Assembly: GCF_004799495.1 (NCBI RefSeq)
Contig: NZ_SSMY01000006.1
Span: 186,001 to 250,000, forward strand
Reading direction: 5' to 3'
DNA from: Sphingomonas sp.
GTDB lineage: Bacteria; Pseudomonadota; Alphaproteobacteria; Sphingomonadales; Sphingomonadaceae
Length of the DNA stretch: 64,000 nt
The first letter of the stretch is position 1. Every line of letters starts with the position of its first letter. The notes beneath the pieces are model-generated. The model was not told where the DNA came from, made no database searches, and saw nothing but the letters and a program-made list of their open reading frames with translations. This document shows positions 1 through 64,000 of the stretch, piece by piece. A program made the translations under genes and the position numbers.

Positions 1-895
1 TGCCGGCACGCTTGAGCGCCATTTCCATCGAGCGGTAGGCGCCCGATCCCTCGGGCTCCGGCGCGGTCACGTGATAGGCATCGCCCGACAGGCCGTAGCC
101 GACGACTTCGCAATAGATCTTCGCGCCGCGCGCCTTGGCATGCTCATATTCCTCGAGCACGACCACGCCCGCGCCCTCGCCCATCACGAAGCCTTCGCGC
201 GCCTCGTCATACGGACGGCTCGCTTCTTCGGGCCGGTCGTTGAAGTCGGTGTTGAGCGCGCGCGCCGCGGCGAACCCGGCGATCCCGATCGGACAGATCG
301 TGCTTTCGGATCCCCCCGCGAGCATCACGTCGGCATCGTCCATCGCGATCATTCGCGCGGCATCGCCGATCGAATGCGCCCCGGTCGAACAGGCGGTGAC
401 GACCGCATGGTTGGGACCCATCAACCCGTATTTGATCTGTACCTGCCCGGTGATCAGGTTGATCAGGCGGCCGTGGACGAAGTGCGGGCTGACCCGGCGC
501 GGGCCTTTTTCCGCGAGCACCAGCGACTCGCTTTCGATCCCGGGCAAGCCACCGATCCCCGACCCGATCGAACAGCCGGCGCGCAACCGCTCGGCTTCGC
601 TCATCTCGGTCAGTCCGGCATCTTCGAGAGCTTGGCCCGCGGCGTCGATGCCGTAGATGATGAACGGGTCGACCTGGCGCTGGACCTTGTGGTCGACGCG
701 CTTGCCCGGATCGAAGCCATATTCGTGGTCGGCGGGCTTCACCTCGCACGCGATCGTGCAGGGATATTCGCTCGCGTCGAACCGCGTGATCTGGCCCGCG
801 CCCGACTTGCCGGCGAGCAGGTTCTTCCAGGTCGTTTCGACATCGCCCCCCAACGGGGTCACCAGGCCCAGCCCGGTCACGACGACACGCCGCAT
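1..895 (-). CDS. fabF: beta-ketoacyl-ACP synthase II (partial, 3' end outside window)
   Basis: Condensing enzyme that extends acyl-ACP with malonyl-ACP in type II fatty acid synthesis. The translation opens with MRRVVVTGLGLVTPLGGD, the usual FabF start, and contains the nucleophile motif VVTACSTGAHS with its active-site cysteine. About 298 codons are present; the rest, including the catalytic histidines, lies beyond base 1. The ATG at 895 is preceded by a GGAG ribosome site. It lies about 115 bp downstream of acpP on the same strand, the common acpP-fabF order. Confidence 0.96.
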   Translation of the reverse strand, partial: MRRVVVTGLGLVTPLGGDVETTWKNLLAGKSGAGQITRFDASEYPCTIACEVKPADHEYGFDPGKRVDHKVQRQVDPFIIYGIDAAGQALEDAGLTEMSEAERLRAGCSIGSGIGGLPGIESESLVLAEKGPRRVSPHFVHGRLINLITGQVQIKYGLMGPNHAVVTACSTGAHSIGDAARMIAMDDADVMLAGGSESTICPIGIAGFAAARALNTDFNDRPEEASRPYDEAREGFVMGEGAGVVVLEEYEHAKARGAKIYCEVVGYGLSGDAYHVTAPEPEGSGAYRSMEMALKRAG

Positions 896-1010
896 GCCAT
901 TCTCCAATTCGTTCACGTCAAAATGCGAAACGGCCCCCCGGCCCTGGATTGCCCGGGGACGGGGAGCCGCTCGTTACTCTACACCGCGGCAAAGCGCCAC
1001 GGAAAGGGCC

Positions 1011-1247
1011 TTAGCCCTGGTTCGCGTCGATATAGGTGATCGCGTCGTTGACGGTCGAAATCTTCTCCGCGGCGTCGTCCGGGATCTCGACCCCGAATTC
1101 CTCCTCGAACGCCATCACCAGCTCGACGATGTCGAGGCTGTCGGCACCGAGATCGTCGATGAAGCTCGCCTCGGGCGTCACCGCACTGGCTTCGACACCC
1201 AGGTGCTCGACCACGATCTTCTTCACCCGGTCGGCAGTATCGCTCAT
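1011..1247 (-). CDS. acpP: acyl carrier protein
   Basis: Carries growing acyl chains on a 4'-phosphopantetheine arm for the Fab enzymes. The 78-residue acidic protein has the DSLD attachment motif, with the modified serine at about residue 37. A start nine bases upstream at 1256 is possible, but AGAGGGA sits at a better distance from the ATG at 1247, giving [10 protein letters not shown], the common ACP N-terminus. Its neighbours are fabF downstream and, across three exported-protein genes, fabG and fabD. Confidence 0.97.
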
Positions 1248-1331
1248 TCGTCGCATCCCTCTATTGTCGGGGGACTTCCCCCGGGGTTTCCTGAACGCAC
1301 GTAGAACGCGGTTAGTGCCCGCGCAAGGGGG

Positions 1332-1874
1332 TCAGGCGGCGGCGAACCGCGCCGTCCAGAATTCCTCGATGCCTAAGGAGGCGATCAGCATACCGATCAG
1401 CCTGGCGCGGCGACCGGACGTATCTACGCGAGCGGCGATCAACGCCTGTGCCGCGGCTACGCCGCTGGCGTCCGACGCTTGCGGGGTCGTAAAATCGCGC
1501 CGAACTGCCTCGGGAAGTCCGCTATAGACACGCTCCACGGTGGCGATCGACACGCCGTCCGACGTCAGCGCGGCTTCGACCGCCGGTCGCGCCAGCCGTG
1601 CGAACAGGATCGCGCTCGCTACATGAGTCGCGGCATCCGACCAGCCATGTTTCTTTTTGCAAGTGTCGACGACGGCCATTACCGGCGCCAGCGCGGCATC
1701 TTGACGCGTTCCGTCGGCAACCAGCGTGTCACCAACGATGTGCTGGTACTTCGCGATCTCGACCGGGCCCAGTTCGGTCGCCATGCAGTCGAGCGACGCT
1801 CGATCGGCGGCATGGGCAGGCGTTGCCAACAGGCCGGCCAGCACGACGGTCGACAATAGAAAAGCGTGTTTCAT
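1332..1874 (-). CDS. small exported protein of unknown function (paralogue A)
   Basis: A 180-residue protein with a clear Sec signal peptide (MKHAFLLSTVVLAGLLATPAHA). The mature part is alanine-rich and mostly helical, with one cysteine near its N-terminus (DCMATELGP) and another in TCKKKHGW. It shares the Cys-x5-LGP and Cys-x4/5-Trp pattern with the next gene upstream, so the two are probably tandem duplicates. Its ATG overlaps the stop of that gene (ATGA), indicating translational coupling. I do not recognise the family and assign no function. Confidence 0.8.
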   Translation of the reverse strand: MKHAFLLSTVVLAGLLATPAHAADRASLDCMATELGPVEIAKYQHIVGDTLVADGTRQDAALAPVMAVVDTCKKKHGWSDAATHVASAILFARLARPAVEAALTSDGVSIATVERVYSGLPEAVRRDFTTPQASDASGVAAAQALIAARVDTSGRRARLIGMLIASLGIEEFWTARFAAA

Positions 1875-2407
1875 GACGCGGCGAAATCCCCAGGATAGAA
1901 TTCAATTCCCGCGAGCGCAGCGAAATAGAGCAGGATGTGGCGGCGGGTGCGAAGAACAGGGGCCGCGACGGCAACGGCGTTGAGCGCACCGGGCGAGGCT
2001 TTCGCGATCAGGCTCTTGCGGTCCTGGATCGGCAAGGCGGCATAGCTCGTCACGAGCTTGGCAGTGTCAAGCCCTTCCGACTTTAGGGCCGACTCGGCAC
2101 CCAATTTGGTCGCGCGACTTTGCGTGTAGGAGATCGCCGCCTGGACGGCATCGGGCGACCAGTCGTTCGCCACGCGGCACCCCTGTCGCGCGGCGAGCAA
2201 GGCTTCGCGATCGGCATCGAGCGCGCCGGCGGGGTTGGTGCCCTTGTCCGCCGCCGCGACGACCCCGGTACCGATCCGCTGCATCGCGGCCGGACCGAGT
2301 TTCGCCTCGATGCAACCGATATCGCCCGTCGCCGCCCGGGCGGTGACGGGCGCGAAAGTGGCGAGAGCGAGAAACGCGCAGAAGATACGGGAAATGGTGT
2401 GGTGCAT
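1871..2407 (-). CDS. small exported protein of unknown function (paralogue B)
   Basis: A 178-residue protein with a signal peptide ending near ARAATG and a helical mature domain. It carries the same two-cysteine framework as its neighbour (GCIEAKLGP, then GCRVANDW), plus a similar helix containing SxxTKLGAESAL and a C-terminal hydrophobic stretch (HILLYFAALAGIEF). The stop overlaps the start of the downstream paralogue. Its start directly abuts the stop of the third gene of the group. Function unknown. Confidence 0.8.
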   Translation of the reverse strand: MHHTISRIFCAFLALATFAPVTARAATGDIGCIEAKLGPAAMQRIGTGVVAAADKGTNPAGALDADREALLAARQGCRVANDWSPDAVQAAISYTQSRATKLGAESALKSEGLDTAKLVTSYAALPIQDRKSLIAKASPGALNAVAVAAPVLRTRRHILLYFAALAGIEFYPGDFAAS

Positions 2408-3049
2408 TTATCCGGCCTTGTAAGCGGCCGCGGCCGCCTGTTGCTGATACAAGCCCCACAATGCGCGCGCGAGCAGAGGCGCGAGCGTTTGGCGCTGCTC
2501 TTCGGTCAGTGCCGCCGGATCGAGCCCCGCCGCCTTGAGCTGCGCCGTCGCGACCGCCATGCGAGCGCCATCGACTTGCCCCGACGCGAACGCGGCCTTC
2601 GTGTCGGCATCGAGCCTGGCGTCGAGCGCACGCACGACGGCGACGGTCAGGCCGAGATCGCGCCCTTGGTAGATCGCGTCTTCGGCCAGGATCTTGGCCG
2701 AAAAGAACTTCACCGCGATATCCTGCCGCTTCGCGCTCCAGCCCGTTCCGGCACGGCAGGCCGCGATCGCCTCCCCGACCATCTGGAACGTCTCTTTCTG
2801 CTTGCTGGTTTTCGCAGCGTAGCCGTTCTTGACGAGATCGACCGCGTCGGGCCGGGGAATGCGGTGCGTGTATTGATAGATGCAGCCGACCGGGCCCATG
2901 TCCTTGCCGGTGAGTTCGCCGCCGCTCGAGATCGTGTCGCTGCCGCCGGGCAGACCGCGCTGGCTATAATCGGGGCCAAAGCGCTGCGCCGCGGCGGGTG
3001 TCGCTGCAAACGCGGCAAAGCCGCCCGCGATGATTAGCCATCGGTTCAT
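2408..3049 (-). CDS. exported protein of unknown function (third member of tandem group)
   Basis: A 213-residue protein beginning MNRWLIIAGGFAAFAATPAAAQ, a signal peptide. The ATG at 3049 is chosen over a TTG at 3064 because GGGAGG lies just ahead of it. After the signal there is a cysteine in VGCIYQYTH and another in AACRAGTGW, the spacing seen in the two downstream genes. The C-terminal half (LDPAALTEEQRQTLAPLLARAL) is helical. The three genes form a compact minus-strand unit between fabG and acpP. Function unknown. Confidence 0.78.
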   Translation of the reverse strand: MNRWLIIAGGFAAFAATPAAAQRFGPDYSQRGLPGGSDTISSGGELTGKDMGPVGCIYQYTHRIPRPDAVDLVKNGYAAKTSKQKETFQMVGEAIAACRAGTGWSAKRQDIAVKFFSAKILAEDAIYQGRDLGLTVAVVRALDARLDADTKAAFASGQVDGARMAVATAQLKAAGLDPAALTEEQRQTLAPLLARALWGLYQQQAAAAAYKAG

Positions 3050-3073
3050 CGTTCGTCCTCCCAAATTCGCCTG

Positions 3074-3814
3074 TCAGATCATCGCCATGCCGCCGTTGAC
3101 ATGCAACGTCTGTCCGGTGACGTACCCCGCTTCCTTCGACGCGAGATAGACCACTGCGGCGCCGATATCCTCGCCGGTGCCCAGGTCGCCCGCTGGAATT
3201 CGGGTGAGCAGCGCGGTCTTCTGCGCCTCGGGCAGCACGTCGGTCATCGCCGAGCGGATGAAGCCCGGTGCCACGCAATTGACCGTGATGTTGCGGCTCG
3301 CGAGTTCCTGCGCCAGCGCCTTCGACATGCCGACCAGCCCGGCTTTCGATGCGGCATAATTAGCTTGGCCGGGGTTGCCTGTCGCGCCGACCACGCTGGT
3401 GATCGAGATGACGCGGCCGAACCGCGCCTTCATCATCGGCTTGGCGGCGGCGCGGATCAGGCGGAACGCGGCCTCCAGATTGATGCGGATGACTTGATCC
3501 CACTCGTCGTCCTTCATCCGCATCGCGAGGTTGTCGCGCGTGACGCCGGCATTGTTGACCAGAATGTCGAGCTTACCCAGCGCCTCGACGGCCGAGGGTA
3601 CCAGCGCATCGACCGCAGCGCCGTCCGACAGGTTGCACGGCAGCGCGACATGATCGCCGCCAAGCGACGCGCGGAAATCCTCGAGCTTCTCCGCATTCGA
3701 CCCCGACACCGCGAGCCGCGCGCCCTGCCCCGCCAGCGCTCGCGCGATCGCCGATCCGATCCCCCCCGAAGCGCCGGTCACCAGCGCGGTCATGCCTGTC
3801 AGGTCGAACATCAT
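3074..3814 (-). CDS. fabG: 3-oxoacyl-ACP reductase
   Basis: NADPH-dependent reductase that converts 3-oxoacyl-ACP to 3-hydroxyacyl-ACP. This 246-residue short-chain dehydrogenase has the Rossmann motif TGASGGIG near residue 15, the NNAG motif, and the catalytic Ser-Tyr-Lys set in SITSVVG and YAASKAG. The C-terminus (GYVTGQTLHVNGGMAMI) is typical of FabG. An AGGAGA site precedes two consecutive ATGs, so the start could be one codon later. It follows fabD by 6 bp. Confidence 0.97.
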   Translation of the reverse strand: MMFDLTGMTALVTGASGGIGSAIARALAGQGARLAVSGSNAEKLEDFRASLGGDHVALPCNLSDGAAVDALVPSAVEALGKLDILVNNAGVTRDNLAMRMKDDEWDQVIRINLEAAFRLIRAAAKPMMKARFGRVISITSVVGATGNPGQANYAASKAGLVGMSKALAQELASRNITVNCVAPGFIRSAMTDVLPEAQKTALLTRIPAGDLGTGEDIGAAVVYLASKEAGYVTGQTLHVNGGMAMI

Positions 3815-3820
3815 TCTCTC

Positions 3821-4756
3821 CTAGAAACTCTTCGCCAGCGCTTCGATGTCGTCCATCGAGATCACGCTGACCGCATCGACATCGGGCGCGATGCGCTTGA
3901 CCATCGGGGCGAGCACCTTGCCGCCGAATTCGACAAAGTGCGTGACGCCGGCATCCGCCATATTGAGCACCGATTCGCGCCAGCGCACCATACCAGTGAC
4001 TTGCTCGACCAGCAGACGGCGGATCGTATCGGGATCGCTCACCGGCTGCGCGGTGACGTTGGCGAACACCGGCACGAGCGGCGTGTCGATCTTCACCTCG
4101 CCCAGCGCGCTGCTCATCACGTCGGCGGCGGGCTGCATCATCGGGCAATGGAACGGGGCGGAAACGGGAAGCGCGATCGCGCGCTTGGCGCCGTGATCCT
4201 TGGCGATCTCGATCGCGCGATCGATCGCGGCCTTGGCGCCCGAGATCACCACCTGCGACGGATCGTTGTCGTTGGCGACGGTGCACACCTCGCCCTGCGC
4301 GGCCGCGTCTGCGATCTTCTGCGCGGTCGCGAGGTCGCAGCCGAGCAACGCCGCCATCGCGCCCTGCCCGACCGGCACCGCCGCCTGCATCGCCTCGCCG
4401 CGACGGCGCAACAGCAGCGCAGTAGTCGCAAGGTCGAACGCGCCCGCGGCGCACAGCGCAGTATATTCGCCAAGGCTGTGGCCCGCTACGTAATCGGCCT
4501 TGTCGGCTAGCCGCACGTCGCCCGCCTGCTCCAGCACGCGCAACGTCGCGATCGCGTTGGCCATGATCGCCGGCTGGGCGTTGGCGGTCAGCGTCAGTTC
4601 CTCCGCCGGCCCTTCGAACATCAATGTCGAGAGATGCTGGCCGAGCGCGTCATCGACCTCCTGAAACACCGCGCGGGCGATCGGGCTCGCGTCGTTGAGC
4701 GCCTTGCCCATACCGACTGCCTGGCTGCCCTGCCCCGGGAAAATGAACGCGCGCAT
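3821..4756 (-). CDS. fabD: malonyl-CoA:ACP transacylase
   Basis: Transfers malonyl from CoA to ACP to feed fatty acid elongation. The 311-residue protein starts MRAFIFPGQGSQAVGMG and contains the nucleophile elbow GHSLGEY and the histidine region APFHCPMM. The start at 4756 is supported by AAGGAG ahead of it; a longer frame to 4777 lacks such support. It is the first gene of the fabD-fabG pair and is divergent from the gene at 4970. Confidence 0.97.
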   Translation of the reverse strand: MRAFIFPGQGSQAVGMGKALNDASPIARAVFQEVDDALGQHLSTLMFEGPAEELTLTANAQPAIMANAIATLRVLEQAGDVRLADKADYVAGHSLGEYTALCAAGAFDLATTALLLRRRGEAMQAAVPVGQGAMAALLGCDLATAQKIADAAAQGEVCTVANDNDPSQVVISGAKAAIDRAIEIAKDHGAKRAIALPVSAPFHCPMMQPAADVMSSALGEVKIDTPLVPVFANVTAQPVSDPDTIRRLLVEQVTGMVRWRESVLNMADAGVTHFVEFGGKVLAPMVKRIAPDVDAVSVISMDDIEALAKSF

Positions 4757-4969
4757 CGACGTCTCCTTGCTTGGCATCGGCAGTAGAAAGCCGCGCGGTC
4801 CGGCGCAAGCACACGCCGCCGCCCGGAAAACATGAACGATTGGTCAATATTACTGCCATTTCGCGACACTTTGCGACCAAATCGCAGGTATGCTGCGACG
4901 GGACCGCGACACCTCGTTCCCACATCCAGATCGACGCCAAACACGACGTCGTTCGAAATGGAGGTTGTC

Positions 4970-5305
4970 ATGAAGAAGTTCCTTATCGGCGCGCTTGCCG
5001 CCGCGATGCTGGCGAGCCCGGTTGCGATCACGCCGGCCTCGGCCGCGCCCCAACGCCACGATCGCTATCAGGCGAACCGCCACGGCCAGCAGGCGCCGCG
5101 CTATCACCAGTGGAGCCGCGGTCAGCGGTTCGACCGCCGTTATGCCCAGAACTATCGCGAGATCCCGAACTGGCAGCAGTATCGCGGCCGCCGCCTCTAC
5201 GCGCCGCCGCGCGGGTATCACTGGGTGCGCTCGGGCAACGACGCCGTGCTGGTCGCGGTGGCCGGCGGGCTGATCGGCGCGGTGCTGTCGGGCGCGTTCA
5301 ACTAG
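4970..5305 (+). CDS. RcnB-family periplasmic protein
   Basis: A 111-residue exported protein. The signal peptide MKKFLIGALAAAMLASPVA is followed by a basic, Tyr/Arg/Gln-rich region and the RcnB-type ending: a W-R-G-Q-RF stretch, PPRGYHWVRSGNDAVLVAVA, then a glycine-rich hydrophobic tail. E. coli RcnB takes part in nickel and cobalt homeostasis, but many alphaproteobacterial relatives have no proven metal role. GGAGG lies 5 bases before the ATG at 4970. Longer in-frame starts lack the signal peptide at the N-terminus and were rejected. Confidence 0.82.
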   Translation: MKKFLIGALAAAMLASPVAITPASAAPQRHDRYQANRHGQQAPRYHQWSRGQRFDRRYAQNYREIPNWQQYRGRRLYAPPRGYHWVRSGNDAVLVAVAGGLIGAVLSGAFN

Positions 5306-5413
5306 GGCGCTCGGCAATAGCCGAAACGAATGGGCGGCGGGCTTCGGCTCGCCGCCCTTTTCGTGCCCGCGCAATGCTGGCAGAGGAGCGTCGGTACAAC
5401 AGGGGAGCGCGGC

Positions 5414-6190
5414 GTGGCACGGTCGACATTCATCGCATTGGCGGCGCTCGCGATCGGCGTGCCGGCGCTGGTCGTGGCGCAGGACACTCCGACTTACCTG
5501 CCCGACGGCAGCCTCGACATGACGCAGATCCTGCCGCCCGCTCCGGTTAAGGGCGACCCGCGCTACGAGGCCGACCGGCGCATCTTCAAGGCGACGCGCC
5601 ACTGGCTCGGCACCCCACGCGGCGACATGGCGACGCGCGATGTTAGGACCGGTGGCCCGGCGATGGCTGAGGCGTTCAGCTGTTCGCTCGGGATCAAGCT
5701 CGATCCCGCGATGGCACCCAAGACGATGAAGCTGATCGCGATCGGCGGCGCCACCGCCAACGCACAATCGCGCGCGTCGAAGGATTTCTTCAAGCGGCTG
5801 CGCCCGTACCAGATCGACAAGGGCAAGACATGCCAGGCGCCGGGAGAACTCGCGGGCAGCTACGATTATCCGTCGGGCCACACGACCTGGGGCTGGACCT
5901 GGGCGATTATCCTCGCGAACCTGGCGCCCGACCGCGCCACGCCGATCCTGCAGCGCGGCCGCGCCTATGGCGAAAGCCGCGTGGTGTGCGGCGTGCATAA
6001 CTATAGCGCGATCGAGGCCGGACGAGTCACCGCCTCCGCCACCTACGCCGCCGAACTCGGCCAGCCCGAGTTCCAGGCCGATCTCGCCGCCGCGCGCGCC
6101 GAACTGACCGCGCTGCGCGCCAGTCCAGCCGCGCCGAAGCCCGAAAAATGCGCCGCCGAGGCGAACCTCGTCGCGCTCCACATTCTCTAA
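5414..6190 (+). CDS. class A acid phosphatase-like PAP2 protein (altered active site)
   Basis: A 258-residue exported protein of the bacterial class A nonspecific acid phosphatase (PhoN/PhoC) family. The GTG at 5414 is chosen because AGGGGAG lies just upstream and a signal peptide follows directly. The three PAP2 motifs are recognisable: K123-x6-R130-P131, PSGH at 153-156, and SR(188-189)-x5-H195. In the third motif the aspartate expected four residues after the histidine is alanine (HNYSA). Because that Asp normally polarises the nucleophilic His, activity may be reduced or changed. Confidence 0.85.
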   Translation: MARSTFIALAALAIGVPALVVAQDTPTYLPDGSLDMTQILPPAPVKGDPRYEADRRIFKATRHWLGTPRGDMATRDVRTGGPAMAEAFSCSLGIKLDPAMAPKTMKLIAIGGATANAQSRASKDFFKRLRPYQIDKGKTCQAPGELAGSYDYPSGHTTWGWTWAIILANLAPDRATPILQRGRAYGESRVVCGVHNYSAIEAGRVTASATYAAELGQPEFQADLAAARAELTALRASPAAPKPEKCAAEANLVALHIL

Positions 6191-6310
6191 GGGTTGCGTT
6201 CGGCGGGTTTTTCCGCCAATGGCCCGCGCTTCCGACAAACGGAAAAGACGATAGCCGGAGGGGCGCAGCACGGTGCTGTGTCAGCGATCGGCCAACAGTG
6301 AGACGAAAGC
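6191..6310 (+). promoter_or_regulatory. leader of the S6-S18-L9 operon with possible autoregulatory hairpin
   Basis: This 120-bp stretch ahead of rpsF holds a short hairpin just after the phosphatase stop (GGCGG/CCGCC around a T-run near 6198-6215) and a second one, GCAGCAC/GTGCTGT near 6265-6282. In many bacteria an S6:S18 complex represses its own operon by binding a leader structure. Whether this hairpin is that site is inference; I did not match a consensus. Confidence 0.3.
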
Positions 6311-6709
6311 ATGGCTCTTTACGAGCACGTGTTCCTTGCGCGCCAGGATCTGGCGCAGGCGCAAGTGGACGCTCTGGCGGAAGCCGCCACCAAGATCGTG
6401 ACCGACAACAAGGGCAGGGTCGTCAAGACCGAGACCTGGGGCCTGCGCAGCCTCGCGTATCGCATCGCGAAGAACCGCAAGGCGCATTATGTGATGCTCG
6501 AAATCGACGCCCCCGGCGCGGTCGTCGCCGAGCTGGAACGCCAGACCCAGATCAACGAGGACGTGATCCGCTACATGACCGTCAAGGTCGACGAGCACGA
6601 GAACGGCCCGAGCGTCATGATGCGCAAGGGTGAGCGCGACCGCGAGCGCGGTCGTGACCGGGGCGACCGCCCCGACCGCGGTCCCCGCGGCGGCTTCGAC
6701 GGCGAATAA
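6311..6709 (+). CDS. rpsF: 30S ribosomal protein S6
   Basis: Structural protein of the 30S platform that pairs with S18. The 132-residue protein has the S6 ferredoxin-like fold sequence from [14 protein letters not shown] through [18 protein letters not shown], then a charged Arg/Asp-rich tail ([16 protein letters not shown]), as in many alphaproteobacteria. It is first in the rpsF-rpsR-rplI operon, 12 bp before rpsR. Confidence 0.98.
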
Positions 6710-6721
6710 GGAACTATAGAC

Positions 6722-6946
6722 ATGGCACGACCCTTTTTCCGCCGCCGCAAGAGCTGCCCCTTTTCCGCGAAGGATGCTCCCCGGATCGATTACAAGGACG
6801 TTCGTCTGCTGCAGGGCTTCGTGTCCGAACGCGGCAAGATCGTCCCGTCGCGCATCACCTCGGTGAGCGCGAAGAAGCAGCGCGAGCTCGCCCAGGCGAT
6901 CAAGCGCGCGCGTCACCTGGGCCTGCTGCCCTACCTCGTGAAGTAA
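6722..6946 (+). CDS. rpsR: 30S ribosomal protein S18
   Basis: A 74-residue small-subunit protein that forms a heterodimer with S6 and binds helix 23 of 16S rRNA. Recognised from [19 protein letters not shown] and the conserved C-terminal [13 protein letters not shown]. The N-terminus has a CPF element (SCPFSAKD). It sits between rpsF and rplI with 12-bp gaps on both sides. Confidence 0.98.
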
Positions 6947-6958
6947 GGAGCAGACACG

Positions 6959-7579
6959 ATGGACGTTATTCTGCTGGAACGCGTCGAGAAGCTCGGCGCC
7001 ATCGGCGATGTCGTGACGGTGAAGGACGGCTTCGCCCGTAACTTCCTGTTGCCCAACAAGAAGGCGCTTCGCGCCAACGACGCCAACAAGAAGGTCTTCG
7101 AGGCGAACCGCGCGCGGATCGAGGCGGACAACGCCAATCGCCGCAGCGAGGCCGAGAAGGACGCCAAGTCCTACGACGGCGCGTCGGTGACGCTGATCCG
7201 CCAGGCGTCGAACACCGGCCAGCTCTACGGCTCGGTCGCGGTGCGCGACCTGGTCGAGGCACTCGAGGCCGCGGGACATAAGGTCGCCAAGTCGGCGATC
7301 GTGCTCAACAAGCCAATCAAGGCGATCGGCCTGTACGAGGTCAACGTGGCGCTGCACCCCGAAGTGTCGGTGACCGTCAAGGTCAACGTCGCGCGCTCGC
7401 CCGAAGAGGCCGAGATGCAGTCGCAGGGCGTCGACGTGATGGCGGCGATGTTCGAAAAGGACGAAGCCGGCTTCATCGAGGAGTTCGACCCCAACGCCGA
7501 GCCGGGCGCGACCGCCGAGGTCAAGGTGGTGGCCGACGAGCCGCAGGCCGACGCGACCGAGGAAGCTTCGGAAGCCTGA
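6959..7579 (+). CDS. rplI: 50S ribosomal protein L9 with extended acidic C-terminus
   Basis: Large-subunit protein near the L1 stalk that helps keep the reading frame. The N-terminal RNA-binding domain (MDVILLERVEKLGAIGDVV, DGFARNFLLP) and the C-terminal domain (GQLYGSVAVRDLVEAL) are both present. At 206 residues it is about 55 longer than E. coli L9. The extra tail after SVTVKVNVARSPEEAEMQ is acidic and low in complexity. AAGGAG precedes the ATG. A terminator hairpin follows the stop. Confidence 0.97.
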   Translation: MDVILLERVEKLGAIGDVVTVKDGFARNFLLPNKKALRANDANKKVFEANRARIEADNANRRSEAEKDAKSYDGASVTLIRQASNTGQLYGSVAVRDLVEALEAAGHKVAKSAIVLNKPIKAIGLYEVNVALHPEVSVTVKVNVARSPEEAEMQSQGVDVMAAMFEKDEAGFIEEFDPNAEPGATAEVKVVADEPQADATEEASEA

Positions 7580-7599
7580 TCGCTTCTACCAAGCCAAGA

Positions 7600-7636
7600 A
7601 AAAGGGCCGTCCGGATCGTCTCTGGGCGGCCCTTTT
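7600..7636 (+). terminator. Rho-independent terminator after rplI
   Basis: A 12-bp stem, AAAGGGCCGTCC paired with GGGCGGCCCTTT (one G-T pair) around a 10-11 base loop, ending in T residues. It lies about 20 bp after the rplI stop and would end the rpsF-rpsR-rplI transcript. Confidence 0.85.
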
Positions 7637-7686
7637 CATGTGGCTCTCTGGGAGGGGGAGGAGAGCCGCGACGTTCCGGCGGGGGA

Positions 7687-7815
7687 TCAGAACGTCGAAA
7701 CGCAGGCGCCAAGCACGGCCGCGAGGGGGATGAGAGCGAAGACGACGGGCAGGACGTTTTTCACGGGCGGCAAATCCAGCGGGTCGTGATGACCCATGCA
7801 GCTGAAAATGCGCAT
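7687..7815 (-). CDS. possible 42-residue membrane protein
   Basis: A short frame encoding MRIFSCMGHHDPLDLPPV followed by one hydrophobic helix (VLPVVFALIPLAAVLGACV) and a three-residue end. The start could also be the ATG at 7818 or the one at 7797; only a weak GGAA sits upstream. The compositional switch from polar to a single clean membrane segment makes a real small protein plausible. No family is recognised. Confidence 0.4.
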   Translation of the reverse strand: MRIFSCMGHHDPLDLPPVKNVLPVVFALIPLAAVLGACVSTF

Positions 7816-7898
7816 CATGCGCAAAGTTTCCAAGAGATGAACGAAATAGATTTTGCTTGGGTCGGGGAACTTTTTCGTCGCGCGGCTCTCCTGCGATG

Positions 7899-9665
7899 CT
7901 ATTTTCGCCCGAACAGTTTCTCGATGTCGCCGTGCGCCAGCTTTACCCAGGTCGGGCGGCCGTGGTTGCACTGACCCGAGTGCGGGGTGACTTCCATTTC
8001 GCGGAGCAGCGCGTTCATTTCGGTCACCGACAGTATCCGCCCGGCGCGGACCGACCCGTAGCAGGCCATCGTCGCGGCGACGTGGTCGAGGCGTTCCTTG
8101 AGGCTCAGCGCTTCGTCGAACGCGGCGAGTTCGTCGGCGAGGTCGGTGACGAGGCCGGTTACATCCCCCTGCCCTAGCATCGCCGGCGTCGCGCGAACGA
8201 GCATCGCGCGCGGGCCGAAGCGTTCGAGCTCAAGCCCGAATTCGGCCAACTCGTCGAGACGCGCTTCGAGACGGTCGCACGCGGGTTCGTCGAGTTCGAT
8301 CACTTCGGCGATCAGCAGCACCTGGCTCGCCACGCGTCCGCCGGCGAGCGCGGCACGCATGCGTTCGAGCACCAGCCGTTCGTGCGCAGCGTGCTGATCG
8401 ACCAGCACTAGGCCGTCCTCGGCCTCGGCGACGATATAGCTCTTGGCGACTTGCCCCCGCGCCACGCCGAGTGGATGCGCGACGGTGTCGGGCGGCGGGG
8501 CATAGGCTGGTTCCGCGCGCGCGAGCGGCGGCGGGGCGCTGAACGATGGGCGGCGATCAAAAACCGCCGAGTGGCGCGGCGCGGTCAGCGTGTCGCCCTG
8601 CCCGGCGTCCCACAGCATCGGTCCGACCGGCTCGGACCGCCACGCCGCGAGCGCATCTTCGTTCGGGCGCTGGAAACTGCGGTGCCCCGCTTCGTCGAGC
8701 GCACGGCGCAAGCCGCTGACGATCAGCCCACGGATCATCTGCGGCTCGCGGAAGCGGACTTCGGTCTTGGCCGGGTGGACGTTGACGTCGACCAAGTCGG
8801 CCGGAAGGTCGAGGAACAGCGCCACCACCGGGTGCCGGTCGCGTGCGATCATTTCCGCATACGCGCCGCGGATCGCGCCCATCAACAAGCGGTCTTTCAC
8901 CGGGCGCCCGTTGACGAACAGATATTGGTGGTCGGCGACCCCACGGTTGAAGGTCGGCAGCCCGGCGACCCCGCCAAGCCGCACGCCGTCGCGCTCCACG
9001 TCGACGCCGATGCTGTTCTCCGCCAGCGCGCGATCGGTCAGCGCGGCGACGCGCGCGGGACGGTCCTCCGGCGCGTTGGTTGCCAGGCTGCGCCTGCCGT
9101 CATGCTCGACCGAAAACGCAATGTCGGGCCGCGCCATCGCCAACCGGCGGACGATGTCGAGGCTCGCGCCATATTCGGCACGCGGCGTGCGCAGGAACTT
9201 GCGCCGCGCGGGCACCTTGCCGAACAGCCCCTCGACCAGCACGCGCGTTCCGGGGGGCAGCGCGGCCGGCCCCTCCTCGACCAGCGCGCCGTTATCGACC
9301 ACGCGCCGCCAGCCGTCGCTGCCGCGAACCCGGCTTTCGAGCGTGAGCCGCGCGACGCTGGCGATCGACGGCAAGGCCTCGCCGCGGAAACCCAGCGTCG
9401 TGACCTGATCGATCGCCTCATCGGGCAGTTTCGACGTCGCATGCCGTTCGAGCGCCAACGCCATGTCGGCGGGCGTCATCCCGCACCCGTCGTCGATCAC
9501 CTCGATCAGGTCGATGCCGCCGCTCGCCAGCCGCACCGCGATCCGCGTCGCGCCCGCGTCGATCGCGTTTTCGACCAGTTCCTTCAACGCGCTGGCGGGT
9601 CTTTCCACCACTTCACCGGCAGCGATACGATTGACCAGATGTTCGGGGAGGCGCCGTATTGACAT
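7899..9665 (-). CDS. mutL: DNA mismatch repair protein MutL
   Basis: ATPase that links MutS mismatch recognition to strand excision. The 588-residue protein has the GHKL ATPase motifs (ELVENAIDAGATRI, DDGCGM, TLGFRGEALPSI) in the first 100 residues and the conserved DVNVHPAKTEVRF at the end of the N-terminal half. A proline-rich linker near 345-390 leads to the C-terminal dimerisation domain with QHAAHERL and the terminal HGRPTWVKL. Many alphaproteobacterial MutL proteins are endonucleases; I saw no obvious DQHAx2Ex4E, since the sequence here is DQHAAHERLVLE, which partly matches. Confidence 0.97.
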   Translation of the reverse strand: MSIRRLPEHLVNRIAAGEVVERPASALKELVENAIDAGATRIAVRLASGGIDLIEVIDDGCGMTPADMALALERHATSKLPDEAIDQVTTLGFRGEALPSIASVARLTLESRVRGSDGWRRVVDNGALVEEGPAALPPGTRVLVEGLFGKVPARRKFLRTPRAEYGASLDIVRRLAMARPDIAFSVEHDGRRSLATNAPEDRPARVAALTDRALAENSIGVDVERDGVRLGGVAGLPTFNRGVADHQYLFVNGRPVKDRLLMGAIRGAYAEMIARDRHPVVALFLDLPADLVDVNVHPAKTEVRFREPQMIRGLIVSGLRRALDEAGHRSFQRPNEDALAAWRSEPVGPMLWDAGQGDTLTAPRHSAVFDRRPSFSAPPPLARAEPAYAPPPDTVAHPLGVARGQVAKSYIVAEAEDGLVLVDQHAAHERLVLERMRAALAGGRVASQVLLIAEVIELDEPACDRLEARLDELAEFGLELERFGPRAMLVRATPAMLGQGDVTGLVTDLADELAAFDEALSLKERLDHVAATMACYGSVRAGRILSVTEMNALLREMEVTPHSGQCNHGRPTWVKLAHGDIEKLFGRK

Positions 9666-9758
9666 GATTGTGACTCTAGCCCAAGCGCCCGGCTCTCGCG
9701 ACCGTTAATGCCGATCAACCCGGAGCCCGGAAATTGGCTTTGGCGGCGGGGGAAATGA

Positions 9759-10850
<1,092 letters not shown>

Positions 10851-10890
10851 TTTCTGTTACTGTTGCGGCCTTGTGATGTGAGGGAGATGG

Positions 10891-11766
10891 ATGGCGCCGC
10901 CACGCAACCGGCGCCCGGGTTTCTCGCGGCGGGCGCAATATAGTCTGTTCATCGGCTACGTGATCGCGATCGCGGGGGCGCTGATGGGCGCTGTCCTGCT
11001 CGCGCTGTCGACGTTCAACCCGGCGGCTTTTTCCGCGTTGCGCGCCGGTGCCGCCGAAGTCACCGCGCCGGTCAGCTGGGCGGCCGGATCGGTGTGGAAC
11101 GGAATCGCGTCGATTCCCTCGGTGATCGGCAGCTTCTTCGGCGTGCGCAGCGAGAATGCGCGGTTGACCAAGCAAGTGGCCGACGGCCGCCGGCAATTGC
11201 TCCGCGCGCGCGCCATCGCATACGAAAACCTTCGTCTCAAGGCCCTTATGCGGCTGCGCGAGCCGAGCGTCGAGACGATTGCGACCGCGCGCGTGGTCAG
11301 TTCGTCGGCGACCAGTACCCGCCGCTACGCGCTGCTCTATGCCGGCCTGATCCAGGGCGTCCACGCCGGGATGCCGGTGCGCGCGCCAGACGGGCTGGTC
11401 GGCCGCGTGCTGGAAGCCGGGCCCGACACCGCGCGCGTGCTGATGCTGATCGATTCCGAAAGCATTGTGCCGGTTCGCCGTACGCGCGACGGCGCACCGG
11501 GTTTCGCGACCGGGCGCGGCGACGGCCTGCTCGACGTCAAGCCGATCGCCCTCGGCAATGCGGAGTACGCGCCCGGCGACGTCCTGGTCACGTCGGGCTC
11601 GGGCGGCATCTTCCCGCCCAATATTCCGGTCGCCAAGGTCATCAGCCGCGGCCGCGACGGCGCGCTCGCCAAGCCCTATGCCGCGCCCGACGCGCTCGAT
11701 TATGCCGTCGTGCTGCGCACCTTCCTGACCGCTCCGCCGCCGCCCGCGGACGAGAAGCAGCCGTGA
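10891..11766 (+). CDS. mreC: rod shape-determining protein MreC
   Basis: Bitopic inner-membrane scaffold linking MreB to the periplasmic wall enzymes. The 291-residue protein has a basic N-terminus, one membrane helix (IGYVIAIAGALMGAVLLALS), a short coiled-coil region (NARLTKQVADGRRQLLRARA) and the two-barrel periplasmic domain (GMPVRAPDGLVGRVLEAG, DVLVTSGSGGIFPPNIPV). AGGGAG precedes the ATG. Its stop overlaps the GTG start of mreD. Confidence 0.97.
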   Translation: MAPPRNRRPGFSRRAQYSLFIGYVIAIAGALMGAVLLALSTFNPAAFSALRAGAAEVTAPVSWAAGSVWNGIASIPSVIGSFFGVRSENARLTKQVADGRRQLLRARAIAYENLRLKALMRLREPSVETIATARVVSSSATSTRRYALLYAGLIQGVHAGMPVRAPDGLVGRVLEAGPDTARVLMLIDSESIVPVRRTRDGAPGFATGRGDGLLDVKPIALGNAEYAPGDVLVTSGSGGIFPPNIPVAKVISRGRDGALAKPYAAPDALDYAVVLRTFLTAPPPPADEKQP

Positions 11767-12272
11767 GGCAGACGGGCGGCGCGTTCGCGCCCGATCCCTC
11801 GCCTGTCGCCGTCTGGGCGATCCCGGCAGCGTCGATCGTCATTGGATCGCTGATCACCATTGTGCCGCTGATCGCCACGTTTCCGGTCTTGCCGCCACTC
11901 GGGCTGATGGTTTTGCTTGCGTGGCGGCTGTTGCGGCCCGACACGGTGCGGATCTGGAGCCCGTTGCCGTTCGGGTTCTTCGACGACCTGGTCAGCGGCC
12001 AGCCGCTTGGCAGCGCGATTCTGTTGTGGACGCTCGCGTTTCTCGTCATCGACCTGCTCGACCAGCGACTGATGTCACGCGACTTCTGGCAGGATTGGGT
12101 TCTTGCGTCGGGCGCGATCGCGTTCTGCCTGATCGCGGGGCGCTTGATCACCACGCCGCTTGAGGCGCATGTCGACACCTTGCTGCTGTTTCAGGTGATC
12201 GCCGCCGTGCTGCTCTATCCCTTCGTCGCTCGATTGGTCGCGTGGCTCGATGCCAAGCGAGGGCGCGCGTGA
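11763..12272 (+). CDS. mreD: rod shape-determining protein MreD
   Basis: Inner-membrane partner of MreC. The 169-residue protein is almost entirely hydrophobic, with about five predicted membrane segments, and includes the conserved LPFGFFDDLVSGQPLGSAIL. The GTG at 11763 overlaps the mreC stop as GTGA, and the next gene starts the same way at the mreD stop, so coupled translation is likely. Confidence 0.93.
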   Translation: MRQTGGAFAPDPSPVAVWAIPAASIVIGSLITIVPLIATFPVLPPLGLMVLLAWRLLRPDTVRIWSPLPFGFFDDLVSGQPLGSAILLWTLAFLVIDLLDQRLMSRDFWQDWVLASGAIAFCLIAGRLITTPLEAHVDTLLLFQVIAAVLLYPFVARLVAWLDAKRGRA

Positions 12273-14341
12273 GCAAACCGCCGCGCCTGACCACCGAGGC
12301 GACGCAGAGTTACAGCTTCTCGCGCCGCGCGCTGATGATCGGCGGCGTGCAAGGCGCGGTCGGGGTCGCGCTGGCGGCGCGCATGACGTGGCTGTCGGTG
12401 TTCGAGAACGAGCACTACCGGCTGTTGTCGGAGAGTAACCGCGTCAACCTGACGATGATCCCGCCGCGCCGCGGCTGGATCGTGGACCGCTACGGCCACC
12501 CGATTGCCAACAACCGCACCGACTTTCGCGTCGACATCATCCGCGACCGCTTGCCCGAGGCCGACCAGCCGCGCGTGCTCGGGCTGCTGCAGCAATTGCT
12601 CGGCCTGCCGCCCGAACAGATCACGCGGATCGAGACCGACATCAAGCGCGCGGCGGGATTCCAGCCGGTGCAGGTCGCGGAAAATCTCGACGCCGACCGA
12701 TTCAACGCGGTGCAGGTGCGCTTGCCCGAACTGCCCGGCGTTGCACCGACCGCGGGCTATTCGCGCAGCTATCCGGCGGGTCAGGCGGTAGCGCATCTGA
12801 CGGGCTATGTCGGCGCGGCGTCGGCGGAACAATATCAGAAGACCAAGAATCCGTTGCTGATCACACCGGGATTCAAGATCGGCAAGGACGGCCTCGAAAA
12901 GGCGCTAGAAAGTACTTTGCAGGGCGAACCGGGCGCCAAGCGCGTCGAAGTCACCGCGCACGGCAAGCTGGTGCGCGAACTCGAAACGCGCCGCGACGTC
13001 GCCGGCCACGTCCAGCGGCTGACGATCGATGCGGGCCTGCAGGAATATGCCGCACGCCGGCTGGGAACCAACTCGGGCTCGGCGGTCGTGATCGACGTGA
13101 CCAATGGCGACGTTCTCGCGTTCGTGTCGATGCCGGCGTACGACCCCAACAGCTTTTCCGACGGAATCAGCCATCTCGAATGGAAGATGCTGTCGGACAA
13201 CGACCACGTCCCGCTGATGAACAAGATCCTGCAGGGACTCTATCCGCCGGGATCGACGGTCAAGCCGATGAACGGCCTGGCGCTGCTCCATAACGGCGTC
13301 AGCCCGGAGGAGCGGATCAGCTGCGGCGGCGCGCTGAAGGTCGGCGGCGGCATCTTCCACTGCCACAAGCGAAACGGGCACGGGCCGCTCAACCTCAAGC
13401 AAGCGATCATGGCGAGCTGCGACATCTATTTCTACGAAATGGTGCGCCGGCTGGGCTACGACCGGGTCGCGCCTATCGCCCGGACGCTGGGGCTCGGGCA
13501 GAAGTTCGACATTCCGTTTTCGACCCAGCGCTTCGGCACCGTCCCGGACAGCGCGTGGAAGCGGAAGAAATACAAGGACGAATGGACCGTCGCCGACTCG
13601 CTCAACGCGTCGATCGGCCAGGGCTATGTCCTCGCCAATCCGCTTCAGCTCGCGGTCATGGCGTCGCGCATCGCGTCGGGCCGCTCACTGACGCCCCGGC
13701 TGCTGATGAACGGTTCCGCCCCGCACGCCAATCCGCTGCCGATCGATCCCAACCACCTCGCGCTGATCCGCAACGCGATGTACGGCGTGGTCAATGAGGG
13801 CGGCACCGGCGGCGCGGCGCGGCTCAACATTCCCGGCGTGTCGCTCGGCGCGAAGACTGGCACCGCGCAAGTCCGCCGGATCACCATGGCGGAGCGGGGC
13901 AGCGGGGTGCTCAAGAATGCGGCCTTGCCGTTCAAACTGCGCGACCATGCGCTGTTCGTGTGCTTCGCGCCGGTCGAGAATCCGCGCTATGCCGCCGCGA
14001 TCGTGCTCGAACACGGCGGGCACACCGTCCGCAACCTCGACACGCCGGGGATCGGCCGCGACATCATGACGTACCTGCTCGACCGCGACCGTGCACTCAA
14101 ATCGCTCGCTGAACTCGAGCCGACCTGGGGCGGCGATATCGCAACGCGCACGGCAGCGGAGACCGCTGCGTACAAGGGCCAGATTTCGGCGGTGCAGGCG
14201 GTGCAGACCGAAGCCGACGCGACCGCCCCGACCGATGCTCCCGCGGTGGAGGCTGCAACCGATGCCGCGAACGTCTCCGCCGCCGCGATCGCCAACACCG
14301 CGCTCCCAGCCGAGCAAGGCTCGCACGAAGTCGACCAATGA
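12269..14341 (+). CDS. mrdA: penicillin-binding protein 2
   Basis: Elongasome peptidoglycan transpeptidase working with RodA. The 690-residue class B PBP has an N-terminal membrane anchor (ALMIGGVQGAVGVALAARM), a pedestal domain with the RGWIVDRYG motif, and the transpeptidase domain with S329-TVK (PGSTVKP), an SxN near residue 450 (SLNASIGQG) and K529-TGTAQ. The last 80 residues are an Ala/Thr-rich tail. It starts at GTG 12269, overlapping the mreD stop, and its own stop overlaps rodA. Confidence 0.97.
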   Translation: MSKPPRLTTEATQSYSFSRRALMIGGVQGAVGVALAARMTWLSVFENEHYRLLSESNRVNLTMIPPRRGWIVDRYGHPIANNRTDFRVDIIRDRLPEADQPRVLGLLQQLLGLPPEQITRIETDIKRAAGFQPVQVAENLDADRFNAVQVRLPELPGVAPTAGYSRSYPAGQAVAHLTGYVGAASAEQYQKTKNPLLITPGFKIGKDGLEKALESTLQGEPGAKRVEVTAHGKLVRELETRRDVAGHVQRLTIDAGLQEYAARRLGTNSGSAVVIDVTNGDVLAFVSMPAYDPNSFSDGISHLEWKMLSDNDHVPLMNKILQGLYPPGSTVKPMNGLALLHNGVSPEERISCGGALKVGGGIFHCHKRNGHGPLNLKQAIMASCDIYFYEMVRRLGYDRVAPIARTLGLGQKFDIPFSTQRFGTVPDSAWKRKKYKDEWTVADSLNASIGQGYVLANPLQLAVMASRIASGRSLTPRLLMNGSAPHANPLPIDPNHLALIRNAMYGVVNEGGTGGAARLNIPGVSLGAKTGTAQVRRITMAERGSGVLKNAALPFKLRDHALFVCFAPVENPRYAAAIVLEHGGHTVRNLDTPGIGRDIMTYLLDRDRALKSLAELEPTWGGDIATRTAAETAAYKGQISAVQAVQTEADATAPTDAPAVEAATDAANVSAAAIANTALPAEQGSHEVDQ

Positions 14342-15465
14342 GGCCGCAGTCCTCCGCCTCGCTCGGCTTCGTCCCCGAACCGCTCGCCAACCTGCCGTGG
14401 AAGATCATCCTGCTGATCCTCGCGATCGGCTGTTTCGACCTGCTGGTGCTTTATTCGGCGGCGGGTGGGCACATCAGGCCCTGGGCACTGTCGCAGGGCA
14501 TTCGCTTCTTTGTGCTGCTCGCTGCGGCGATGGGGCTGTCACGCGTACGGCCCGAAATCTGGGGTATGATCAGCCTGCCCACCTATGCGGTCATCATCGT
14601 GATGCTGGTCGGCGTAGAAATATTGGGCAAGGTCGCCGGCGGCGGCCAGCGCTGGCTCGAGCTCGGCGTCATCCGCTTACAGCCGTCGGAGCTGATGAAA
14701 CCCTTCATCGTGCTGGCCTGCGCACGTTTCTACGATTTGCTCCCGCCCAGCGAGACGCGCAAGTTCGGTGCGATCTGGCCAGCGCTACTGCTGATCGGCC
14801 TGCCCGCCGGGCTGGTGATGCTGCAACCCGACCTCGGCACCGCAATGATGATCACCGCGGGGGGGATCACGATCATGTTCCTCGCTGGGATCCCGTTGCG
14901 GTTGTTCCTCGGCGGGGCGTTGCTTGCGGCGATCGCGGCACCGATCGCGTACAACTTCGTCCTCCACGACTATCAGCGCAACCGCATCGCGATCTTCCTC
15001 AACCCGGAAAGCGACCCGTTGCGCACAGGCTATCACATCACCCAGTCGAAGATCGCGATCGGATCGGGCGGCATCTGGGGCAAGGGTTTCCTCAACGGGA
15101 CGCAAAGCCACCTCGATTATTTGCCGGAAGGGCAAACCGACTTCGCGCTGGCAACGATGATGGAGGAATGGGGGCTGGCCGGCGGGGTGGCGCTGCTGCT
15201 CGCCTGGTTCGCGATCATTGGCTGGGCGATCAACATCTCGTTGCGCGCCGAAGGCCGGTTTGCCCGGCTGACCGCGGCCGGACTTGCCACCACTTTATTC
15301 TTCTACGTGTCGGTCAATATGGCGATGGTGATGGGGTTGGCGCCTGTGGTCGGCGTGCCGTTGCCGCTGATCAGCAACGGCGGTTCGTCGCAGCTCACCG
15401 TATTGCTGTGCATCGGCATCCTGATGTCGCTCGACCGCGCCAACCGCAAACAGACGCGCTGGTAG
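14338..15465 (+). CDS. rodA: rod-shape SEDS peptidoglycan glycosyltransferase RodA
   Basis: Polymerises lipid II in partnership with PBP2. The 375-residue polytopic protein shows SEDS hallmarks: LQPSELMKP, LVMLQPDLGTAMM, GSGGIWGKGFLNGTQ, FLPEGQTDF-like LPEGQTDFALATMMEEWG, and VVGVPLPLISNGGSS near the end. The ATG overlaps the mrdA stop (ATGA). Last gene of the operon, about 90 bp before tRNA-Lys. Confidence 0.97.
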   Translation: MRPQSSASLGFVPEPLANLPWKIILLILAIGCFDLLVLYSAAGGHIRPWALSQGIRFFVLLAAAMGLSRVRPEIWGMISLPTYAVIIVMLVGVEILGKVAGGGQRWLELGVIRLQPSELMKPFIVLACARFYDLLPPSETRKFGAIWPALLLIGLPAGLVMLQPDLGTAMMITAGGITIMFLAGIPLRLFLGGALLAAIAAPIAYNFVLHDYQRNRIAIFLNPESDPLRTGYHITQSKIAIGSGGIWGKGFLNGTQSHLDYLPEGQTDFALATMMEEWGLAGGVALLLAWFAIIGWAINISLRAEGRFARLTAAGLATTLFFYVSVNMAMVMGLAPVVGVPLPLISNGGSSQLTVLLCIGILMSLDRANRKQTRW

Positions 15466-15486
15466 GAATTTCACCCGCAAAAAGGG

Positions 15487-15514
15487 TTTGCAAAGCCCGG
15501 CCGCGATGCTAACG
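15487..15514 (+). promoter_or_regulatory. possible promoter of tRNA-Lys
   Basis: TTTGCA and CTAACG-like hexamers separated by 16 bases, about 37 bases ahead of the mature tRNA end. Placement is reasonable but the second box is weak. Confidence 0.3.
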
Positions 15515-15551
15515 GCCTCGCTCCCCGAACGGGGACCGCCTTTCCCGGCAT

Positions 15552-15627
<76 letters not shown>

Positions 15628-15671
15628 CCTTTTCAATGACTTAGCGGTGATCGGCGCGTTGGCGCGGGAGG

Positions 15672-15693
15672 CTAGGTAGCAAATAGGTAGCAG
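15672..15693 (+). repeat. 22-bp direct repeat inside left island end (putative integrase arm site)
   Basis: A perfect copy of 24947-24968 in the same orientation, itself built from two TAGGTAGCA units. It lies 45 bp inside the attachment repeat. In the excised circle the two copies would flank the core, as integrase arm-type sites do. Function is inferred from position. Confidence 0.7.
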
Positions 15694-15830
15694 CGTGCGC
15701 GGGCTAGAAGGGTAACACCTTCTTTGGCCGGCAATCTGGTCACTAATGCAATCCTCTGCCGTTTAGTCGCGATATATTTTTCGGGATTTCTGCTCCAACC
15801 AACATTGGGCCGATTGCGGATCGGCGCCTT

Positions 15831-15956
15831 ATGAAAGCCAAGGCACCCAGTGCATACGAGTTTCTCTGCGATGGCGAAGGCCGGTTCGGCGGTTTAGATG
15901 TTGACACGCGCCGCATCGTCGTGATCTACTTTTGTTCCAATCCGCAGTCTGCCTAA
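15831..15956 (+). CDS. possible 41-residue protein upstream of the methyltransferase
   Basis: Short frame encoding MKAKAPSAYEFLCDGEGR, then FGGLDVDTRRIVVIYFC and a stop. The ribosome site is weak. Codon choice resembles the flanking genes. It does not look like the helix-turn-helix controller proteins of some type II systems. It may simply be a chance frame in the leader of the cassette. Confidence 0.22.
   Translation: MKAKAPSAYEFLCDGEGRFGGLDVDTRRIVVIYFCSNPQSA
15901..15930 (+). promoter_or_regulatory. candidate promoter of the restriction/ABC-3C cassette
   Basis: TTGACA at 15901-15906 followed after 18 bases by TCTACT, about 100 bp before the methyltransferase start. It is the best sigma-70-like match seen in the 405-bp spacer between tRNA-Lys and the first cargo gene. 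It would fire inside the short frame at 15831-15956. Confidence 0.35.
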
Positions 15957-16032
15957 CTAGCGATCCGCAAAGCGGTTTTGTTTCGCTCGACCGGCCGCTA
16001 GCGTCGCTGTGACGTTATTTCAGGGAGCAATT

Positions 16033-17745
16033 GTGGCGCACCTCAAGCTTGCCTCAGTGCTTGCAGAGCCGTTTCTTCCGGAACTTTGTCCCGTGACAGA
16101 CGCAATTAGAACGCTTGCAGATGCCGGTGTAGATGAGCGGGGTGCGATTTTCACCCGGCGCGAGGTGGCGGACTTCGTCCTAGACCTCATCGGCTACACC
16201 GTCGACAAGCCGCTGCACAAGATGCGGCTGCTCGAACCATCATTTGGGGACGGCGATTTTCTCCTCCCCGCTGTCGAGCGGCTGGTCGAAGCGTGGCGGC
16301 GCGCAGGTGCGCCCGCGGACGCCATGCGCGACGCAATTCGGGCGGTTGAACTGCACGGCCGCTCCTACGAACGAACCCATCAGGCGGTGCAACGCGCGCT
16401 CAGCAGCGCAGGCATCAGCGAGCGCGAGGCCGAAGACATCGCCGACGTTTGGCTGTTGCAAGGCGACTACCTGCTTACGCCCTTTAATGGCGCGTTCGAC
16501 GCCGTGATTGGTAATCCGCCTTACGTTCGGCAAGAATCGATACCCGACACTCTGATTGCTGAATACCGACGCCGGTTCAGCACGATCTTTGACCGCGCCG
16601 ATCTATACGTTCCGTTCATTGAACGGTCGCTGACGCTTCTCAAGAAAGGCGGACAGCTCGGTTTCATCTGCGCCGACCGTTGGATGAAAAACCGTTACGG
16701 CGGACCGCTACGCGGCATGGTCGCGCGAAGCTACCACCTCAAAACATACGTCGATATGGTGGGAACAGATGCCTTTCACGCCGAGGTCGTCGCCTACCCA
16801 GCGATCACAATCATCGCCAAGGAACCCGGCAACGTCACCCGGCTCGCTTACCGCCCAAAAATTGAAAAGCGTTATCTCGCGGCGTTGAGCGCCGCCTTGA
16901 ACGCAGACGCCGCGCCCGCGCCGGACAGCGACGTGAAGGAAATGACGGGGATTGCCAACGGCAGCGAGCCGTGGGTGCTCGACACGAGCGCCCAGCTTGC
17001 GCTTGTTCGCCGCCTGGAACGCGACTTTCCCACTATTGAAGAGGCTCGTTGTAGAGTCGGGATCGGCGTGGCGACCGGCGCGGACCAAGCCTTTATCGGC
17101 CCGATCGACGCGCTCGACGTGGAAGACAGCCGGAAGCTGCCCCTCGTGATGACGCGCGACATCGAGCGCGGCTCGGTCGAATGGCGCGGTCTTGGCGTGG
17201 TCAATCCGTTCGGCGACAATGGCAAGCTTGTCGATCTCGCCACTTACCCGAAACTGCGGCGCTATCTGGAGGATCACCGCGACCAGATCGCGGGGCGGCA
17301 CGTCGCGCAAAAAGCGCCTGCAAATTGGTATCGCACCATCGACCGCATCTATCCCGAACTGACCTATCAGCCGAAACTTTTAATACCTGACATCAAAGGC
17401 GGCGCGCATATCGTTTACGAAAAAGGATGCTTTTACCCGCACCACAATCTCTATTTCATCACGTCGCGTGATTGGGACCTACAGGCGCTACAAACGGTTT
17501 TGATGTCTGGCATCGCGCGGCTGTTCGTCGCGGCTTATTCGACAAAAATGCGCGGCGGCTTCTTGCGTTTTCAGGCGCAGTATCTCCGCCGTATTCGTTT
17601 GCCTCATTGGGACGACGTTCCTGCGCCGATCAAGGCCAGGCTCGTCGCGTGCGCCGAGATCAAGGATGAAGCGGCGTGCAATGCAGCAGTTTATGCGCTT
17701 TACGGCATGACGGAGGCCGAAATCGCGGCGTTGAAAGAGAGTTGA
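16033..17745 (+). CDS. type II N6-adenine DNA methyltransferase, XhoI/PaeR7I-type partner
   Basis: Predicted to methylate adenine in the site cut by the adjacent endonuclease, protecting the host. The 570-residue protein has the SAM motif EPSFGDGDF at about 68-76, the catalytic NPPY at 161-164, the following [15 protein letters not shown] region typical of Eco57I/M.PaeR7I-like enzymes, and a long C-terminal target-recognition part ending [18 protein letters not shown]. The GTG at 16033 has AGGGAG 6 bases ahead; an upstream GTG at 16009 has none. The endonuclease gene starts 3 bp after the stop. Confidence 0.92.
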
Positions 17746-17748
17746 TAG

Positions 17749-18486
17749 ATGGCGCTCGATCTAGCGGATTACGAACGTCAGACCAAAGAAGCCGTCATGG
17801 CCTTCTGGGGCAACCGCGAGCAGGCGCGGCAAAAGCAGATTGAGGCGGGTGTTACCGATCAAGGTGAGCGCGCCGGCGTGACCGGCGGCAAGAATATGGA
17901 TGGGTTCACCGCTCTCATCATCGACCTTGTGAAACGGAACGGGCTAGCTCACGCGCAGATACATCAAAATCGCGCACTGCTCACGCTGCCCGGTTACTTC
18001 CGGCCGACCAAACTTTGGGATTTGTTGGTAATGATCGACGGGCGGCTGATCGCCGCCGTCGAGCTGAAGAGTCAAGTCGGCCCGTCCTTCGGCAACAATT
18101 TCAACAACCGCACCGAGGAAGCGATTGGCACCGCGCATGATCTTTCGGTTGCGTATCGGGAAGGCGCACTCGGCAAACACCCGCGACCGTTCATCGGCTG
18201 GTTAATGCTGGTTGAGGACGCGGACGCCTCGCGCCGACCAGTCACAGACCGCTCGCCGCATTTCCCGGTGTTCTCGGAGTTTCAGGGCGCGTCCTATCTC
18301 AAACGCTACGATGTTCTGTGCCAACGGCTCGTTCAGGAGCAGCTTTACACGGCGGCAGCGCTGATTGCCTCGCCGCGCAGCGCCGCCGAAGACGGCGCAT
18401 TCGCCGACCTGTCGGACCTGACCAGCGTCAAGACTTTCGTCACAGGCTTGGCGGGCCACATCGCCGCCGAGGCAGCGAGGGGCTGA
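17749..18486 (+). CDS. type II restriction endonuclease, XhoI/PaeR7I family (predicted CTCGAG)
   Basis: A 245-residue endonuclease, the same length as XhoI and PaeR7I. Recognised from family segments such as [25 protein letters not shown] and the long block [16 protein letters not shown]. The PD-(D/E)xK catalytic residues are visible as D91 (WDLLV) and E105-L-K107 (VELKSQVG). Known members cut C^TCGAG, so that site is predicted here, not proven. It directly follows the methyltransferase, with no separate controller gene in between. Confidence 0.93.
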
Positions 18487-18489
18487 TCC

Positions 18490-19575
18490 GTGGATGACTT
18501 CGAAGATATGACCGATCCGCCCGCGCCGCCGACCTTGCCGTCGGCGTCACTCTTGCAGGCGGGGCCGCCCATCGAGCCCATCTCGCGCTTGATGGTCTAT
18601 ACACCCGACCAATGGGAAGAATTTATCGAGGAGTGGGTGTCGGGAGTCGTGAAGGCTGAATACACAGCCGTCCGCCGCTTTACCGGCGCGAACGACCGCG
18701 GCATCGACATTGCCGGGTTCGCCGACGCGGCGATGCTGAACGGTGTGTGGGATCTGTATCAATGCAAGCGGTTTCAAAACAGCGTCACCCCCGGCGCTGC
18801 GTGGCCGGAAATCGGCAAAATATTGTGGCACTCGTTTCAGGGTCACTACAAAGCGCCGCGCGCCTACTATTTTATGGCCCCGAAAGGAGTTGGCACGACG
18901 CTCAATCAGCTTCTCGCGCACGCGCCTAACCTGAAGGCGCGCGTCAAAAAAGAGTGGGTCAAGAACATCGCCGACGCTATCACCGGCACCGCGGCCATCG
19001 CCCTTGAGGGCGAGTTCGCAGCTTACGTTGAAGCCTTCGACTTCTCTATTTTCAAATCAATTTCGCCGCGAGAGCTGATCGACCAGCATCGCAAGACGCC
19101 ATATTTTCTCAGTCGGTTCGGGGGCGCTCTGCCCGCCCGCCCGAAGCCGGGTGGGCCGCCCGACGACATTCAGGACCACGAGCAAAAATATGTCGGCCAA
19201 CTGCTCGCGGCTTACGGCGACCACACTAAACAGGCTGTTGCGGACGCCGCCGCGCTTGACCAATGGAAGCCGCTGCGGGAGCATTTTCGACGTTCGCGCG
19301 AGAGCTTCTACCATGCGGAGTCGTTGCGTGTGTTTGTCCGCGAGAAGGTTGAGCCCGGCACGTTCGAGACGCTGCAGAACGAGATTTACGACGGCGTGAT
19401 CGACACCGTAGATGGCCAGCACGCAGATGGCTATGAGCGCGTCAAAGCGACCGCCAAGGCCGCGCAGGAAATGTCGCTGGACGCGCACCCGCTCGGCGCG
19501 AGCGCTTTGACGAAGGACCGTCACGGCATTTGCCATCAGCTCGCCAACGAGGATCGTCTCCAATGGACGAAGTGA
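18490..19575 (+). CDS. ABC-3C (Lamassu-like) effector: restriction-endonuclease-like N-terminus plus C-terminal ABC-3C domain
   Basis: A 361-residue protein, first of three ABC-3C genes. After a proline-rich leader (about 1-33), residues 36-150 resemble a Mrr/REase fold: W42-EE(43-44)-FIEEW, GANDRGID73IAGF and LYQ91CK93RF, the expected E...D...QxK order. The C-terminal half is helical (SISPRELIDQHRKTPYFLSRFGG, then EQKYVGQLLAAYGDH), as in the CTD that couples the effector to its partners. The start GTG at 18490 is 3 bp after the endonuclease stop; ATGs at 18508 or later are alternatives. The 3' end overlaps the next gene by 13 bp. Predicted to damage DNA when the ATPase is triggered. Confidence 0.8.
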   Translation: MDDFEDMTDPPAPPTLPSASLLQAGPPIEPISRLMVYTPDQWEEFIEEWVSGVVKAEYTAVRRFTGANDRGIDIAGFADAAMLNGVWDLYQCKRFQNSVTPGAAWPEIGKILWHSFQGHYKAPRAYYFMAPKGVGTTLNQLLAHAPNLKARVKKEWVKNIADAITGTAAIALEGEFAAYVEAFDFSIFKSISPRELIDQHRKTPYFLSRFGGALPARPKPGGPPDDIQDHEQKYVGQLLAAYGDHTKQAVADAAALDQWKPLREHFRRSRESFYHAESLRVFVREKVEPGTFETLQNEIYDGVIDTVDGQHADGYERVKATAKAAQEMSLDAHPLGASALTKDRHGICHQLANEDRLQWTK

Positions 19576-20063
19576 CTCACGCGCGATCCCTGACGTTCAA
19601 CGGCCCGCTGGAAGCCGGACTGCGGGCCGTGGCCATCCTCGGCGCCGCGTTTCCTAAAGCCTTCGACATTCAGCGGATGACGGCGTTCGACTATTTGCTG
19701 GTTCATACTAGCCAGCTCGGCGGCCCCGCCGACTTGCACCCGGACAGCCCCATTCGCGCGCCTGCCACCCAGGTGCGGCGGCGAGTTGTTCAGGATGGTA
19801 TTCATCTGATGATGACACGCGATCTGATCGCGCGCGAAACGAACGATGATGGCATCGTCTATCGGGCCGGAGAAGCGGCAGCGATCTTCCTCGACTCCCT
19901 TCAAGCGCCATATTTGCGCGAAATGTGCGGTCGGGCCGGATGGCTTGTTCATCATCTTGCCCGTTATACGGATCAAGAGTTTGATGCGCTGATGCGGCGC
20001 TTCTTCGATCAATGGCTGATCGAGTTTCAGCAGACGGAGCAGAGTTTGGGGGCCGAAGCATGA
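19563..20063 (+). CDS. ABC-3C system middle component
   Basis: A 166-residue protein placed between the effector and the ATPase, as in ABC three-component systems. The N-terminus (FNGPLEAGLRAVAILGAAFP) and the core FDYLLVHTSQLGGPADLHP resemble middle components I know of this class. The remainder looks like a winged-helix domain (QVRRRVVQDGIHLMMTRDLI, then YRAGEAAAIFLDSL). The ATG at 19563 lies inside the end of the effector gene and the stop overlaps the ATPase start (ATGA), so all three subunits are translationally coupled. Confidence 0.8.
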   Translation: MDEVTHARSLTFNGPLEAGLRAVAILGAAFPKAFDIQRMTAFDYLLVHTSQLGGPADLHPDSPIRAPATQVRRRVVQDGIHLMMTRDLIARETNDDGIVYRAGEAAAIFLDSLQAPYLREMCGRAGWLVHHLARYTDQEFDALMRRFFDQWLIEFQQTEQSLGAEA

Positions 20064-21952
20064 CGCGTGGCCTACGCCTCAGGTTTCTTAGCTTTCACGG
20101 CCCCTCAGCCGAAGCGGCCGTCGTGGAGTTCGGGCCTGGCCTTAACGTTATTTACGGGGCGTCGAATACCGGCAAATCGTTCATCCTGAACGCCGTTGAT
20201 TTCATGCTCGGCGGCAAGCCGCCATTGCGCGACATTCCCGAACGCGAAGGCTATGATCGCGTTCTGCTCGCTGTCGAAACGCTTGCGGGCGATCAGTTCA
20301 CGGTCAGCCGATCCGTAAACGGCGGCGCATTCACGCTGTTCGACGGACTGCACGCGGCCGAGCTGCCCGTCGATCAAGGCAAGATTCTAGCCGACATTCA
20401 TAACGACAAACGGGACGATAATCTTTCAGCCTACCTGCTCAACCTTATCGACCTGACGCAGAAGCGCATCCGCAAGAACAAGCGCGGTGACACGCAAAGT
20501 CTCAGCTTCAGAAACTTGGCACGACTGATCCTTATCAACGAGCAAGAAATCATTCAGGAGCGATCTCCGCTCTCGGACGGCAATGTAGTCGCTGACACTG
20601 CCAACACCTCCGTATTCAAACTGCTTCTAACTGGCGTTGATGACAGTGCATTCACGGCGGGCCAGAAACCGACTGCTGAGGACCAGTTACGGGGCGGGCA
20701 GATCGACCTGCTGGATCAGCTTATTGGCGATTATGAGCGCCAAGTTAATGAGTTGGCTGGCAAGCCTGACGAGCTGCAAGAGCAGCTCGCAAGGCTTGAA
20801 AACACAATGGACAGCCAGAGCGCCCAACTAGCCGTAACGGAAGCGCAGTTTAAGGAAGCGACCGTTCAGCGGCGCGACGTGGCAAAACGAGTTGAGGAAG
20901 CCAACAACCGCTTGACCGAGATCACAGCGTTGCTGGATCGGTTCACGTTGCTCAACGCGCATTATCGCTCCGACCTCGAGCGCCTGTCGGCGATTGAAGA
21001 GGCGGGCAGCCTCTTCGGTGCCTTGGGGGACGCGACCTGTCCGCTGTGCGGCGCATTGAAAGAACACCAGGCGAAGGCCGATTGCGAAGGCGACGTTGAT
21101 CAAGTCGTTGCGGCGGCCGCAGCGGAGATAGCCAAGATTAAAGTGCGGCAGACCGACCTTGCCGACACCATGACGACGCTACGCGAGGAAGCGGTCAGCT
21201 TCGAGCGCCGCTTGCCCAGACTCGAGTCTAGATTTCGGGAGTTATCCGGCGAAATCGACTCCGTGGTCGCGCCAAATTTGCGCCAGCTTCGCGCGAGCTA
21301 CAAGGAACTGGCGGACAAGGGCGGCGAGGTCAGGGAGGCGCTCGCCATCCATCGCGGCTTGAGCGACCTGATTGAACGCAAGGCCAAACTGGAAAAGGAG
21401 GACGAGGCTCGCTTTGGAAGCGCCAACGGTTCCACAGACTTTGGGCTTTCCACGGCCACCGCCGATAAGTTCGCGTCGTTGATTCAGACGATCCTCCAAG
21501 AGTGGCATTTCCCCAACGCGGATCGCGTTCACTTCGACCTCAGCACGCGCGATCTCGTAATTGGCGGGAAGAACCGAATCGCGTTTGGCAAAGGTCTTCG
21601 GGCGATCACGCAAGCCGCATTCACTATCGGACTCATGGAGTATTGTCGTCTAAATCAAACGGCACATCCCGGCTTTGTGATGCTAGACTCGCCATTGCTG
21701 TCCTACCGCGAACCGGAAGCGGGGGCAGACGATTCCGATGATTTGCGCGGGACCGACCTCAACGCGAGCTTCTTCGACTACATCGCCAACCTACCCGAGG
21801 ACCGCCAAATCATCATTATTGAGAACACCGATCCACCGCCACAAATACGGAAGTCCGAGCGTACGGCGCTCTTTACCGGTGTGCTCGGAAAAGGGCGGCC
21901 CGGCCTTTTTCCCGAGCCCAAAAAAGGTGAGTTTGACGACCTGCTGGGATGA
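20060..21952 (+). CDS. ABC-3C (Lamassu-like) Rad50/SMC-type ABC ATPase
   Basis: Sensor-motor ATPase of the cassette. The 630-residue protein has the Walker A GASNTGKS at 33-40, then a long charged helical region (about 185-450) interrupted by a zinc-hook-like CPLC at 327-330 with a further cysteine at 342. The C-terminal head carries AFGKGLRAITQAAFTIGL (signature region) and Walker B FVMLDSPLLSY near 540-548. The final part (DRQIIIIENTDPPP) is typical of these ATPases. In the related Lamassu/DdmABC family the ATPase recognises invading DNA structures; that role here is inference. Confidence 0.88.
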   Translation: MTRGLRLRFLSFHGPSAEAAVVEFGPGLNVIYGASNTGKSFILNAVDFMLGGKPPLRDIPEREGYDRVLLAVETLAGDQFTVSRSVNGGAFTLFDGLHAAELPVDQGKILADIHNDKRDDNLSAYLLNLIDLTQKRIRKNKRGDTQSLSFRNLARLILINEQEIIQERSPLSDGNVVADTANTSVFKLLLTGVDDSAFTAGQKPTAEDQLRGGQIDLLDQLIGDYERQVNELAGKPDELQEQLARLENTMDSQSAQLAVTEAQFKEATVQRRDVAKRVEEANNRLTEITALLDRFTLLNAHYRSDLERLSAIEEAGSLFGALGDATCPLCGALKEHQAKADCEGDVDQVVAAAAAEIAKIKVRQTDLADTMTTLREEAVSFERRLPRLESRFRELSGEIDSVVAPNLRQLRASYKELADKGGEVREALAIHRGLSDLIERKAKLEKEDEARFGSANGSTDFGLSTATADKFASLIQTILQEWHFPNADRVHFDLSTRDLVIGGKNRIAFGKGLRAITQAAFTIGLMEYCRLNQTAHPGFVMLDSPLLSYREPEAGADDSDDLRGTDLNASFFDYIANLPEDRQIIIIENTDPPPQIRKSERTALFTGVLGKGRPGLFPEPKKGEFDDLLG

Positions 21953-22220
21953 GCTGGCCCAGCGCTCGCAAACGGCAATCTCAGGATAGCAGCTGCCCTT
22001 TCGGAATGTCGGAAATGGAGCCCAAAGCGGCCGACGAGCAGCGTTAAGTTATCCAATACCCGTTAAAATGCTCTCAGATTCTTCAGAGACAAGATCTAAG
22101 CCGTCCTAGGCACCGGACAGCCAAATTCCGCAACATCTTCTCTACGGCCTTCCTAGGGCTAAATTTGGGCCATCGCCTCCTAGAGCAAGCCGAGTAACCA
22201 AACCGCGCCACTTCTGATCA

Positions 22221-22366
22221 GCAATTTGCCCTACACCCTTTTGCAATTTGCCAAGTTACCGGGTATCTTTTCCCCTCAGTCAATATAAATAATTGATTTT
22301 TATATATATTAGGGGCCAAATGAATGAATATATATATACATGGGAAGGGGTAAGTTACCGGGTATC
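22221..22366 (+). promoter_or_regulatory. AT-rich spacer with repeated operator-like sequences
   Basis: The 451-bp stretch after the ATPase (21953-22403) has no convincing gene. It contains a 15-bp direct repeat, AAGTTACCGGGTATC, at 22253-22267 and 22352-22366. Each copy holds an imperfect dyad GTTACC-G-GGTATC. GCAATTTGCC is repeated at 22221-22230 and 22243-22252. Between the 15-mers is a run of TATATA-rich DNA, unique in this GC-rich window. It could hold the promoter and operators for the AlpA-side genes or an excision control site. Confidence 0.5.
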
Positions 22367-22403
22367 ATGTGTTTTTGAAATGATGTAAGAGCCGAGGCCG
22401 CGG

Positions 22404-22835
22404 TCAAAAACGGCTCGGATTGGTATGCTGATATGGCATCCGGGCAGCATCTCCTGTGGTCTTGCGCGAGATCGACAATCGATCGCCTTCGAGCACAACG
22501 ACAAACTCACCGCGTCCGCTGCGTTTAACGTACGCGGCGGTTCGGCGAGCCTTTTTCAAGTCAGCTTCATTCGCGCCCTCTGGAAGCAGGGCGTGTTCTT
22601 CCCCGACGTTCAGCCGATACCAAGGTGCGAGCTTGGACTGTTGGCCAGGATAAACCCGAAGCCATAGGACGTGGTCGCCTCGTCGAGTAGCGCTGAAGGC
22701 TCTCTCACTCGTCCGATAACTCCGCGCCAAACGGGCCAAGCGCTTGTGAAGCTGGTCGATGCTCTCGCCGTCTTTCGGGAAGATAATCTGGCCCGATCGG
22801 GTGGCGGTATAATACAGCGGGCCCACCGTTTTCAT
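22404..22835 (-). CDS. hypothetical protein, partner of AlpA-type regulator
   Basis: A 143-residue basic protein of unknown function. Visible features are a short N-terminal strand region (GPLYYTATRSGQIIFPKDG), a helical Arg-rich middle (LHKRLARLARSYRTSERAF), and no membrane segment or catalytic motif I can name. The ATG overlaps the stop of the AlpA-type gene upstream (ATGA), so the two are co-translated. It could be an excision or replication accessory, but nothing in the sequence proves this. Confidence 0.65.
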   Translation of the reverse strand: MKTVGPLYYTATRSGQIIFPKDGESIDQLHKRLARLARSYRTSERAFSATRRGDHVLWLRVYPGQQSKLAPWYRLNVGEEHALLPEGANEADLKKARRTAAYVKRSGRGEFVVVLEGDRLSISRKTTGDAARMPYQHTNPSRF

Positions 22836-23041
22836 CGGCCCGCCCCAGCGATTTCGTTGACTGGGTCGATTGTAGCGGCCTTCACGAAGTCTTCGAGGTC
22901 CTCAACGCGATATCGCACGCTTGACCCGAGCTTGCGATAAGCTGGACCCTTCCCGGCCCAGCGCCAACGGCTCAGCGTCTTCGGAGCGAGGCCCAGAAAC
23001 GAGGCCGCGTCAGCCTCGCGAAGCATGAAATTTGCGACCAT
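22832..23041 (-). CDS. AlpA/excisionase-type helix-turn-helix protein
   Basis: A 69-residue MerR-like DNA-binding protein: MLREADAASFLGLAPKTLSRWRW forms the helix-turn-helix and GPAYRKLGSSVRYRVEDLEDFV the wing, the standard layout of phage and island excisionase/AlpA regulators. The start at 23041 is favoured over 23056 by an AAGGCG stretch upstream. Such proteins usually activate or direct excision by the integrase of the same element, which is encoded about 0.7 kb away. Confidence 0.85.
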   Translation of the reverse strand: MVANFMLREADAASFLGLAPKTLSRWRWAGKGPAYRKLGSSVRYRVEDLEDFVKAATIDPVNEIAGAGR

Positions 23042-23386
23042 CGGAGCGCCTTTCATCGTCGTGGAGAGGCCTCAGGCTTAGCGGGACGTTCTTGAGCGAT
23101 TCCAGGGTTTTCAGGTCAACCATGGGCAACCAATCCGAGAAATCCGCCCACTCCGCACAAGCCCGCGCGTTGCAGTTCAACTCATGATCTGCCAGGTTCG
23201 AACTGCGCACGGTCAGTCCCGAGCGTGGGGCGTGGAATCCCCAAGACCCAAGGTCCGGTCGAGCTATTCGGCCGGTCGGCTGTCGCCATGTCCAAGGCTT
23301 TGCCCAAAAGCGGCAGCGCCTTGTCCTTGGGCAGGGATTCCAACGGCCGGCTCCGTCCGGTCTTCGCCCTTTCGATGGAGGGCGTG
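23042..23386. other. 345-bp spacer without a convincing gene
   Basis: Open frames here on the minus strand (for example 23010-23429) lack a ribosome site, overlap the AlpA-type gene start and have composition unlike protein, with many Trp, Cys and Arg. The segment probably holds the divergent promoters of the AlpA-type gene (minus) and the small membrane protein (plus). I see no clear repeat. Confidence 0.4.
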
Positions 23387-23749
23387 ATGGACAATCTACC
23401 TGTTTCAGAATCTCGACTGGGGCCTTCACGCAAGCGGGAATGGGGTAAGGCAGGAAAGCTCATTCTGGCGATAGGCGTCGGGTATCTGGCGTTTACCTGG
23501 CTCATAATGACATTGTCGCCGGCACCTGATCCGAACCAGCTTAGCGAAATCGAGAAGTCTGTAGCCGCCGATATCGCGCGCGAAGAGCATATCCCATTGG
23601 CAAGCGCAGAGGCTCGCGTACGCGAGGCGCGCGGTTCCGCCGACGATCTTCTGCGCCGGCAAAGGGAAAACGCGCGTCGGCGCGACGAGACTGACGCGCT
23701 CCGCACTAGCGTGTGCGAAATTGATCCAAGCTCACCACGTTGCCCATAG
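23387..23749 (+). CDS. small membrane-anchored protein of unknown function
   Basis: A 120-residue protein with a basic N-terminus (SRKREWGKAGK), one membrane helix (LILAIGVGYLAFTWLIMTL) and a charged helical C-terminal part (ADIAREEHIPLASAEARVREARG, LLRRQRENARRRDE) ending in a two-cysteine tail (CEIDPSSPRC). The ATG at 23387 has GGAGGG five bases ahead; longer frames to 23225 lack support. Its 3' 44 bp overlap the 3' end of the convergent integrase gene. Function unknown; single-pass topology with a coiled region is all that can be said. Confidence 0.6.
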   Translation: MDNLPVSESRLGPSRKREWGKAGKLILAIGVGYLAFTWLIMTLSPAPDPNQLSEIEKSVAADIAREEHIPLASAEARVREARGSADDLLRRQRENARRRDETDALRTSVCEIDPSSPRCP

Positions 23750-24932
23750 TGCTATCCGACGCCTTGTCCTTCAAAGCCAAGCGCAGCAGTTCGTCACCGA
23801 TCGCGTCGGCGGCGGCGCGAACTGGACTTTGCGCAAGATGCGCGTAGCGGCTCGTGGTCGTCGCCTGCGTATGGCCTAGCAACCTACCGAGCATCGGCAG
23901 GCTGAACCCGAGCCCTACGCCGACGCTGGCATAGGTATGACGAAGATCGTGGATTCGGACGTCGTCCAGTTCGGCGAGCGCACGCAGGGCACGCCACGGC
24001 TTTTGCAGATTGACGAGGGACGCGCCTTTACGCTGGCCCGCAATCACAAACGTTGGATCACAGCCAGCGGCCTTTAGGTCTTTGAGTATGTCGATAGCAG
24101 GATCGCCAAGCGAGACCAGCAGTGCGCCGCTCTTGGTATCTGGCAGGCGCAGCAGCCCCGCATCGAGATCGACCCACACCCAACGCAAACCGAGGATTTC
24201 GTTCAGCCTGCGTCCGGTGAGAATGAGTAGCTTGAGCGCGGCGATTGCGCTCGGCGACGCCGCCGCCTCACCCTCTTCCGAGTGGAGCACTTTCCACAGG
24301 CGAGCGATTTCCGCCTCCGTTAGATAGCGCTCGCGCTTCTCTTCGGGAAATCGGTCGATATTCTTGGCCGGGTTTGAGCCATCCGGCCGCAGGCCCCATC
24401 GTTCGGCGAGCGAGAACATCTTGCTCGCGAGGGCAAGCATTCTATTTGCCTCGTATGGCGTCGCGCGGAGCGAATGATGCATGGCAGCAATGTCGGCTCG
24501 ATTTACCGACGCAACCTTCCGCGAGCCGAGTGCCGGGAGAATATGCTGATCGATCAGCCGGCGATCGTTACGTACCGAACTGGCCTTTTTCCGCGTCTCC
24601 GCATGTTCCGCGAGATAACGCGCGCAAAGGTCGCGCATGATCGGGGCCGCTCGGCTTTCGGCACGCGACTGTGATGGGTCCTTCCCGCTCGCGACTTGGG
24701 CAAGCCAACGTTTGGCGATATCGCGCGCAGCTTCGGGACGCAGCGGCCCGTGAAGACCGATCGTTGGCCGGCGCTGCTGGCCATCCGCGGTTCGGTAATA
24801 GAGGAAATAGGTCCGCTTGCCTTTGGGCGTAACCTTGCATCCGAAACCGGCCAGCTCGGTATCCCAAAGAATCACGTCCGAGCTGCCCGGCTGGACCGCT
24901 TCGACGTTGCGCACGGTGAGTTTTGATCGCAT
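23706..24932 (-). CDS. tyrosine-type site-specific integrase
   Basis: Recombines the island into and out of tRNA-Lys. The 408-residue protein has the P4-type N-terminal DUF4102-like domain (LTVRNVEAVQPG, GFGCKVTPKGKRTYFLYYR), a SAM-like core-binding domain (about 95-185) and the catalytic domain with R241 (LTGRRLNEILGLRW), HDLRH at 328-332, H354 (LLGH) and nucleophile Y363 (SRYAHL). It reads inward from the attR end, and a 22-bp arm-like repeat lies 15 bp upstream of its start, so it may be autoregulated by Int binding. Confidence 0.96.
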   Translation of the reverse strand: MRSKLTVRNVEAVQPGSSDVILWDTELAGFGCKVTPKGKRTYFLYYRTADGQQRRPTIGLHGPLRPEAARDIAKRWLAQVASGKDPSQSRAESRAAPIMRDLCARYLAEHAETRKKASSVRNDRRLIDQHILPALGSRKVASVNRADIAAMHHSLRATPYEANRMLALASKMFSLAERWGLRPDGSNPAKNIDRFPEEKRERYLTEAEIARLWKVLHSEEGEAAASPSAIAALKLLILTGRRLNEILGLRWVWVDLDAGLLRLPDTKSGALLVSLGDPAIDILKDLKAAGCDPTFVIAGQRKGASLVNLQKPWRALRALAELDDVRIHDLRHTYASVGVGLGFSLPMLGRLLGHTQATTTSRYAHLAQSPVRAAADAIGDELLRLALKDKASDSTMGNVVSLDQFRTR

Positions 24933-24946
24933 CTGCCACCCCGTTT

Positions 24947-24968
24947 CTAGGTAGCAAATAGGTAGCAG
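24947..24968 (+). repeat. 22-bp direct repeat inside right island end (putative integrase arm site)
   Basis: Identical to 15672-15693. It lies between the integrase start and the attachment repeat at 25086. A further GGTAGC occurs at 24991-24996. The position in the integrase promoter region would let Int binding affect its own expression. Confidence 0.7.
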
Positions 24969-25085
24969 AACGCAGCGAATCGCAGCAACGGGTAGCGACG
25001 TTCACCACTTATTTTTCTGCAAGATTCCAATGCAGTAGCGCACTGTAGCGCAACTCAGCGCACGCCAGCGAAACGCACAAAACGA

Positions 25086-25132
25086 GACTCTTAATCAGCG
25101 GGTCCTAGGTTCGAGCCCTAGTGCGTCCACCA
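25086..25132 (+). repeat. island attachment repeat, right copy (tRNA-Lys 3' fragment)
   Basis: The 47-bp duplicate of the tRNA-Lys 3' end. The upstream 29 bases of the tRNA are absent, so this is not a functional tRNA gene. Between it and cysD (25133-25227) I see no gene. Confidence 0.93.
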
Positions 25133-25227
25133 TTTCCAAATCTCCATCCACCCTACCCTAAGCGAGCTTTTGCGCGCTAAAGAAGGCTTGGGGTGCGTAA
25201 GGGGCGTGCCTGCTTATGTAGGCGGCC

Positions 25228-26160
25228 GTGTCCAGAATCGATCACCCGACAGCCGAAACGGCGCCGCTGACGCATCTCGAACGCCTCGAGGCGGAGAGCA
25301 TCCATATCCTGCGCGAGGTCGTCGCGGAGGCCGAGCGGCCGGTGATGCTCTATTCGGTCGGCAAAGACAGCGCGGTGATGCTGCACCTCGCGCGCAAGGC
25401 GTTCTACCCGGCGCCCCCGCCCTTCCCGCTGCTTCACGTCGACACGACCTGGAAGTTTCGCGACATGTATGCGCTGCGCGACAAGGCGGCGCGCGAGGCG
25501 GGAATGGAATTGCTCGTCCACCGGAACCCCGAAGCCGTCGCGCGCGGGATCAACCCGTTCGATCATGGCGCGCTCCACACCGACATCTGGAAGACCGAGG
25601 GGCTTAAGCAGGCGCTCGACCAGCACGGCTTCGACGTCGCATTTGGCGGGGCGCGGCGCGACGAGGAGAAGAGCCGCGCGAAGGAACGCGTGTTCAGCTT
25701 CCGCTCGGCGAGCCATAGATGGGACCCGAAAGCGCAGCGGCCCGAGCTGTGGCACCTCTACAATACCAGAAAGGCGAAGGGGGAGAGCATCCGCGTCTTC
25801 CCGCTGTCGAACTGGACCGAGCTCGACATCTGGCAATATATCCATCTCGAAGGGATCGAGATCGTCCCGCTCTATTTCGCCGCGTCGCGAGCGACGGTGG
25901 AGCGTGACGGGTTGCTGCTGATGGTCGATGACGAGCGTTTTCGGCTCGCGCCGGGCGAAGTGCCCCTCGAGCGCTCGATCCGCTTCCGCACGCTCGGCTG
26001 CTACCCGTTGACCGGCGCGGTCGAGAGCGAGGCGGCGACCTTGCCCGCGATCATCCAGGAAATGCTGCTGACGACGACCAGCGAGCGCCAGGGCCGCGCG
26101 ATCGACAAGGATGCCGGCGGCGCGGGGATGGAGAAGAAGAAGCAGGAGGGGTATTTTTGA
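25228..26160 (+). CDS. cysD: sulfate adenylyltransferase subunit 2
   Basis: Catalytic subunit that forms adenosine 5'-phosphosulfate (APS) from ATP and sulfate, driven by the CysN GTPase. The 310-residue PP-loop ATPase has the [12 protein letters not shown] motif near residue 43 and the family ending GYF after a Lys-rich stretch (EKKKQEGYF). It starts at a GTG, with AGGCGG upstream. It is first of cysD-cysNC-cysQ; a palindromic repeat lies in the 124-bp gap before cysNC. Confidence 0.97.
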
Positions 26161-26190
26161 CGCGCCACGTCATGCGCAGCTTGACGAAGC

Positions 26191-26275
26191 GTCAACCCCC
26201 GCGAAGGCGGGGGTCTCGTACCGCACGCCTTTCGCTCACGATCGCAAAAGACCCCAGCTTTCGCTGGGGTGACGG
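26191..26275. repeat. paired palindromic intergenic repeat (GCGAAAGC family)
   Basis: Two hairpins in inverted orientation: CCCCCGCGAAGGCGGGGG at 26196-26213 and ACCCCAGCTTTCGCTGGGGT at 26251-26270. The arms begin GTCA and end GGTCT, so the pair mirrors itself around a 37-bp spacer. The same layout recurs at 29561-29640 and 56313-56387. Confidence 0.8.
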
Positions 26276-26284
26276 TATTCGACT

Positions 26285-28201
26285 ATGACCGCCGCCTTCC
26301 GCCCCGACGCGCTGATCGCCGCCGATATCGATGCGTACCTCGCGCAGCATCAGCGCAAGACGTTGTTGCGCTTCATCACCTGCGGGTCGGTCGACGACGG
26401 CAAGTCCACGCTGATCGGGCGGCTGCTGTACGACAGCAAGATGATCTTTGACGACCAGCTGGCGGCGCTGGAGGCCGACAGCAAGCGGGTCGGCACGCAG
26501 GGCCAGGAGATCGATTTCGCGCTGCTGGTCGACGGACTCGCCGCCGAGCGCGAGCAGGGCATCACGATCGACGTCGCATACCGCTTCTTCGCGACCGAGA
26601 AACGCAAGTTCATCGTCGCCGACACGCCGGGGCACGAGCAGTACACGCGCAACATGGTCACCGGCGCGTCGACCGCCGACCTCGCGGTGATCCTGATCGA
26701 CGCGCGCAAGGGGGTGCTTACCCAGACGCGGCGGCATTCGTATCTCGCGCACCTGATCGACATACGTCATGTCGTACTCGCGGTGAACAAGATGGATCTG
26801 GTCGGGTACGATCAGGCGACCTACGACGCGATCGTCGCCGATTATGCCGCGTTCGCGCGCAGCATCGGGATCGAAAAGTTCACCGCGATCCCGATCTCGG
26901 GGTTCAAGGGCGACAATGTCGCTACGCGCTCGGCGAATACGCCGTGGTACGACGGCCCGACACTGATCGAGCATCTCGAAACCGTCCCGCTCGACACCGA
27001 CGCCGACCGCGCGCGGCCGTTCCGGATGGCGGTGCAATGGGTCAACCGTCCCAATCTCGATTTCCGCGGGTTCGCGGGCACGATCGCGTCGGGGAGTATC
27101 GCGCCGGGCGACGCGATTCGCGTGCTGCCATCGGGCCGTACCTCGACCATCGCACGGATCGTGACGATGGACGGCGACTTGCCGCAAGCGGTCGCGGGGC
27201 AATCGGTGACGCTGACGCTGGCCGACGAAATCGACTGCTCGCGCGGCGACGTGATCGCGGCGGCGGGCGATCCGCCACAGGTTGCCGACCAGTTCGAAGC
27301 GACGTTGGTTTGGATGGCCGACGAGCCGCTGCTGCCCGGGCGAGGATACTGGCTGAAGCTCGGCACACAAACCGTCACCGCGCAGGTCTACCAGCCCAAG
27401 TACCAGATCAACGTCAACACGCTCGAGCAACTCGCGGCGAAGACGCTCGATCTCAACGCGATCGGCGTCGCGAACCTCGCGACCGACAAGCCGTTGGTGT
27501 TCGAGCCCTATGCCGACAGCCGCGAGTTGGGCGGGTTTATCCTGATCGACAAGGTGACCAACACGACCGTTGCGGCGGGGATACTGCACTTCGCGCTGCG
27601 CCGCGCGCGCGACGTGCACTGGCAAGCGGTCGACGTGACGCGCGAGGCGCACGCGCAGCAAAAGGGACAGTCGCCCAAATTGCTGTGGTTCACCGGGCTG
27701 TCGGGGTCGGGCAAATCGACGATCGCCAATCTGGTCGAGAAGAAGCTGTTCGCGCTGGGGCGGCATTCGTTCCTGCTCGACGGCGACAATATCCGCCACG
27801 GGCTCAACCGCGATCTCGGGTTCAACGACGCCGACCGGGTCGAGAATATCCGCCGCGTCGGCGAGGTCGCAAAGCTGATGACCGACGCCGGGCTGATCGT
27901 GCTGACCGCGTTCATCTCCCCGTTCCGCGCCGAACGCGAGCTGGTCCGCGCGATGCTGCCCGATGGCGATTTCGTCGAGATCTTCGTCGACACCCCGCTC
28001 GACGTCGCCGAGGCGCGCGACGTGAAAGGACTCTACAGGAAGGCGCGGCTGGGCGAGATCGCGCAGTTCACCGGCATTTCCAGCCCGTACGAAACGCCCG
28101 AGCGCCCCGACATCCGCATCGACACGACGCGCGAAACGCCCGAGGCCGCAGCGGAGCGGATCGTCGAGCATATCATGGGCGTGTGGAGTCCCGACCTGTG
28201 A
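26285..28201 (+). CDS. cysNC: bifunctional sulfate adenylyltransferase subunit 1 / adenylylsulfate kinase
   Basis: Fused protein that powers APS formation and then phosphorylates APS to PAPS. The 638-residue chain has a GTPase domain (GSVDDGKST near residue 36, [18 protein letters not shown]), two beta-barrel domains, and a C-terminal APS kinase with P-loop GLSGSGKST near residue 478 and the [18 protein letters not shown] segments. Its stop overlaps the GTG of cysQ. With cysD it forms the sulfate-activation complex. Confidence 0.97.
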
Positions 28202-28947
28202 GCGACGGCGATCTGGCGGCACAGCTCGCCGAGGCAGCGGGAAAGTTGTTGCAGGAAGTCCGCGCGTCGCAAGTCTGGGAGGATCCCAAGGCACTCGGCA
28301 AGGCGGGCGATCATGTCGCAAACGACTTGCTGTGCCACGCGATCACGACCGAACGCCCCGAAGACGGGCTGCTGTCGGAGGAGCGCAAATGCGACGGCAC
28401 GCGGATGGCGAAGTCGCGCGTGTGGATTATCGATCCGGTCGACGGCACGCGCGAATATGGCGAGGCGCGCGACGATTGGGCGGTGCATGTCGCGCTGTGC
28501 GTCGACGGTGCCCCAGTGCTCGGCGCGGTCGCCTTACCCGATGCCGGGCTCGTGTTGAGGTCTGACGCCCCTCCCCCGCTCAGCGCGCTCAATGATCCGC
28601 CGCGCATGGTCGTCAGCCGAACCCGCCCCGCCGCCGAGGCCGTCGCGGTCGCGGAGGCGATCGGCGCCGAACTGGTGCCGATGGGATCGGCCGGCGCGAA
28701 GGCGATGGCGGTGGTGCGCGGGGTCGCCGACATCTACCTCCATTCGGGCGGCCAGCACGAATGGGACAGCGCCGCGCCGGTCGCGGTGGCGCTCGCCGCC
28801 GGGCTGCATTGCGCGCGGCTCGACGGGACGCCGCTCGTCTACAATTGCGACGACACGTACGTCCACGACTTGCTGATCTGCCGCAAGGAGTTGGTCGAGG
28901 CAGTGATGGACGCGCTCGCCAGCCTCCGTCCGCCATTGCGAGCGTAG
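28198..28947 (+). CDS. cysQ: 3'(2'),5'-bisphosphate nucleotidase CysQ
   Basis: Hydrolyses the by-product PAP to AMP and so keeps sulfate assimilation and sulfotransfer running. The 249-residue inositol-monophosphatase fold protein has the metal motifs [18 protein letters not shown] and the C-terminal [15 protein letters not shown]. The GTG overlaps the cysNC stop. The final codons and the stop lie inside an inverted repeat (28935-29001). Confidence 0.94.
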
Positions 28948-29001
28948 CGAAGCAATCCAAGGACATCGCGGTCCGTCTGGATTTCTTCGCTACGCTCGCA
29001 A
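28935..29001. repeat. inverted repeat overlapping the 3' end of cysQ
   Basis: Arms ATTGCGAGCGTAGCGAAGCA-ATCCA (28935-28959) and its near-complement at 28978-29001 (22 of 24 match), separated by 18 bp. The arm supplies the last four codons and the stop of cysQ. It can act as a transcription stop, though no T-run follows. Confidence 0.75.
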
Positions 29002-29034
29002 AATCAAATAAAGCGTTGGCCAACAGGAGGCCCG

Positions 29035-29559
29035 ATGCCCATCTATGAACTCGACGGCAAAGTGCCGCAGATCGGCAAGAACGTCTGGATCGCCCCCGAC
29101 GCGCATGTCGTCGGCGAGGTCGTGTTGGGCGACGATGTCGGGGTGTGGTTCGGCACCGTGATCCGCGGCGACACCTCACTGATTACCGTCGGCGACCGCA
29201 CCAATGTGCAGGACGGGACGATGTTGCATTCCGATTACGGCGTGCCGCTGACGATCGGGAAGGAATGCACGATCGGGCACCATGCGATCCTGCACGGCTG
29301 CACGGTGGGCAACCGCGTGCTCGTCGGGATGGACGCGACGGTGCTCAACGAGGCTGTGATCGGCGACGAATGCGTGATCGGCGCGAACGCGCTCGTCACC
29401 GAAGGCAAAAGCTTCGACCCTGGCAGCCTGATCGTCGGCAGCCCGGCGCGCAGCATCAAGACGCTCGATCCCGACAAGCGCGCGTTCCTGAAGCTGTCGG
29501 CCGAGCATTACGTCGAAAACGCGCACCGGTTCGCCAAGGGGCTGAAACGGATCGACTAG
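29035..29559 (+). CDS. gamma-carbonic anhydrase-like left-handed beta-helix protein
   Basis: A 174-residue hexapeptide-repeat protein of the gamma-CA/YrdA family. Repeats run from GKNVWIAPDAHVVGEV to NALVTEGKSFDPGSLIVGSP. The metal-binding histidines are at least partly present (LHSDYG, TIGHHAILHGCTVG). It forms trimers in characterised relatives, and the carbonic anhydrase activity of bacterial members varies. AGGAGG precedes the ATG. Confidence 0.93.
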   Translation: MPIYELDGKVPQIGKNVWIAPDAHVVGEVVLGDDVGVWFGTVIRGDTSLITVGDRTNVQDGTMLHSDYGVPLTIGKECTIGHHAILHGCTVGNRVLVGMDATVLNEAVIGDECVIGANALVTEGKSFDPGSLIVGSPARSIKTLDPDKRAFLKLSAEHYVENAHRFAKGLKRID

Positions 29560-29560
29560 C

Positions 29561-29640
29561 TCCTGCTCCTGCGAAAGCAGGAGTCCAAGGTTACAAATCG
29601 ACCGCTCCTGACTCTGGATTCCTGCTTTCCCAGGAATACG
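29561..29640. repeat. paired palindromic intergenic repeat (GCGAAAGC family)
   Basis: Hairpin CTCCTGCGAAAGCAGGAG near 29566-29583 and a partner hairpin with GATTCCTGCTTTCCCAGGAAT at 29616-29636 in inverted orientation, in the gap between convergent genes. Related in layout and core to the elements at 26191 and 56313. Confidence 0.7.
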
Positions 29641-29654
29641 AGACTCAGGACGCG

Positions 29655-32234
29655 TCACCCCGCCCAGGCCGTCACGCCCGCCCGCAACCGGTCCGCCACC
29701 GCCTTGCGCACCGCGATCCCGGCGATCGCGCGCCGGGCGCCGCCCCGCGCCGACTCGGGCTGGTTCTTCTCCGCATAGGCCTGAATCTTGCCCGGCATCG
29801 CGGGGTCGTTCGATCCCGCGCCCAGGCTGGGGATGAACGCGGCGCGCGAGCTCGCCTCGACGACGCTGTTGACCAATTCCATATTCGCCACCGCGAAGTC
29901 GAACGCCATGTCGGGGTGGCCCGCCGCGACCGCACGCAGGATCGTCGGCTTCTGCTGCGCGGTCAGCACGTCGCCCTTAACCAGTTCGAGCGCGCGCATC
30001 GCGATCGCCGGGTCGTTCGCCGCGCCGAGCAAGCGAACATATTCGTTCTTCACCACCGGGTTGGTCTCGGCCTTGGTCAGCGCGAGCAGGTCGTCCCATT
30101 CGGCCGGGGTCGCATTGGCGGCGAACGTCGCGAGGATCGGCGCGCGGATCGCCGGCGGGATCGCCGACGAGTCGGTCTTGAGCTTCGCGAAATAAGCGCG
30201 CGCACGCTTCTCGACTTCGGGATCGCCGGCGCGGCCGAGCCGCCCGACCAGATCCTCCCGAAGATTGGTGACGAGCGGCGATTCGCCGGTGCGCGCCTCA
30301 TACCCGATCTGCGCCAGCACCGGCCCGAGCTTGCGGATCGTCAGCGCGTTGATCCGCGCGCGGAGCGGCGTGCCGCCATACAGCCCCGACAGCGAACCGA
30401 GCTGGCCCGACACCACCGACCATTCGAGCGGGCTGGCGTCGGCGGGCACCGCGTCGAGCGTCGCGGCATAGGTCGCGAAATCCTGATCGCCCGACCGCGC
30501 CAACGCGTAATCGTCACCCAGCGTGCCGACCCGGTCGGCCAGTGCGAGCTTGTCGTAATTCGCAACCAGCGCGGAATGCGCGTCGCCGAGGTAACGGATA
30601 CGCGCGTAGCTGCCCTTGCCGACATTGGCGACGACCGCGCCGCAGCCCGGTACCGTCACTTCGGTGGACGAGCCGGTGACAATCTTGCTGACCGGCGCAC
30701 CCCCGACCGTCCCGATCCGCAGCGGCACTCGCCAAGTCTGCGGCGTTTTCGATGCTGCATCGAGTCCGAACCGCCCCTGCGCCAGTGCCGCGACAGTATT
30801 ACCGCCGACGCATTTTCCACCCGCCACGGTCACCATCGGCACCCCGCCCTGCAGCGTGAAGTCATGCGCAAAACTCTTGACCGGCATCCCCGACGCCGCT
30901 TCCAGTTCGTCCCACAACTGGTCGGTCTGGGTGTTCCCGTACTTGTACTTCGCCATATAGCGGCGGATGCCCGCGCGGAACTTGTCGGGGCCGAGCGTCG
31001 ATTCGATCATCCCGATCACGGCCTGGCCCTTCTGATAGGTGATGCCGTCGAACGCCTCGCCGATCTGGTCGACGGTTTCGACGTGACGGATTATCGGGTG
31101 CGTCGCCGCGGTCGCGTCAAGCGCCAGCGCGCCCTCGCGGTCGAATGCCACGGCCGAATCGCGCGCGAACCAGTCGGGGTTGAGGTCGGCGGAGGTCTTG
31201 TTCTCCATCCACGACGCGAAGCCCTCGTTGAGCCACAGGTCATCCCACCAGCTCATCGTCACTAGGTCGCCGAACCATTGGTGCGCCATTTCGTGCGCGA
31301 CGACGACGAAGATGCGCTGCTTGTCGCTTTCGGTCGCGCGCTTCTTGTCGAACAGCAGTTCGGGCTCGAAGTAGAAGATCGCCCCCCAATTCTCCATCGC
31401 ACCGAAGAACTGGCTGGTGCCCGGCCCCGCGATCATGTCGAGCTTGGGCAACGGGTACGGCTGGCCGAAATAGTCGTTGTAATAGGCGAGCAGGCGCTTG
31501 GCCGAGGCGAGCGCATAGTCGCCCTGGTCCGACACCCCGCGGCGCGTGATGACGCCGATCTCGGTCTTGCCGGCCATCACCGTCTTGCGCTCCATGTCGC
31601 CCATGCCGAGGAACAGCAGGTAGCTGGACATGACCGGCGACTGGCGGAAGCTGTAGAGCTGCGTCCCGTCGGCGCGCCGCGTCACGATCGCGGGCATGTT
31701 GGAGAAGGCCAGCTGCCCCTTGGGCGCGACCGCGCGCAGCGTGAACTTCGCCTTGAAGCTCGGCTCATCCCACATCGGCGCGAAGCGGCGCGCGTCGGGC
31801 GCTTCGAACTGAGTCGCGAGCATCCGCGCCTTCGACCCATCGGTGTTGGTGTAATCGATCGCGAAGAAGCCGGCGGCGGATTCGTTGATCTTGCCGGTCC
31901 AGGCGAAGGCGATGGTGTGGAGGCCGACCATCGCCGCGGCGGGCAGCGTCAGCGTCACGCGCTGCGCATCATTGTCGAGCTTGAATTGCACCGGGCGGCC
32001 ATCGACGGTCGCCTTGCTGATCGCGAGATCGGCGGCGTTGAGCGTGATCGTGCGCGTCGCCTTGCGGACGTTCACCGTCACCGTCTCGCTGCCCGTAAAG
32101 GTCATTGCCTGCGCGTTCGGGTCGATCGTGATATCGTACGCGATCGGCGCCACGTCGCGGCCGAGCTGCGCCGCGGCGAGCGCCGGGGTAGAGGCAGTGA
32201 ACATCAGGGCGACGGCGGCAGCGGCGAGCTTCAT
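29655..32234 (-). CDS. exported M1-family zinc aminopeptidase
   Basis: Removes N-terminal residues from peptides. The 859-residue protein has a signal peptide (MKLAAAAVALMFTASTPALA), the exopeptidase motif GAMENWG at about 278-284, the zinc motif HEMAHQWFGD at about 314-323, and the third ligand in NEGFASWME at about 336-344. The C-terminal ERAP1-like helical domain is complete. The ATG at 32234 has GAGAGG upstream; a TTG six bases earlier was rejected. It is convergent with the carbonic anhydrase-like gene. Confidence 0.96.
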   Translation of the reverse strand: MKLAAAAVALMFTASTPALAAAQLGRDVAPIAYDITIDPNAQAMTFTGSETVTVNVRKATRTITLNAADLAISKATVDGRPVQFKLDNDAQRVTLTLPAAAMVGLHTIAFAWTGKINESAAGFFAIDYTNTDGSKARMLATQFEAPDARRFAPMWDEPSFKAKFTLRAVAPKGQLAFSNMPAIVTRRADGTQLYSFRQSPVMSSYLLFLGMGDMERKTVMAGKTEIGVITRRGVSDQGDYALASAKRLLAYYNDYFGQPYPLPKLDMIAGPGTSQFFGAMENWGAIFYFEPELLFDKKRATESDKQRIFVVVAHEMAHQWFGDLVTMSWWDDLWLNEGFASWMENKTSADLNPDWFARDSAVAFDREGALALDATAATHPIIRHVETVDQIGEAFDGITYQKGQAVIGMIESTLGPDKFRAGIRRYMAKYKYGNTQTDQLWDELEAASGMPVKSFAHDFTLQGGVPMVTVAGGKCVGGNTVAALAQGRFGLDAASKTPQTWRVPLRIGTVGGAPVSKIVTGSSTEVTVPGCGAVVANVGKGSYARIRYLGDAHSALVANYDKLALADRVGTLGDDYALARSGDQDFATYAATLDAVPADASPLEWSVVSGQLGSLSGLYGGTPLRARINALTIRKLGPVLAQIGYEARTGESPLVTNLREDLVGRLGRAGDPEVEKRARAYFAKLKTDSSAIPPAIRAPILATFAANATPAEWDDLLALTKAETNPVVKNEYVRLLGAANDPAIAMRALELVKGDVLTAQQKPTILRAVAAGHPDMAFDFAVANMELVNSVVEASSRAAFIPSLGAGSNDPAMPGKIQAYAEKNQPESARGGARRAIAGIAVRKAVADRLRAGVTAWAG

Positions 32235-32380
32235 GGACAACCTCTCGTATCGGTGTGTTGCCGCGCTATAACGCCTCCGCGATGAATGGCAAATGGATCA
32301 ATTCGGCCGAGGCAACACATTCCGTACCGTCAATTCGAAAGGCCTTTCCTGTGATTACGGTTGCGCTATGAATTCGCACC

Positions 32381-33337
32381 ATGAGCCTGCCGCCGCTGTT
32401 CGACCGCCTGCGCCTGCCCGTCATCGGGTCGCCGCTGTTCATCATCTCCGGCGTCGATCTGGTGATCGCGCAGTGCAAGGCGGGGATCGTCGGATCGTTC
32501 CCCGCACTCAACGCGCGGCCCCAAGCGGAACTCGATGAGTGGCTGCACCGCATCACCGAGGAACTGGCGGCGCACAATCGCGAGCATCCCGACCGCCCCG
32601 CCGCGCCGTTCGCGGTCAACCAGATCGTGCACAAGTCGAACGACCGGCTAGAGGCCGACCTGATGACTTGCGCCAAATGGCAGGTGCCGATCGTCATCAC
32701 CTCGCTCGGCGCGCGGCCGGAGCTCAATCACGCAGTGCACGGCTGGGGCGGGATCACGCTACACGATATCATCGACGACCGCTTCGCGCGGAAAGCGATC
32801 GAAAAAGGCGCCGACGGGCTGATCGCCGTCGCGGCGGGCGCAGGAGGACATGCTGGGCGCCTCTCACCCTTCGCGATCACGCAGGAAATCCGCCAGTGGT
32901 TCGACGGCCCGCTAGCGCTGTCGGGATCGATCGCGACGGGCGATGCGGTGCTCGCGGCGCAGGCGATGGGGGCGGATCTTGCGTACATCGGCTCGCCGTT
33001 CATCGCGACCGACGAGGCCAATGCGGTTCCAGGCTACAAGCAGGGCATCGTCGAAGGCCGTGCTTCCGACATCGTCTATTCGAACCTGTTCACCGGGGTG
33101 CACGGCAATTACCTGCGCGGATCGATCGTAGCGGCGGGGATGGATCCCGACCATCTGCCCGAAGGCGACCTCAGCACGATGAACTTCGGCGGCGGCAATT
33201 CGAGCAAGGCCAAGGCGTGGAAGGACATCTGGGGGTCGGGCCAGGGCATCGGCGTGGTCGACAAGGTCGAAAGCGTCGCGGTGCGCGTGGAGCGGCTCGA
33301 ACGCGAATATAAGGCTGCCAAGGCTCGGATCGCCTGA
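32381..33337 (+). CDS. nitronate monooxygenase
   Basis: FMN-dependent oxygenase of the 2-nitropropane dioxygenase family that oxidises alkyl nitronates. The 318-residue TIM barrel has the FMN-binding stretch VAAGAGGHAGRLSPFA, GSIATGDAVLAAQAMGADLAYIGSPF and the N-terminal PVIGSPLFIISGVDLV. Its stop overlaps the ATG of the beta-lactamase by one base, so the two are probably co-transcribed, although no functional link is known. Confidence 0.93.
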   Translation: MSLPPLFDRLRLPVIGSPLFIISGVDLVIAQCKAGIVGSFPALNARPQAELDEWLHRITEELAAHNREHPDRPAAPFAVNQIVHKSNDRLEADLMTCAKWQVPIVITSLGARPELNHAVHGWGGITLHDIIDDRFARKAIEKGADGLIAVAAGAGGHAGRLSPFAITQEIRQWFDGPLALSGSIATGDAVLAAQAMGADLAYIGSPFIATDEANAVPGYKQGIVEGRASDIVYSNLFTGVHGNYLRGSIVAAGMDPDHLPEGDLSTMNFGGGNSSKAKAWKDIWGSGQGIGVVDKVESVAVRVERLEREYKAAKARIA

Positions 33338-34227
33338 TGCCGACCCGCCGCGAATTCGTCGCGACGGGATCGGCGGTGATAGTGTTGCCCGCCACCGCGC
33401 CGGTCGATCCGCGCGCGCGTTTCACTGCCGCCGTCCGCAAGCTGGAACAGGGTCTGGGCCCGGGCGCGCGCATCGGGCTTCACCTGATCGATCCGGTCGG
33501 CGGGCGCACCGCGACGTGGCGCGGCGGTGAGCGTTTTCCGATGTGCAGCACGTTCAAGCTGCTGCTCGCGGGAATGATCCTGCACAAGATCGATCACGGC
33601 AGCGAAAGGCTCGACCGTCAAATCGCCGTACCGTCGACCGGCATCCTGCCCAATTCGCCGACCACGGCGGGCCAGGCCGGCGGGCACCTCGGTATCGGCG
33701 ACCTGTGCGAGGCGGCGATGACGCGCAGCGACAATACCGCCGCCAATTTGCTGCTCGGCACCGTCGGCGGGCCGGAAGGGCTCACGCGCTTCCTGCGCTC
33801 GACCGGCGATATGGTGACTCGGCTCGACCGCGTCGAGACGATCCTCAACGAAGGGACGCCGGGCGACCCGCGCGACACGACCACGCCGAACGCAATGCTT
33901 GACACGCTGCGGCGGCTGACCTTCGGCACGGTGCTCGCGCCGGACTCGCGCAAGAACCTGATGCTCTGGCTCGCCAACAACACGACCGGGACGGAAAAGC
34001 TGCGTAAAGGCTTGCCCGCCGGCTGGGCAATCGGTGACAAGACGGGCGCCGGCGGGCACAACAGCAATAACGATGTCGCGCTGATCTGGCCGCCGGGCCG
34101 CGCGCCGCGTCAGCCGATCTTCGTGACCGTGTTCATCACCGGCGGCCCGGGCGATGAGGCGCCGGCGCGCAACCCGGTGCACGCGCGGATCGGTGAGCTA
34201 ATCGTGGAATTCGTCGGACCGGCGTAA
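33337..34227 (+). CDS. class A serine beta-lactamase with Tat-type signal
   Basis: Hydrolyses beta-lactams in the periplasm. The 296-residue protein has a twin-arginine signal (TRREFVATGSAVIVLP), S71-TFK74, SDN at 131-133, the omega-loop R-x-E167-x-x-L-N171 and K235-TG. All the class A catalytic residues are present. A cysteine precedes the active serine (MCSTFK), but the second cysteine that forms the carbapenemase disulfide is not seen after KTG (KTGAGGHNSNND). I infer a chromosomal penicillinase or cephalosporinase, with spectrum unknown. Confidence 0.95.
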   Translation: MPTRREFVATGSAVIVLPATAPVDPRARFTAAVRKLEQGLGPGARIGLHLIDPVGGRTATWRGGERFPMCSTFKLLLAGMILHKIDHGSERLDRQIAVPSTGILPNSPTTAGQAGGHLGIGDLCEAAMTRSDNTAANLLLGTVGGPEGLTRFLRSTGDMVTRLDRVETILNEGTPGDPRDTTTPNAMLDTLRRLTFGTVLAPDSRKNLMLWLANNTTGTEKLRKGLPAGWAIGDKTGAGGHNSNNDVALIWPPGRAPRQPIFVTVFITGGPGDEAPARNPVHARIGELIVEFVGPA

Positions 34228-34233
34228 GCCCGT

Positions 34234-34695
34234 TTAAAACGCCATCGCCAATCTGGCTTGCATGTACTGCACCGGGCTATCCGACGGCTGCGGCTCCATC
34301 TGCGAATCGTCGAGCCGCGCGACTCGGCGGTAGAGGTCGATGCTCGACGCGATCAGCGCCTGCGCGTCGGCGGGCATCTGCGCGAGCACGGCATCGTCCG
34401 TCACCGGCGCCTCCCCGAGCCGCCGCGCCGGATCGAGCGCGTCACGCACGCTCAGTTCGCCCGCATCGACCGCACGCTGAGTCAGCAGCCAGGCAATGAT
34501 GTGCATCAGCCGCGTGGTGACCTTGAGCGATTCGCACGAAAAGGTGACTCGCCCGAGCGGGTCCAGCGCCTCGCGCTCGATCCGCGCGCCCTGGTCGAAA
34601 TAGCCGCGCGCCTCGTCCGCCAGCACCATCGCCTCGACGTAGAGCGAATCGATCAGGCGGCGGTGGATCCGCGCATTGGTGACGTCCCCTGTCAT
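34234..34695 (-). CDS. RcdA-like protein (DUF1465 family)
   Basis: A 153-residue helical protein with the DUF1465 core (RLIDSLYVEAMVLADEARGYF, SCESLKVTTRLMHIIAWLLTQ). RcdA of Caulobacter helps deliver CtrA to the ClpXP protease; whether this homologue does so is inference. It is convergent with bla, with only 6 bp between the stops. Confidence 0.8.
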   Translation of the reverse strand: MTGDVTNARIHRRLIDSLYVEAMVLADEARGYFDQGARIEREALDPLGRVTFSCESLKVTTRLMHIIAWLLTQRAVDAGELSVRDALDPARRLGEAPVTDDAVLAQMPADAQALIASSIDLYRRVARLDDSQMEPQPSDSPVQYMQARLAMAF

Positions 34696-34762
34696 CGGCG
34701 CAGCGTTGCCAGATTCACTAACCTATGCAAGCCGCGACATCGCCCGCGCGTCCCGAAATCGA

Positions 34763-34960
34763 TCAGGCGATGATGTCGGGGATCAATTGGTCCTCGAGCA
34801 ACGCGATTTCGTCCTTCAGCGCCAGCTTGCGCTTCTTCATCCGCGCGATCTGAAGCTGGTCGCCGGTGCCGAACGCGGTCAGCGCCTCGATCGCCGAGTC
34901 GAGATCGCGATGCTCGGTCCTGAGCGTGCCGAGCCGCTGCACGATCTGCGCTTCGTCCAC
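34763..34960 (-). CDS. YdcH-family (DUF465) small protein
   Basis: A 65-residue helical, charged protein with the DUF465 ending KKRKLALKDEIALLEDQL. A GTG start at 34960 is preferred because GGAG lies upstream; the longer frame to 35026 has a different composition. A second DUF465 gene lies divergently 140 bp away. The molecular function of the family is unknown. Confidence 0.8.
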   Translation of the reverse strand: MDEAQIVQRLGTLRTEHRDLDSAIEALTAFGTGDQLQIARMKKRKLALKDEIALLEDQLIPDIIA

Positions 34961-35100
34961 CTTGCTGCGCTCCCGAACGCCAAATTTCCGACTGTCGTCA
35001 AAACGATGCGGCGCGTCGATTCGCAAGCGAAATCGATGGCGACTTTTTACGCTTTTCGTGTTCTATTCGCTCCCCCACCTGATCGAAGGAGGTCGCCCCC

Positions 35101-35256
35101 ATGCAGAACCCGCACCTTTCGGCGCTCGAGACCAAGCACCACGTGCTCGACCGGCAAATCATCACCGAAAGCCACCGCCCGGCGCCCGATATGCGGATTC
35201 TGGCCGACCTGAAGAAACAGAAATTGCGCGTGAAGGAAGCGATCGCCGCGCTGTAG
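35101..35256 (+). CDS. YdcH-family (DUF465) small protein, 51 residues
   Basis: Encodes MQNPHLSALETKHHVLDRQI and ends LKKQKLRVKEAIAAL, the DUF465 pattern of two short helices with a conserved K-K-x-KL-x-x-K. An excellent AGGAGG lies 9-10 bases before the ATG. Divergent from the other YdcH gene, so they probably share the 35 kb intergenic promoter region. Confidence 0.85.
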   Translation: MQNPHLSALETKHHVLDRQIITESHRPAPDMRILADLKKQKLRVKEAIAAL

Positions 35257-35297
35257 CGGCCGGTCCGTGTCGCCCCGGTTTCGCCGGGGCGCACGGA

Positions 35298-35672
35298 TCA
35301 CAAGATAGGCTTGATCGGCTTGTCCTTGCGCGGCGCGGTGGCCGGCGCGGAGACTGGTTTGCGCGCCTGCATCGGGTCGATCGGGGTACCGAACGAAACG
35401 CCGATCCGACCTGCCGCCGTCCAGGCGACGTCGCCCGCGACCTTGCCCACGCCACGCAACTCAACCTCGACCGCCGTCCCGATCTCGACCGGATGCGCAT
35501 ATTCGGCCATCAGCCCGCCGCTCGACAGATTGCGCACGCGCACATCAGTCGAATCGGGACGACCGTCGATCGTCAGCGATGCGACCAGGAAAAGGCTGTC
35601 ACGCGATTTCTTGCGCTTGGGCGCCGACTCGGCATCAGCCGGTACGAAGCTGTCTTGTGGAAACTGGTCCAT
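35298..35672 (-). CDS. PilZ-domain protein
   Basis: A 124-residue likely c-di-GMP receptor. An R-x-x-S region precedes the beta-barrel (KKSRDSLFLVASLTID), followed by VRNLSSGGLMAEYAHPVEIG, which matches the D/N-x-S-x-x-G part of PilZ, and a basic Pro/Ala-rich tail. The canonical RxxxR is weak here (RKKSR). The start at 35672 (MDQFPQDS) is preferred over 35714. Target process unknown. Confidence 0.82.
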   Translation of the reverse strand: MDQFPQDSFVPADAESAPKRKKSRDSLFLVASLTIDGRPDSTDVRVRNLSSGGLMAEYAHPVEIGTAVEVELRGVGKVAGDVAWTAAGRIGVSFGTPIDPMQARKPVSAPATAPRKDKPIKPIL

Positions 35673-35753
35673 GAATCCCGTCCGAGCGGCGCCGATCGCC
35701 GTTCCCGCCCGCATAGACCCGAAATATTGTCGAAAGCGTAAACGCGGGAGCGC

Positions 35754-36212
35754 TCAGTCCTCGCGCGACACCTTCTCGTTGCGCTCGTGCCGTTCCTGCG
35801 CCTCGACCGTCATCGTCGCGATCGGCCGCGCCTCGAGCCGGCCGAGCGAGATCGGCTCCCCCGACACCTCGCAATAGCCATATTCGCCCTCTTCGAGGCG
35901 GCGCAACGCAGCGTCGATCTTGGCGATCAATTTGCGCTGACGATCGCGCGTGCGCAGCTCGATCGACCAGTCGGTCTCGCTCGATGCGCGGTCGGTCAGA
36001 TCCGCCTCGCGCAACGGCTCAACCTGAAGCTGCGACAGCGTGGTCTCGGCTTCCTTGAGGATCGCCTCTTTCCACTTGAGCAGCTTTTGCCGGAAATACG
36101 CCTGCTGGCGCGGGTTCATGAACGCTTCGTCGGCGCTGGGACGATAACCGTCCGCATCGTTCGCCGGCAGATCGAAACTGGAATCCATCACGCGATTCAA
36201 AGCCGTCGCCAT
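35754..36212 (-). CDS. dksA: DksA-type RNA polymerase-binding regulator
   Basis: Binds the secondary channel of RNA polymerase and with ppGpp adjusts stable RNA and amino acid gene transcription. The 152-residue protein has the coiled-coil (QAYFRQKLLKWKEAILKEAE) with acidic tip residues (EADLTDRASSETD) and the globular end YGYCEVSGEPISLGRLEARP. Only one of the four zinc-finger cysteines of E. coli DksA remains, so it probably does not bind zinc. GGGAG lies before the ATG at 36212. Confidence 0.9.
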   Translation of the reverse strand: MATALNRVMDSSFDLPANDADGYRPSADEAFMNPRQQAYFRQKLLKWKEAILKEAETTLSQLQVEPLREADLTDRASSETDWSIELRTRDRQRKLIAKIDAALRRLEEGEYGYCEVSGEPISLGRLEARPIATMTVEAQERHERNEKVSRED

Positions 36213-36640
36213 CCCCGCTCTCCCACTGGCCCGCGAACCGATCTGCGCCGGTGCCTCGGACCCCCCGTAACGGGCGGGCCTATAGCGAGGCGCAGGCCGC
36301 TCCACAAGCGGTTGACGAGCGACCGGAAAATACGGTCGTCGCCCGATCGTCGCTTTAACCGGCCTCGGCTTTCAACGTCGTGAACCAAGCCTTCATCTTC
36401 CAGACACTATGATCGGAGCGGCGAACCGTGTCGCAAATGATCGGCAGCGTGTCACAATGAAACGTTAACTATGATCGAAGCGCGGTCAGAAGAGATTGGA
36501 GCGGTTTCCGGCGATTATTCTTGGTTAACGCAATTGCACTTAATGTTTTGTTTTGCACTATGCCAATAGCGGCTCACCAGCTGCAGAAGAACCATCACCG
36601 TCTCTGTGGGGGCAGACGCGGTTAAAAAGAGAGTGATGCG
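36213..36640. other. 428-bp intergenic region, promoter zone
   Basis: No gene seen. The right half (about 36460-36600) is relatively AT-rich (for example TTAACGCAATTGCACTTAATG near 36524-36544) and probably holds the promoter of the low-complexity surface protein. GTTAAC/TTAA motifs are present, but their spacing does not fit the TTAA-N7-TTAA CtrA consensus. Confidence 0.4.
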
Positions 36641-37501
36641 ATGTCTGTTCGGATGGCCATGGCTAAACTTTGCGCCTGCGCTTGCGGCGGCGCGATAGTC
36701 GGCGGGGGCGCCGTCAAGGTGTCCGAGACGAGCGTGCGCTCCGGCTACGTGAAGACGACGTACAAGAAGCGCGTCGTCCGCTCCACCCGCGCCGTCGCGG
36801 CTCGCGCGGCTCGCGTTCGCAAGGTCGTTACGACCACCACGACCGCCTGCCCGCCCGCGGTGGTCACCGTCGCCGGTGGCCCGCCCTTGCCGGCGCCGCC
36901 GCCCTTCGTCGGATCGAGCGGCGAAGGTGCGACCGTCGTCGGCGGATCGGGCGGCGGCTTCGGCGGCGGCGGGTTCTTCGCCGGCGGCTTCTTCGGCGGC
37001 AGCGGCGGATCGGGCAGCAGCGGGATCGTCGTGTCGTCGACCTCGTCGTCGAGCGGCGGGTCGACCTCGAGCTCGACCGGCGGCGCCTACGTCAACAACA
37101 ACAATAACAACGACAACAGCGCCAACAACTCGAACAACAACAACCAGACGCAGAACCAGAACCAGAACCAGAACCAGGATCAGAGCCAGTCGAGCACGTC
37201 GTCGAGCAGCACCAGCTCGTCGAACTCGTCGGCCAGCTCGACCTCGTCGAGCACCTCTGGGTCCACGTCGAGCTCGGGTTCGACCTCGTCGTCGAGCTAC
37301 GGTTCGTCGTCCAAGGGCTGGGGATCGAGCGGCGGCTGGTCGTCGAACGGCGGCTGGCACGGCAGCAGCGGATCGACCGGATCGTCGGGCGGCCCGCCCG
37401 CACCGGTCCCGGCCCCGCCGATGATCTTCCTGTTCGGCGGCGCCGCCGCGGCGCTGGTCGCGCGCAAGCGGCTCGCCAAGCAGACGACGGTTACCGCCTA
37501 A
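36641..37501 (+). CDS. low-complexity Asn/Ser/Gly-rich surface protein with PEP-CTERM-like tail
   Basis: A 286-residue protein: N-terminal hydrophobic segment (MAMAKLCACACGGAIVGGG), a basic stretch, a Gly-rich block (GGSGGGFGGGGFFAGGFFGG), an Asn run with alternating Gln-Asn, a long Ser/Thr-rich region and a C-terminal signal. The tail is VPAPP, a hydrophobic helix (MIFLFGGAAAALVA) and basic RKRLAK, the tripartite layout of PEP-CTERM sorting signals, with VPAPP in place of VPEP. Probably exported and processed by an exosortase-type system. The N/Q repeats would be prone to length change. Confidence 0.75.
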   Translation: MSVRMAMAKLCACACGGAIVGGGAVKVSETSVRSGYVKTTYKKRVVRSTRAVAARAARVRKVVTTTTTACPPAVVTVAGGPPLPAPPPFVGSSGEGATVVGGSGGGFGGGGFFAGGFFGGSGGSGSSGIVVSSTSSSSGGSTSSSTGGAYVNNNNNNDNSANNSNNNNQTQNQNQNQNQDQSQSSTSSSSTSSSNSSASSTSSSTSGSTSSSGSTSSSSYGSSSKGWGSSGGWSSNGGWHGSSGSTGSSGGPPAPVPAPPMIFLFGGAAAALVARKRLAKQTTVTA

Positions 37502-37938
37502 GCGGCGGCAAGCGCCTTTTCGATTTCGGGCAGAGGGTGGCCGGTGAGATCCTTCGGGATTTCGCCGGCCAGTCTTTTTTCGACCTCGACGTGATAGTGT
37601 TTGCGGATCTCGCCGAGCGTCTTGGCGGGCGCGGCGATGATCAGCGTTTCGAAATCACTGGCGAGTGCGCGGCTTTTGAGCATCGCACCGACATCCGCGG
37701 CAAAGCGATCCTCCTCCTGCTGGTGGAAATCGACCTCGTCCATCGTGTCCTGCCGCCCGCCGACGCCGCCGGAGGCGCGGCCCGGGGCATCGGTTTTCTG
37801 GTCGCGATCGGCCGGGTTGAGGCGGTCCTCGGCATGTTCGACGATCAAGTTGGGATGCACCGCATCGCCCTCGTTGCGCAGGAACAGCGCCTTGCGGCCA
37901 TCCGCGACGACGACGAGCGTGTTGTGGGCGATCTGCAT
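37498..37938 (-). CDS. host-attachment family protein (AtsE-like)
   Basis: A 146-residue protein resembling the proteobacterial family annotated as protein required for attachment to host cells. Characteristic pieces are TLVVVADGRKALFLRNEG, a FAADVGAMLKSRALASDFETLIIAAP block and the closing KDLTGHPLPEIEKAL. AGGAGA precedes the ATG. The family name comes from plant-associated bacteria; some members look like eRF1-domain proteins. The stop overlaps the end of the convergent surface protein by 4 bp. Confidence 0.82.
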   Translation of the reverse strand: MQIAHNTLVVVADGRKALFLRNEGDAVHPNLIVEHAEDRLNPADRDQKTDAPGRASGGVGGRQDTMDEVDFHQQEEDRFAADVGAMLKSRALASDFETLIIAAPAKTLGEIRKHYHVEVEKRLAGEIPKDLTGHPLPEIEKALAAA

Positions 37939-38028
37939 GGGCGATTCTCCTGATGGTTCGCGCATGACAACGCCCCGCCCCCGCGCCGGGTTGCGCCGTT
38001 CCTCTCGCCCCGCCATAGCCACGCCGTT

Positions 38029-39300
38029 ATGCACGACATCCGCCTGATCCGCGAAAACCCCAAGGCTTTTGATGCCGGCCTGAAGAAGCGCGGGTTGTCG
38101 CCGATGGCTGCGGACCTGCTCGCGCTCGACGAGAAACGCCGCTCCTTGATCACCGAAGTCCAAGATAGCCAGCAGCAGCGCAATGCACTGTCCGCGGTGA
38201 TCGGCCAAATGAAACGTGACGGGGCCGACGCCTCCGTGCCGATGGCGCAAGTCGCACGAATCAAGGAACAGATGCCGCTGATAGAAGCTGAGGAGCGGGC
38301 GACCGGTGAGGTGCTGACCGCGCAGCTTGCCGCAATTCCAAACCTGCCGCTTGCCGACGTGCCCGAGGGCGCAGACGAGGACGACAACGAACTCGTCGCC
38401 GAGCACGGCCAGCGCCGCGATTTCGCGTTCGCGGTTCGGGAGCACGACGAGATCGGCCCGCCGCTCGGGCTCGATTTCGAAACTGGCGTCGCGCTCGCGG
38501 GTGCGCGGTTCACGCTGGTCCGCGGCGCGGCCGCGCGGCTCAACCGCGCGCTCGGGCAGTTCGGGCTCGACGTGCTGACGCGCGATCACGGTTATGAGGA
38601 AGTCGTCCCGCCGCTGATGGTGCGTGACGAGGCGATGTTCGGCACCGGCCAGCTCCCCAAGTTCGCCGAGGATTTGTTCCAGACCACCGACGGCCGCTGG
38701 CTGATCCCCACGTCCGAAGTCAGCCTGACCAACATCGTCCGCGAGAAGATCCTGAGTGCCGACGAGCTCCCGCTGCGCTTCACCGCACTCACCCCGTGCT
38801 TCCGCTCCGAGGCCGGCGCGGCGGGCCGCGACACGCGCGGGTTCATTCGCCAGCACCAATTCGAGAAGGCCGAGATGGTCTCGATCGTGACGCCCGATCA
38901 GTCCGAAGCCGAGCACGAGCGGATGACCGTGGCGGCCGAGGACGTGTTGACGCGCCTTGGCCTCCCCTTTCGCCGCATGAAGCTGTGCACCGGCGACATG
39001 GGCTTCTCCGCCGCGCGCACCTACGACCTCGAAGTGTGGCTGCCGGGCCAGGGCAAGTATCGCGAGATTTCGAGCTGTTCGACCTGCACCGATTTCCAGG
39101 CACGGCGGATGAACGCGCGCTATCGCGACGAAGACGGCAAGCCCGCCTTCGTCCACACGCTCAACGGCTCCGGCCTCGTGGTCGGGCGGATGCTCGTCGC
39201 GATCCTGGAGAATTACCAGCAGGAGGACGGATCGGTCGCGATCCCCGACGCGCTGCAGCCCTATCTGCGCGGAATGAACCGGCTTGAGCCGGTAACTTAA
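38029..39300 (+). CDS. serS: seryl-tRNA synthetase
   Basis: Charges tRNA-Ser. The 423-residue class II synthetase has the N-terminal tRNA-binding coiled coil ([18 protein letters not shown] to about residue 110), motif 2 ([27 protein letters not shown]) and motif 3 ([20 protein letters not shown]). Length and C-terminus (IPDALQPYL) are standard. Followed by a structured non-coding region. Confidence 0.98.
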
Positions 39301-39302
39301 TT

Positions 39303-39496
39303 CCTCCCGGTTTACGGGGAGTGTTCGGGCTTTGGCAGGCCCCCGGCCTGCCAAGATCGTGCCTGGGAGGCACGATCTCGCCCGAACACAGCGCGCAGCG
39401 CTGACGGAGAGGGCGAGCCGCGAGCGACTCGCTGGTAGCGCACCCCCTCCACCACCGACCTGCGGTCGGCGGTCCCCCTCCCCGTCCCGGGGAGGA
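39303..39496. repeat. structured intergenic repeat with three-way-junction core
   Basis: GTGTTCGGGC (39321-39330) pairs with GCCCGAACAC (39380-39389), enclosing two perfect hairpins: TTGGCAGGC/GCCTGCCAA (39332-39354) and GATCGTGCCT/AGGCACGATC (39355-39377). Outer arms CCTCCC...GGGGAG near 39303 and 39478-39496 and a CCGACC/GGTCGG hairpin near 39457-39472 add more pairing. No frame reads through it convincingly. Confidence 0.8.
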
Positions 39497-39547
39497 ATTG
39501 CGTACCGCATCACCTGCGCTATGCTCGCGAGCCGGAAGGGAAGCGCG

Positions 39548-40630
39548 ATGCGGAGCAAATTGTCGGTCGTCGTCGCGCTGCTGCTGTCGGGCTGCATTCC
39601 CGCCGGCCAGGATTACGGCCCGCCCGATTCCGGCTACGCGCCGCCGCCGCAGGACCGCGACTATCCGCCTGAGCGCTACGATCCGCAGCGCGCCGACGAA
39701 GACGTCCCCGCCCCGCCCTCCGCGCCGCCCGCCTGGGTCGCGCAGCCGGTCACGCCCGACGCGCGGACGATCCCCGATTCGACCTATGTCGTCCAGCCCG
39801 GCGACACGCTGCGCGGGATCGCCGAAAAGGTCGGCGCGGGGTCGGAGACGATCGCCGACGCCAACGACCTGAGCGCGCCCTTCATCGTCCGCCCGGGACA
39901 GCAACTGCACATCCCCGGCGGGCGCTATCACTTCGTCCGCCCCGGCGAATCGGGGATCGCGATCGCGCGCGCCTATGGCGTGCGCTGGGCCGATATCGTC
40001 GCGGCGAACAATCTCGAAGAGCCGTACATCCTACGCGCGGGCCGGCGCATCCTGATCCCGGGCGGCGCACCGGCGCGCCCGCAAACGCTCGCCGAGCGCG
40101 CCGCGGCGTTCAAGATCGACCTCGGCGACATCGCCACCGGCGGCGGCGAGCCCGCCATCCCGGAGACCGAGCGGGCGCCACGCGCCGCGAGTGTGGTCCG
40201 GCGACCCCTTCCCTCCTCCGTGCCGATTGCCACGCCCGGCGCGCTCAACGGCCCGTTCCTGTGGCCCGTCTCGACCGGCAACGTCGTCAAGCGCTTCGGC
40301 GCCGGCGCGAGCGGCGAGCGCAACGACGGGATCAAGATCGCTGTCCCCGTCGGCACCTCGATCAAGGCGGTCGCCGACGGCGTCGTGATCTACACCGCCA
40401 CGAGCGTCGCAGGCCTCGGCGGGCTCGTCATGGTCAAGCACGGCGACGGCTGGACCAGTGTCTACGGGCATGCCAGCCGCATCCTGGTCCAGCGCGGCCA
40501 GGCGGTAAGGCGCGGCCAGTCGATCGCGCTGTCGGGCGACACCGGCTTCGCCGACCGGCCCGAGCTGCATTTCGAACTGCGCAAGGGCCGCGTGCCGGTC
40601 GACCCACTGACGAAGCTTCCGCGCCGCTAA
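39548..40630 (+). CDS. NlpD-like lipoprotein: LysM repeats plus degenerate LytM domain
   Basis: A 360-residue outer-membrane lipoprotein. The lipobox is VALLLSGC with Cys at residue 16. A proline-rich linker follows, then two LysM domains (YVVQPGDTLRGIAEKVG; YHFVRPGESGIAIARAYG) and a LytM/M23 domain (about 250-360). The zinc-binding H-x-G-x-D-I is replaced by NDGIKI, while YGH and LHFELR remain. Like E. coli NlpD/EnvC it is probably an amidase activator, not an enzyme. GGAAGGGAA precedes the ATG. Confidence 0.9.
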   Translation: MRSKLSVVVALLLSGCIPAGQDYGPPDSGYAPPPQDRDYPPERYDPQRADEDVPAPPSAPPAWVAQPVTPDARTIPDSTYVVQPGDTLRGIAEKVGAGSETIADANDLSAPFIVRPGQQLHIPGGRYHFVRPGESGIAIARAYGVRWADIVAANNLEEPYILRAGRRILIPGGAPARPQTLAERAAAFKIDLGDIATGGGEPAIPETERAPRAASVVRRPLPSSVPIATPGALNGPFLWPVSTGNVVKRFGAGASGERNDGIKIAVPVGTSIKAVADGVVIYTATSVAGLGGLVMVKHGDGWTSVYGHASRILVQRGQAVRRGQSIALSGDTGFADRPELHFELRKGRVPVDPLTKLPRR

Positions 40631-40631
40631 G

Positions 40632-41567
40632 CTACCGCTTGCTCGTCATCGCATCCGCGGTGAGCCGACCGAGCGACCGCCCGACCGCGAGCACCCCGGT
40701 GCGGAACGCGTCGTCGTCGACCACGAAAGCGTAATCGCCGCGCCTTTTGCCCCATTCGCTCGAATCGTCATCGGACACCGAAATCTCGCGAAACGTGCCG
40801 ACGCGGGAAGCCGGCACGCGCACGCCGTGTTCGGGCACGCCGATGCTGCACCACGATCCCTTGGCGGTCAGGCCGTAGACGGTGATGCCGGCGAGGTGCA
40901 TCGAAGGGTTGAAGCTGATAGATGCCGACGAGCTGCGGAACATCGAGTTTTCGCCATTGGCGGCCTGCGCGCCCAATTGCGGCATCGTCAGATAGACTTC
41001 GGTGATCAGCTGAGTCGCGCCGGTCCGCTTGGCGGCGTCGGCGAACGGCTTGTTCGGCCCGCCGATCAGCCCGTATTCCAGCGCCTGCGCATCGCTCGGC
41101 GTGGCGACGACGAAATCGGTGCCGGGGAACGCCCGCGCATCATGGGTCGGCATGCCGTAGCGCGGGTTGGCGGCCATCAGCGACTTGCCCGCGACATCGC
41201 CCCTGACGTCGTCGAACGTCAGCACGGTGTAGCCCGCGCCGCGCAAAGCACCGACCATCTCATTCTGGATGCTCCCGGCCAGCTGCTGCAACTCGGCCTT
41301 GCCAGCGCCATCGATATACACGCGCGCCTTGACCCCAACGGCGTTGATCCCGCCCCCCGCGCTCAGCTTCGTGCGGACGGGCACGTAGAGGTACACCGTC
41401 GGGACCAGGAACGCGGTGCTCTTCGCGCACGACCCGATCGTGCCGTACTTGACGCGGTCGCGGTTGATCTCGAACTGCGCGTTGCTGAAGTCCTGCGCGA
41501 ACGTCGCGGTGGTGGTGAACAGCGCCGCGCCTATCCCGGCCGCGCGAAGAAACTTGCCTGGTCGCAT
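40632..41567 (-). CDS. exported protein of unknown function
   Basis: A 311-residue protein with a signal peptide (MRPGKFLRAAGIGAALFTTTATFAQ). The mature region starts with an FEINRDRVKYG stretch, contains a YLYVPVRTKL strand region and a glycine-rich turn, and ends with AVGRSLGRLTADAM. Two cysteines (GSCAKS and SWCSIG). I recognise no family. The start at 41567 places the signal peptide at the N-terminus. Convergent with the NlpD-like gene. Confidence 0.75.
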   Translation of the reverse strand: MRPGKFLRAAGIGAALFTTTATFAQDFSNAQFEINRDRVKYGTIGSCAKSTAFLVPTVYLYVPVRTKLSAGGGINAVGVKARVYIDGAGKAELQQLAGSIQNEMVGALRGAGYTVLTFDDVRGDVAGKSLMAANPRYGMPTHDARAFPGTDFVVATPSDAQALEYGLIGGPNKPFADAAKRTGATQLITEVYLTMPQLGAQAANGENSMFRSSSASISFNPSMHLAGITVYGLTAKGSWCSIGVPEHGVRVPASRVGTFREISVSDDDSSEWGKRRGDYAFVVDDDAFRTGVLAVGRSLGRLTADAMTSKR

Positions 41568-41689
41568 CCCAAATCCCCCCCATTTGTCTCTGCGAAGATA
41601 GCGCAGGCGCACCCGGGAACCTTGGCGTTTTCGGACAGTGCCGGCGAAACTTCCGTAAGCCGGAACGTCATGCTACCGCCCGCGCCGCT

Positions 41690-42913
41690 ATGAGCACCTA
41701 TCAGTCCGACCTGCTCCGCACGCTCGATGCGCGCGGCTACATCCACCAGATGACCGACGCGGCGGGCCTCGATGCGCTCGCCTCGAAGCAGATCGTGCCT
41801 GGCTATGTCGGGTTCGACGCGACCGCGCCGTCGCTGCACGTCGGCAACCTGGTGTCGATCATGCTGCTGCGGCGGCTGCAACAGGCGGGACACAAGCCGA
41901 TCGTGCTGATGGGCGGCGGAACGAGCAAGGTCGGCGATCCGAGTTTCAAGGACGAAGCGCGCAAGCTGATGGGCGAGGACGTGATCGCTGGCAATATCGC
42001 TTCGATCCGGCGCATCTTCGAACGCTTTCTCACGTTCGGCGACGGGCCGACCGACGCGGTGCTGGTCAACAACGACGACTGGCTGGGCAAGCTCGAATAT
42101 CTGCCGTTCCTGCGCGACATCGGGCAATATTTCTCGATCAACCGCATGCTGTCGTTCGACAGCGTCAAGCTGCGGCTCGACCGCGAGCAGTCGCTGTCGT
42201 TCCTCGAATTCAACTACATGATCCTGCAGGGCTACGACTTCCTCGAATTGTCGCGGCGGATGGGATGCCGCTTGCAGATGGGCGGGTCGGACCAATGGGG
42301 GAACATCGTCAACGGCGTCGACCTCGCGCGGCGTGCCGACGGGACCGAAGTGTTCGCGGTGACGACGCCGCTGATCACCAATGCCGACGGCAGCAAGATG
42401 GGCAAGACCGTGTCGGGCGCGGTGTGGCTGCACGAGGACCAACTGCCGCATTACGATTACTGGCAATTCTGGCGGAACACCGACGACCGCGATGTCAGCA
42501 ACCGGCTGCGCATCTTCACCGACTTGCCGATCGACGAGATCGAACGGCTCGAGAAGCTCGAGGGCGCGGAGATCAACCAGGCCAAGATCGCGCTCGCCAA
42601 CGCCGCGACCGCGATGTGCCGCGGCCAGGCGGCGGCGGAGGCGGCAGCGGAGACCGCGCGCAAGACCTTCGAGGAAGGCGGCGCGGGCGGCGACCTCCCG
42701 ACGATGGCGGTGCCGCAGGCGATCAACATCGTCGATGCGCTGATTGGATTGGGGTTCTGTGCGTCGAAGGGCGAGGCGCGGCGGTTGATCGCGGGCGGCG
42801 GCGCGCGAGTCGATGGCGAGAAGGTCGACGAAGCGTTCACCATCATAACCGGCGAAAATCCGGCGCGCGTGTCGGCGGGCAAGAAACACCACGGGCTGGT
42901 GACGCGCGGATAG
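41690..42913 (+). CDS. tyrS: tyrosyl-tRNA synthetase
   Basis: Charges tRNA-Tyr. The 407-residue class I synthetase has the HIGH-like signature in PSLHVGNLVSI, the tyrosine pocket MGGSDQWGNI, the KMSKS variant SKMGKTVSGAVW and a C-terminal S4 domain (GFCASKGEARRLIAGGGARVDG). Full length. Confidence 0.98.
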   Translation: MSTYQSDLLRTLDARGYIHQMTDAAGLDALASKQIVPGYVGFDATAPSLHVGNLVSIMLLRRLQQAGHKPIVLMGGGTSKVGDPSFKDEARKLMGEDVIAGNIASIRRIFERFLTFGDGPTDAVLVNNDDWLGKLEYLPFLRDIGQYFSINRMLSFDSVKLRLDREQSLSFLEFNYMILQGYDFLELSRRMGCRLQMGGSDQWGNIVNGVDLARRADGTEVFAVTTPLITNADGSKMGKTVSGAVWLHEDQLPHYDYWQFWRNTDDRDVSNRLRIFTDLPIDEIERLEKLEGAEINQAKIALANAATAMCRGQAAAEAAAETARKTFEEGGAGGDLPTMAVPQAINIVDALIGLGFCASKGEARRLIAGGGARVDGEKVDEAFTIITGENPARVSAGKKHHGLVTRG

Positions 42914-43000
42914 TTATCGTCAACGCGCGTTAAATATGTTCCTTTTCAAGCTCTTCACACGGCACCCCTAGCGTCGGGGCGGAAAGGGAAACCACCACCG

Positions 43001-43321
43001 ATGGCCGCAGCCGCCCTCGCCTATACCGAAAAGCGCGACATACCGCGCGACGAGGTCGATTATCGCGCACGCGCCTATGGCGGCGACGCGCAGCCGCTCG
43101 GGCTTCAGGTCGTCAATATGTCGGCACAGGGCCTGATGGCGCGAGTCGTCGGCGACCGTCCGGTCGGCGAGCGGCTCAAGATCAATCTCCCCGTGGTCGG
43201 CGTCATCACTGCGGAAGTGCGCTGGTCGCTGGGTGGACGGATCGGCTGCGAACTCGACCGGCCGATCGCCATGGCGGATTATTACGAATTGCTCGCGGCG
43301 TTGCTGAAGGGCGCGCGCTAG
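43001..43321 (+). CDS. PilZ-domain protein
   Basis: A 106-residue single PilZ domain. An N-terminal DYRARAYG follows EKRDIPRDE and can supply an Arg pair for c-di-GMP; VVNMSAQGLMARV matches the second motif (N-x-S-x-x-G). Few other features. Its stop overlaps the end of recG by 4 bp on the opposite strand. Target unknown. Confidence 0.82.
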   Translation: MAAAALAYTEKRDIPRDEVDYRARAYGGDAQPLGLQVVNMSAQGLMARVVGDRPVGERLKINLPVVGVITAEVRWSLGGRIGCELDRPIAMADYYELLAALLKGAR

Positions 43322-45369
43322 CCCGAACGAAGCAGCGCGACTCCCGCGTCGCGTTCGAACAGGTACAGTGCGGTGCGGGCGGCCTGTCCGCGCGGACCGT
43401 CGAGCCCGCCGTCGCGGTCGATCAGCAACCGCGCATCGTCGTGCGCGGTCTGCTGGAGCGCGGCAAAATGTTCGGGACTGGCGAGCCGATAGCCCTGCTC
43501 GCCCGATTGCCGCGTGCCGAGCATCTCGCCCGCGCCGCGCAGCCGCAAGTCCTCCTCGGCGATGCGAAAGCCGTCGTTGGTCTCGCGCATCAGCGCCAGC
43601 CGCGCGCGCGACGTATCGCTCAGCGCGTTGCCACGGATCAGGAGGCAGATCGACTGGCCGCTCCCTCGCCCCACGCGTCCGCGCAACTGGTGGAGCTGCG
43701 CCAGCCCGAACCGGTCGGCATGCTCGATCACGATCAGCGTCGCGTTGGGCACGTCGACCCCGACCTCGATCACCGTCGTCGCGACCAGCACGCTGAGCTT
43801 GCCGCCAGCGAACGCGGCCATCACCGCATCCTTTTCGGCCGGCTTCATCCGCCCGTGGATCAGCCCGATCCGGTCGCCGAACCGCGATTGCAGCGCCGCG
43901 GCCCGCGCTTCGGCGGCAGCGAGGTCCGATTTCTCAGATTCCTCGACCAACGGGCACACCCAATAAGCCTGCCCCCCGCCGTCGATATGACGCCCCAGCG
44001 CCTCGGCAACCTCGCCCAGCCGATCCTCCGACACCACACGCGTCTCGATCGGCTGGCGGCCCGGCGGCATCTCGTCGAGCCGGCTGACGTCCATCTCGCC
44101 ATATTGCGCGAGCGTCAGCGTGCGCGGGATCGGCGTCGCGGTCATCGCGAGCAGATGCGGCGCATTGCCCTTGCCCTGGAGCAACAGCCGTTGCGCCACG
44201 CCGAAGCGGTGCTGCTCGTCGACCACGACCAGCGCCAGATCCTTGTACGCGACCGCCTCCTGAAAGATCGCGTGGGTGCCGACCAGGATGTGGATCGACC
44301 CGTCGGCCAGCCCCATCAGCGTCGACTCTCGCACGCGTCCCTTGTCGCGCCCGGTCAGCACCGCGACATTGACCGGCAGTCCCGCGAGCATCCGCTGCAG
44401 CGTCTCGTAATGCTGGCGCGCGAGGATTTCGGTCGGCGCGAGGAACGCCCCCTGCGCCCCCGCCTCGACCGCCATCAGCAGCGCCATCGTCGCGACCAGG
44501 GTCTTCCCCGACCCGACATCGCCCTGGAGCAAGCGCAGCATCGGCGACGATTGCGCGATATCGCCCTCGATCTCGCGGATGGTCCGCGCCTGCGCGGCGG
44601 TCGGCGCGTAGGGCAGCTTGAGCATGTCGCGCAACCGCCCGTCGCCCGCCAGCGCCCTGCCCCGCCGCGCCCGCGACGACGCACGGACCAGCATGAAGGC
44701 GAGCTGGTTGGCGAACAGCTCGTCATACGCGAGCCGCTCGCGCGCCTTGGTGTCGGCCGGGTCGGCATGCGCCCGCGTCAGCGCGTCGCGCCAGTCGGGC
44801 CATTGGTGCTGCGCCTTCAGTCCCGGCTCGATCCATTCGGGCAAGTCGGGCGCACGTTCGATCGCCTCGTGGGCGAACTGCCCAAGCCGCCGCGACGTGA
44901 TCCCTTCCGACAACGGATAGATCGCCTCGCGCTCGCGGAATCCCTCATCGCCATCGCCCAGATCGGGGTGGATGATCTGCAACTCCTGCCCGTACATCTC
45001 GAGCTTGCCCGACACGCGCTTGGACTCGTTCAGCGGGAGCAGCTTCTTCACCCAGCCCGACGAGCCGCCAAAATAGATCAGGCTGACGTAGTTACCCTTC
45101 GCATCGGTTGCGTGGACGCGCATCGGCCCGCGCTGGCTGGCGCTCATCCGATATTCGACCGGGGTCAGCGTGATCGCAATCGTCCGCCCGACGTCGGCCA
45201 TGTCGAGTTCGTCGCGCGGCACGCGGTCGATGAACCCGCTCGGCAGATGGAACGCGACATCGACCACGCGATGCAGCCCGAGCTTGTCGAGCGGCTTGGC
45301 GAGCCCCGGTCCGACGCCCTTCAGCGCGGTGACTTCGGCAAACAGCGGGTTGAGGATGTCGGGGCGCAT
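43318..45369 (-). CDS. recG: ATP-dependent DNA helicase RecG
   Basis: Regresses stalled replication forks. The 683-residue protein has the wedge domain (about 1-230, with the OB-like GPMRVHATDAKGNYVSLIYFGG), Walker A LQGDVGSGKTLVA near 285, DExH as VVVDEQHRFGVAQR, TATPIPRTL, and motif VI DRFGLAQLHQLRGRVGRG. Standard for the family. Divergent from sdhE across a large palindromic region. Confidence 0.97.
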   Translation of the reverse strand: MRPDILNPLFAEVTALKGVGPGLAKPLDKLGLHRVVDVAFHLPSGFIDRVPRDELDMADVGRTIAITLTPVEYRMSASQRGPMRVHATDAKGNYVSLIYFGGSSGWVKKLLPLNESKRVSGKLEMYGQELQIIHPDLGDGDEGFREREAIYPLSEGITSRRLGQFAHEAIERAPDLPEWIEPGLKAQHQWPDWRDALTRAHADPADTKARERLAYDELFANQLAFMLVRASSRARRGRALAGDGRLRDMLKLPYAPTAAQARTIREIEGDIAQSSPMLRLLQGDVGSGKTLVATMALLMAVEAGAQGAFLAPTEILARQHYETLQRMLAGLPVNVAVLTGRDKGRVRESTLMGLADGSIHILVGTHAIFQEAVAYKDLALVVVDEQHRFGVAQRLLLQGKGNAPHLLAMTATPIPRTLTLAQYGEMDVSRLDEMPPGRQPIETRVVSEDRLGEVAEALGRHIDGGGQAYWVCPLVEESEKSDLAAAEARAAALQSRFGDRIGLIHGRMKPAEKDAVMAAFAGGKLSVLVATTVIEVGVDVPNATLIVIEHADRFGLAQLHQLRGRVGRGSGQSICLLIRGNALSDTSRARLALMRETNDGFRIAEEDLRLRGAGEMLGTRQSGEQGYRLASPEHFAALQQTAHDDARLLIDRDGGLDGPRGQAARTALYLFERDAGVALLRSG

Positions 45370-45389
45370 AGCTATCTGGAGCCGACACT

Positions 45390-45660
45390 AGGGTCCGGAC
45401 CTGTAACCGGCAACGGTCGTGACGGAGCGGATTTTGGCACAGGGCTAGGCGCGAGGAGGGCGCGATGCCTTAGGCATCGTAACCGACTAGGAACGACGCT
45501 CTGCGCCAAAAGACGCCCGCCGCTTCGCGGTTGCCGCCACAAACCCGCTGGACGGCATCACTTGCTTGCGCGTAGCCCCGGCTACGCGACTGCGCGGCAT
45601 TCCTTGCCAGCGGGTTTGTGGCGGCAATCACGGCCATTGCCGGTTGCAGGTCCGGACCCT
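45390..45660. repeat. nested long inverted repeat between recG and sdhE
   Basis: Outer arms 45390-45419 and 45631-45660 match at about 27 of 30 positions. Inside is a perfect 21-bp arm pair at 45531-45551 and 45607-45627, and within that a palindrome CGTAGCCCCGGCTACG at 45571-45586. A separate hairpin CGATGCC/GGCATCG lies at 45463-45479. The 359-bp gap (45370-45728) has no convincing gene. Confidence 0.85.
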
Positions 45661-45728
45661 TACCCCAGCCGACTGCGCCGAAAAGCGCCGCCGGCCAATC
45701 GCCGTTGGCCAGAAAGCAACCGACTCGC

Positions 45729-46007
45729 ATGGACCGCGACATCCGCCTCAAACGCCTGCGCTTCCGCGCGTGGCATCGCGGCACCCGCGAAGCCGATCTG
45801 ATGATCGGCGGGTTCTTCGACCGCCACGCCGCGACGTGGAACCCGGCGCAGCTCGACTGGTTCGAGCAACTCCTCGAGGAACAGGACGTCGACATCATGG
45901 GCTGGGCGATCGGCAGCATACCCTGCCCCGCGCGATGGGACGGGCCGATGATGGCGACGATGCGCGCGCTCGATTTCGTGCCGGTGGCGGCCGCGAAACC
46001 CGAATGA
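45729..46007 (+). CDS. sdhE: FAD assembly factor SdhE
   Basis: Promotes covalent FAD attachment to succinate dehydrogenase SdhA. The 92-residue protein has the R-G-x-x-E motif (HRGTREADLMIGGF), ALDF near the end and the WxEQLLEEQD stretch common to the family. It starts at the ATG at 45729; an upstream frame to 45618 runs through the repeat and is rejected. Its stop overlaps the mfd start (ATGA). Confidence 0.92.
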   Translation: MDRDIRLKRLRFRAWHRGTREADLMIGGFFDRHAATWNPAQLDWFEQLLEEQDVDIMGWAIGSIPCPARWDGPMMATMRALDFVPVAAAKPE

Positions 46008-49000
46008 CCGACCCGCATAAGATATTGGCCGCGAAGGCGCCGCTGACCCTCGCCGGCGTACCGGCGGGGTTCCTGCCGGTATTGCTCGCCGATCTGGCGC
46101 GCGCGGCGCCGTCGCGCGTCGTGCTGATCGCGCCCGACGAGGCCGAGATGCGCAGCGTCGCCGCGACCGCGCCGTTCTTCGCGCCCGAACTGGAAGTGAT
46201 CGCCTATCCGGCGTGGGATTGCCTCCCCTACGACCGCGCCTCGCCCACGTTGCGGGTGATGGCCGAGCGGCTCGCGGCGCTCCATCGACTGCAGGCCAAG
46301 CCCAAGGGCCCGCAAGTCGTCGTCACCACCGCCAACGCCGCGACTCAGCGGACGCTGACGCCATTCCGAATCCGCCAGCTGGTCGCACGCCTCGCGCCCG
46401 GCGAGCGGATCGGGCGCGACAAGGTCGCGGCGCTGCTGTCGGCCAACGGCTATGTCCGCACCGACACGGTCCACGATCACGGCGAGTTCGCGGTGCGCGG
46501 CGGGCTGGTCGATCTGTTCCCGAGCGCCGAGGAACAGGCGCTACGACTCGATTTCTTCGGCGACGAGATCGAAAGCGTGCGCACGTTCGATCCCGCTGAT
46601 CAGCGCACCACCGGACGAGTCGACGGATTCACCCTCCTCCCCGCGTCTGAAGCGTTGCTCGACGAGGAATCGATCAAGCGCTTCCGCGCGCGTTACCGCG
46701 AGACGTTCGGCGCGACCGCGACCGGCGACCCGCTCTACCAGGCGATCAGCGAGGGCCGTCGCCTCGCCGGGATGGAGCATTGGCTGCCGCTGTTCGAAGA
46801 GCGACTGGAGACGCTGTTCGACCATATCGGCGACGATGCAATCGTCGTACGCGAGGCCGGCGTTCCGGCGGCGGCCGAACAGCGCCTCGAGGCAATCGCC
46901 GATTACCACGCCAACCGCCTCAAGGCGCAGTCGGGCGATCCGGGGTCGTACCGCCCGCTCCCCGCCGACGCGCTCTACCTGACCGCATCCGAATGGACCG
47001 CGCGGCTAGCGAGCGCGAAGGCGCACCTGACCACGCCGTTCCACGAGCCCGAAAGCGCTACCGTCATCGACTTCCACGTCGACGGCCCACGCGACTTCGC
47101 GCCCGAGCGGTCGAGCGGCGTCAATATCTACGAAGCGGTGGTCGAACACCTCGACAAGCTGCGCAAGGACAAGAAACCGATCCTCGCGAGCTACTCCGCC
47201 GGGTCGCGCGAACGGCTCGCGGGGCTTTTGCGCGATCACGACCTGACCGGCGCGACGCTGGTCGACACGTGGCAGGAAGCGCTCGGCGCGGCGGATCGTG
47301 GAGTCGCGCTCACCATTCTCCCGCTCGACCACGGCTTCACCGCCCCCGGCATCGCGCTGCTGACCGAGCAGGACATGCTCGGCGACCGACTGGTGCGGCG
47401 CAACCGGCGCAAAAAGTCGGCCGACGCGTTCCTCGCCGAGCTCGCCACGCTCTCGCCCGGCGACCTGGTCGTCCACGCCGACCACGGTATCGGGCGCTAC
47501 GAGGGGCTGACCCAGATCCCGGTGCAGAAGGCGCCGCACGATTGCGTCGCGCTGACCTATGCCGGCGGCGACAAGCTCTACGTCCCGGTCGAGAATCTCG
47601 AAGTCCTGAGCCGCTACGGGTCGGAAGAAGGCGGCACGCTCGACCGGCTCGGCGGCGAGGCGTGGCAGCGGCGCAAGAGCCGCATGAAGGAACGCATCCG
47701 CGAGATCGCCGGCGAGCTGATCGCGACCGCCGCCGAACGCGCGCTCCACCCCGGCGACGTGATCGAGCCCGACGAGGCCGGCTACCCTGCGTTCGTCGAT
47801 CGCTTCCCGTACGAGGAAACCGACGACCAGGACCGCGCGATCGACGACGTGCTCGGCGACCTCGCGGCGGGCAAGCCGATGGATCGCCTCGTGGTCGGCG
47901 ACGTCGGGTTCGGCAAGACCGAAGTCGCGCTGCGCGCCGCGTTCGCCGCGGCGATGGCGGGGAAACAGGTCGCGATCGTCTGCCCAACGACGTTACTCGC
48001 ACGCCAGCACTACAACAACTTCTTCGCGCGGTTCGAAGGCTTCCCGATCAAAGTCGGGCGGCTGTCGCGGCTGGTCGGCACGGCGGAGGCCAAGGCGACG
48101 CGCGAGGGGCTGGCCGACGGGACTATCGACCTGGTCGTCGGCACGCATGCGATTCTCGCAAAATCGATCGAGTTCAAGCGGCTCGGGCTGGTCGTGGTCG
48201 ACGAGGAGCAGCGCTTCGGCGTGACGCACAAGGAGCGGCTCAAGACGCTCCGCGCCGACGTTCATGTCCTCACGCTCACCGCGACGCCGATCCCGCGCAC
48301 CTTGCAAATGGCGATGTCGGGCATTCGCGAGCTGTCGGTGATCCAGACCCCGCCGGTCGATCGGCTCGCGGTGCGCACCTATGTCATGCCGTGGGACCCG
48401 GTCGTGCTGCGCGAGGCGTTGCTGCGCGAACATTATCGCGGCGGGCAGAGCTTCTTCGTCACACCGCGCATCAAGGACTTGCCTGAAATCGAGGAATTCC
48501 TGCGAGAATCGGTGCCCGAAGTGCGCTACGTCGTCGCGCACGGCCAGATGGGCGCGGGCGAGGTCGAGGAGCGGATGTCCGCTTTCTACGACAAGAAATT
48601 CGAGGTGCTCGTCTCGACCACGATCGTCGAATCCGGGCTCGACATCCCCAGCGCTAATACCATGATCATCCACCGCGCCGACCGCTTCGGGCTGGCGCAA
48701 CTCTACCAGCTGCGCGGCCGCGTCGGGCGCTCGAAGACGCGCGCTTACGCATACATGACCACCCCGCCCAACCGCATCGTCACCGAGACCGCCGACAAGC
48801 GCCTCAAGGTGCTGAGCGACCTCGATACGATCGGCGCGGGGTTTCAGCTCGCGAGCTACGACCTCGACATCCGTGGCGCGGGCAACCTGCTCGGCGACGA
48901 GCAATCGGGGCATATCCGCGAGGTCGGCTACGAGCTCTACCAAGCCATGCTCGAAGAGGCGATCATGGACGCCAAGGCGGGCGGCATGGCGTCGCGCCCA

Positions 49001-49453
49001 CGCGATTTCTCGCCCCAGATCAATGTCGACGCGCCGATCATGATCCCGGACGATTACGTCCCCGACCTCGACCTGCGCATGGGCCTCTATCGTCGGCTTA
49101 ACGATCTGGACGAGGTGGACGGTGTCGAGGCGTTCGCCGCCGAACTGATTGACCGGTTCGGGCCGTTGCCCGAGGCGACCGCGAACCTGATCAAGCTGAT
49201 CGAAGTCAAGCTCCACGCCAAGCGCGCCTGCATCGCCAAGATCGACGTCGGGCCGAAGGGTGCGCTGGTCGGCTTCCACGACGACAAGCCGCCGAACGTC
49301 GATGGCCTCCTCGCCTATGTCGCGAGGCTCCAAGGCGTCGCGAAGCTGCGTCCCGACAGCAAGCTCGTCATCGCGCGCGAATGGGCTAACCCGCAGGCGC
49401 GGCTCAACGGCGCCCTGCAACTGGCAAAGGGTCTGGCCAAGGCCGCGGGATAG
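46004..49453 (+). CDS. mfd: transcription-repair coupling factor Mfd
   Basis: Removes RNA polymerase stalled at DNA damage and recruits UvrA. The 1149-residue protein has the UvrB-homology region (YPAWDCLPYDRASPT), the RNA polymerase-interacting domain near 486 (HADHGIGRYEGL), the translocase motor with VGDVGFGKTEVALRAAF near 632, DEEQRFG, TATPIPRTLQMAM, LRGRVGRS, and the C-terminal D7 domain. Overlaps sdhE by 4 bp. Confidence 0.97.
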   Translation: MTDPHKILAAKAPLTLAGVPAGFLPVLLADLARAAPSRVVLIAPDEAEMRSVAATAPFFAPELEVIAYPAWDCLPYDRASPTLRVMAERLAALHRLQAKPKGPQVVVTTANAATQRTLTPFRIRQLVARLAPGERIGRDKVAALLSANGYVRTDTVHDHGEFAVRGGLVDLFPSAEEQALRLDFFGDEIESVRTFDPADQRTTGRVDGFTLLPASEALLDEESIKRFRARYRETFGATATGDPLYQAISEGRRLAGMEHWLPLFEERLETLFDHIGDDAIVVREAGVPAAAEQRLEAIADYHANRLKAQSGDPGSYRPLPADALYLTASEWTARLASAKAHLTTPFHEPESATVIDFHVDGPRDFAPERSSGVNIYEAVVEHLDKLRKDKKPILASYSAGSRERLAGLLRDHDLTGATLVDTWQEALGAADRGVALTILPLDHGFTAPGIALLTEQDMLGDRLVRRNRRKKSADAFLAELATLSPGDLVVHADHGIGRYEGLTQIPVQKAPHDCVALTYAGGDKLYVPVENLEVLSRYGSEEGGTLDRLGGEAWQRRKSRMKERIREIAGELIATAAERALHPGDVIEPDEAGYPAFVDRFPYEETDDQDRAIDDVLGDLAAGKPMDRLVVGDVGFGKTEVALRAAFAAAMAGKQVAIVCPTTLLARQHYNNFFARFEGFPIKVGRLSRLVGTAEAKATREGLADGTIDLVVGTHAILAKSIEFKRLGLVVVDEEQRFGVTHKERLKTLRADVHVLTLTATPIPRTLQMAMSGIRELSVIQTPPVDRLAVRTYVMPWDPVVLREALLREHYRGGQSFFVTPRIKDLPEIEEFLRESVPEVRYVVAHGQMGAGEVEERMSAFYDKKFEVLVSTTIVESGLDIPSANTMIIHRADRFGLAQLYQLRGRVGRSKTRAYAYMTTPPNRIVTETADKRLKVLSDLDTIGAGFQLASYDLDIRGAGNLLGDEQSGHIREVGYELYQAMLEEAIMDAKAGGMASRPRDFSPQINVDAPIMIPDDYVPDLDLRMGLYRRLNDLDEVDGVEAFAAELIDRFGPLPEATANLIKLIEVKLHAKRACIAKIDVGPKGALVGFHDDKPPNVDGLLAYVARLQGVAKLRPDSKLVIAREWANPQARLNGALQLAKGLAKAAG

Positions 49454-49517
49454 CAAGCGATTGATCGAAAACGGCTTTATCGGTAGCCAATCGTTCATAC
49501 CGGTCCAGTACACCGGG

Positions 49518-50036
49518 ATGATGAGCAAGACAGTAAGGTTCACTCGCTGGCGGTTGATGAGCGCCGCGACACGTCGCCTCGGCGAGGCCGGCACGCTGGA
49601 AGGTGTGCTCGAAATTCTGCGGATCAGCGCGCGCGCCATTCTCCGATCGGACGGCGTCACGGTCGTGCGCCGCGAAGGCAACATGGTCCATTATGTCGGC
49701 GAGGATGCGATCGCGCCGTTATGGGCGGGCCAGCGCTTTCCGATTGCGACGTGCATTTCGGGCGTTGCGATGATGGAGCGCCAATCGATCGTGATCCCCG
49801 ACATCCGGCTCGATCCGCGCGTCCCGCTCAACGCCTATCTCTCGACTTTCGTCGCGAGCATGGCGATGGCGCCGATCGGCCATGGTGAGCCGGTCGCCGC
49901 GATCGGCGCGTATTGGCGCAGCACCGCGCCGATCGAGGAAGACGCGCTGACGCTGCTCGACATGCTGGCCAAGAGCGCGAGCGCGCAGGCCGAACGGATT
50001 CACGATTCTAGGCAGATCCGAAAACTGGCGTCCTAG
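49518..50036 (+). CDS. GAF-domain protein
   Basis: A 172-residue protein that is mostly a single GAF domain: ILRISARAILRSDGVTVVRREG, FPIATCISGVAMM, PIGHGEPVAAIGAYW. No kinase, GGDEF or other output domain is fused. The start is uncertain because two ATGs (49518, 49521) have no clear ribosome site; upstream in-frame codons are possible. Small-ligand or redox sensing is inferred from the fold only. Confidence 0.75.
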   Translation: MMSKTVRFTRWRLMSAATRRLGEAGTLEGVLEILRISARAILRSDGVTVVRREGNMVHYVGEDAIAPLWAGQRFPIATCISGVAMMERQSIVIPDIRLDPRVPLNAYLSTFVASMAMAPIGHGEPVAAIGAYWRSTAPIEEDALTLLDMLAKSASAQAERIHDSRQIRKLAS

Positions 50037-50369
50037 GCCCGGTCAGTTCGACCTCGCGCTCCTGCTCGAGTTCCTGAATAGAAAAATTTCTCGCGAGTCA
50101 TGACGAACGTTCCGCTGTGCCGGACAATGATCCAGCGCCGGGCGATTTCCGTCGCGTCGTGGTTGCCGATCCCGCGCGGCGCCCGTTGACGAAGGCGCGG
50201 CGACATCGGTCTGTCCGGTCGTGTCGGGCTCGGTGATTACGCCCGACAGGGTGTCGTCCGATTGCTTCAGCGGCGCGATGAACGAGCTAGTCTCCGCGTA
50301 ACTGGTGGCGTCGTAGCGGGCCGTACCAGACGCCGCAGATATTCCCACTCTTGTCGCTCACGAATCGTT
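50037..50369. other. 333-bp region without a firm gene
   Basis: A 101-codon minus-strand frame (50043-50348, GTG start) reads ARYDATSYAETSSFIAPLKQ at first, then turns into Arg-rich low-quality sequence. It has no good ribosome site and its second half looks non-coding. It may be the remains of a gene or chance. AT-rich GAATAGAAAAATTT near 50078-50092 follows the GAF gene. Confidence 0.3.
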
Positions 50370-51890
50370 CTATTCCATCACCGAGTACCCGCCCCGGCGC
50401 AACGCGTCGGCGACAGTCGGCACAACCGGCGCCAGCATCTCGCGATAGTTGCACCAGCGTCCGATCGACTTGTCGTAGAGCGGCTGGCGCACCTGGCCAT
50501 AGCTCGGCGTCGGCGCGAGCCGCTTGTTCTCGTGAAACCGATGCTGCGCCGGATCGACCTCGACGCCAATGTACGCCATCAGCCGCTGCGTTTCGCCTTC
50601 CTGATCGCGGACGAAGGCTTCGTAGCTGAAATCGTGGAACGGGATGCCAGCCACTCGCCACGCTTGCATCGCATCGGACACCAGCGCCAGATGCGCGGCC
50701 GCCGTTCCGGGATCGAAGCCGCAATTGAACCCATGGGTCAGGTTATGGCCCATCACCGACACGAGAATGTCGAGCGGATGGCGGCGGACCAAAATGACCT
50801 TCGCTTGCGGGAACGCGAGATGCAGCAGCGGCAGATAGATGTCGTTGAGCGGCATCTTGTCGGTGAACCATTGCGCGCCGGGCGCAAGCAGGCCGTACTG
50901 CTCGGCCCGCGCCAGATAGAAATCGCGGAATAACGTCACGAGATGACGCCGGTCCGCACCGGCCAGGCTCGCCAGACCGTCCGGGAAGCGACCGGTCTGC
51001 CCCGCCGCGAATTCGACCAGTTCACCGGTGAACGGTAATTCGTCGCCGGCGCGGATCGCGGGATGGCTCGTCAACAACTGCTCGGTCATCGTCGTGCCCG
51101 AACGGGGGAAGCCAAGTACGAAGATCGGCTGCGGCACGTCGCCCCGCACCGTGGCGCGCGGTAACCCCGCCATCCGTTCGGCGGTGAAAAAGCCTTGCAA
51201 TTTCTTCAGGTGTCCCGCGACGCCGGCGCGGTCGTAGGATAGTTTATTTTCCTCGGCGACGCGGCGTTTGCCTTCGACGAAGTCAGCCCAGGCGCCGGCG
51301 TAGTTTCCGGCCTTGTCGCGCAACCGGCCGCGCGTCAGCTGGGTCGCGCCTTGCGTCGGTGTGGCCAGCCGGTCGAGTGCCTCCAGCCCGTCGCGCCAGT
51401 TTGGCGAGCCTTCCCACAGCAAAGCTTCCTGCCCGGTCACGTCCTGTCGGGTGCGCGCGGCATCGGCCTTGAGCGTCGCGAACACCGCCCACGCTTCGTC
51501 TCGTCGCCCCAGCCGTTCCAGCGCCACGGCATGGTGCGCCCGCGGCAGCAGCGCTTCCGGCATTGCCGCACTCGCCTCGCGCAACAAGGGTTCGGCCTCG
51601 TCGACCTGACCCTGCCGGATCAGATTGTGGCCCAACGCGGCGAACAGTTCGGGATGACGCCCCTCGATCTCGATTGCGCGGCGCAGATGCCAAGCGCCCG
51701 CGACCAGCGATTCCCGCTCGGACAGGCGCATGCCGAGCATGCCGTGCGCGATACCGTTGCCGGGATCGAGGCTCAGCACCTCGCGGCAGACGTCCTCCGC
51801 TTCCCGACTCCGCCCCTGCATGGTCAGCTGACGCGCGTGCGCGACTGCTACGCTGTGATCGTCAGGAACGGATTGCGGGGATACGGCCAT
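50370..51890 (-). CDS. TPR-repeat sulfotransferase
   Basis: A 506-residue protein with N-terminal TPR repeats (about 12-180; VCREVLSLDPGNGIAHGMLG, LFAALGHNLIRQGQVDEAE) followed by a sulfotransferase domain. The PAPS 5'-phosphosulfate loop is PIFVLGFPRSGTTMTEQLL near residue 255, and the 3'-phosphate region is VILVRRHPLDILVSVMGHN. It would transfer sulfate from PAPS to an unknown acceptor. The gene start overlaps the 3' end of the EAL gene by 29 bp. Confidence 0.88.
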   Translation of the reverse strand: MAVSPQSVPDDHSVAVAHARQLTMQGRSREAEDVCREVLSLDPGNGIAHGMLGMRLSERESLVAGAWHLRRAIEIEGRHPELFAALGHNLIRQGQVDEAEPLLREASAAMPEALLPRAHHAVALERLGRRDEAWAVFATLKADAARTRQDVTGQEALLWEGSPNWRDGLEALDRLATPTQGATQLTRGRLRDKAGNYAGAWADFVEGKRRVAEENKLSYDRAGVAGHLKKLQGFFTAERMAGLPRATVRGDVPQPIFVLGFPRSGTTMTEQLLTSHPAIRAGDELPFTGELVEFAAGQTGRFPDGLASLAGADRRHLVTLFRDFYLARAEQYGLLAPGAQWFTDKMPLNDIYLPLLHLAFPQAKVILVRRHPLDILVSVMGHNLTHGFNCGFDPGTAAAHLALVSDAMQAWRVAGIPFHDFSYEAFVRDQEGETQRLMAYIGVEVDPAQHRFHENKRLAPTPSYGQVRQPLYDKSIGRWCNYREMLAPVVPTVADALRRGGYSVME

Positions 51891-53562
51891 GCTCGTTGGC
51901 GGCGACCATCGTGGCGAGCGCCGCGACGGTCAAGGGCTCGGCACACAGGAAGCCCTGATAATATTGGCACCCTTCCTTCGCCAGCAGGTCGAGTTGCTCG
52001 TCGGTCTCGACGCCTTCCGCGATCACGGTCAGCCCGAGCGAGCGCGCCATTTCGATCACGCCGCGCACGACGACGCGGTCGCGCGGCGTGCCGGCGATGT
52101 CCTGCGCGAGCTTCTTGTCGATCTTGAGGTAATCGAGCGGCAGCGCCTTGAGATAGGCGAGGCTCGAATAGCCGGTCCCGAAATCGTCGATCGCGACTCG
52201 GCAACCCGCGTGGCGAAGCACCGCGAGCAAGTGCGCCGCGGCGCCGAGATCGTCGATCAGCCCGCTTTCGATGATCTCCACCGTCAACCGCGAGCGCGCG
52301 AACCGCGAGGCGTCGACCCGGTCGAGGAACAGGTCGGCGAACCCGGGCCGCGCGATGTCGGCGGCGGTGAGGTTGATCGACAGTCGTAGCGCCGACAGGC
52401 TTTCGGGCCACGCCGCGGCGGTCTGAAGCGCAAGACGCTGGATGTGATCCGATAGTGCCAGCCCCAGGTCGGCGCGATCAGCAGCGGCGAACAATTGATC
52501 GGCGCCGACCGGTCCGAAGGTCGGATGCTCCCACCGAGCCAGCGCTTCGACGCCGGTGATTCGGCCCGTCGCGATTGCTACCTGCGGCTGGAACAGCACC
52601 CCGATCTCGCGCGCCTCGATCGCGCGGCGCAGGTCGACCGACAGCGCGTCGGCATTCGCAGCGTCGCCGGCGATCCGGATCGTTGCCCCGTCCGAGGCTC
52701 GCGCGTCATCGAGCGCGTCGTTGGCACGGCGCAGGAGTGCGTCGCCGCTCTCGCCCGCGCGCGCCGTCGCCACGCCGACCCGCGCGCCGACCGCAACCAG
52801 CGCGCCGTCGATCGCGAACGGCCGCTCCAGCGTGGCGGATAGCGCCCGCGCCAGCGCTTCGGCGTCCACATCGCCCGCCACCGCGATCAGAAACTCTGGG
52901 CCCTTCAACCGCGCGACGACGTGGCTCTCGTCATGGCGCGCGCCCGCCTCGCCGGCGATGCGCCGGACGGCGGCGGTGATCAGCGCGTCGCCAGCGTCCC
53001 GGCCATAGCCGCTATTGACCAGGTCGAACCGGCTCAGCGCGATGATGATGACGCTCGGTTGCTCATGGCGTTCGATCCAGTCGCGCGCTGTGGCCCAGTC
53101 GAGCGGCTCGTCAGGCGCGGCGGCCAGCACGCGGGACTGGGTTCGCGGCTGCGCGAAGCGAAGCGCCTCGACAAATTCGGCGTCGCTGAACGGGCTGGCG
53201 AGGAAATGCGTGGCGCCCGCGGCGTGGAACGCGCCGAGCGTCCGGACGTCTTCATGCGACACCAACACCAGCAACGCGCCGCGTTTGGCCGCCAGCACTC
53301 CGCCGATCGCCGTCGCCGCGGCCAACGCCTCCTCGCTCGCGCCGCGCGTATCGACCACCGCGAGCGTCGCCGCACTGTCCGCAAAGCTTCGGGTAATGCC
53401 CTGCCCCCCCTCCCCGTCAACGCGCCAGCCCGCAGCCACCGCCGCCGCCGACAACTCGTCGGCCCGCGAAAACGACAGCAAGAACAGCGTCTCTCTAGCT
53501 GGAGGGCGGTAAACGTTCATCCTACGCCCGCGCATAGCCGCGGCCGGGTTAACATCCGCCAT
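51862..53562 (-). CDS. degenerate GGDEF plus EAL phosphodiesterase-like protein
   Basis: A 566-residue protein. Residues about 20-150 resemble a receiver-like fold without the standard phosphorylation site; about 155-300 form a GGDEF domain in which the GGDEF signature is degraded to LKGPEF; about 310-560 form an EAL domain with EALARWEH, NLTAADIA, DDFGTGYSSLAYL and LKIDKKL. The EAL catalytic acids look intact, so c-di-GMP degradation is likely. The start is unsettled: ATGs at 53562, 53535 and 53520 are in frame without strong ribosome sites. Confidence 0.88.
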   Translation of the reverse strand: MADVNPAAAMRGRRMNVYRPPARETLFLLSFSRADELSAAAVAAGWRVDGEGGQGITRSFADSAATLAVVDTRGASEEALAAATAIGGVLAAKRGALLVLVSHEDVRTLGAFHAAGATHFLASPFSDAEFVEALRFAQPRTQSRVLAAAPDEPLDWATARDWIERHEQPSVIIIALSRFDLVNSGYGRDAGDALITAAVRRIAGEAGARHDESHVVARLKGPEFLIAVAGDVDAEALARALSATLERPFAIDGALVAVGARVGVATARAGESGDALLRRANDALDDARASDGATIRIAGDAANADALSVDLRRAIEAREIGVLFQPQVAIATGRITGVEALARWEHPTFGPVGADQLFAAADRADLGLALSDHIQRLALQTAAAWPESLSALRLSINLTAADIARPGFADLFLDRVDASRFARSRLTVEIIESGLIDDLGAAAHLLAVLRHAGCRVAIDDFGTGYSSLAYLKALPLDYLKIDKKLAQDIAGTPRDRVVVRGVIEMARSLGLTVIAEGVETDEQLDLLAKEGCQYYQGFLCAEPLTVAALATMVAANEHGRIPAIRS

Positions 53563-53613
53563 GCATGATCGCGCTTGCGGGCAAGTGCCGGAAACCCTAG
53601 CTCTCGGCCCAGG

Positions 53614-54612
53614 ATGGCGAGCTCACCCGCCTTGATAGACCGGCACGGCCGCACGATCAGCTATCTGCGCGTGTCGGTGACCGATCGCTGCGACTTGCGT
53701 TGCCGCTATTGCATGGCGGAGGAAATGACGTTCCTGCCCAAAAGCGCGCTGCTTGCGCTGGAGGAGATCGCGATCATCGCCGAGCGCTTCATCGCGCGCG
53801 GGGTGACCAAGATCCGGCTGAGCGGGGGCGAGCCGCTGGTGCGGCGCGACGCCATCGACTTGGCGCGACGGCTCGGCGGGCATGTCGGGCACGGGCTCGA
53901 CGAGTTGACGATGACGACCAACGGCACGCGGCTGGTGCAACACGCCGAGGCGCTGCGCGATGCCGGTATTCGCCGCGTCAACGTCAGCCTCGATAGCCGC
54001 GACCCCGAGCGTTTTCACTATATCACGCGGCATGGCGACGTGGATCAGGTGCTGGGCGGCATCGCCGCGGCAAAGGCGGCGGGGTTGGCGGTCAAGATCA
54101 ACATGGTCGCACTCAAGGGGCTGAATGCGGACGAAATCGCCCCGATGCTCGCCTGGTGCGTCGAGCAGCGCCACGACCTCAGCCTGATCGAAACGATGCC
54201 GCTCGGCGCGATCGACGAGGATCGGGCCGATCGTTTCCTGCCGCTGACCGAGGTGTTTGCCGCGCTGGCCAACCAATTCGACCTGACCCGCGATACCCAT
54301 ACCAGCGGCGGTCCGGCGCGGTATTGGCGAGTCGGCGACAGCGGCACGCGGCTCGGGCTGATCTCACCACTTACCGCCAATTTCTGCGATGGCTGCAACC
54401 GCGTCCGGCTGACCACCGAAGGGCGGCTCTATTCATGCCTCGGCCATGACGATCAAGTCGATTTGAAGGCTGCGTTGCGCTCTGGGGGCGTCGCGGAACT
54501 CGACAAGGCAATCGACAACGCCCTCGCGATCAAGCCTGCGCGTCACGATTTCCGCATCGCCGCGGGAGCCGAACCCGCCGTCGCGCGGCACATGAACGTC
54601 ACCGGCGGATGA
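53614..54612 (+). CDS. moaA: GTP 3',8-cyclase MoaA
   Basis: Radical SAM enzyme of the first molybdenum cofactor step. The 332-residue protein has the N-terminal cluster motif C-x3-C-x2-C (CDLRCRYC), LSGGEPLVRRD, the C-terminal cluster motif NFCDGCNRVRLTTEG with a third Cys in SCLGHD, and the C-terminal Gly-Gly (NVTGG) needed for activity. AGG lies directly before the ATG. It overlaps nadK by 4 bp and is divergent from the EAL gene. Confidence 0.96.
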   Translation: MASSPALIDRHGRTISYLRVSVTDRCDLRCRYCMAEEMTFLPKSALLALEEIAIIAERFIARGVTKIRLSGGEPLVRRDAIDLARRLGGHVGHGLDELTMTTNGTRLVQHAEALRDAGIRRVNVSLDSRDPERFHYITRHGDVDQVLGGIAAAKAAGLAVKINMVALKGLNADEIAPMLAWCVEQRHDLSLIETMPLGAIDEDRADRFLPLTEVFAALANQFDLTRDTHTSGGPARYWRVGDSGTRLGLISPLTANFCDGCNRVRLTTEGRLYSCLGHDDQVDLKAALRSGGVAELDKAIDNALAIKPARHDFRIAAGAEPAVARHMNVTGG

Positions 54613-55379
54613 CCAGGCGCGCGCTGCTCGCCTCCCCGACCCCCGATGCGCAAGCGGCGGAGCGGGAATTGCGCGGTGCATACGACTGGGTCCCGGTCGA
54701 GGAAGCCGACCTGATCGTCGCGCTCGGCGGCGACGGTTACATGCTACAAACGCTCCACACCCTGTTCGAGCGGCGCAGCGATCCGGTGCCGGTGTTCGGG
54801 ATGAACCTCGGCACCATCGGTTTTCTGATGAACGAATGGCGCAGCGAAGGACTCGACGAGCGACTTCAGCACTCCAAGACATTCAAAGTGACGCCGCTCG
54901 AAATGACCGCCCGCACTGTCGGCGGGGAGGAATTCGTCCTTCCCGCGATCAACGAAATCTCCTTGCTCCGCGAAACGCGCCAGGCGGCCAAACTGGAAGT
55001 GACGGTCAACGACCGCATCGTCCTACCCGAATTGATCTGCGACGGCATCCTGGCGGCGACGCCCGCCGGCTCGACCGCGTACAACCTTTCCGCGAACGGC
55101 CCGATACTCCCGCTCGGATCGGCGATGATCGCGCTGACGCCGATCTCGGCGTTCCGCCCGCGGCGCTGGCGCGGCGCAATCCTGCCGGAGAAGACGCGCA
55201 TAGGGTTGCGCGTGCTCGAATCCGCCAAGCGCCCCGTGTCCGCCGTCGCCGACCAGCGCGAGGTGCGCGACGTAGCGCAGGTCGAAATCGCAATCGACCG
55301 CAGCCGCGAGCTCACCCTGTTGTTCGATCCCGAACATGCGCTCGATGACCGGATTACGATGGAGCAATTCGCCTCGTAG
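54609..55379 (+). CDS. nadK: NAD kinase
   Basis: Phosphorylates NAD to NADP. The 256-residue protein has the GGDG motif (IVALGGDGYMLQTLH), FGMNLGTIGFLMNEW, the conserved substrate stretch TPAGSTAYNLSANGPI and IALTPISAFRPRRW. The ATG overlaps the moaA stop. A perfect short hairpin follows the stop. Confidence 0.97.
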   Translation: MTRRALLASPTPDAQAAERELRGAYDWVPVEEADLIVALGGDGYMLQTLHTLFERRSDPVPVFGMNLGTIGFLMNEWRSEGLDERLQHSKTFKVTPLEMTARTVGGEEFVLPAINEISLLRETRQAAKLEVTVNDRIVLPELICDGILAATPAGSTAYNLSANGPILPLGSAMIALTPISAFRPRRWRGAILPEKTRIGLRVLESAKRPVSAVADQREVRDVAQVEIAIDRSRELTLLFDPEHALDDRITMEQFAS

Positions 55380-55384
55380 GGCGG

Positions 55385-55405
55385 CTTGACGCGCGCCGCG
55401 TCAAG
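55385..55405 (+). terminator. hairpin after nadK
   Basis: CTTGACGCG and CGCGTCAAG form a perfect 9-bp stem with a 3-base loop, 5 bp after the nadK stop. No T-run follows, so it may stop transcription weakly or only protect the 3' end. Confidence 0.45.
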
Positions 55406-55479
55406 ACTCGCCCAAGGGCGGCCGACGTGGCCCCATGGCCACGGTCGACGGCGCGGCTTTGCCGCGGCGTGTATAGGGG

Positions 55480-55507
55480 TTGCATCACGATGTCCGGTGT
55501 TTATAGA
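55480..55507 (+). promoter_or_regulatory. promoter of tRNA-Asn
   Basis: TTGCAT (55480-55485), 16-base spacer and TATAGA (55502-55507), 17 bases before the mature tRNA. A good sigma-70-like match in the expected place. Confidence 0.55.
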
Positions 55508-55523
55508 GCGCGCTTCGCGCTAT

Positions 55524-55598
55524 TCCCTGATAGCTCAGCGGTAGAGCTCTCGACTGTTAATCGAGCGGCCGTAGGTTCGAATCCTACTCAGGGAGCCA
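55524..55598 (+). tRNA. tRNA-Asn(GTT)
   Basis: A complete cloverleaf: acceptor TCCCTGA/TCAGGGA, D-arm GCTCAGCGGTAGAGC, anticodon arm CTCGA-CTGTTAA-TCGAG with anticodon GTT, T-arm GTAGG-TTCGAAT-CCTAC, and encoded GCCA. 75 bases. No duplicated 3' end is seen nearby, so nothing appears integrated here. Confidence 0.98.
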
Positions 55599-55724
55599 GC
55601 GATATCTCCGTGACAAACTGCGACAAATTCCGGCCGAAGGATCTCGGAGCAAAACCCGTTCATCCTGCGTTCCACCTATTCGCGATAGGCTGGATCGTTT
55701 AAAACTATCGGCGAACGGAGAATT

Positions 55725-56309
55725 ATGATGGCGTATTCCTTCCGCCGCGCCTCGGCCCTTGGCCTGATCGCGGCTTCGACGCTGGCGCTGGCCGGCTGCA
55801 TGACCGAAACCACGTATCGCCCCGCCACCGGCGTCGGCTTCTCGCGCGAAGGCTACAGCGAGCGGCAGATCGAGCCCAACCGCTTCCAGGTCACCTTTGC
55901 GGGCAACACGATGACGTCGCGCGACACGGTCGAACGTTACCTGCTGTTCCGCTCAGCCGAACTGACTGTGCAGCAGGGTTACGATTATTTCGTCATGGCC
56001 GACCGCGACACCGACAAGCGGCAGCGCACCTATGCGACGCCAAGCTTCGGTGGCGGATTCGGCTACGGCTATGGCGGTTGGGGCCCGCGCTGGCGCTATT
56101 ACGGCCGCGGGTTCGGCTGGCGCTCGTGGGATCCGTTCTGGGGCGACCCGTTCTTCGACCGCAGCGTGGATATCGACACGGTCGAGAAATACGAAGCGAC
56201 GGCCGAGATCGTGATGGGCAAGGGCCCGAAACCGGCCGGCAACGTCCGCGCGTTCGACGCCCGCTCGGTGATGGCGAACATCGGGCCGACGGTCGTCCTG
56301 CCGAAGTAA
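55725..56309 (+). CDS. CC0125/CC1285-like lipoprotein
   Basis: A 194-residue lipoprotein with a signal sequence and lipobox (LALAGC, Cys near 26). Conserved segments are YRPATGVGFSREGYSE, NRFQVTFAGN and TAEIVMGKG; a Gly/Trp/Tyr-rich insert (FGYGYGGWGPRW) lies in the middle. The family is widespread in alphaproteobacteria with no known function. GGAGA lies upstream of two adjacent ATGs. Confidence 0.85.
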   Translation: MMAYSFRRASALGLIAASTLALAGCMTETTYRPATGVGFSREGYSERQIEPNRFQVTFAGNTMTSRDTVERYLLFRSAELTVQQGYDYFVMADRDTDKRQRTYATPSFGGGFGYGYGGWGPRWRYYGRGFGWRSWDPFWGDPFFDRSVDIDTVEKYEATAEIVMGKGPKPAGNVRAFDARSVMANIGPTVVLPK

Positions 56310-56312
56310 ATG

Positions 56313-56387
56313 CCGTCACCTCAGCGAAAGCTGGGGTCTCGTGCAACAAATGATGCTGCTGAGATGCCAGCTTTCGCTGGATGACGG
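56313..56387. repeat. paired palindromic intergenic repeat (GCGAAAGC family)
   Basis: Left arm 56313-56339 (core AGCGAAAGCTGGGGTCT) and right arm 56361-56387 (core CCAGCTTTCGCTGG) in inverted orientation around a 21-bp spacer. Same design as 26191-26275. Confidence 0.8.
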
Positions 56388-56392
56388 AATGG

Positions 56393-56424
56393 AAAAAGGC
56401 CGGGGAGCGATCTCCGGCTTTTTT
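56393..56424. terminator. bidirectional terminator between lipoprotein gene and secA
   Basis: GGCCGGGGA/TCTCCGGC stem with A-run on the left and T-run on the right, so it can act in both directions between the convergent genes. Confidence 0.85.
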
Positions 56425-56428
56425 GCTG

Positions 56429-59170
<2,742 letters not shown>

Positions 59171-59265
59171 GATGATATTCCTGTTGAAATGAGTATGCGC
59201 GGCACCGCGTGTGCCGCGCCGAAAATCAGCGGTGTGGGAGCCCGGCCGTCAGCCGGGACCGCCGC

Positions 59266-59556
59266 TCACTCGCGCCGGCGGCTCGCGAAAGCGGGAACCA
59301 TATCGTCCAGAACGAAGGCGTGGAGCACCGGCACGACCGCACTCGCCGGCCCGCCGATCACCGCCATCGGCCGCTGCGCGACCTGAAGCCGCGCGCTCGC
59401 GGTCGCCTTGACCGCGCTCGCCACGCTGCTGGTCAGCGCCGCCGGCGTCACCGGCGTACGCGCGCCCGCCGTACCGCTGAGCGCGGACAGGAGAGCGGAC
59501 AGGAGCAGGATCAGGTTCAAAAGCGGATCGTTTCCGGATTGCGATCGGCGATGCAT
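59266..59556 (-). CDS. possible small hydrophobic protein
   Basis: A 96-residue frame with an N-terminal hydrophobic segment (LLNLILLLSALLSALSG), an Ala/Thr/Val-rich middle, a second hydrophobic stretch (MAVIGGPASAVVPVLHAFVL) and a basic end (SRRRE). No strong ribosome site. The composition fits a small membrane protein, but homology is not recognised. It lies in the gap upstream of secA. Confidence 0.45.
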   Translation of the reverse strand: MHRRSQSGNDPLLNLILLLSALLSALSGTAGARTPVTPAALTSSVASAVKATASARLQVAQRPMAVIGGPASAVVPVLHAFVLDDMVPAFASRRRE

Positions 59557-59592
59557 AGGGCCGGTCGAGTCAAACGTCCAATCGAAATGGTG

Positions 59593-60009
59593 CTAGGGCT
59601 TGGCCGGCGCAACCGGCGGCGTAGGCATCGCCGGCGGCGGCGCCTCGAGCTTCCAGCGCACCGACGACGTCCACTGGCTCGCGACCGGCCGGCTCTTCTT
59701 GTCGCGCGGCGGGGTGAAGCGGCCATTGGCCATCATCAGATTGCACGTCGTTTCGTCGAGCAACGGCGATTCGGACGAGATCGTCACCTTGCAGTCGGAC
59801 ACGGCGCCGGTTTCGTCGATCGTCAGCTTGAAGGTCACGCGTCCCTCTTCCGCCGACGCCTTGGCCGCCGGCGGGTAGGCATCGACGGGGATCCATGTGC
59901 CCGGATTGCCGATCGGCGTGGCGCGCGGCAACGGCTCCTCCTGCGCTTGGGCGGACACGGCAAATCCGGCGATCACGACCACCAGCGAAATTGTCTGCGT
60001 TATCCGCAT
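59593..60009 (-). CDS. exported TonB C-terminal-domain protein
   Basis: A 138-residue protein with a signal peptide (MRITQTISLVVVIAGFAVSAQA) and a TonB C-terminal-like domain: Y-P-P-A-A-K, RVTFKLTIDETGAVSDCKV, NGRFTPPRD. Without a membrane anchor or proline linker it is not a full TonB. AGGGG precedes the ATG. The upstream gene contains the same domain, so the pair probably arose by duplication. Confidence 0.82.
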   Translation of the reverse strand: MRITQTISLVVVIAGFAVSAQAQEEPLPRATPIGNPGTWIPVDAYPPAAKASAEEGRVTFKLTIDETGAVSDCKVTISSESPLLDETTCNLMMANGRFTPPRDKKSRPVASQWTSSVRWKLEAPPPAMPTPPVAPAKP

Positions 60010-60058
60010 GCCCCTCCCCGCCCCAACCGTCCGTCGGACCGATACGACCCAATTGTCA

Positions 60059-60886
60059 CTAACCCGCCGGTCGCGACATGGCCATCACGACCGTAACACC
60101 CTGCCGCTTGTCCAATGGAAGATAGCTGCCCGGATCGTCACACAGATTGAGCGAGCCGGGCCCGCTTTGTGCGATGACCTGACAATTCTGCACCTTGCCG
60201 TCGACGCCCACATCGAAATGGATCTGGGTCATCATCAGCGTCTCGCGCCCGCCAGAATCATAGAGCGTCGGCAATGTAGCGCCGCCGTCGAACGCGAATA
60301 GTGTTTCTATCACCATGTCGAGCGGCTTCGCATCGGTCGAGTAATCGCGCGCATATCGACCAAACACCGGCGGAATCGACGCCGCTTGAACGCATGGCAT
60401 CATCTTCTGCGGAACGGGCCCCTTTCGCTCGTCCTTGCACGATACGATCTTGCCGGTCGCATCGATCGCGACGGTCGCCGCTACGCGCCAGGGGCCCGCC
60501 AACTTGATCGGCGGCGGATCGAACAACGCCCATCGGACGCCAGGAGTGACATACGTTCCCTCGATCGGTCGACCGTCGGCGCCCTTTGCCGGCGAGAACC
60601 GGCCGTTGGCGATGGCGAGTTGGCAAGTCACGGCGTCGAGCGACGCAACGTTGCTGCTCGTCACGACCTTGCACGCGGTCGGGATGCCGGATGTGTCGAT
60701 GGTCAGTTCAACGACAACTCGGCCCTGCTGATGAGCGCGCTTTGCCTCCGCCGGATAGCTGCTCTGGGGAAACCAGGTCGCCAGACTGGTCGCAGACGTT
60801 GCCGGAGCCGACTTATTCTTGCCGGTCGCCGCCGACGGCAACGCGAGCAACGCGACGGCGCCGATTACCATGGACTGCCGAATCAT
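60059..60886 (-). CDS. exported protein with TonB C-terminal-like domain
   Basis: A 275-residue protein with a signal peptide (MIRQSMVIGAVALLALPSAATG). The TonB-like domain has SYPAEAKRAHQQGRVVVELTID and NGRFSPAKGADG. A second half (about 130-275) repeats the D-A-T-G-K-I-V-S-C pattern and has several cysteines that may pair, so it may be a second related domain. Transcribed in line with the shorter gene below it. Confidence 0.78.
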   Translation of the reverse strand: MIRQSMVIGAVALLALPSAATGKNKSAPATSATSLATWFPQSSYPAEAKRAHQQGRVVVELTIDTSGIPTACKVVTSSNVASLDAVTCQLAIANGRFSPAKGADGRPIEGTYVTPGVRWALFDPPPIKLAGPWRVAATVAIDATGKIVSCKDERKGPVPQKMMPCVQAASIPPVFGRYARDYSTDAKPLDMVIETLFAFDGGATLPTLYDSGGRETLMMTQIHFDVGVDGKVQNCQVIAQSGPGSLNLCDDPGSYLPLDKRQGVTVVMAMSRPAG

Positions 60887-60988
60887 TACGCACTCGCCCC
60901 TTTTAAGCTTCGCCCGACCCTAGCCGATCCTGTCTTATTGTCACCCGATCGGCTTTGCCTCGAACGGATGCGCCCCTATGACGCGCGG

Positions 60989-62215
60989 ATGACCGATCGC
61001 TCCCCCCTCGCTCCCGCCGCGCTGCCCGATCTGCCCGAAATCGCCGGGGTGACGCGCCGCGTCGCGCGGGCGCGGTACAAGACGTGGGACCGGTGCGACC
61101 TGACCTATGTCGAGCTGGCGGCGGGGACCGCGGTAGCCGGGGTGACGACCCGGAGCAAATGCGCCTCGCCCGAAGTCGATTGGTGCCGCGCGGCGCTGGT
61201 GCTGGGCCGGGCGCGCGCGCTGGTGGTCAACGCGGGTAATTCGAACGCGTTCACCGGGGACCGCGGGCGCCATGCGGTCGAGGGGCTCGTCGCGCGCGTC
61301 GCGCAGCACCTGAATTGCCAGCCGTCCGACGTCTTCGTCGCCTCCACCGGGGTGATCGGCGTACCGCTGCCGCTTGACAAGGCCGAGGCGGGGCTGACCG
61401 CCGCGTTCGACGCCGAGCCGTGCGACTGGATCGCGGCGGCCGAGACGATCATGACCACCGACACGTTCGCCAAGGTCGCGGTGACGAAAGCGGTAATCGG
61501 CGAACAAACAGTTAGCCTAGTCGGGATCATCAAGGGGTCGGGAATGATCATGCCCGACATGGCGACGATGCTCGGCTTCATCTTCACCGACGCGGCGATC
61601 GACCCTGCCTGGCTGCAATCCGCGCTGTCGGCGGCCAATACGCGGAGCTTTTCGTGCATCACGGTCGATAGCGACACATCGACCAGCGACACCGTGCTTG
61701 CCTTCGCGACGGGGGCGGCAGGCAATGTCGCGATCGCGCACGACGACGATCCCGGCGCCGACGCCTTCCGCGCCGCGCTCGACGATCTGTGCCTGCAACT
61801 CGCGCATCTGGTGGTCCGCGATGGTGAGGGCGCGACCAAGTTCATCCGGATCGACGTGACCGGCGCGGAAAGCGACGCCAGTGCACACCGCATCGGCATG
61901 AGCGTCGCCAATTCGCCACTGGTCAAAACCGCGATCGCCGGCGAGGACGCCAATTGGGGCCGCGTCGTGATGGCGGTGGGCAAGGCCGGCGAGCCCGCCG
62001 AGCGCGACAGGCTCGCGATCCGCTTCGGTGAAACGCAGGTGGCGAAGGACGGCCTCGCGGTCGAAGGCTATGACGAAGCGCCGGTCGCCGCGCATTTGAA
62101 GGGGCGGGAAATCGAGATCGGCGTCGACCTCGGCCTAGGCGATGGCCGCGCCAGGGTGTGGACCTGCGATCTGACCCACGGCTACATTTCGATCAATGCC
62201 GATTATCGCAGCTAA
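60989..62215 (+). CDS. argJ: bifunctional glutamate N-acetyltransferase / ornithine acetyltransferase
   Basis: Acetylates glutamate and recycles acetyl from N-acetylornithine in arginine synthesis. The 408-residue precursor cleaves itself before the nucleophilic threonine in MPDMA-TML (GSGMIMPDMATMLGF). GVTTRSKCASPEV and the closing GYISINADYRS match the family. It starts at 60989 since upstream in-frame codons lack similarity. Confidence 0.96.
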   Translation: MTDRSPLAPAALPDLPEIAGVTRRVARARYKTWDRCDLTYVELAAGTAVAGVTTRSKCASPEVDWCRAALVLGRARALVVNAGNSNAFTGDRGRHAVEGLVARVAQHLNCQPSDVFVASTGVIGVPLPLDKAEAGLTAAFDAEPCDWIAAAETIMTTDTFAKVAVTKAVIGEQTVSLVGIIKGSGMIMPDMATMLGFIFTDAAIDPAWLQSALSAANTRSFSCITVDSDTSTSDTVLAFATGAAGNVAIAHDDDPGADAFRAALDDLCLQLAHLVVRDGEGATKFIRIDVTGAESDASAHRIGMSVANSPLVKTAIAGEDANWGRVVMAVGKAGEPAERDRLAIRFGETQVAKDGLAVEGYDEAPVAAHLKGREIEIGVDLGLGDGRARVWTCDLTHGYISINADYRS

Positions 62216-62223
62216 GCGCAAAG

Positions 62224-62255
62224 CGGGCCGCGACCCGGTTGGGTCGCGGCCCGCC
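62224..62255 (+). terminator. strong hairpin after argJ
   Basis: GCGGGCCGCGACCC/GGGTCGCGGCCCGC, a perfect 14-bp stem with a 4-base loop, 8 bp after the argJ stop and before the convergent gene. No clear T-run. Confidence 0.6.
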
Positions 62256-62270
62256 GCTTAACGAAACACT

Positions 62271-62831
62271 TTACTTGGCGGCAGCCGGCTCCGCTACGGC
62301 GGGCGCCACAGCCGTCGCCGCGACCGCGGGAGTCATCGTCCCGCCGCGCTTGCCGACCTCGGCCGACACGCTGTCGAGCAACGTCTGGTACGGTTCGGCG
62401 ACCTTGATCAGGCTCGCGTCGGTCATTCTGTTGCCGAAGATGATGCTGCGAGTCTTCGATTCGTTGAGGAAGATGTTGAGGCGTAGCGTCGTGTGGCCCG
62501 GCGTCAGCTCCTCGACGAGAAACTCGGCCGTCTGCGTCATCTTCTTCTTCCCGAAGCCCCAGAAGAAATTATACATCAGCTTCGACTTGCCGTCGGTATG
62601 GCCCGACACGGTTCCCGCGTCCTTGTTGGCCGTGATTTCCATATAGCCGGCCGACTGCAGCGCAGCGACCGCGCTGGCCATGACTTGAGCTGCAGAGGCC
62701 GAATACGTCCGGCCCTGGATTTCATTCATTTGTGCCGTCGAGAGCTCGGGCACCTTGTCCTTGGCCATCGCCGGTGCGGCCACGACCGGCGCAACGGCCA
62801 GCACGATAGCCAGCGCAACAGCTTTCTTCAT
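62271..62831 (-). CDS. periplasmic protein of unknown function
   Basis: A 186-residue protein with a signal peptide (MKKAVALAIVLAVAPVVAAPAMA), a domain from about 30 to 150 (MNEIQGRTYSASAAQVMASAV, FLVEELTPGHTTLRLNIF), and an Ala/Val-rich tail. GGGGGA lies ahead of the ATG at 62831. The family was not recognised. Confidence 0.75.
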   Translation of the reverse strand: MKKAVALAIVLAVAPVVAAPAMAKDKVPELSTAQMNEIQGRTYSASAAQVMASAVAALQSAGYMEITANKDAGTVSGHTDGKSKLMYNFFWGFGKKKMTQTAEFLVEELTPGHTTLRLNIFLNESKTRSIIFGNRMTDASLIKVAEPYQTLLDSVSAEVGKRGGTMTPAVAATAVAPAVAEPAAAK

Positions 62832-62919
62832 AATTCCCCCCAATCGATAGCGCCCGCGAACGCGGGCGTATCGTCACGCTATTCCAGCGACTTGGCCCAA
62901 CGCAAGGGGATTCGCTCGG

Positions 62920-63243
62920 TCAGGCGAGCTCGCCCTCCAGCCACGCCTTGATCCGGCCCTTGGGCTCGGCGCCGACCTTGGTCGCGGCGGGCGCGCCGCC
63001 CTTGAACAGGATCATCGTCGGGATGCCGCGCACACCGTATTTCGCGGGGGCGTCGGGATGCTCGTCGATGTTGAGCTTGGCGATCGTCACCTGGTCGCCC
63101 AGTTCGTCGGCGATCTCCTCCAGGCTCGGGCCGATCATCTTGCACGGGCCGCACCATTCGGCCCAGAAATCGACCAGCACCGGCTTGTCGGAGGCCAGCA
63201 CGTCGGCCTGAAAGCTGTCGTCGGTAATCGCCACGGTACCCAT
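62920..63243 (-). CDS. trxA: thioredoxin 1
   Basis: General disulfide reductase of the cytoplasm. The 107-residue protein has the active site [22 protein letters not shown] and the cis-Pro in [17 protein letters not shown] precedes the ATG at 63243; the longer frame to 63294 overlaps addA and is rejected. It lies just downstream of addA on the same strand. Confidence 0.97.
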
Positions 63244-63305
63244 TCGAGAATCTCCTTTGCCCGCGAATGTAGGGGCGGTGTCGCGGTTGCTCAACGGTCT
63301 TCGCC

Positions 63306-64000
63306 CTAGCTTTGCTCCGCCGCGGCAAAGCCCGGCTTGTGCGCGGCGAGCAAGTCGAACGGCAGATCGAACAGCCGGGGCGCGGCGGTGTAGAGCAACG
63401 CCGCCTCGATCGTGCGGCCGGGGAAGACGACGGCGAGAGCCTCGGCATAGGCGGCCATTTGGCGCAGGTGGAAAACGGGCACTTCGTCGAGCGTGAGCGG
63501 TACGCGGCGACCGGTCTTGAAATCGACCACGCGGACGCGGCTCGGCTCGACCAGCAAGCGGTCGACGGTGCCGGCAATGACGTGGCCGCCGGGGACGACC
63601 GCGGAAATCGGCGCCTCACCGAGCGAGTCCGGCCCGAACAGCGCGGCGTGCATCGGATGGGCGATGATGCCGCAAACCGTTTTGGATATGTCGCCGCGCG
63701 CGGCGGGATCGGTCACGCCCCCGACCGTCGCCAGCCAGCGATCCGCCGCCGTCATGCGATGGTCGATCGCCACCGATGGGAGCCGCTCGAACAGCGCGTG
63801 GACCAGCCGCCCGCGCTCGGCGGCGGCCCGCATAGCGGCGCTGGGCGGCGGATCGGGCACGTCGTCCTCACCGATCGACGAGGGCGCGAGCGGGCGTGGC
63901 GGGCGTGCCTCGACGGGTGCTGCTTGGCGCGCCCAGTCGGGCAAGTCTGCGCGCGCGGTGACGACCGTGCTTTCGGCTTTAGCCGCAACAGGCGGCTGCG
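63306..64000 (-). CDS. addA: double-strand break repair helicase AddA, C-terminal part
   Basis: Subunit of the AddAB helicase-nuclease, which processes DNA ends for recombination. The 231 codons seen carry the C-terminal PD-(D/E)xK nuclease domain: [23 protein letters not shown] and VVDFKTGRR. The frame is open to the window edge, so the helicase region lies outside. trxA follows after 62 bp, a common sphingomonad order. Confidence 0.9.

Follow-up and report, generated by a model that had tools for sequence, protein, structure and literature searches.

The window, by which we mean the whole 64,000-nt stretch of DNA analysed, is part of contig 11 of a 3.03-Mb genome. It contains a tRNA-Lys gene whose 3' end recurs downstream as a perfect copy, and a gene for a tyrosine integrase lies near the right end of the segment delimited in this way (Table 1). 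The tRNA 3' end is repeated perfectly over 47 nt, and together with the integrase these repeats mark the 9505-bp stretch from 15628 to 25132 as a tRNA-targeted integrative element, presumably a mobile one. Its GC content is 58.9%, versus 66.3% in the remaining window. The element carries a predicted type II restriction-modification (RM) pair, followed by three genes of the Lamassu/ABC-3C type.

Table 1. Features of the tRNA-Lys element and of related loci
Feature	Coordinates	Strand	Basis
tRNA-Lys (CTT), integration site	15552..15627	+	ARAGORN, Rfam
Left attachment repeat, final 47 nt of tRNA-Lys	15581-15627		repeat search
22-nt repeat, left copy	15672..15693	no strand	identical at 24947-24968
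N6-adenine DNA methyltransferase, XhoI/PaeR7I type	16033..17745	+	Eco57I and TaqI_C domains, NPPY
XhoI/PaeR7I-family type II restriction endonuclease, 245 aa	17749 (ATG)..18486 (TGA)	+	Pfam PF04555, PADLOC REase_II
lmuA, Lamassu/ABC-3C effector with CTD6	18490..19575	+	CTD6 1.5e-44; PADLOC LmuA 7.5e-121
lmuC, ABC-3C middle component 2	19563..20063	+	MC2 1.3e-45; PADLOC LmuC 1.7e-46
lmuB, SMC/Rad50-like ATPase	20060..21952	+	PADLOC LmuB 5.3e-199; listed ORF opens at 20012
143-aa island ORF	22404..22835	-	ORF list
HTH_17 protein, possibly excisionase-like	22832..23056	-	Pfam 1e-11
Tyrosine integrase	23706..24932	-	Pfam Phage_integrase 7.4e-18
22-nt repeat, right copy	24947..24968	no strand	repeat search
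Right attachment repeat, 47 nt, identical to the left one	25086..25132	+	repeat search
Mrr-type restriction endonuclease genes at other Lamassu loci	L093, L094, L096: 5934-6929; L171: 5067-6062

The tRNA-Lys element and its five packed genes

Two further ORFs of the element gave no domain assignment at E up to 1, the 143-aa ORF against Pfam and NCBIfam and a 174-aa ORF (23225-23749) against Pfam. The two 22-nt repeats, each of which contains TAGGTAGCA two times, lie close to the two ends of the element, and they are possibly arm-type sites of the integrase. The stretch 14400-15640, which includes the tRNA-Lys gene and, beside it, what we take to be a rodA-like gene, found a match in 40 of the 41 genomes from the genus (our own among them), with two of these matches limited to a short piece. 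In one relative (G012) a second tRNA end is found 8.3 kb downstream, with an integrase-like ORF, recognised by eye, adjoining it. In another (G784) the tRNA-Lys site is followed first by a Gabija pair (GajA and GajB; L157:12278-15918) and then, at about 21 kb, by another tRNA end. Judging from the six relatives inspected, the site has the appearance of an island hotspot.

The methyltransferase and endonuclease genes are separated by 3 nt, as are the endonuclease gene and lmuA, and the starts of lmuC and lmuB overlap the preceding gene. Because of this tight packing, the five genes look like a single operon, the members of which would be co-transcribed. Two of the starts deserve comment. The methyltransferase ORF as computed opens at GTG 16009 (578 aa), but GTG 16033, already chosen in the initial annotation, appears the best placed start because CAGGGAG directly precedes it. 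Similarly, the listed lmuC ORF opens at 19530, and the ATG at 19563 agrees with the start of the gene in L002, a related locus described below.

The restriction-modification pair and its predicted specificity

The initial annotation had assigned the second gene of the pair to the XhoI/PaeR7I endonucleases, and domain searches bear this out. Its product matches the Pfam XhoI family with an E value of 4.7e-99 (330.4 bits for a curated cut-off of 25, domain positions 1-190 of 191) and PADLOC REase_II with an E value of 6.3e-120, so that, as a reading of sequence, the family assignment is solid and far beyond chance. Plasmid records matching the endonuclease number 110, of which 33 cover at least 80% of the query. 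At least 510 relatives were confirmed, and 80 of them, from named genomes, were kept for comparison. One gene of the family (L078:8001-8732) has a stop codon inside its translation, and is likely a pseudogene or the product of a sequencing error.

The residues previously singled out, D91 and E105-L106-K107, occupy the positions given for them; D91, E105 and K107 are invariant in all 82 aligned rows, and L106 is conserved in 64 of the 82. A predicted model of the protein is of some use because sequence searches of solved structures returned chance-level matches only, with no XhoI-family structure found. In the AlphaFold2 model (54 sequences, pLDDT 87), D91 lies within strand 88-96, and E105 and K107 within strand 99-109. 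Restriction endonucleases and the nuclease NucC fill the top rows of its VIA-align comparison (PspGI, Z 10.3, rmsd 3.1 with 171 aligned; NgoMIV, 9.5; NucC, 9.2; BstEII, 9.0), which also includes mitoribosome chains at Z 7.7. Foldseek by itself found nothing in the PDB at E <= 0.001, and the top of its list was taken by R2 retrotransposon proteins, with E values no better than 0.0076. The fold is thus predicted to be of the PD-(D/E)XK restriction-enzyme type, with D91, E105 and K107 as the catalytic residues.

The methyltransferase matches Pfam Eco57I (4.7e-25) and TaqI_C (1.1e-6) as well as PADLOC MTase_II (1.7e-248), and domain search and alignment together give it an N6A-type NPPY motif and a TaqI-like target domain. 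The NPPY motif, also named in the initial annotation, is found at residue 169 of the 578-aa ORF, and its first three residues (N, P, P) do not vary in any of the 76 aligned rows. The PaeR7I system of plasmid pRSB105 resembles the island pair in several respects: both genes are present, in the methyltransferase-then-endonuclease order, with the same domain make-up and the conserved D, E and K, and they are 61% (methyltransferase) and 77% (endonuclease, across 244 of 245 residues) identical to their island counterparts. However, that system is plasmid-borne whereas the island pair sits in a chromosomal tRNA-Lys element, and an invertase gene is annotated upstream of it, which the island does not have. 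Moreover, only on the island is the endonuclease gene followed by a Lamassu operon; the Lamassu look-up among the 110 matching plasmid records covered pRSB105.

The characterised PaeR7I recognises CTCGAG and cleaves after the first base, with m6A at the fifth base (PMC3031569). m6A at CTCGAG is also reported in natural methylomes, for example at 28 of 28 sites of Photorhabdus luminescens TT01 (PMC6092372). Because of this characterised specificity and of the identity between the island endonuclease and the annotated paeR7IR product, our best prediction for the pair is C^TCGAG cleavage with m6A in CTCGAG. We considered whether an XhoI-family pair might have diverged in specificity towards a related site, for example a degenerate or a shifted one. 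Indeed, against the 80 relatives the methyltransferase shows lower identity (51-67% where matched) than the endonuclease does (66-82%). Nevertheless, the closeness to paeR7IR argues against such a drift, as does the invariance of 58 of 245 endonuclease columns among 54 rows, these rows being chosen close relatives (67-83% identity to the query) whose own specificities are likewise a matter of prediction. We therefore regard a drifted specificity as highly improbable.

The number of CTCGAG sites lends the predicted specificity no clear independent support. The window contains 25 of them, the two noted previously at 20975 and 21221, which both fall within lmuB, and 23 others. This compares with 31.5 in dinucleotide shuffles, 88 of 100 of which reach 25, and with 43.1 expected by the maximal Markov estimate. 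Genome-wide there are 1265 sites, or 417 per Mb, a density that is lower in 31 of 40 same-genus genomes. Relative to the reversed control word, the ratio is 1.35, and six of the 40 fall below this value; an XhoI-family match was found in none of these 40 genomes. There is no clear avoidance of CTCGAG in the genome, and avoidance as a separate argument for specificity was dropped, the counts being mixed. The earlier remark that the methyltransferase must act before cutting is true but unremarkable: because the whole genome contains so many CTCGAG sites, the need for protection is not special to those of the island.

Another reading of the pair is that the restriction gene is inactive or silent with methylation alone active, or that both genes are silent. 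A consensus scan just upstream of the methyltransferase gene found no sigma-70-like promoter, which would fit, such a scan being a weak test. Against this, the five ORFs are all open and the catalytic residues of the endonuclease are in place, and we find a silent or half-silent pair improbable.

The Lamassu operon and its combination with the RM pair

Judged by its domains, the segment 18490-21952 is a complete Lamassu/ABC-3C system, with a CTD-bearing lmuA, a middle component and an SMC-like lmuB in one operon. The initial annotation made no mention of these genes, which lie immediately 3' of the endonuclease gene. LmuB contains a CPLCG motif; a review lists a similar motif, the zinc hook, in many LmuB proteins (PMC10586767). 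As for LmuA, a D...QCK motif visible by eye and a match to Pfam Mrr_cat at E 0.033, under the curated cut-off, hint that the protein may contain an Mrr-like nuclease part; the LmuA of L002 gave no Mrr_cat match at E up to 0.1. The Lamassu genes of Aminobacter pMDW2 share the lmuA, lmuC, lmuB order and are 63-67% identical to those of the island. LmuA relatives of the island type are uncommon: at E <= 1e-10 they turned up in 6 of 396 genomes from the order and in 13 of 398 from the phylum, our own genome counted in both.

We then looked at the combination from both sides. Among the 80 endonuclease relatives, eight of whose loci stop less than 1 kb beyond the endonuclease gene, a single one adjoins Lamassu: L002, from a Caulobacterales MAG, has the identical five-gene order, with 2-nt gaps between methyltransferase and endonuclease and between endonuclease and lmuA. 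An ArdC-type anti-restriction gene (ArdcN; L002:12420-13352) is found just 3' of the five genes of that locus. In L029, Lamassu is distant from the endonuclease relative and in the opposite orientation. None of nine endonuclease relatives on viral contigs matched the Lamassu queries in the DNA examined. Scans of viral contigs gave no LmuB relative and one LmuA locus, its upstream end cut off, and phage records gave no endonuclease match.

Starting from Lamassu, we surveyed 40 loci for which upstream DNA was available (the window, L002, L029, L088-L096, L098, L099, L107-L124 and L171-L178), one of which, L118, has lmuA alone; L106 was omitted because it begins at a contig edge. In this non-random sample, which L002 and L029 entered through the endonuclease search, in which many loci were picked for closeness and near-identical plasmids were left unmerged, an XhoI pair lies directly upstream of Lamassu in two loci, an Mrr-type nuclease gene overlaps lmuA by 4 nt in four mutually close ones (L093, L094, L096 and L171), and the remaining 34 lack both immediately upstream in the same orientation. 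L098 and L124 have an Mrr-type gene nearby on the opposite strand. A HigA-like gene precedes the Mrr-type gene in L093 and L094, where it is annotated, and in L171, where it was recognised by eye.

With a type II RM pair ending 3 nt before it, the island operon thus differs from 38 of the 40 Lamassu loci inspected, and within the loci inspected the combination of XhoI pair and Lamassu is rare. A conserved RM-Lamassu association as a rule is unsupported by these counts. This Lamassu subgroup has come to have nucleases of two distinct kinds at its 5' side. Nuclease genes acquired upstream of Lamassu or other defence genes have been described (PMC12799240), and there too the added nuclease stands at the 5' side of the effector gene; the cases described in that work, however, are MBL-fold nucleases paired with proteases, whereas on the island the addition is an entire type II RM pair, and no protease turned up there. 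In the titles and abstract openings listed for literature on Lamassu with RM, double-strand breaks or type II restriction, the five-gene operon was not found.

Two defence systems side by side or one unit

We consider it very probable that the locus holds a PaeR7I/XhoI-family type IIP pair, of predicted CTCGAG specificity, which heads a putative five-gene operon with Lamassu on the 9505-bp tRNA-Lys element. The analysis shows the genes with their order and spacing, the families, the conserved residues, a predicted fold and the attachment repeats; specificity, activity, co-transcription and mobility are what we infer from these. According to this scenario, the methyltransferase would N6-methylate the A of CTCGAG and so protect the host, and the endonuclease, through its PD-(D/E)XK site, would cut unmethylated CTCGAG in incoming DNA as a first line of defence. 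Loss of the RM pair could kill segregants, thereby holding the island in place; post-segregational killing by PaeR7I has been described in E. coli (PMC3031569). As a second line, probably an abortive one, Lamassu would come into play.

Alternatively, the two systems could work as one unit, in which the Rad50-like LmuB would detect breaks that the endonuclease makes in incoming DNA, with release of the LmuA nuclease as the result. A 2023 review describes the trigger of Lamassu as not well understood and proposes abnormal DNA structures, ends or hairpins for example, as what the system recognises (PMC10586767), which would suit this reading. The shared gene order and close spacing in L002 also speak for it, together with the endonuclease tree, in which the window and L002 are sisters (support 98/94), and the overlap of Mrr-type genes with lmuA. 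However, an XhoI pair precedes Lamassu in only 2 of 40 loci and Lamassu adjoins 1 of 80 endonuclease relatives; therefore, neither system needs the other. The other trees also argue against it: in the lmuA tree L002 falls with three plasmid loci without an XhoI pair, and the window lies outside this group (83/86); the lmuB tree leaves the window and L002 both unresolved and not paired; and in a quick methyltransferase tree they are not paired either. Supported forks are few in the lmuA and lmuB trees, and shared descent of the whole five-gene unit in the window and L002 is not clearly confirmed by these three trees. Moreover, the linkage is accounted for by the two systems being carried on one defence island. 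Altogether, we judge a single unit unlikely; that restriction breaks trigger Lamassu is possible, gene order being what speaks for it.

The RM pair alone is ordinary because the XhoI family is common, and it would add one predicted CTCGAG system to a large known family, whereas the composite RM-Lamassu operon is unusual and gives the locus some modest extra interest. If the endonuclease and Lamassu did act as one unit, a sequence-blind suicide sensor would gain a sequence-specific input and a mark of self, through CTCGAG breaks in unmodified DNA. The joint operon may be a natural pair for asking whether Lamassu responds to restriction breaks.
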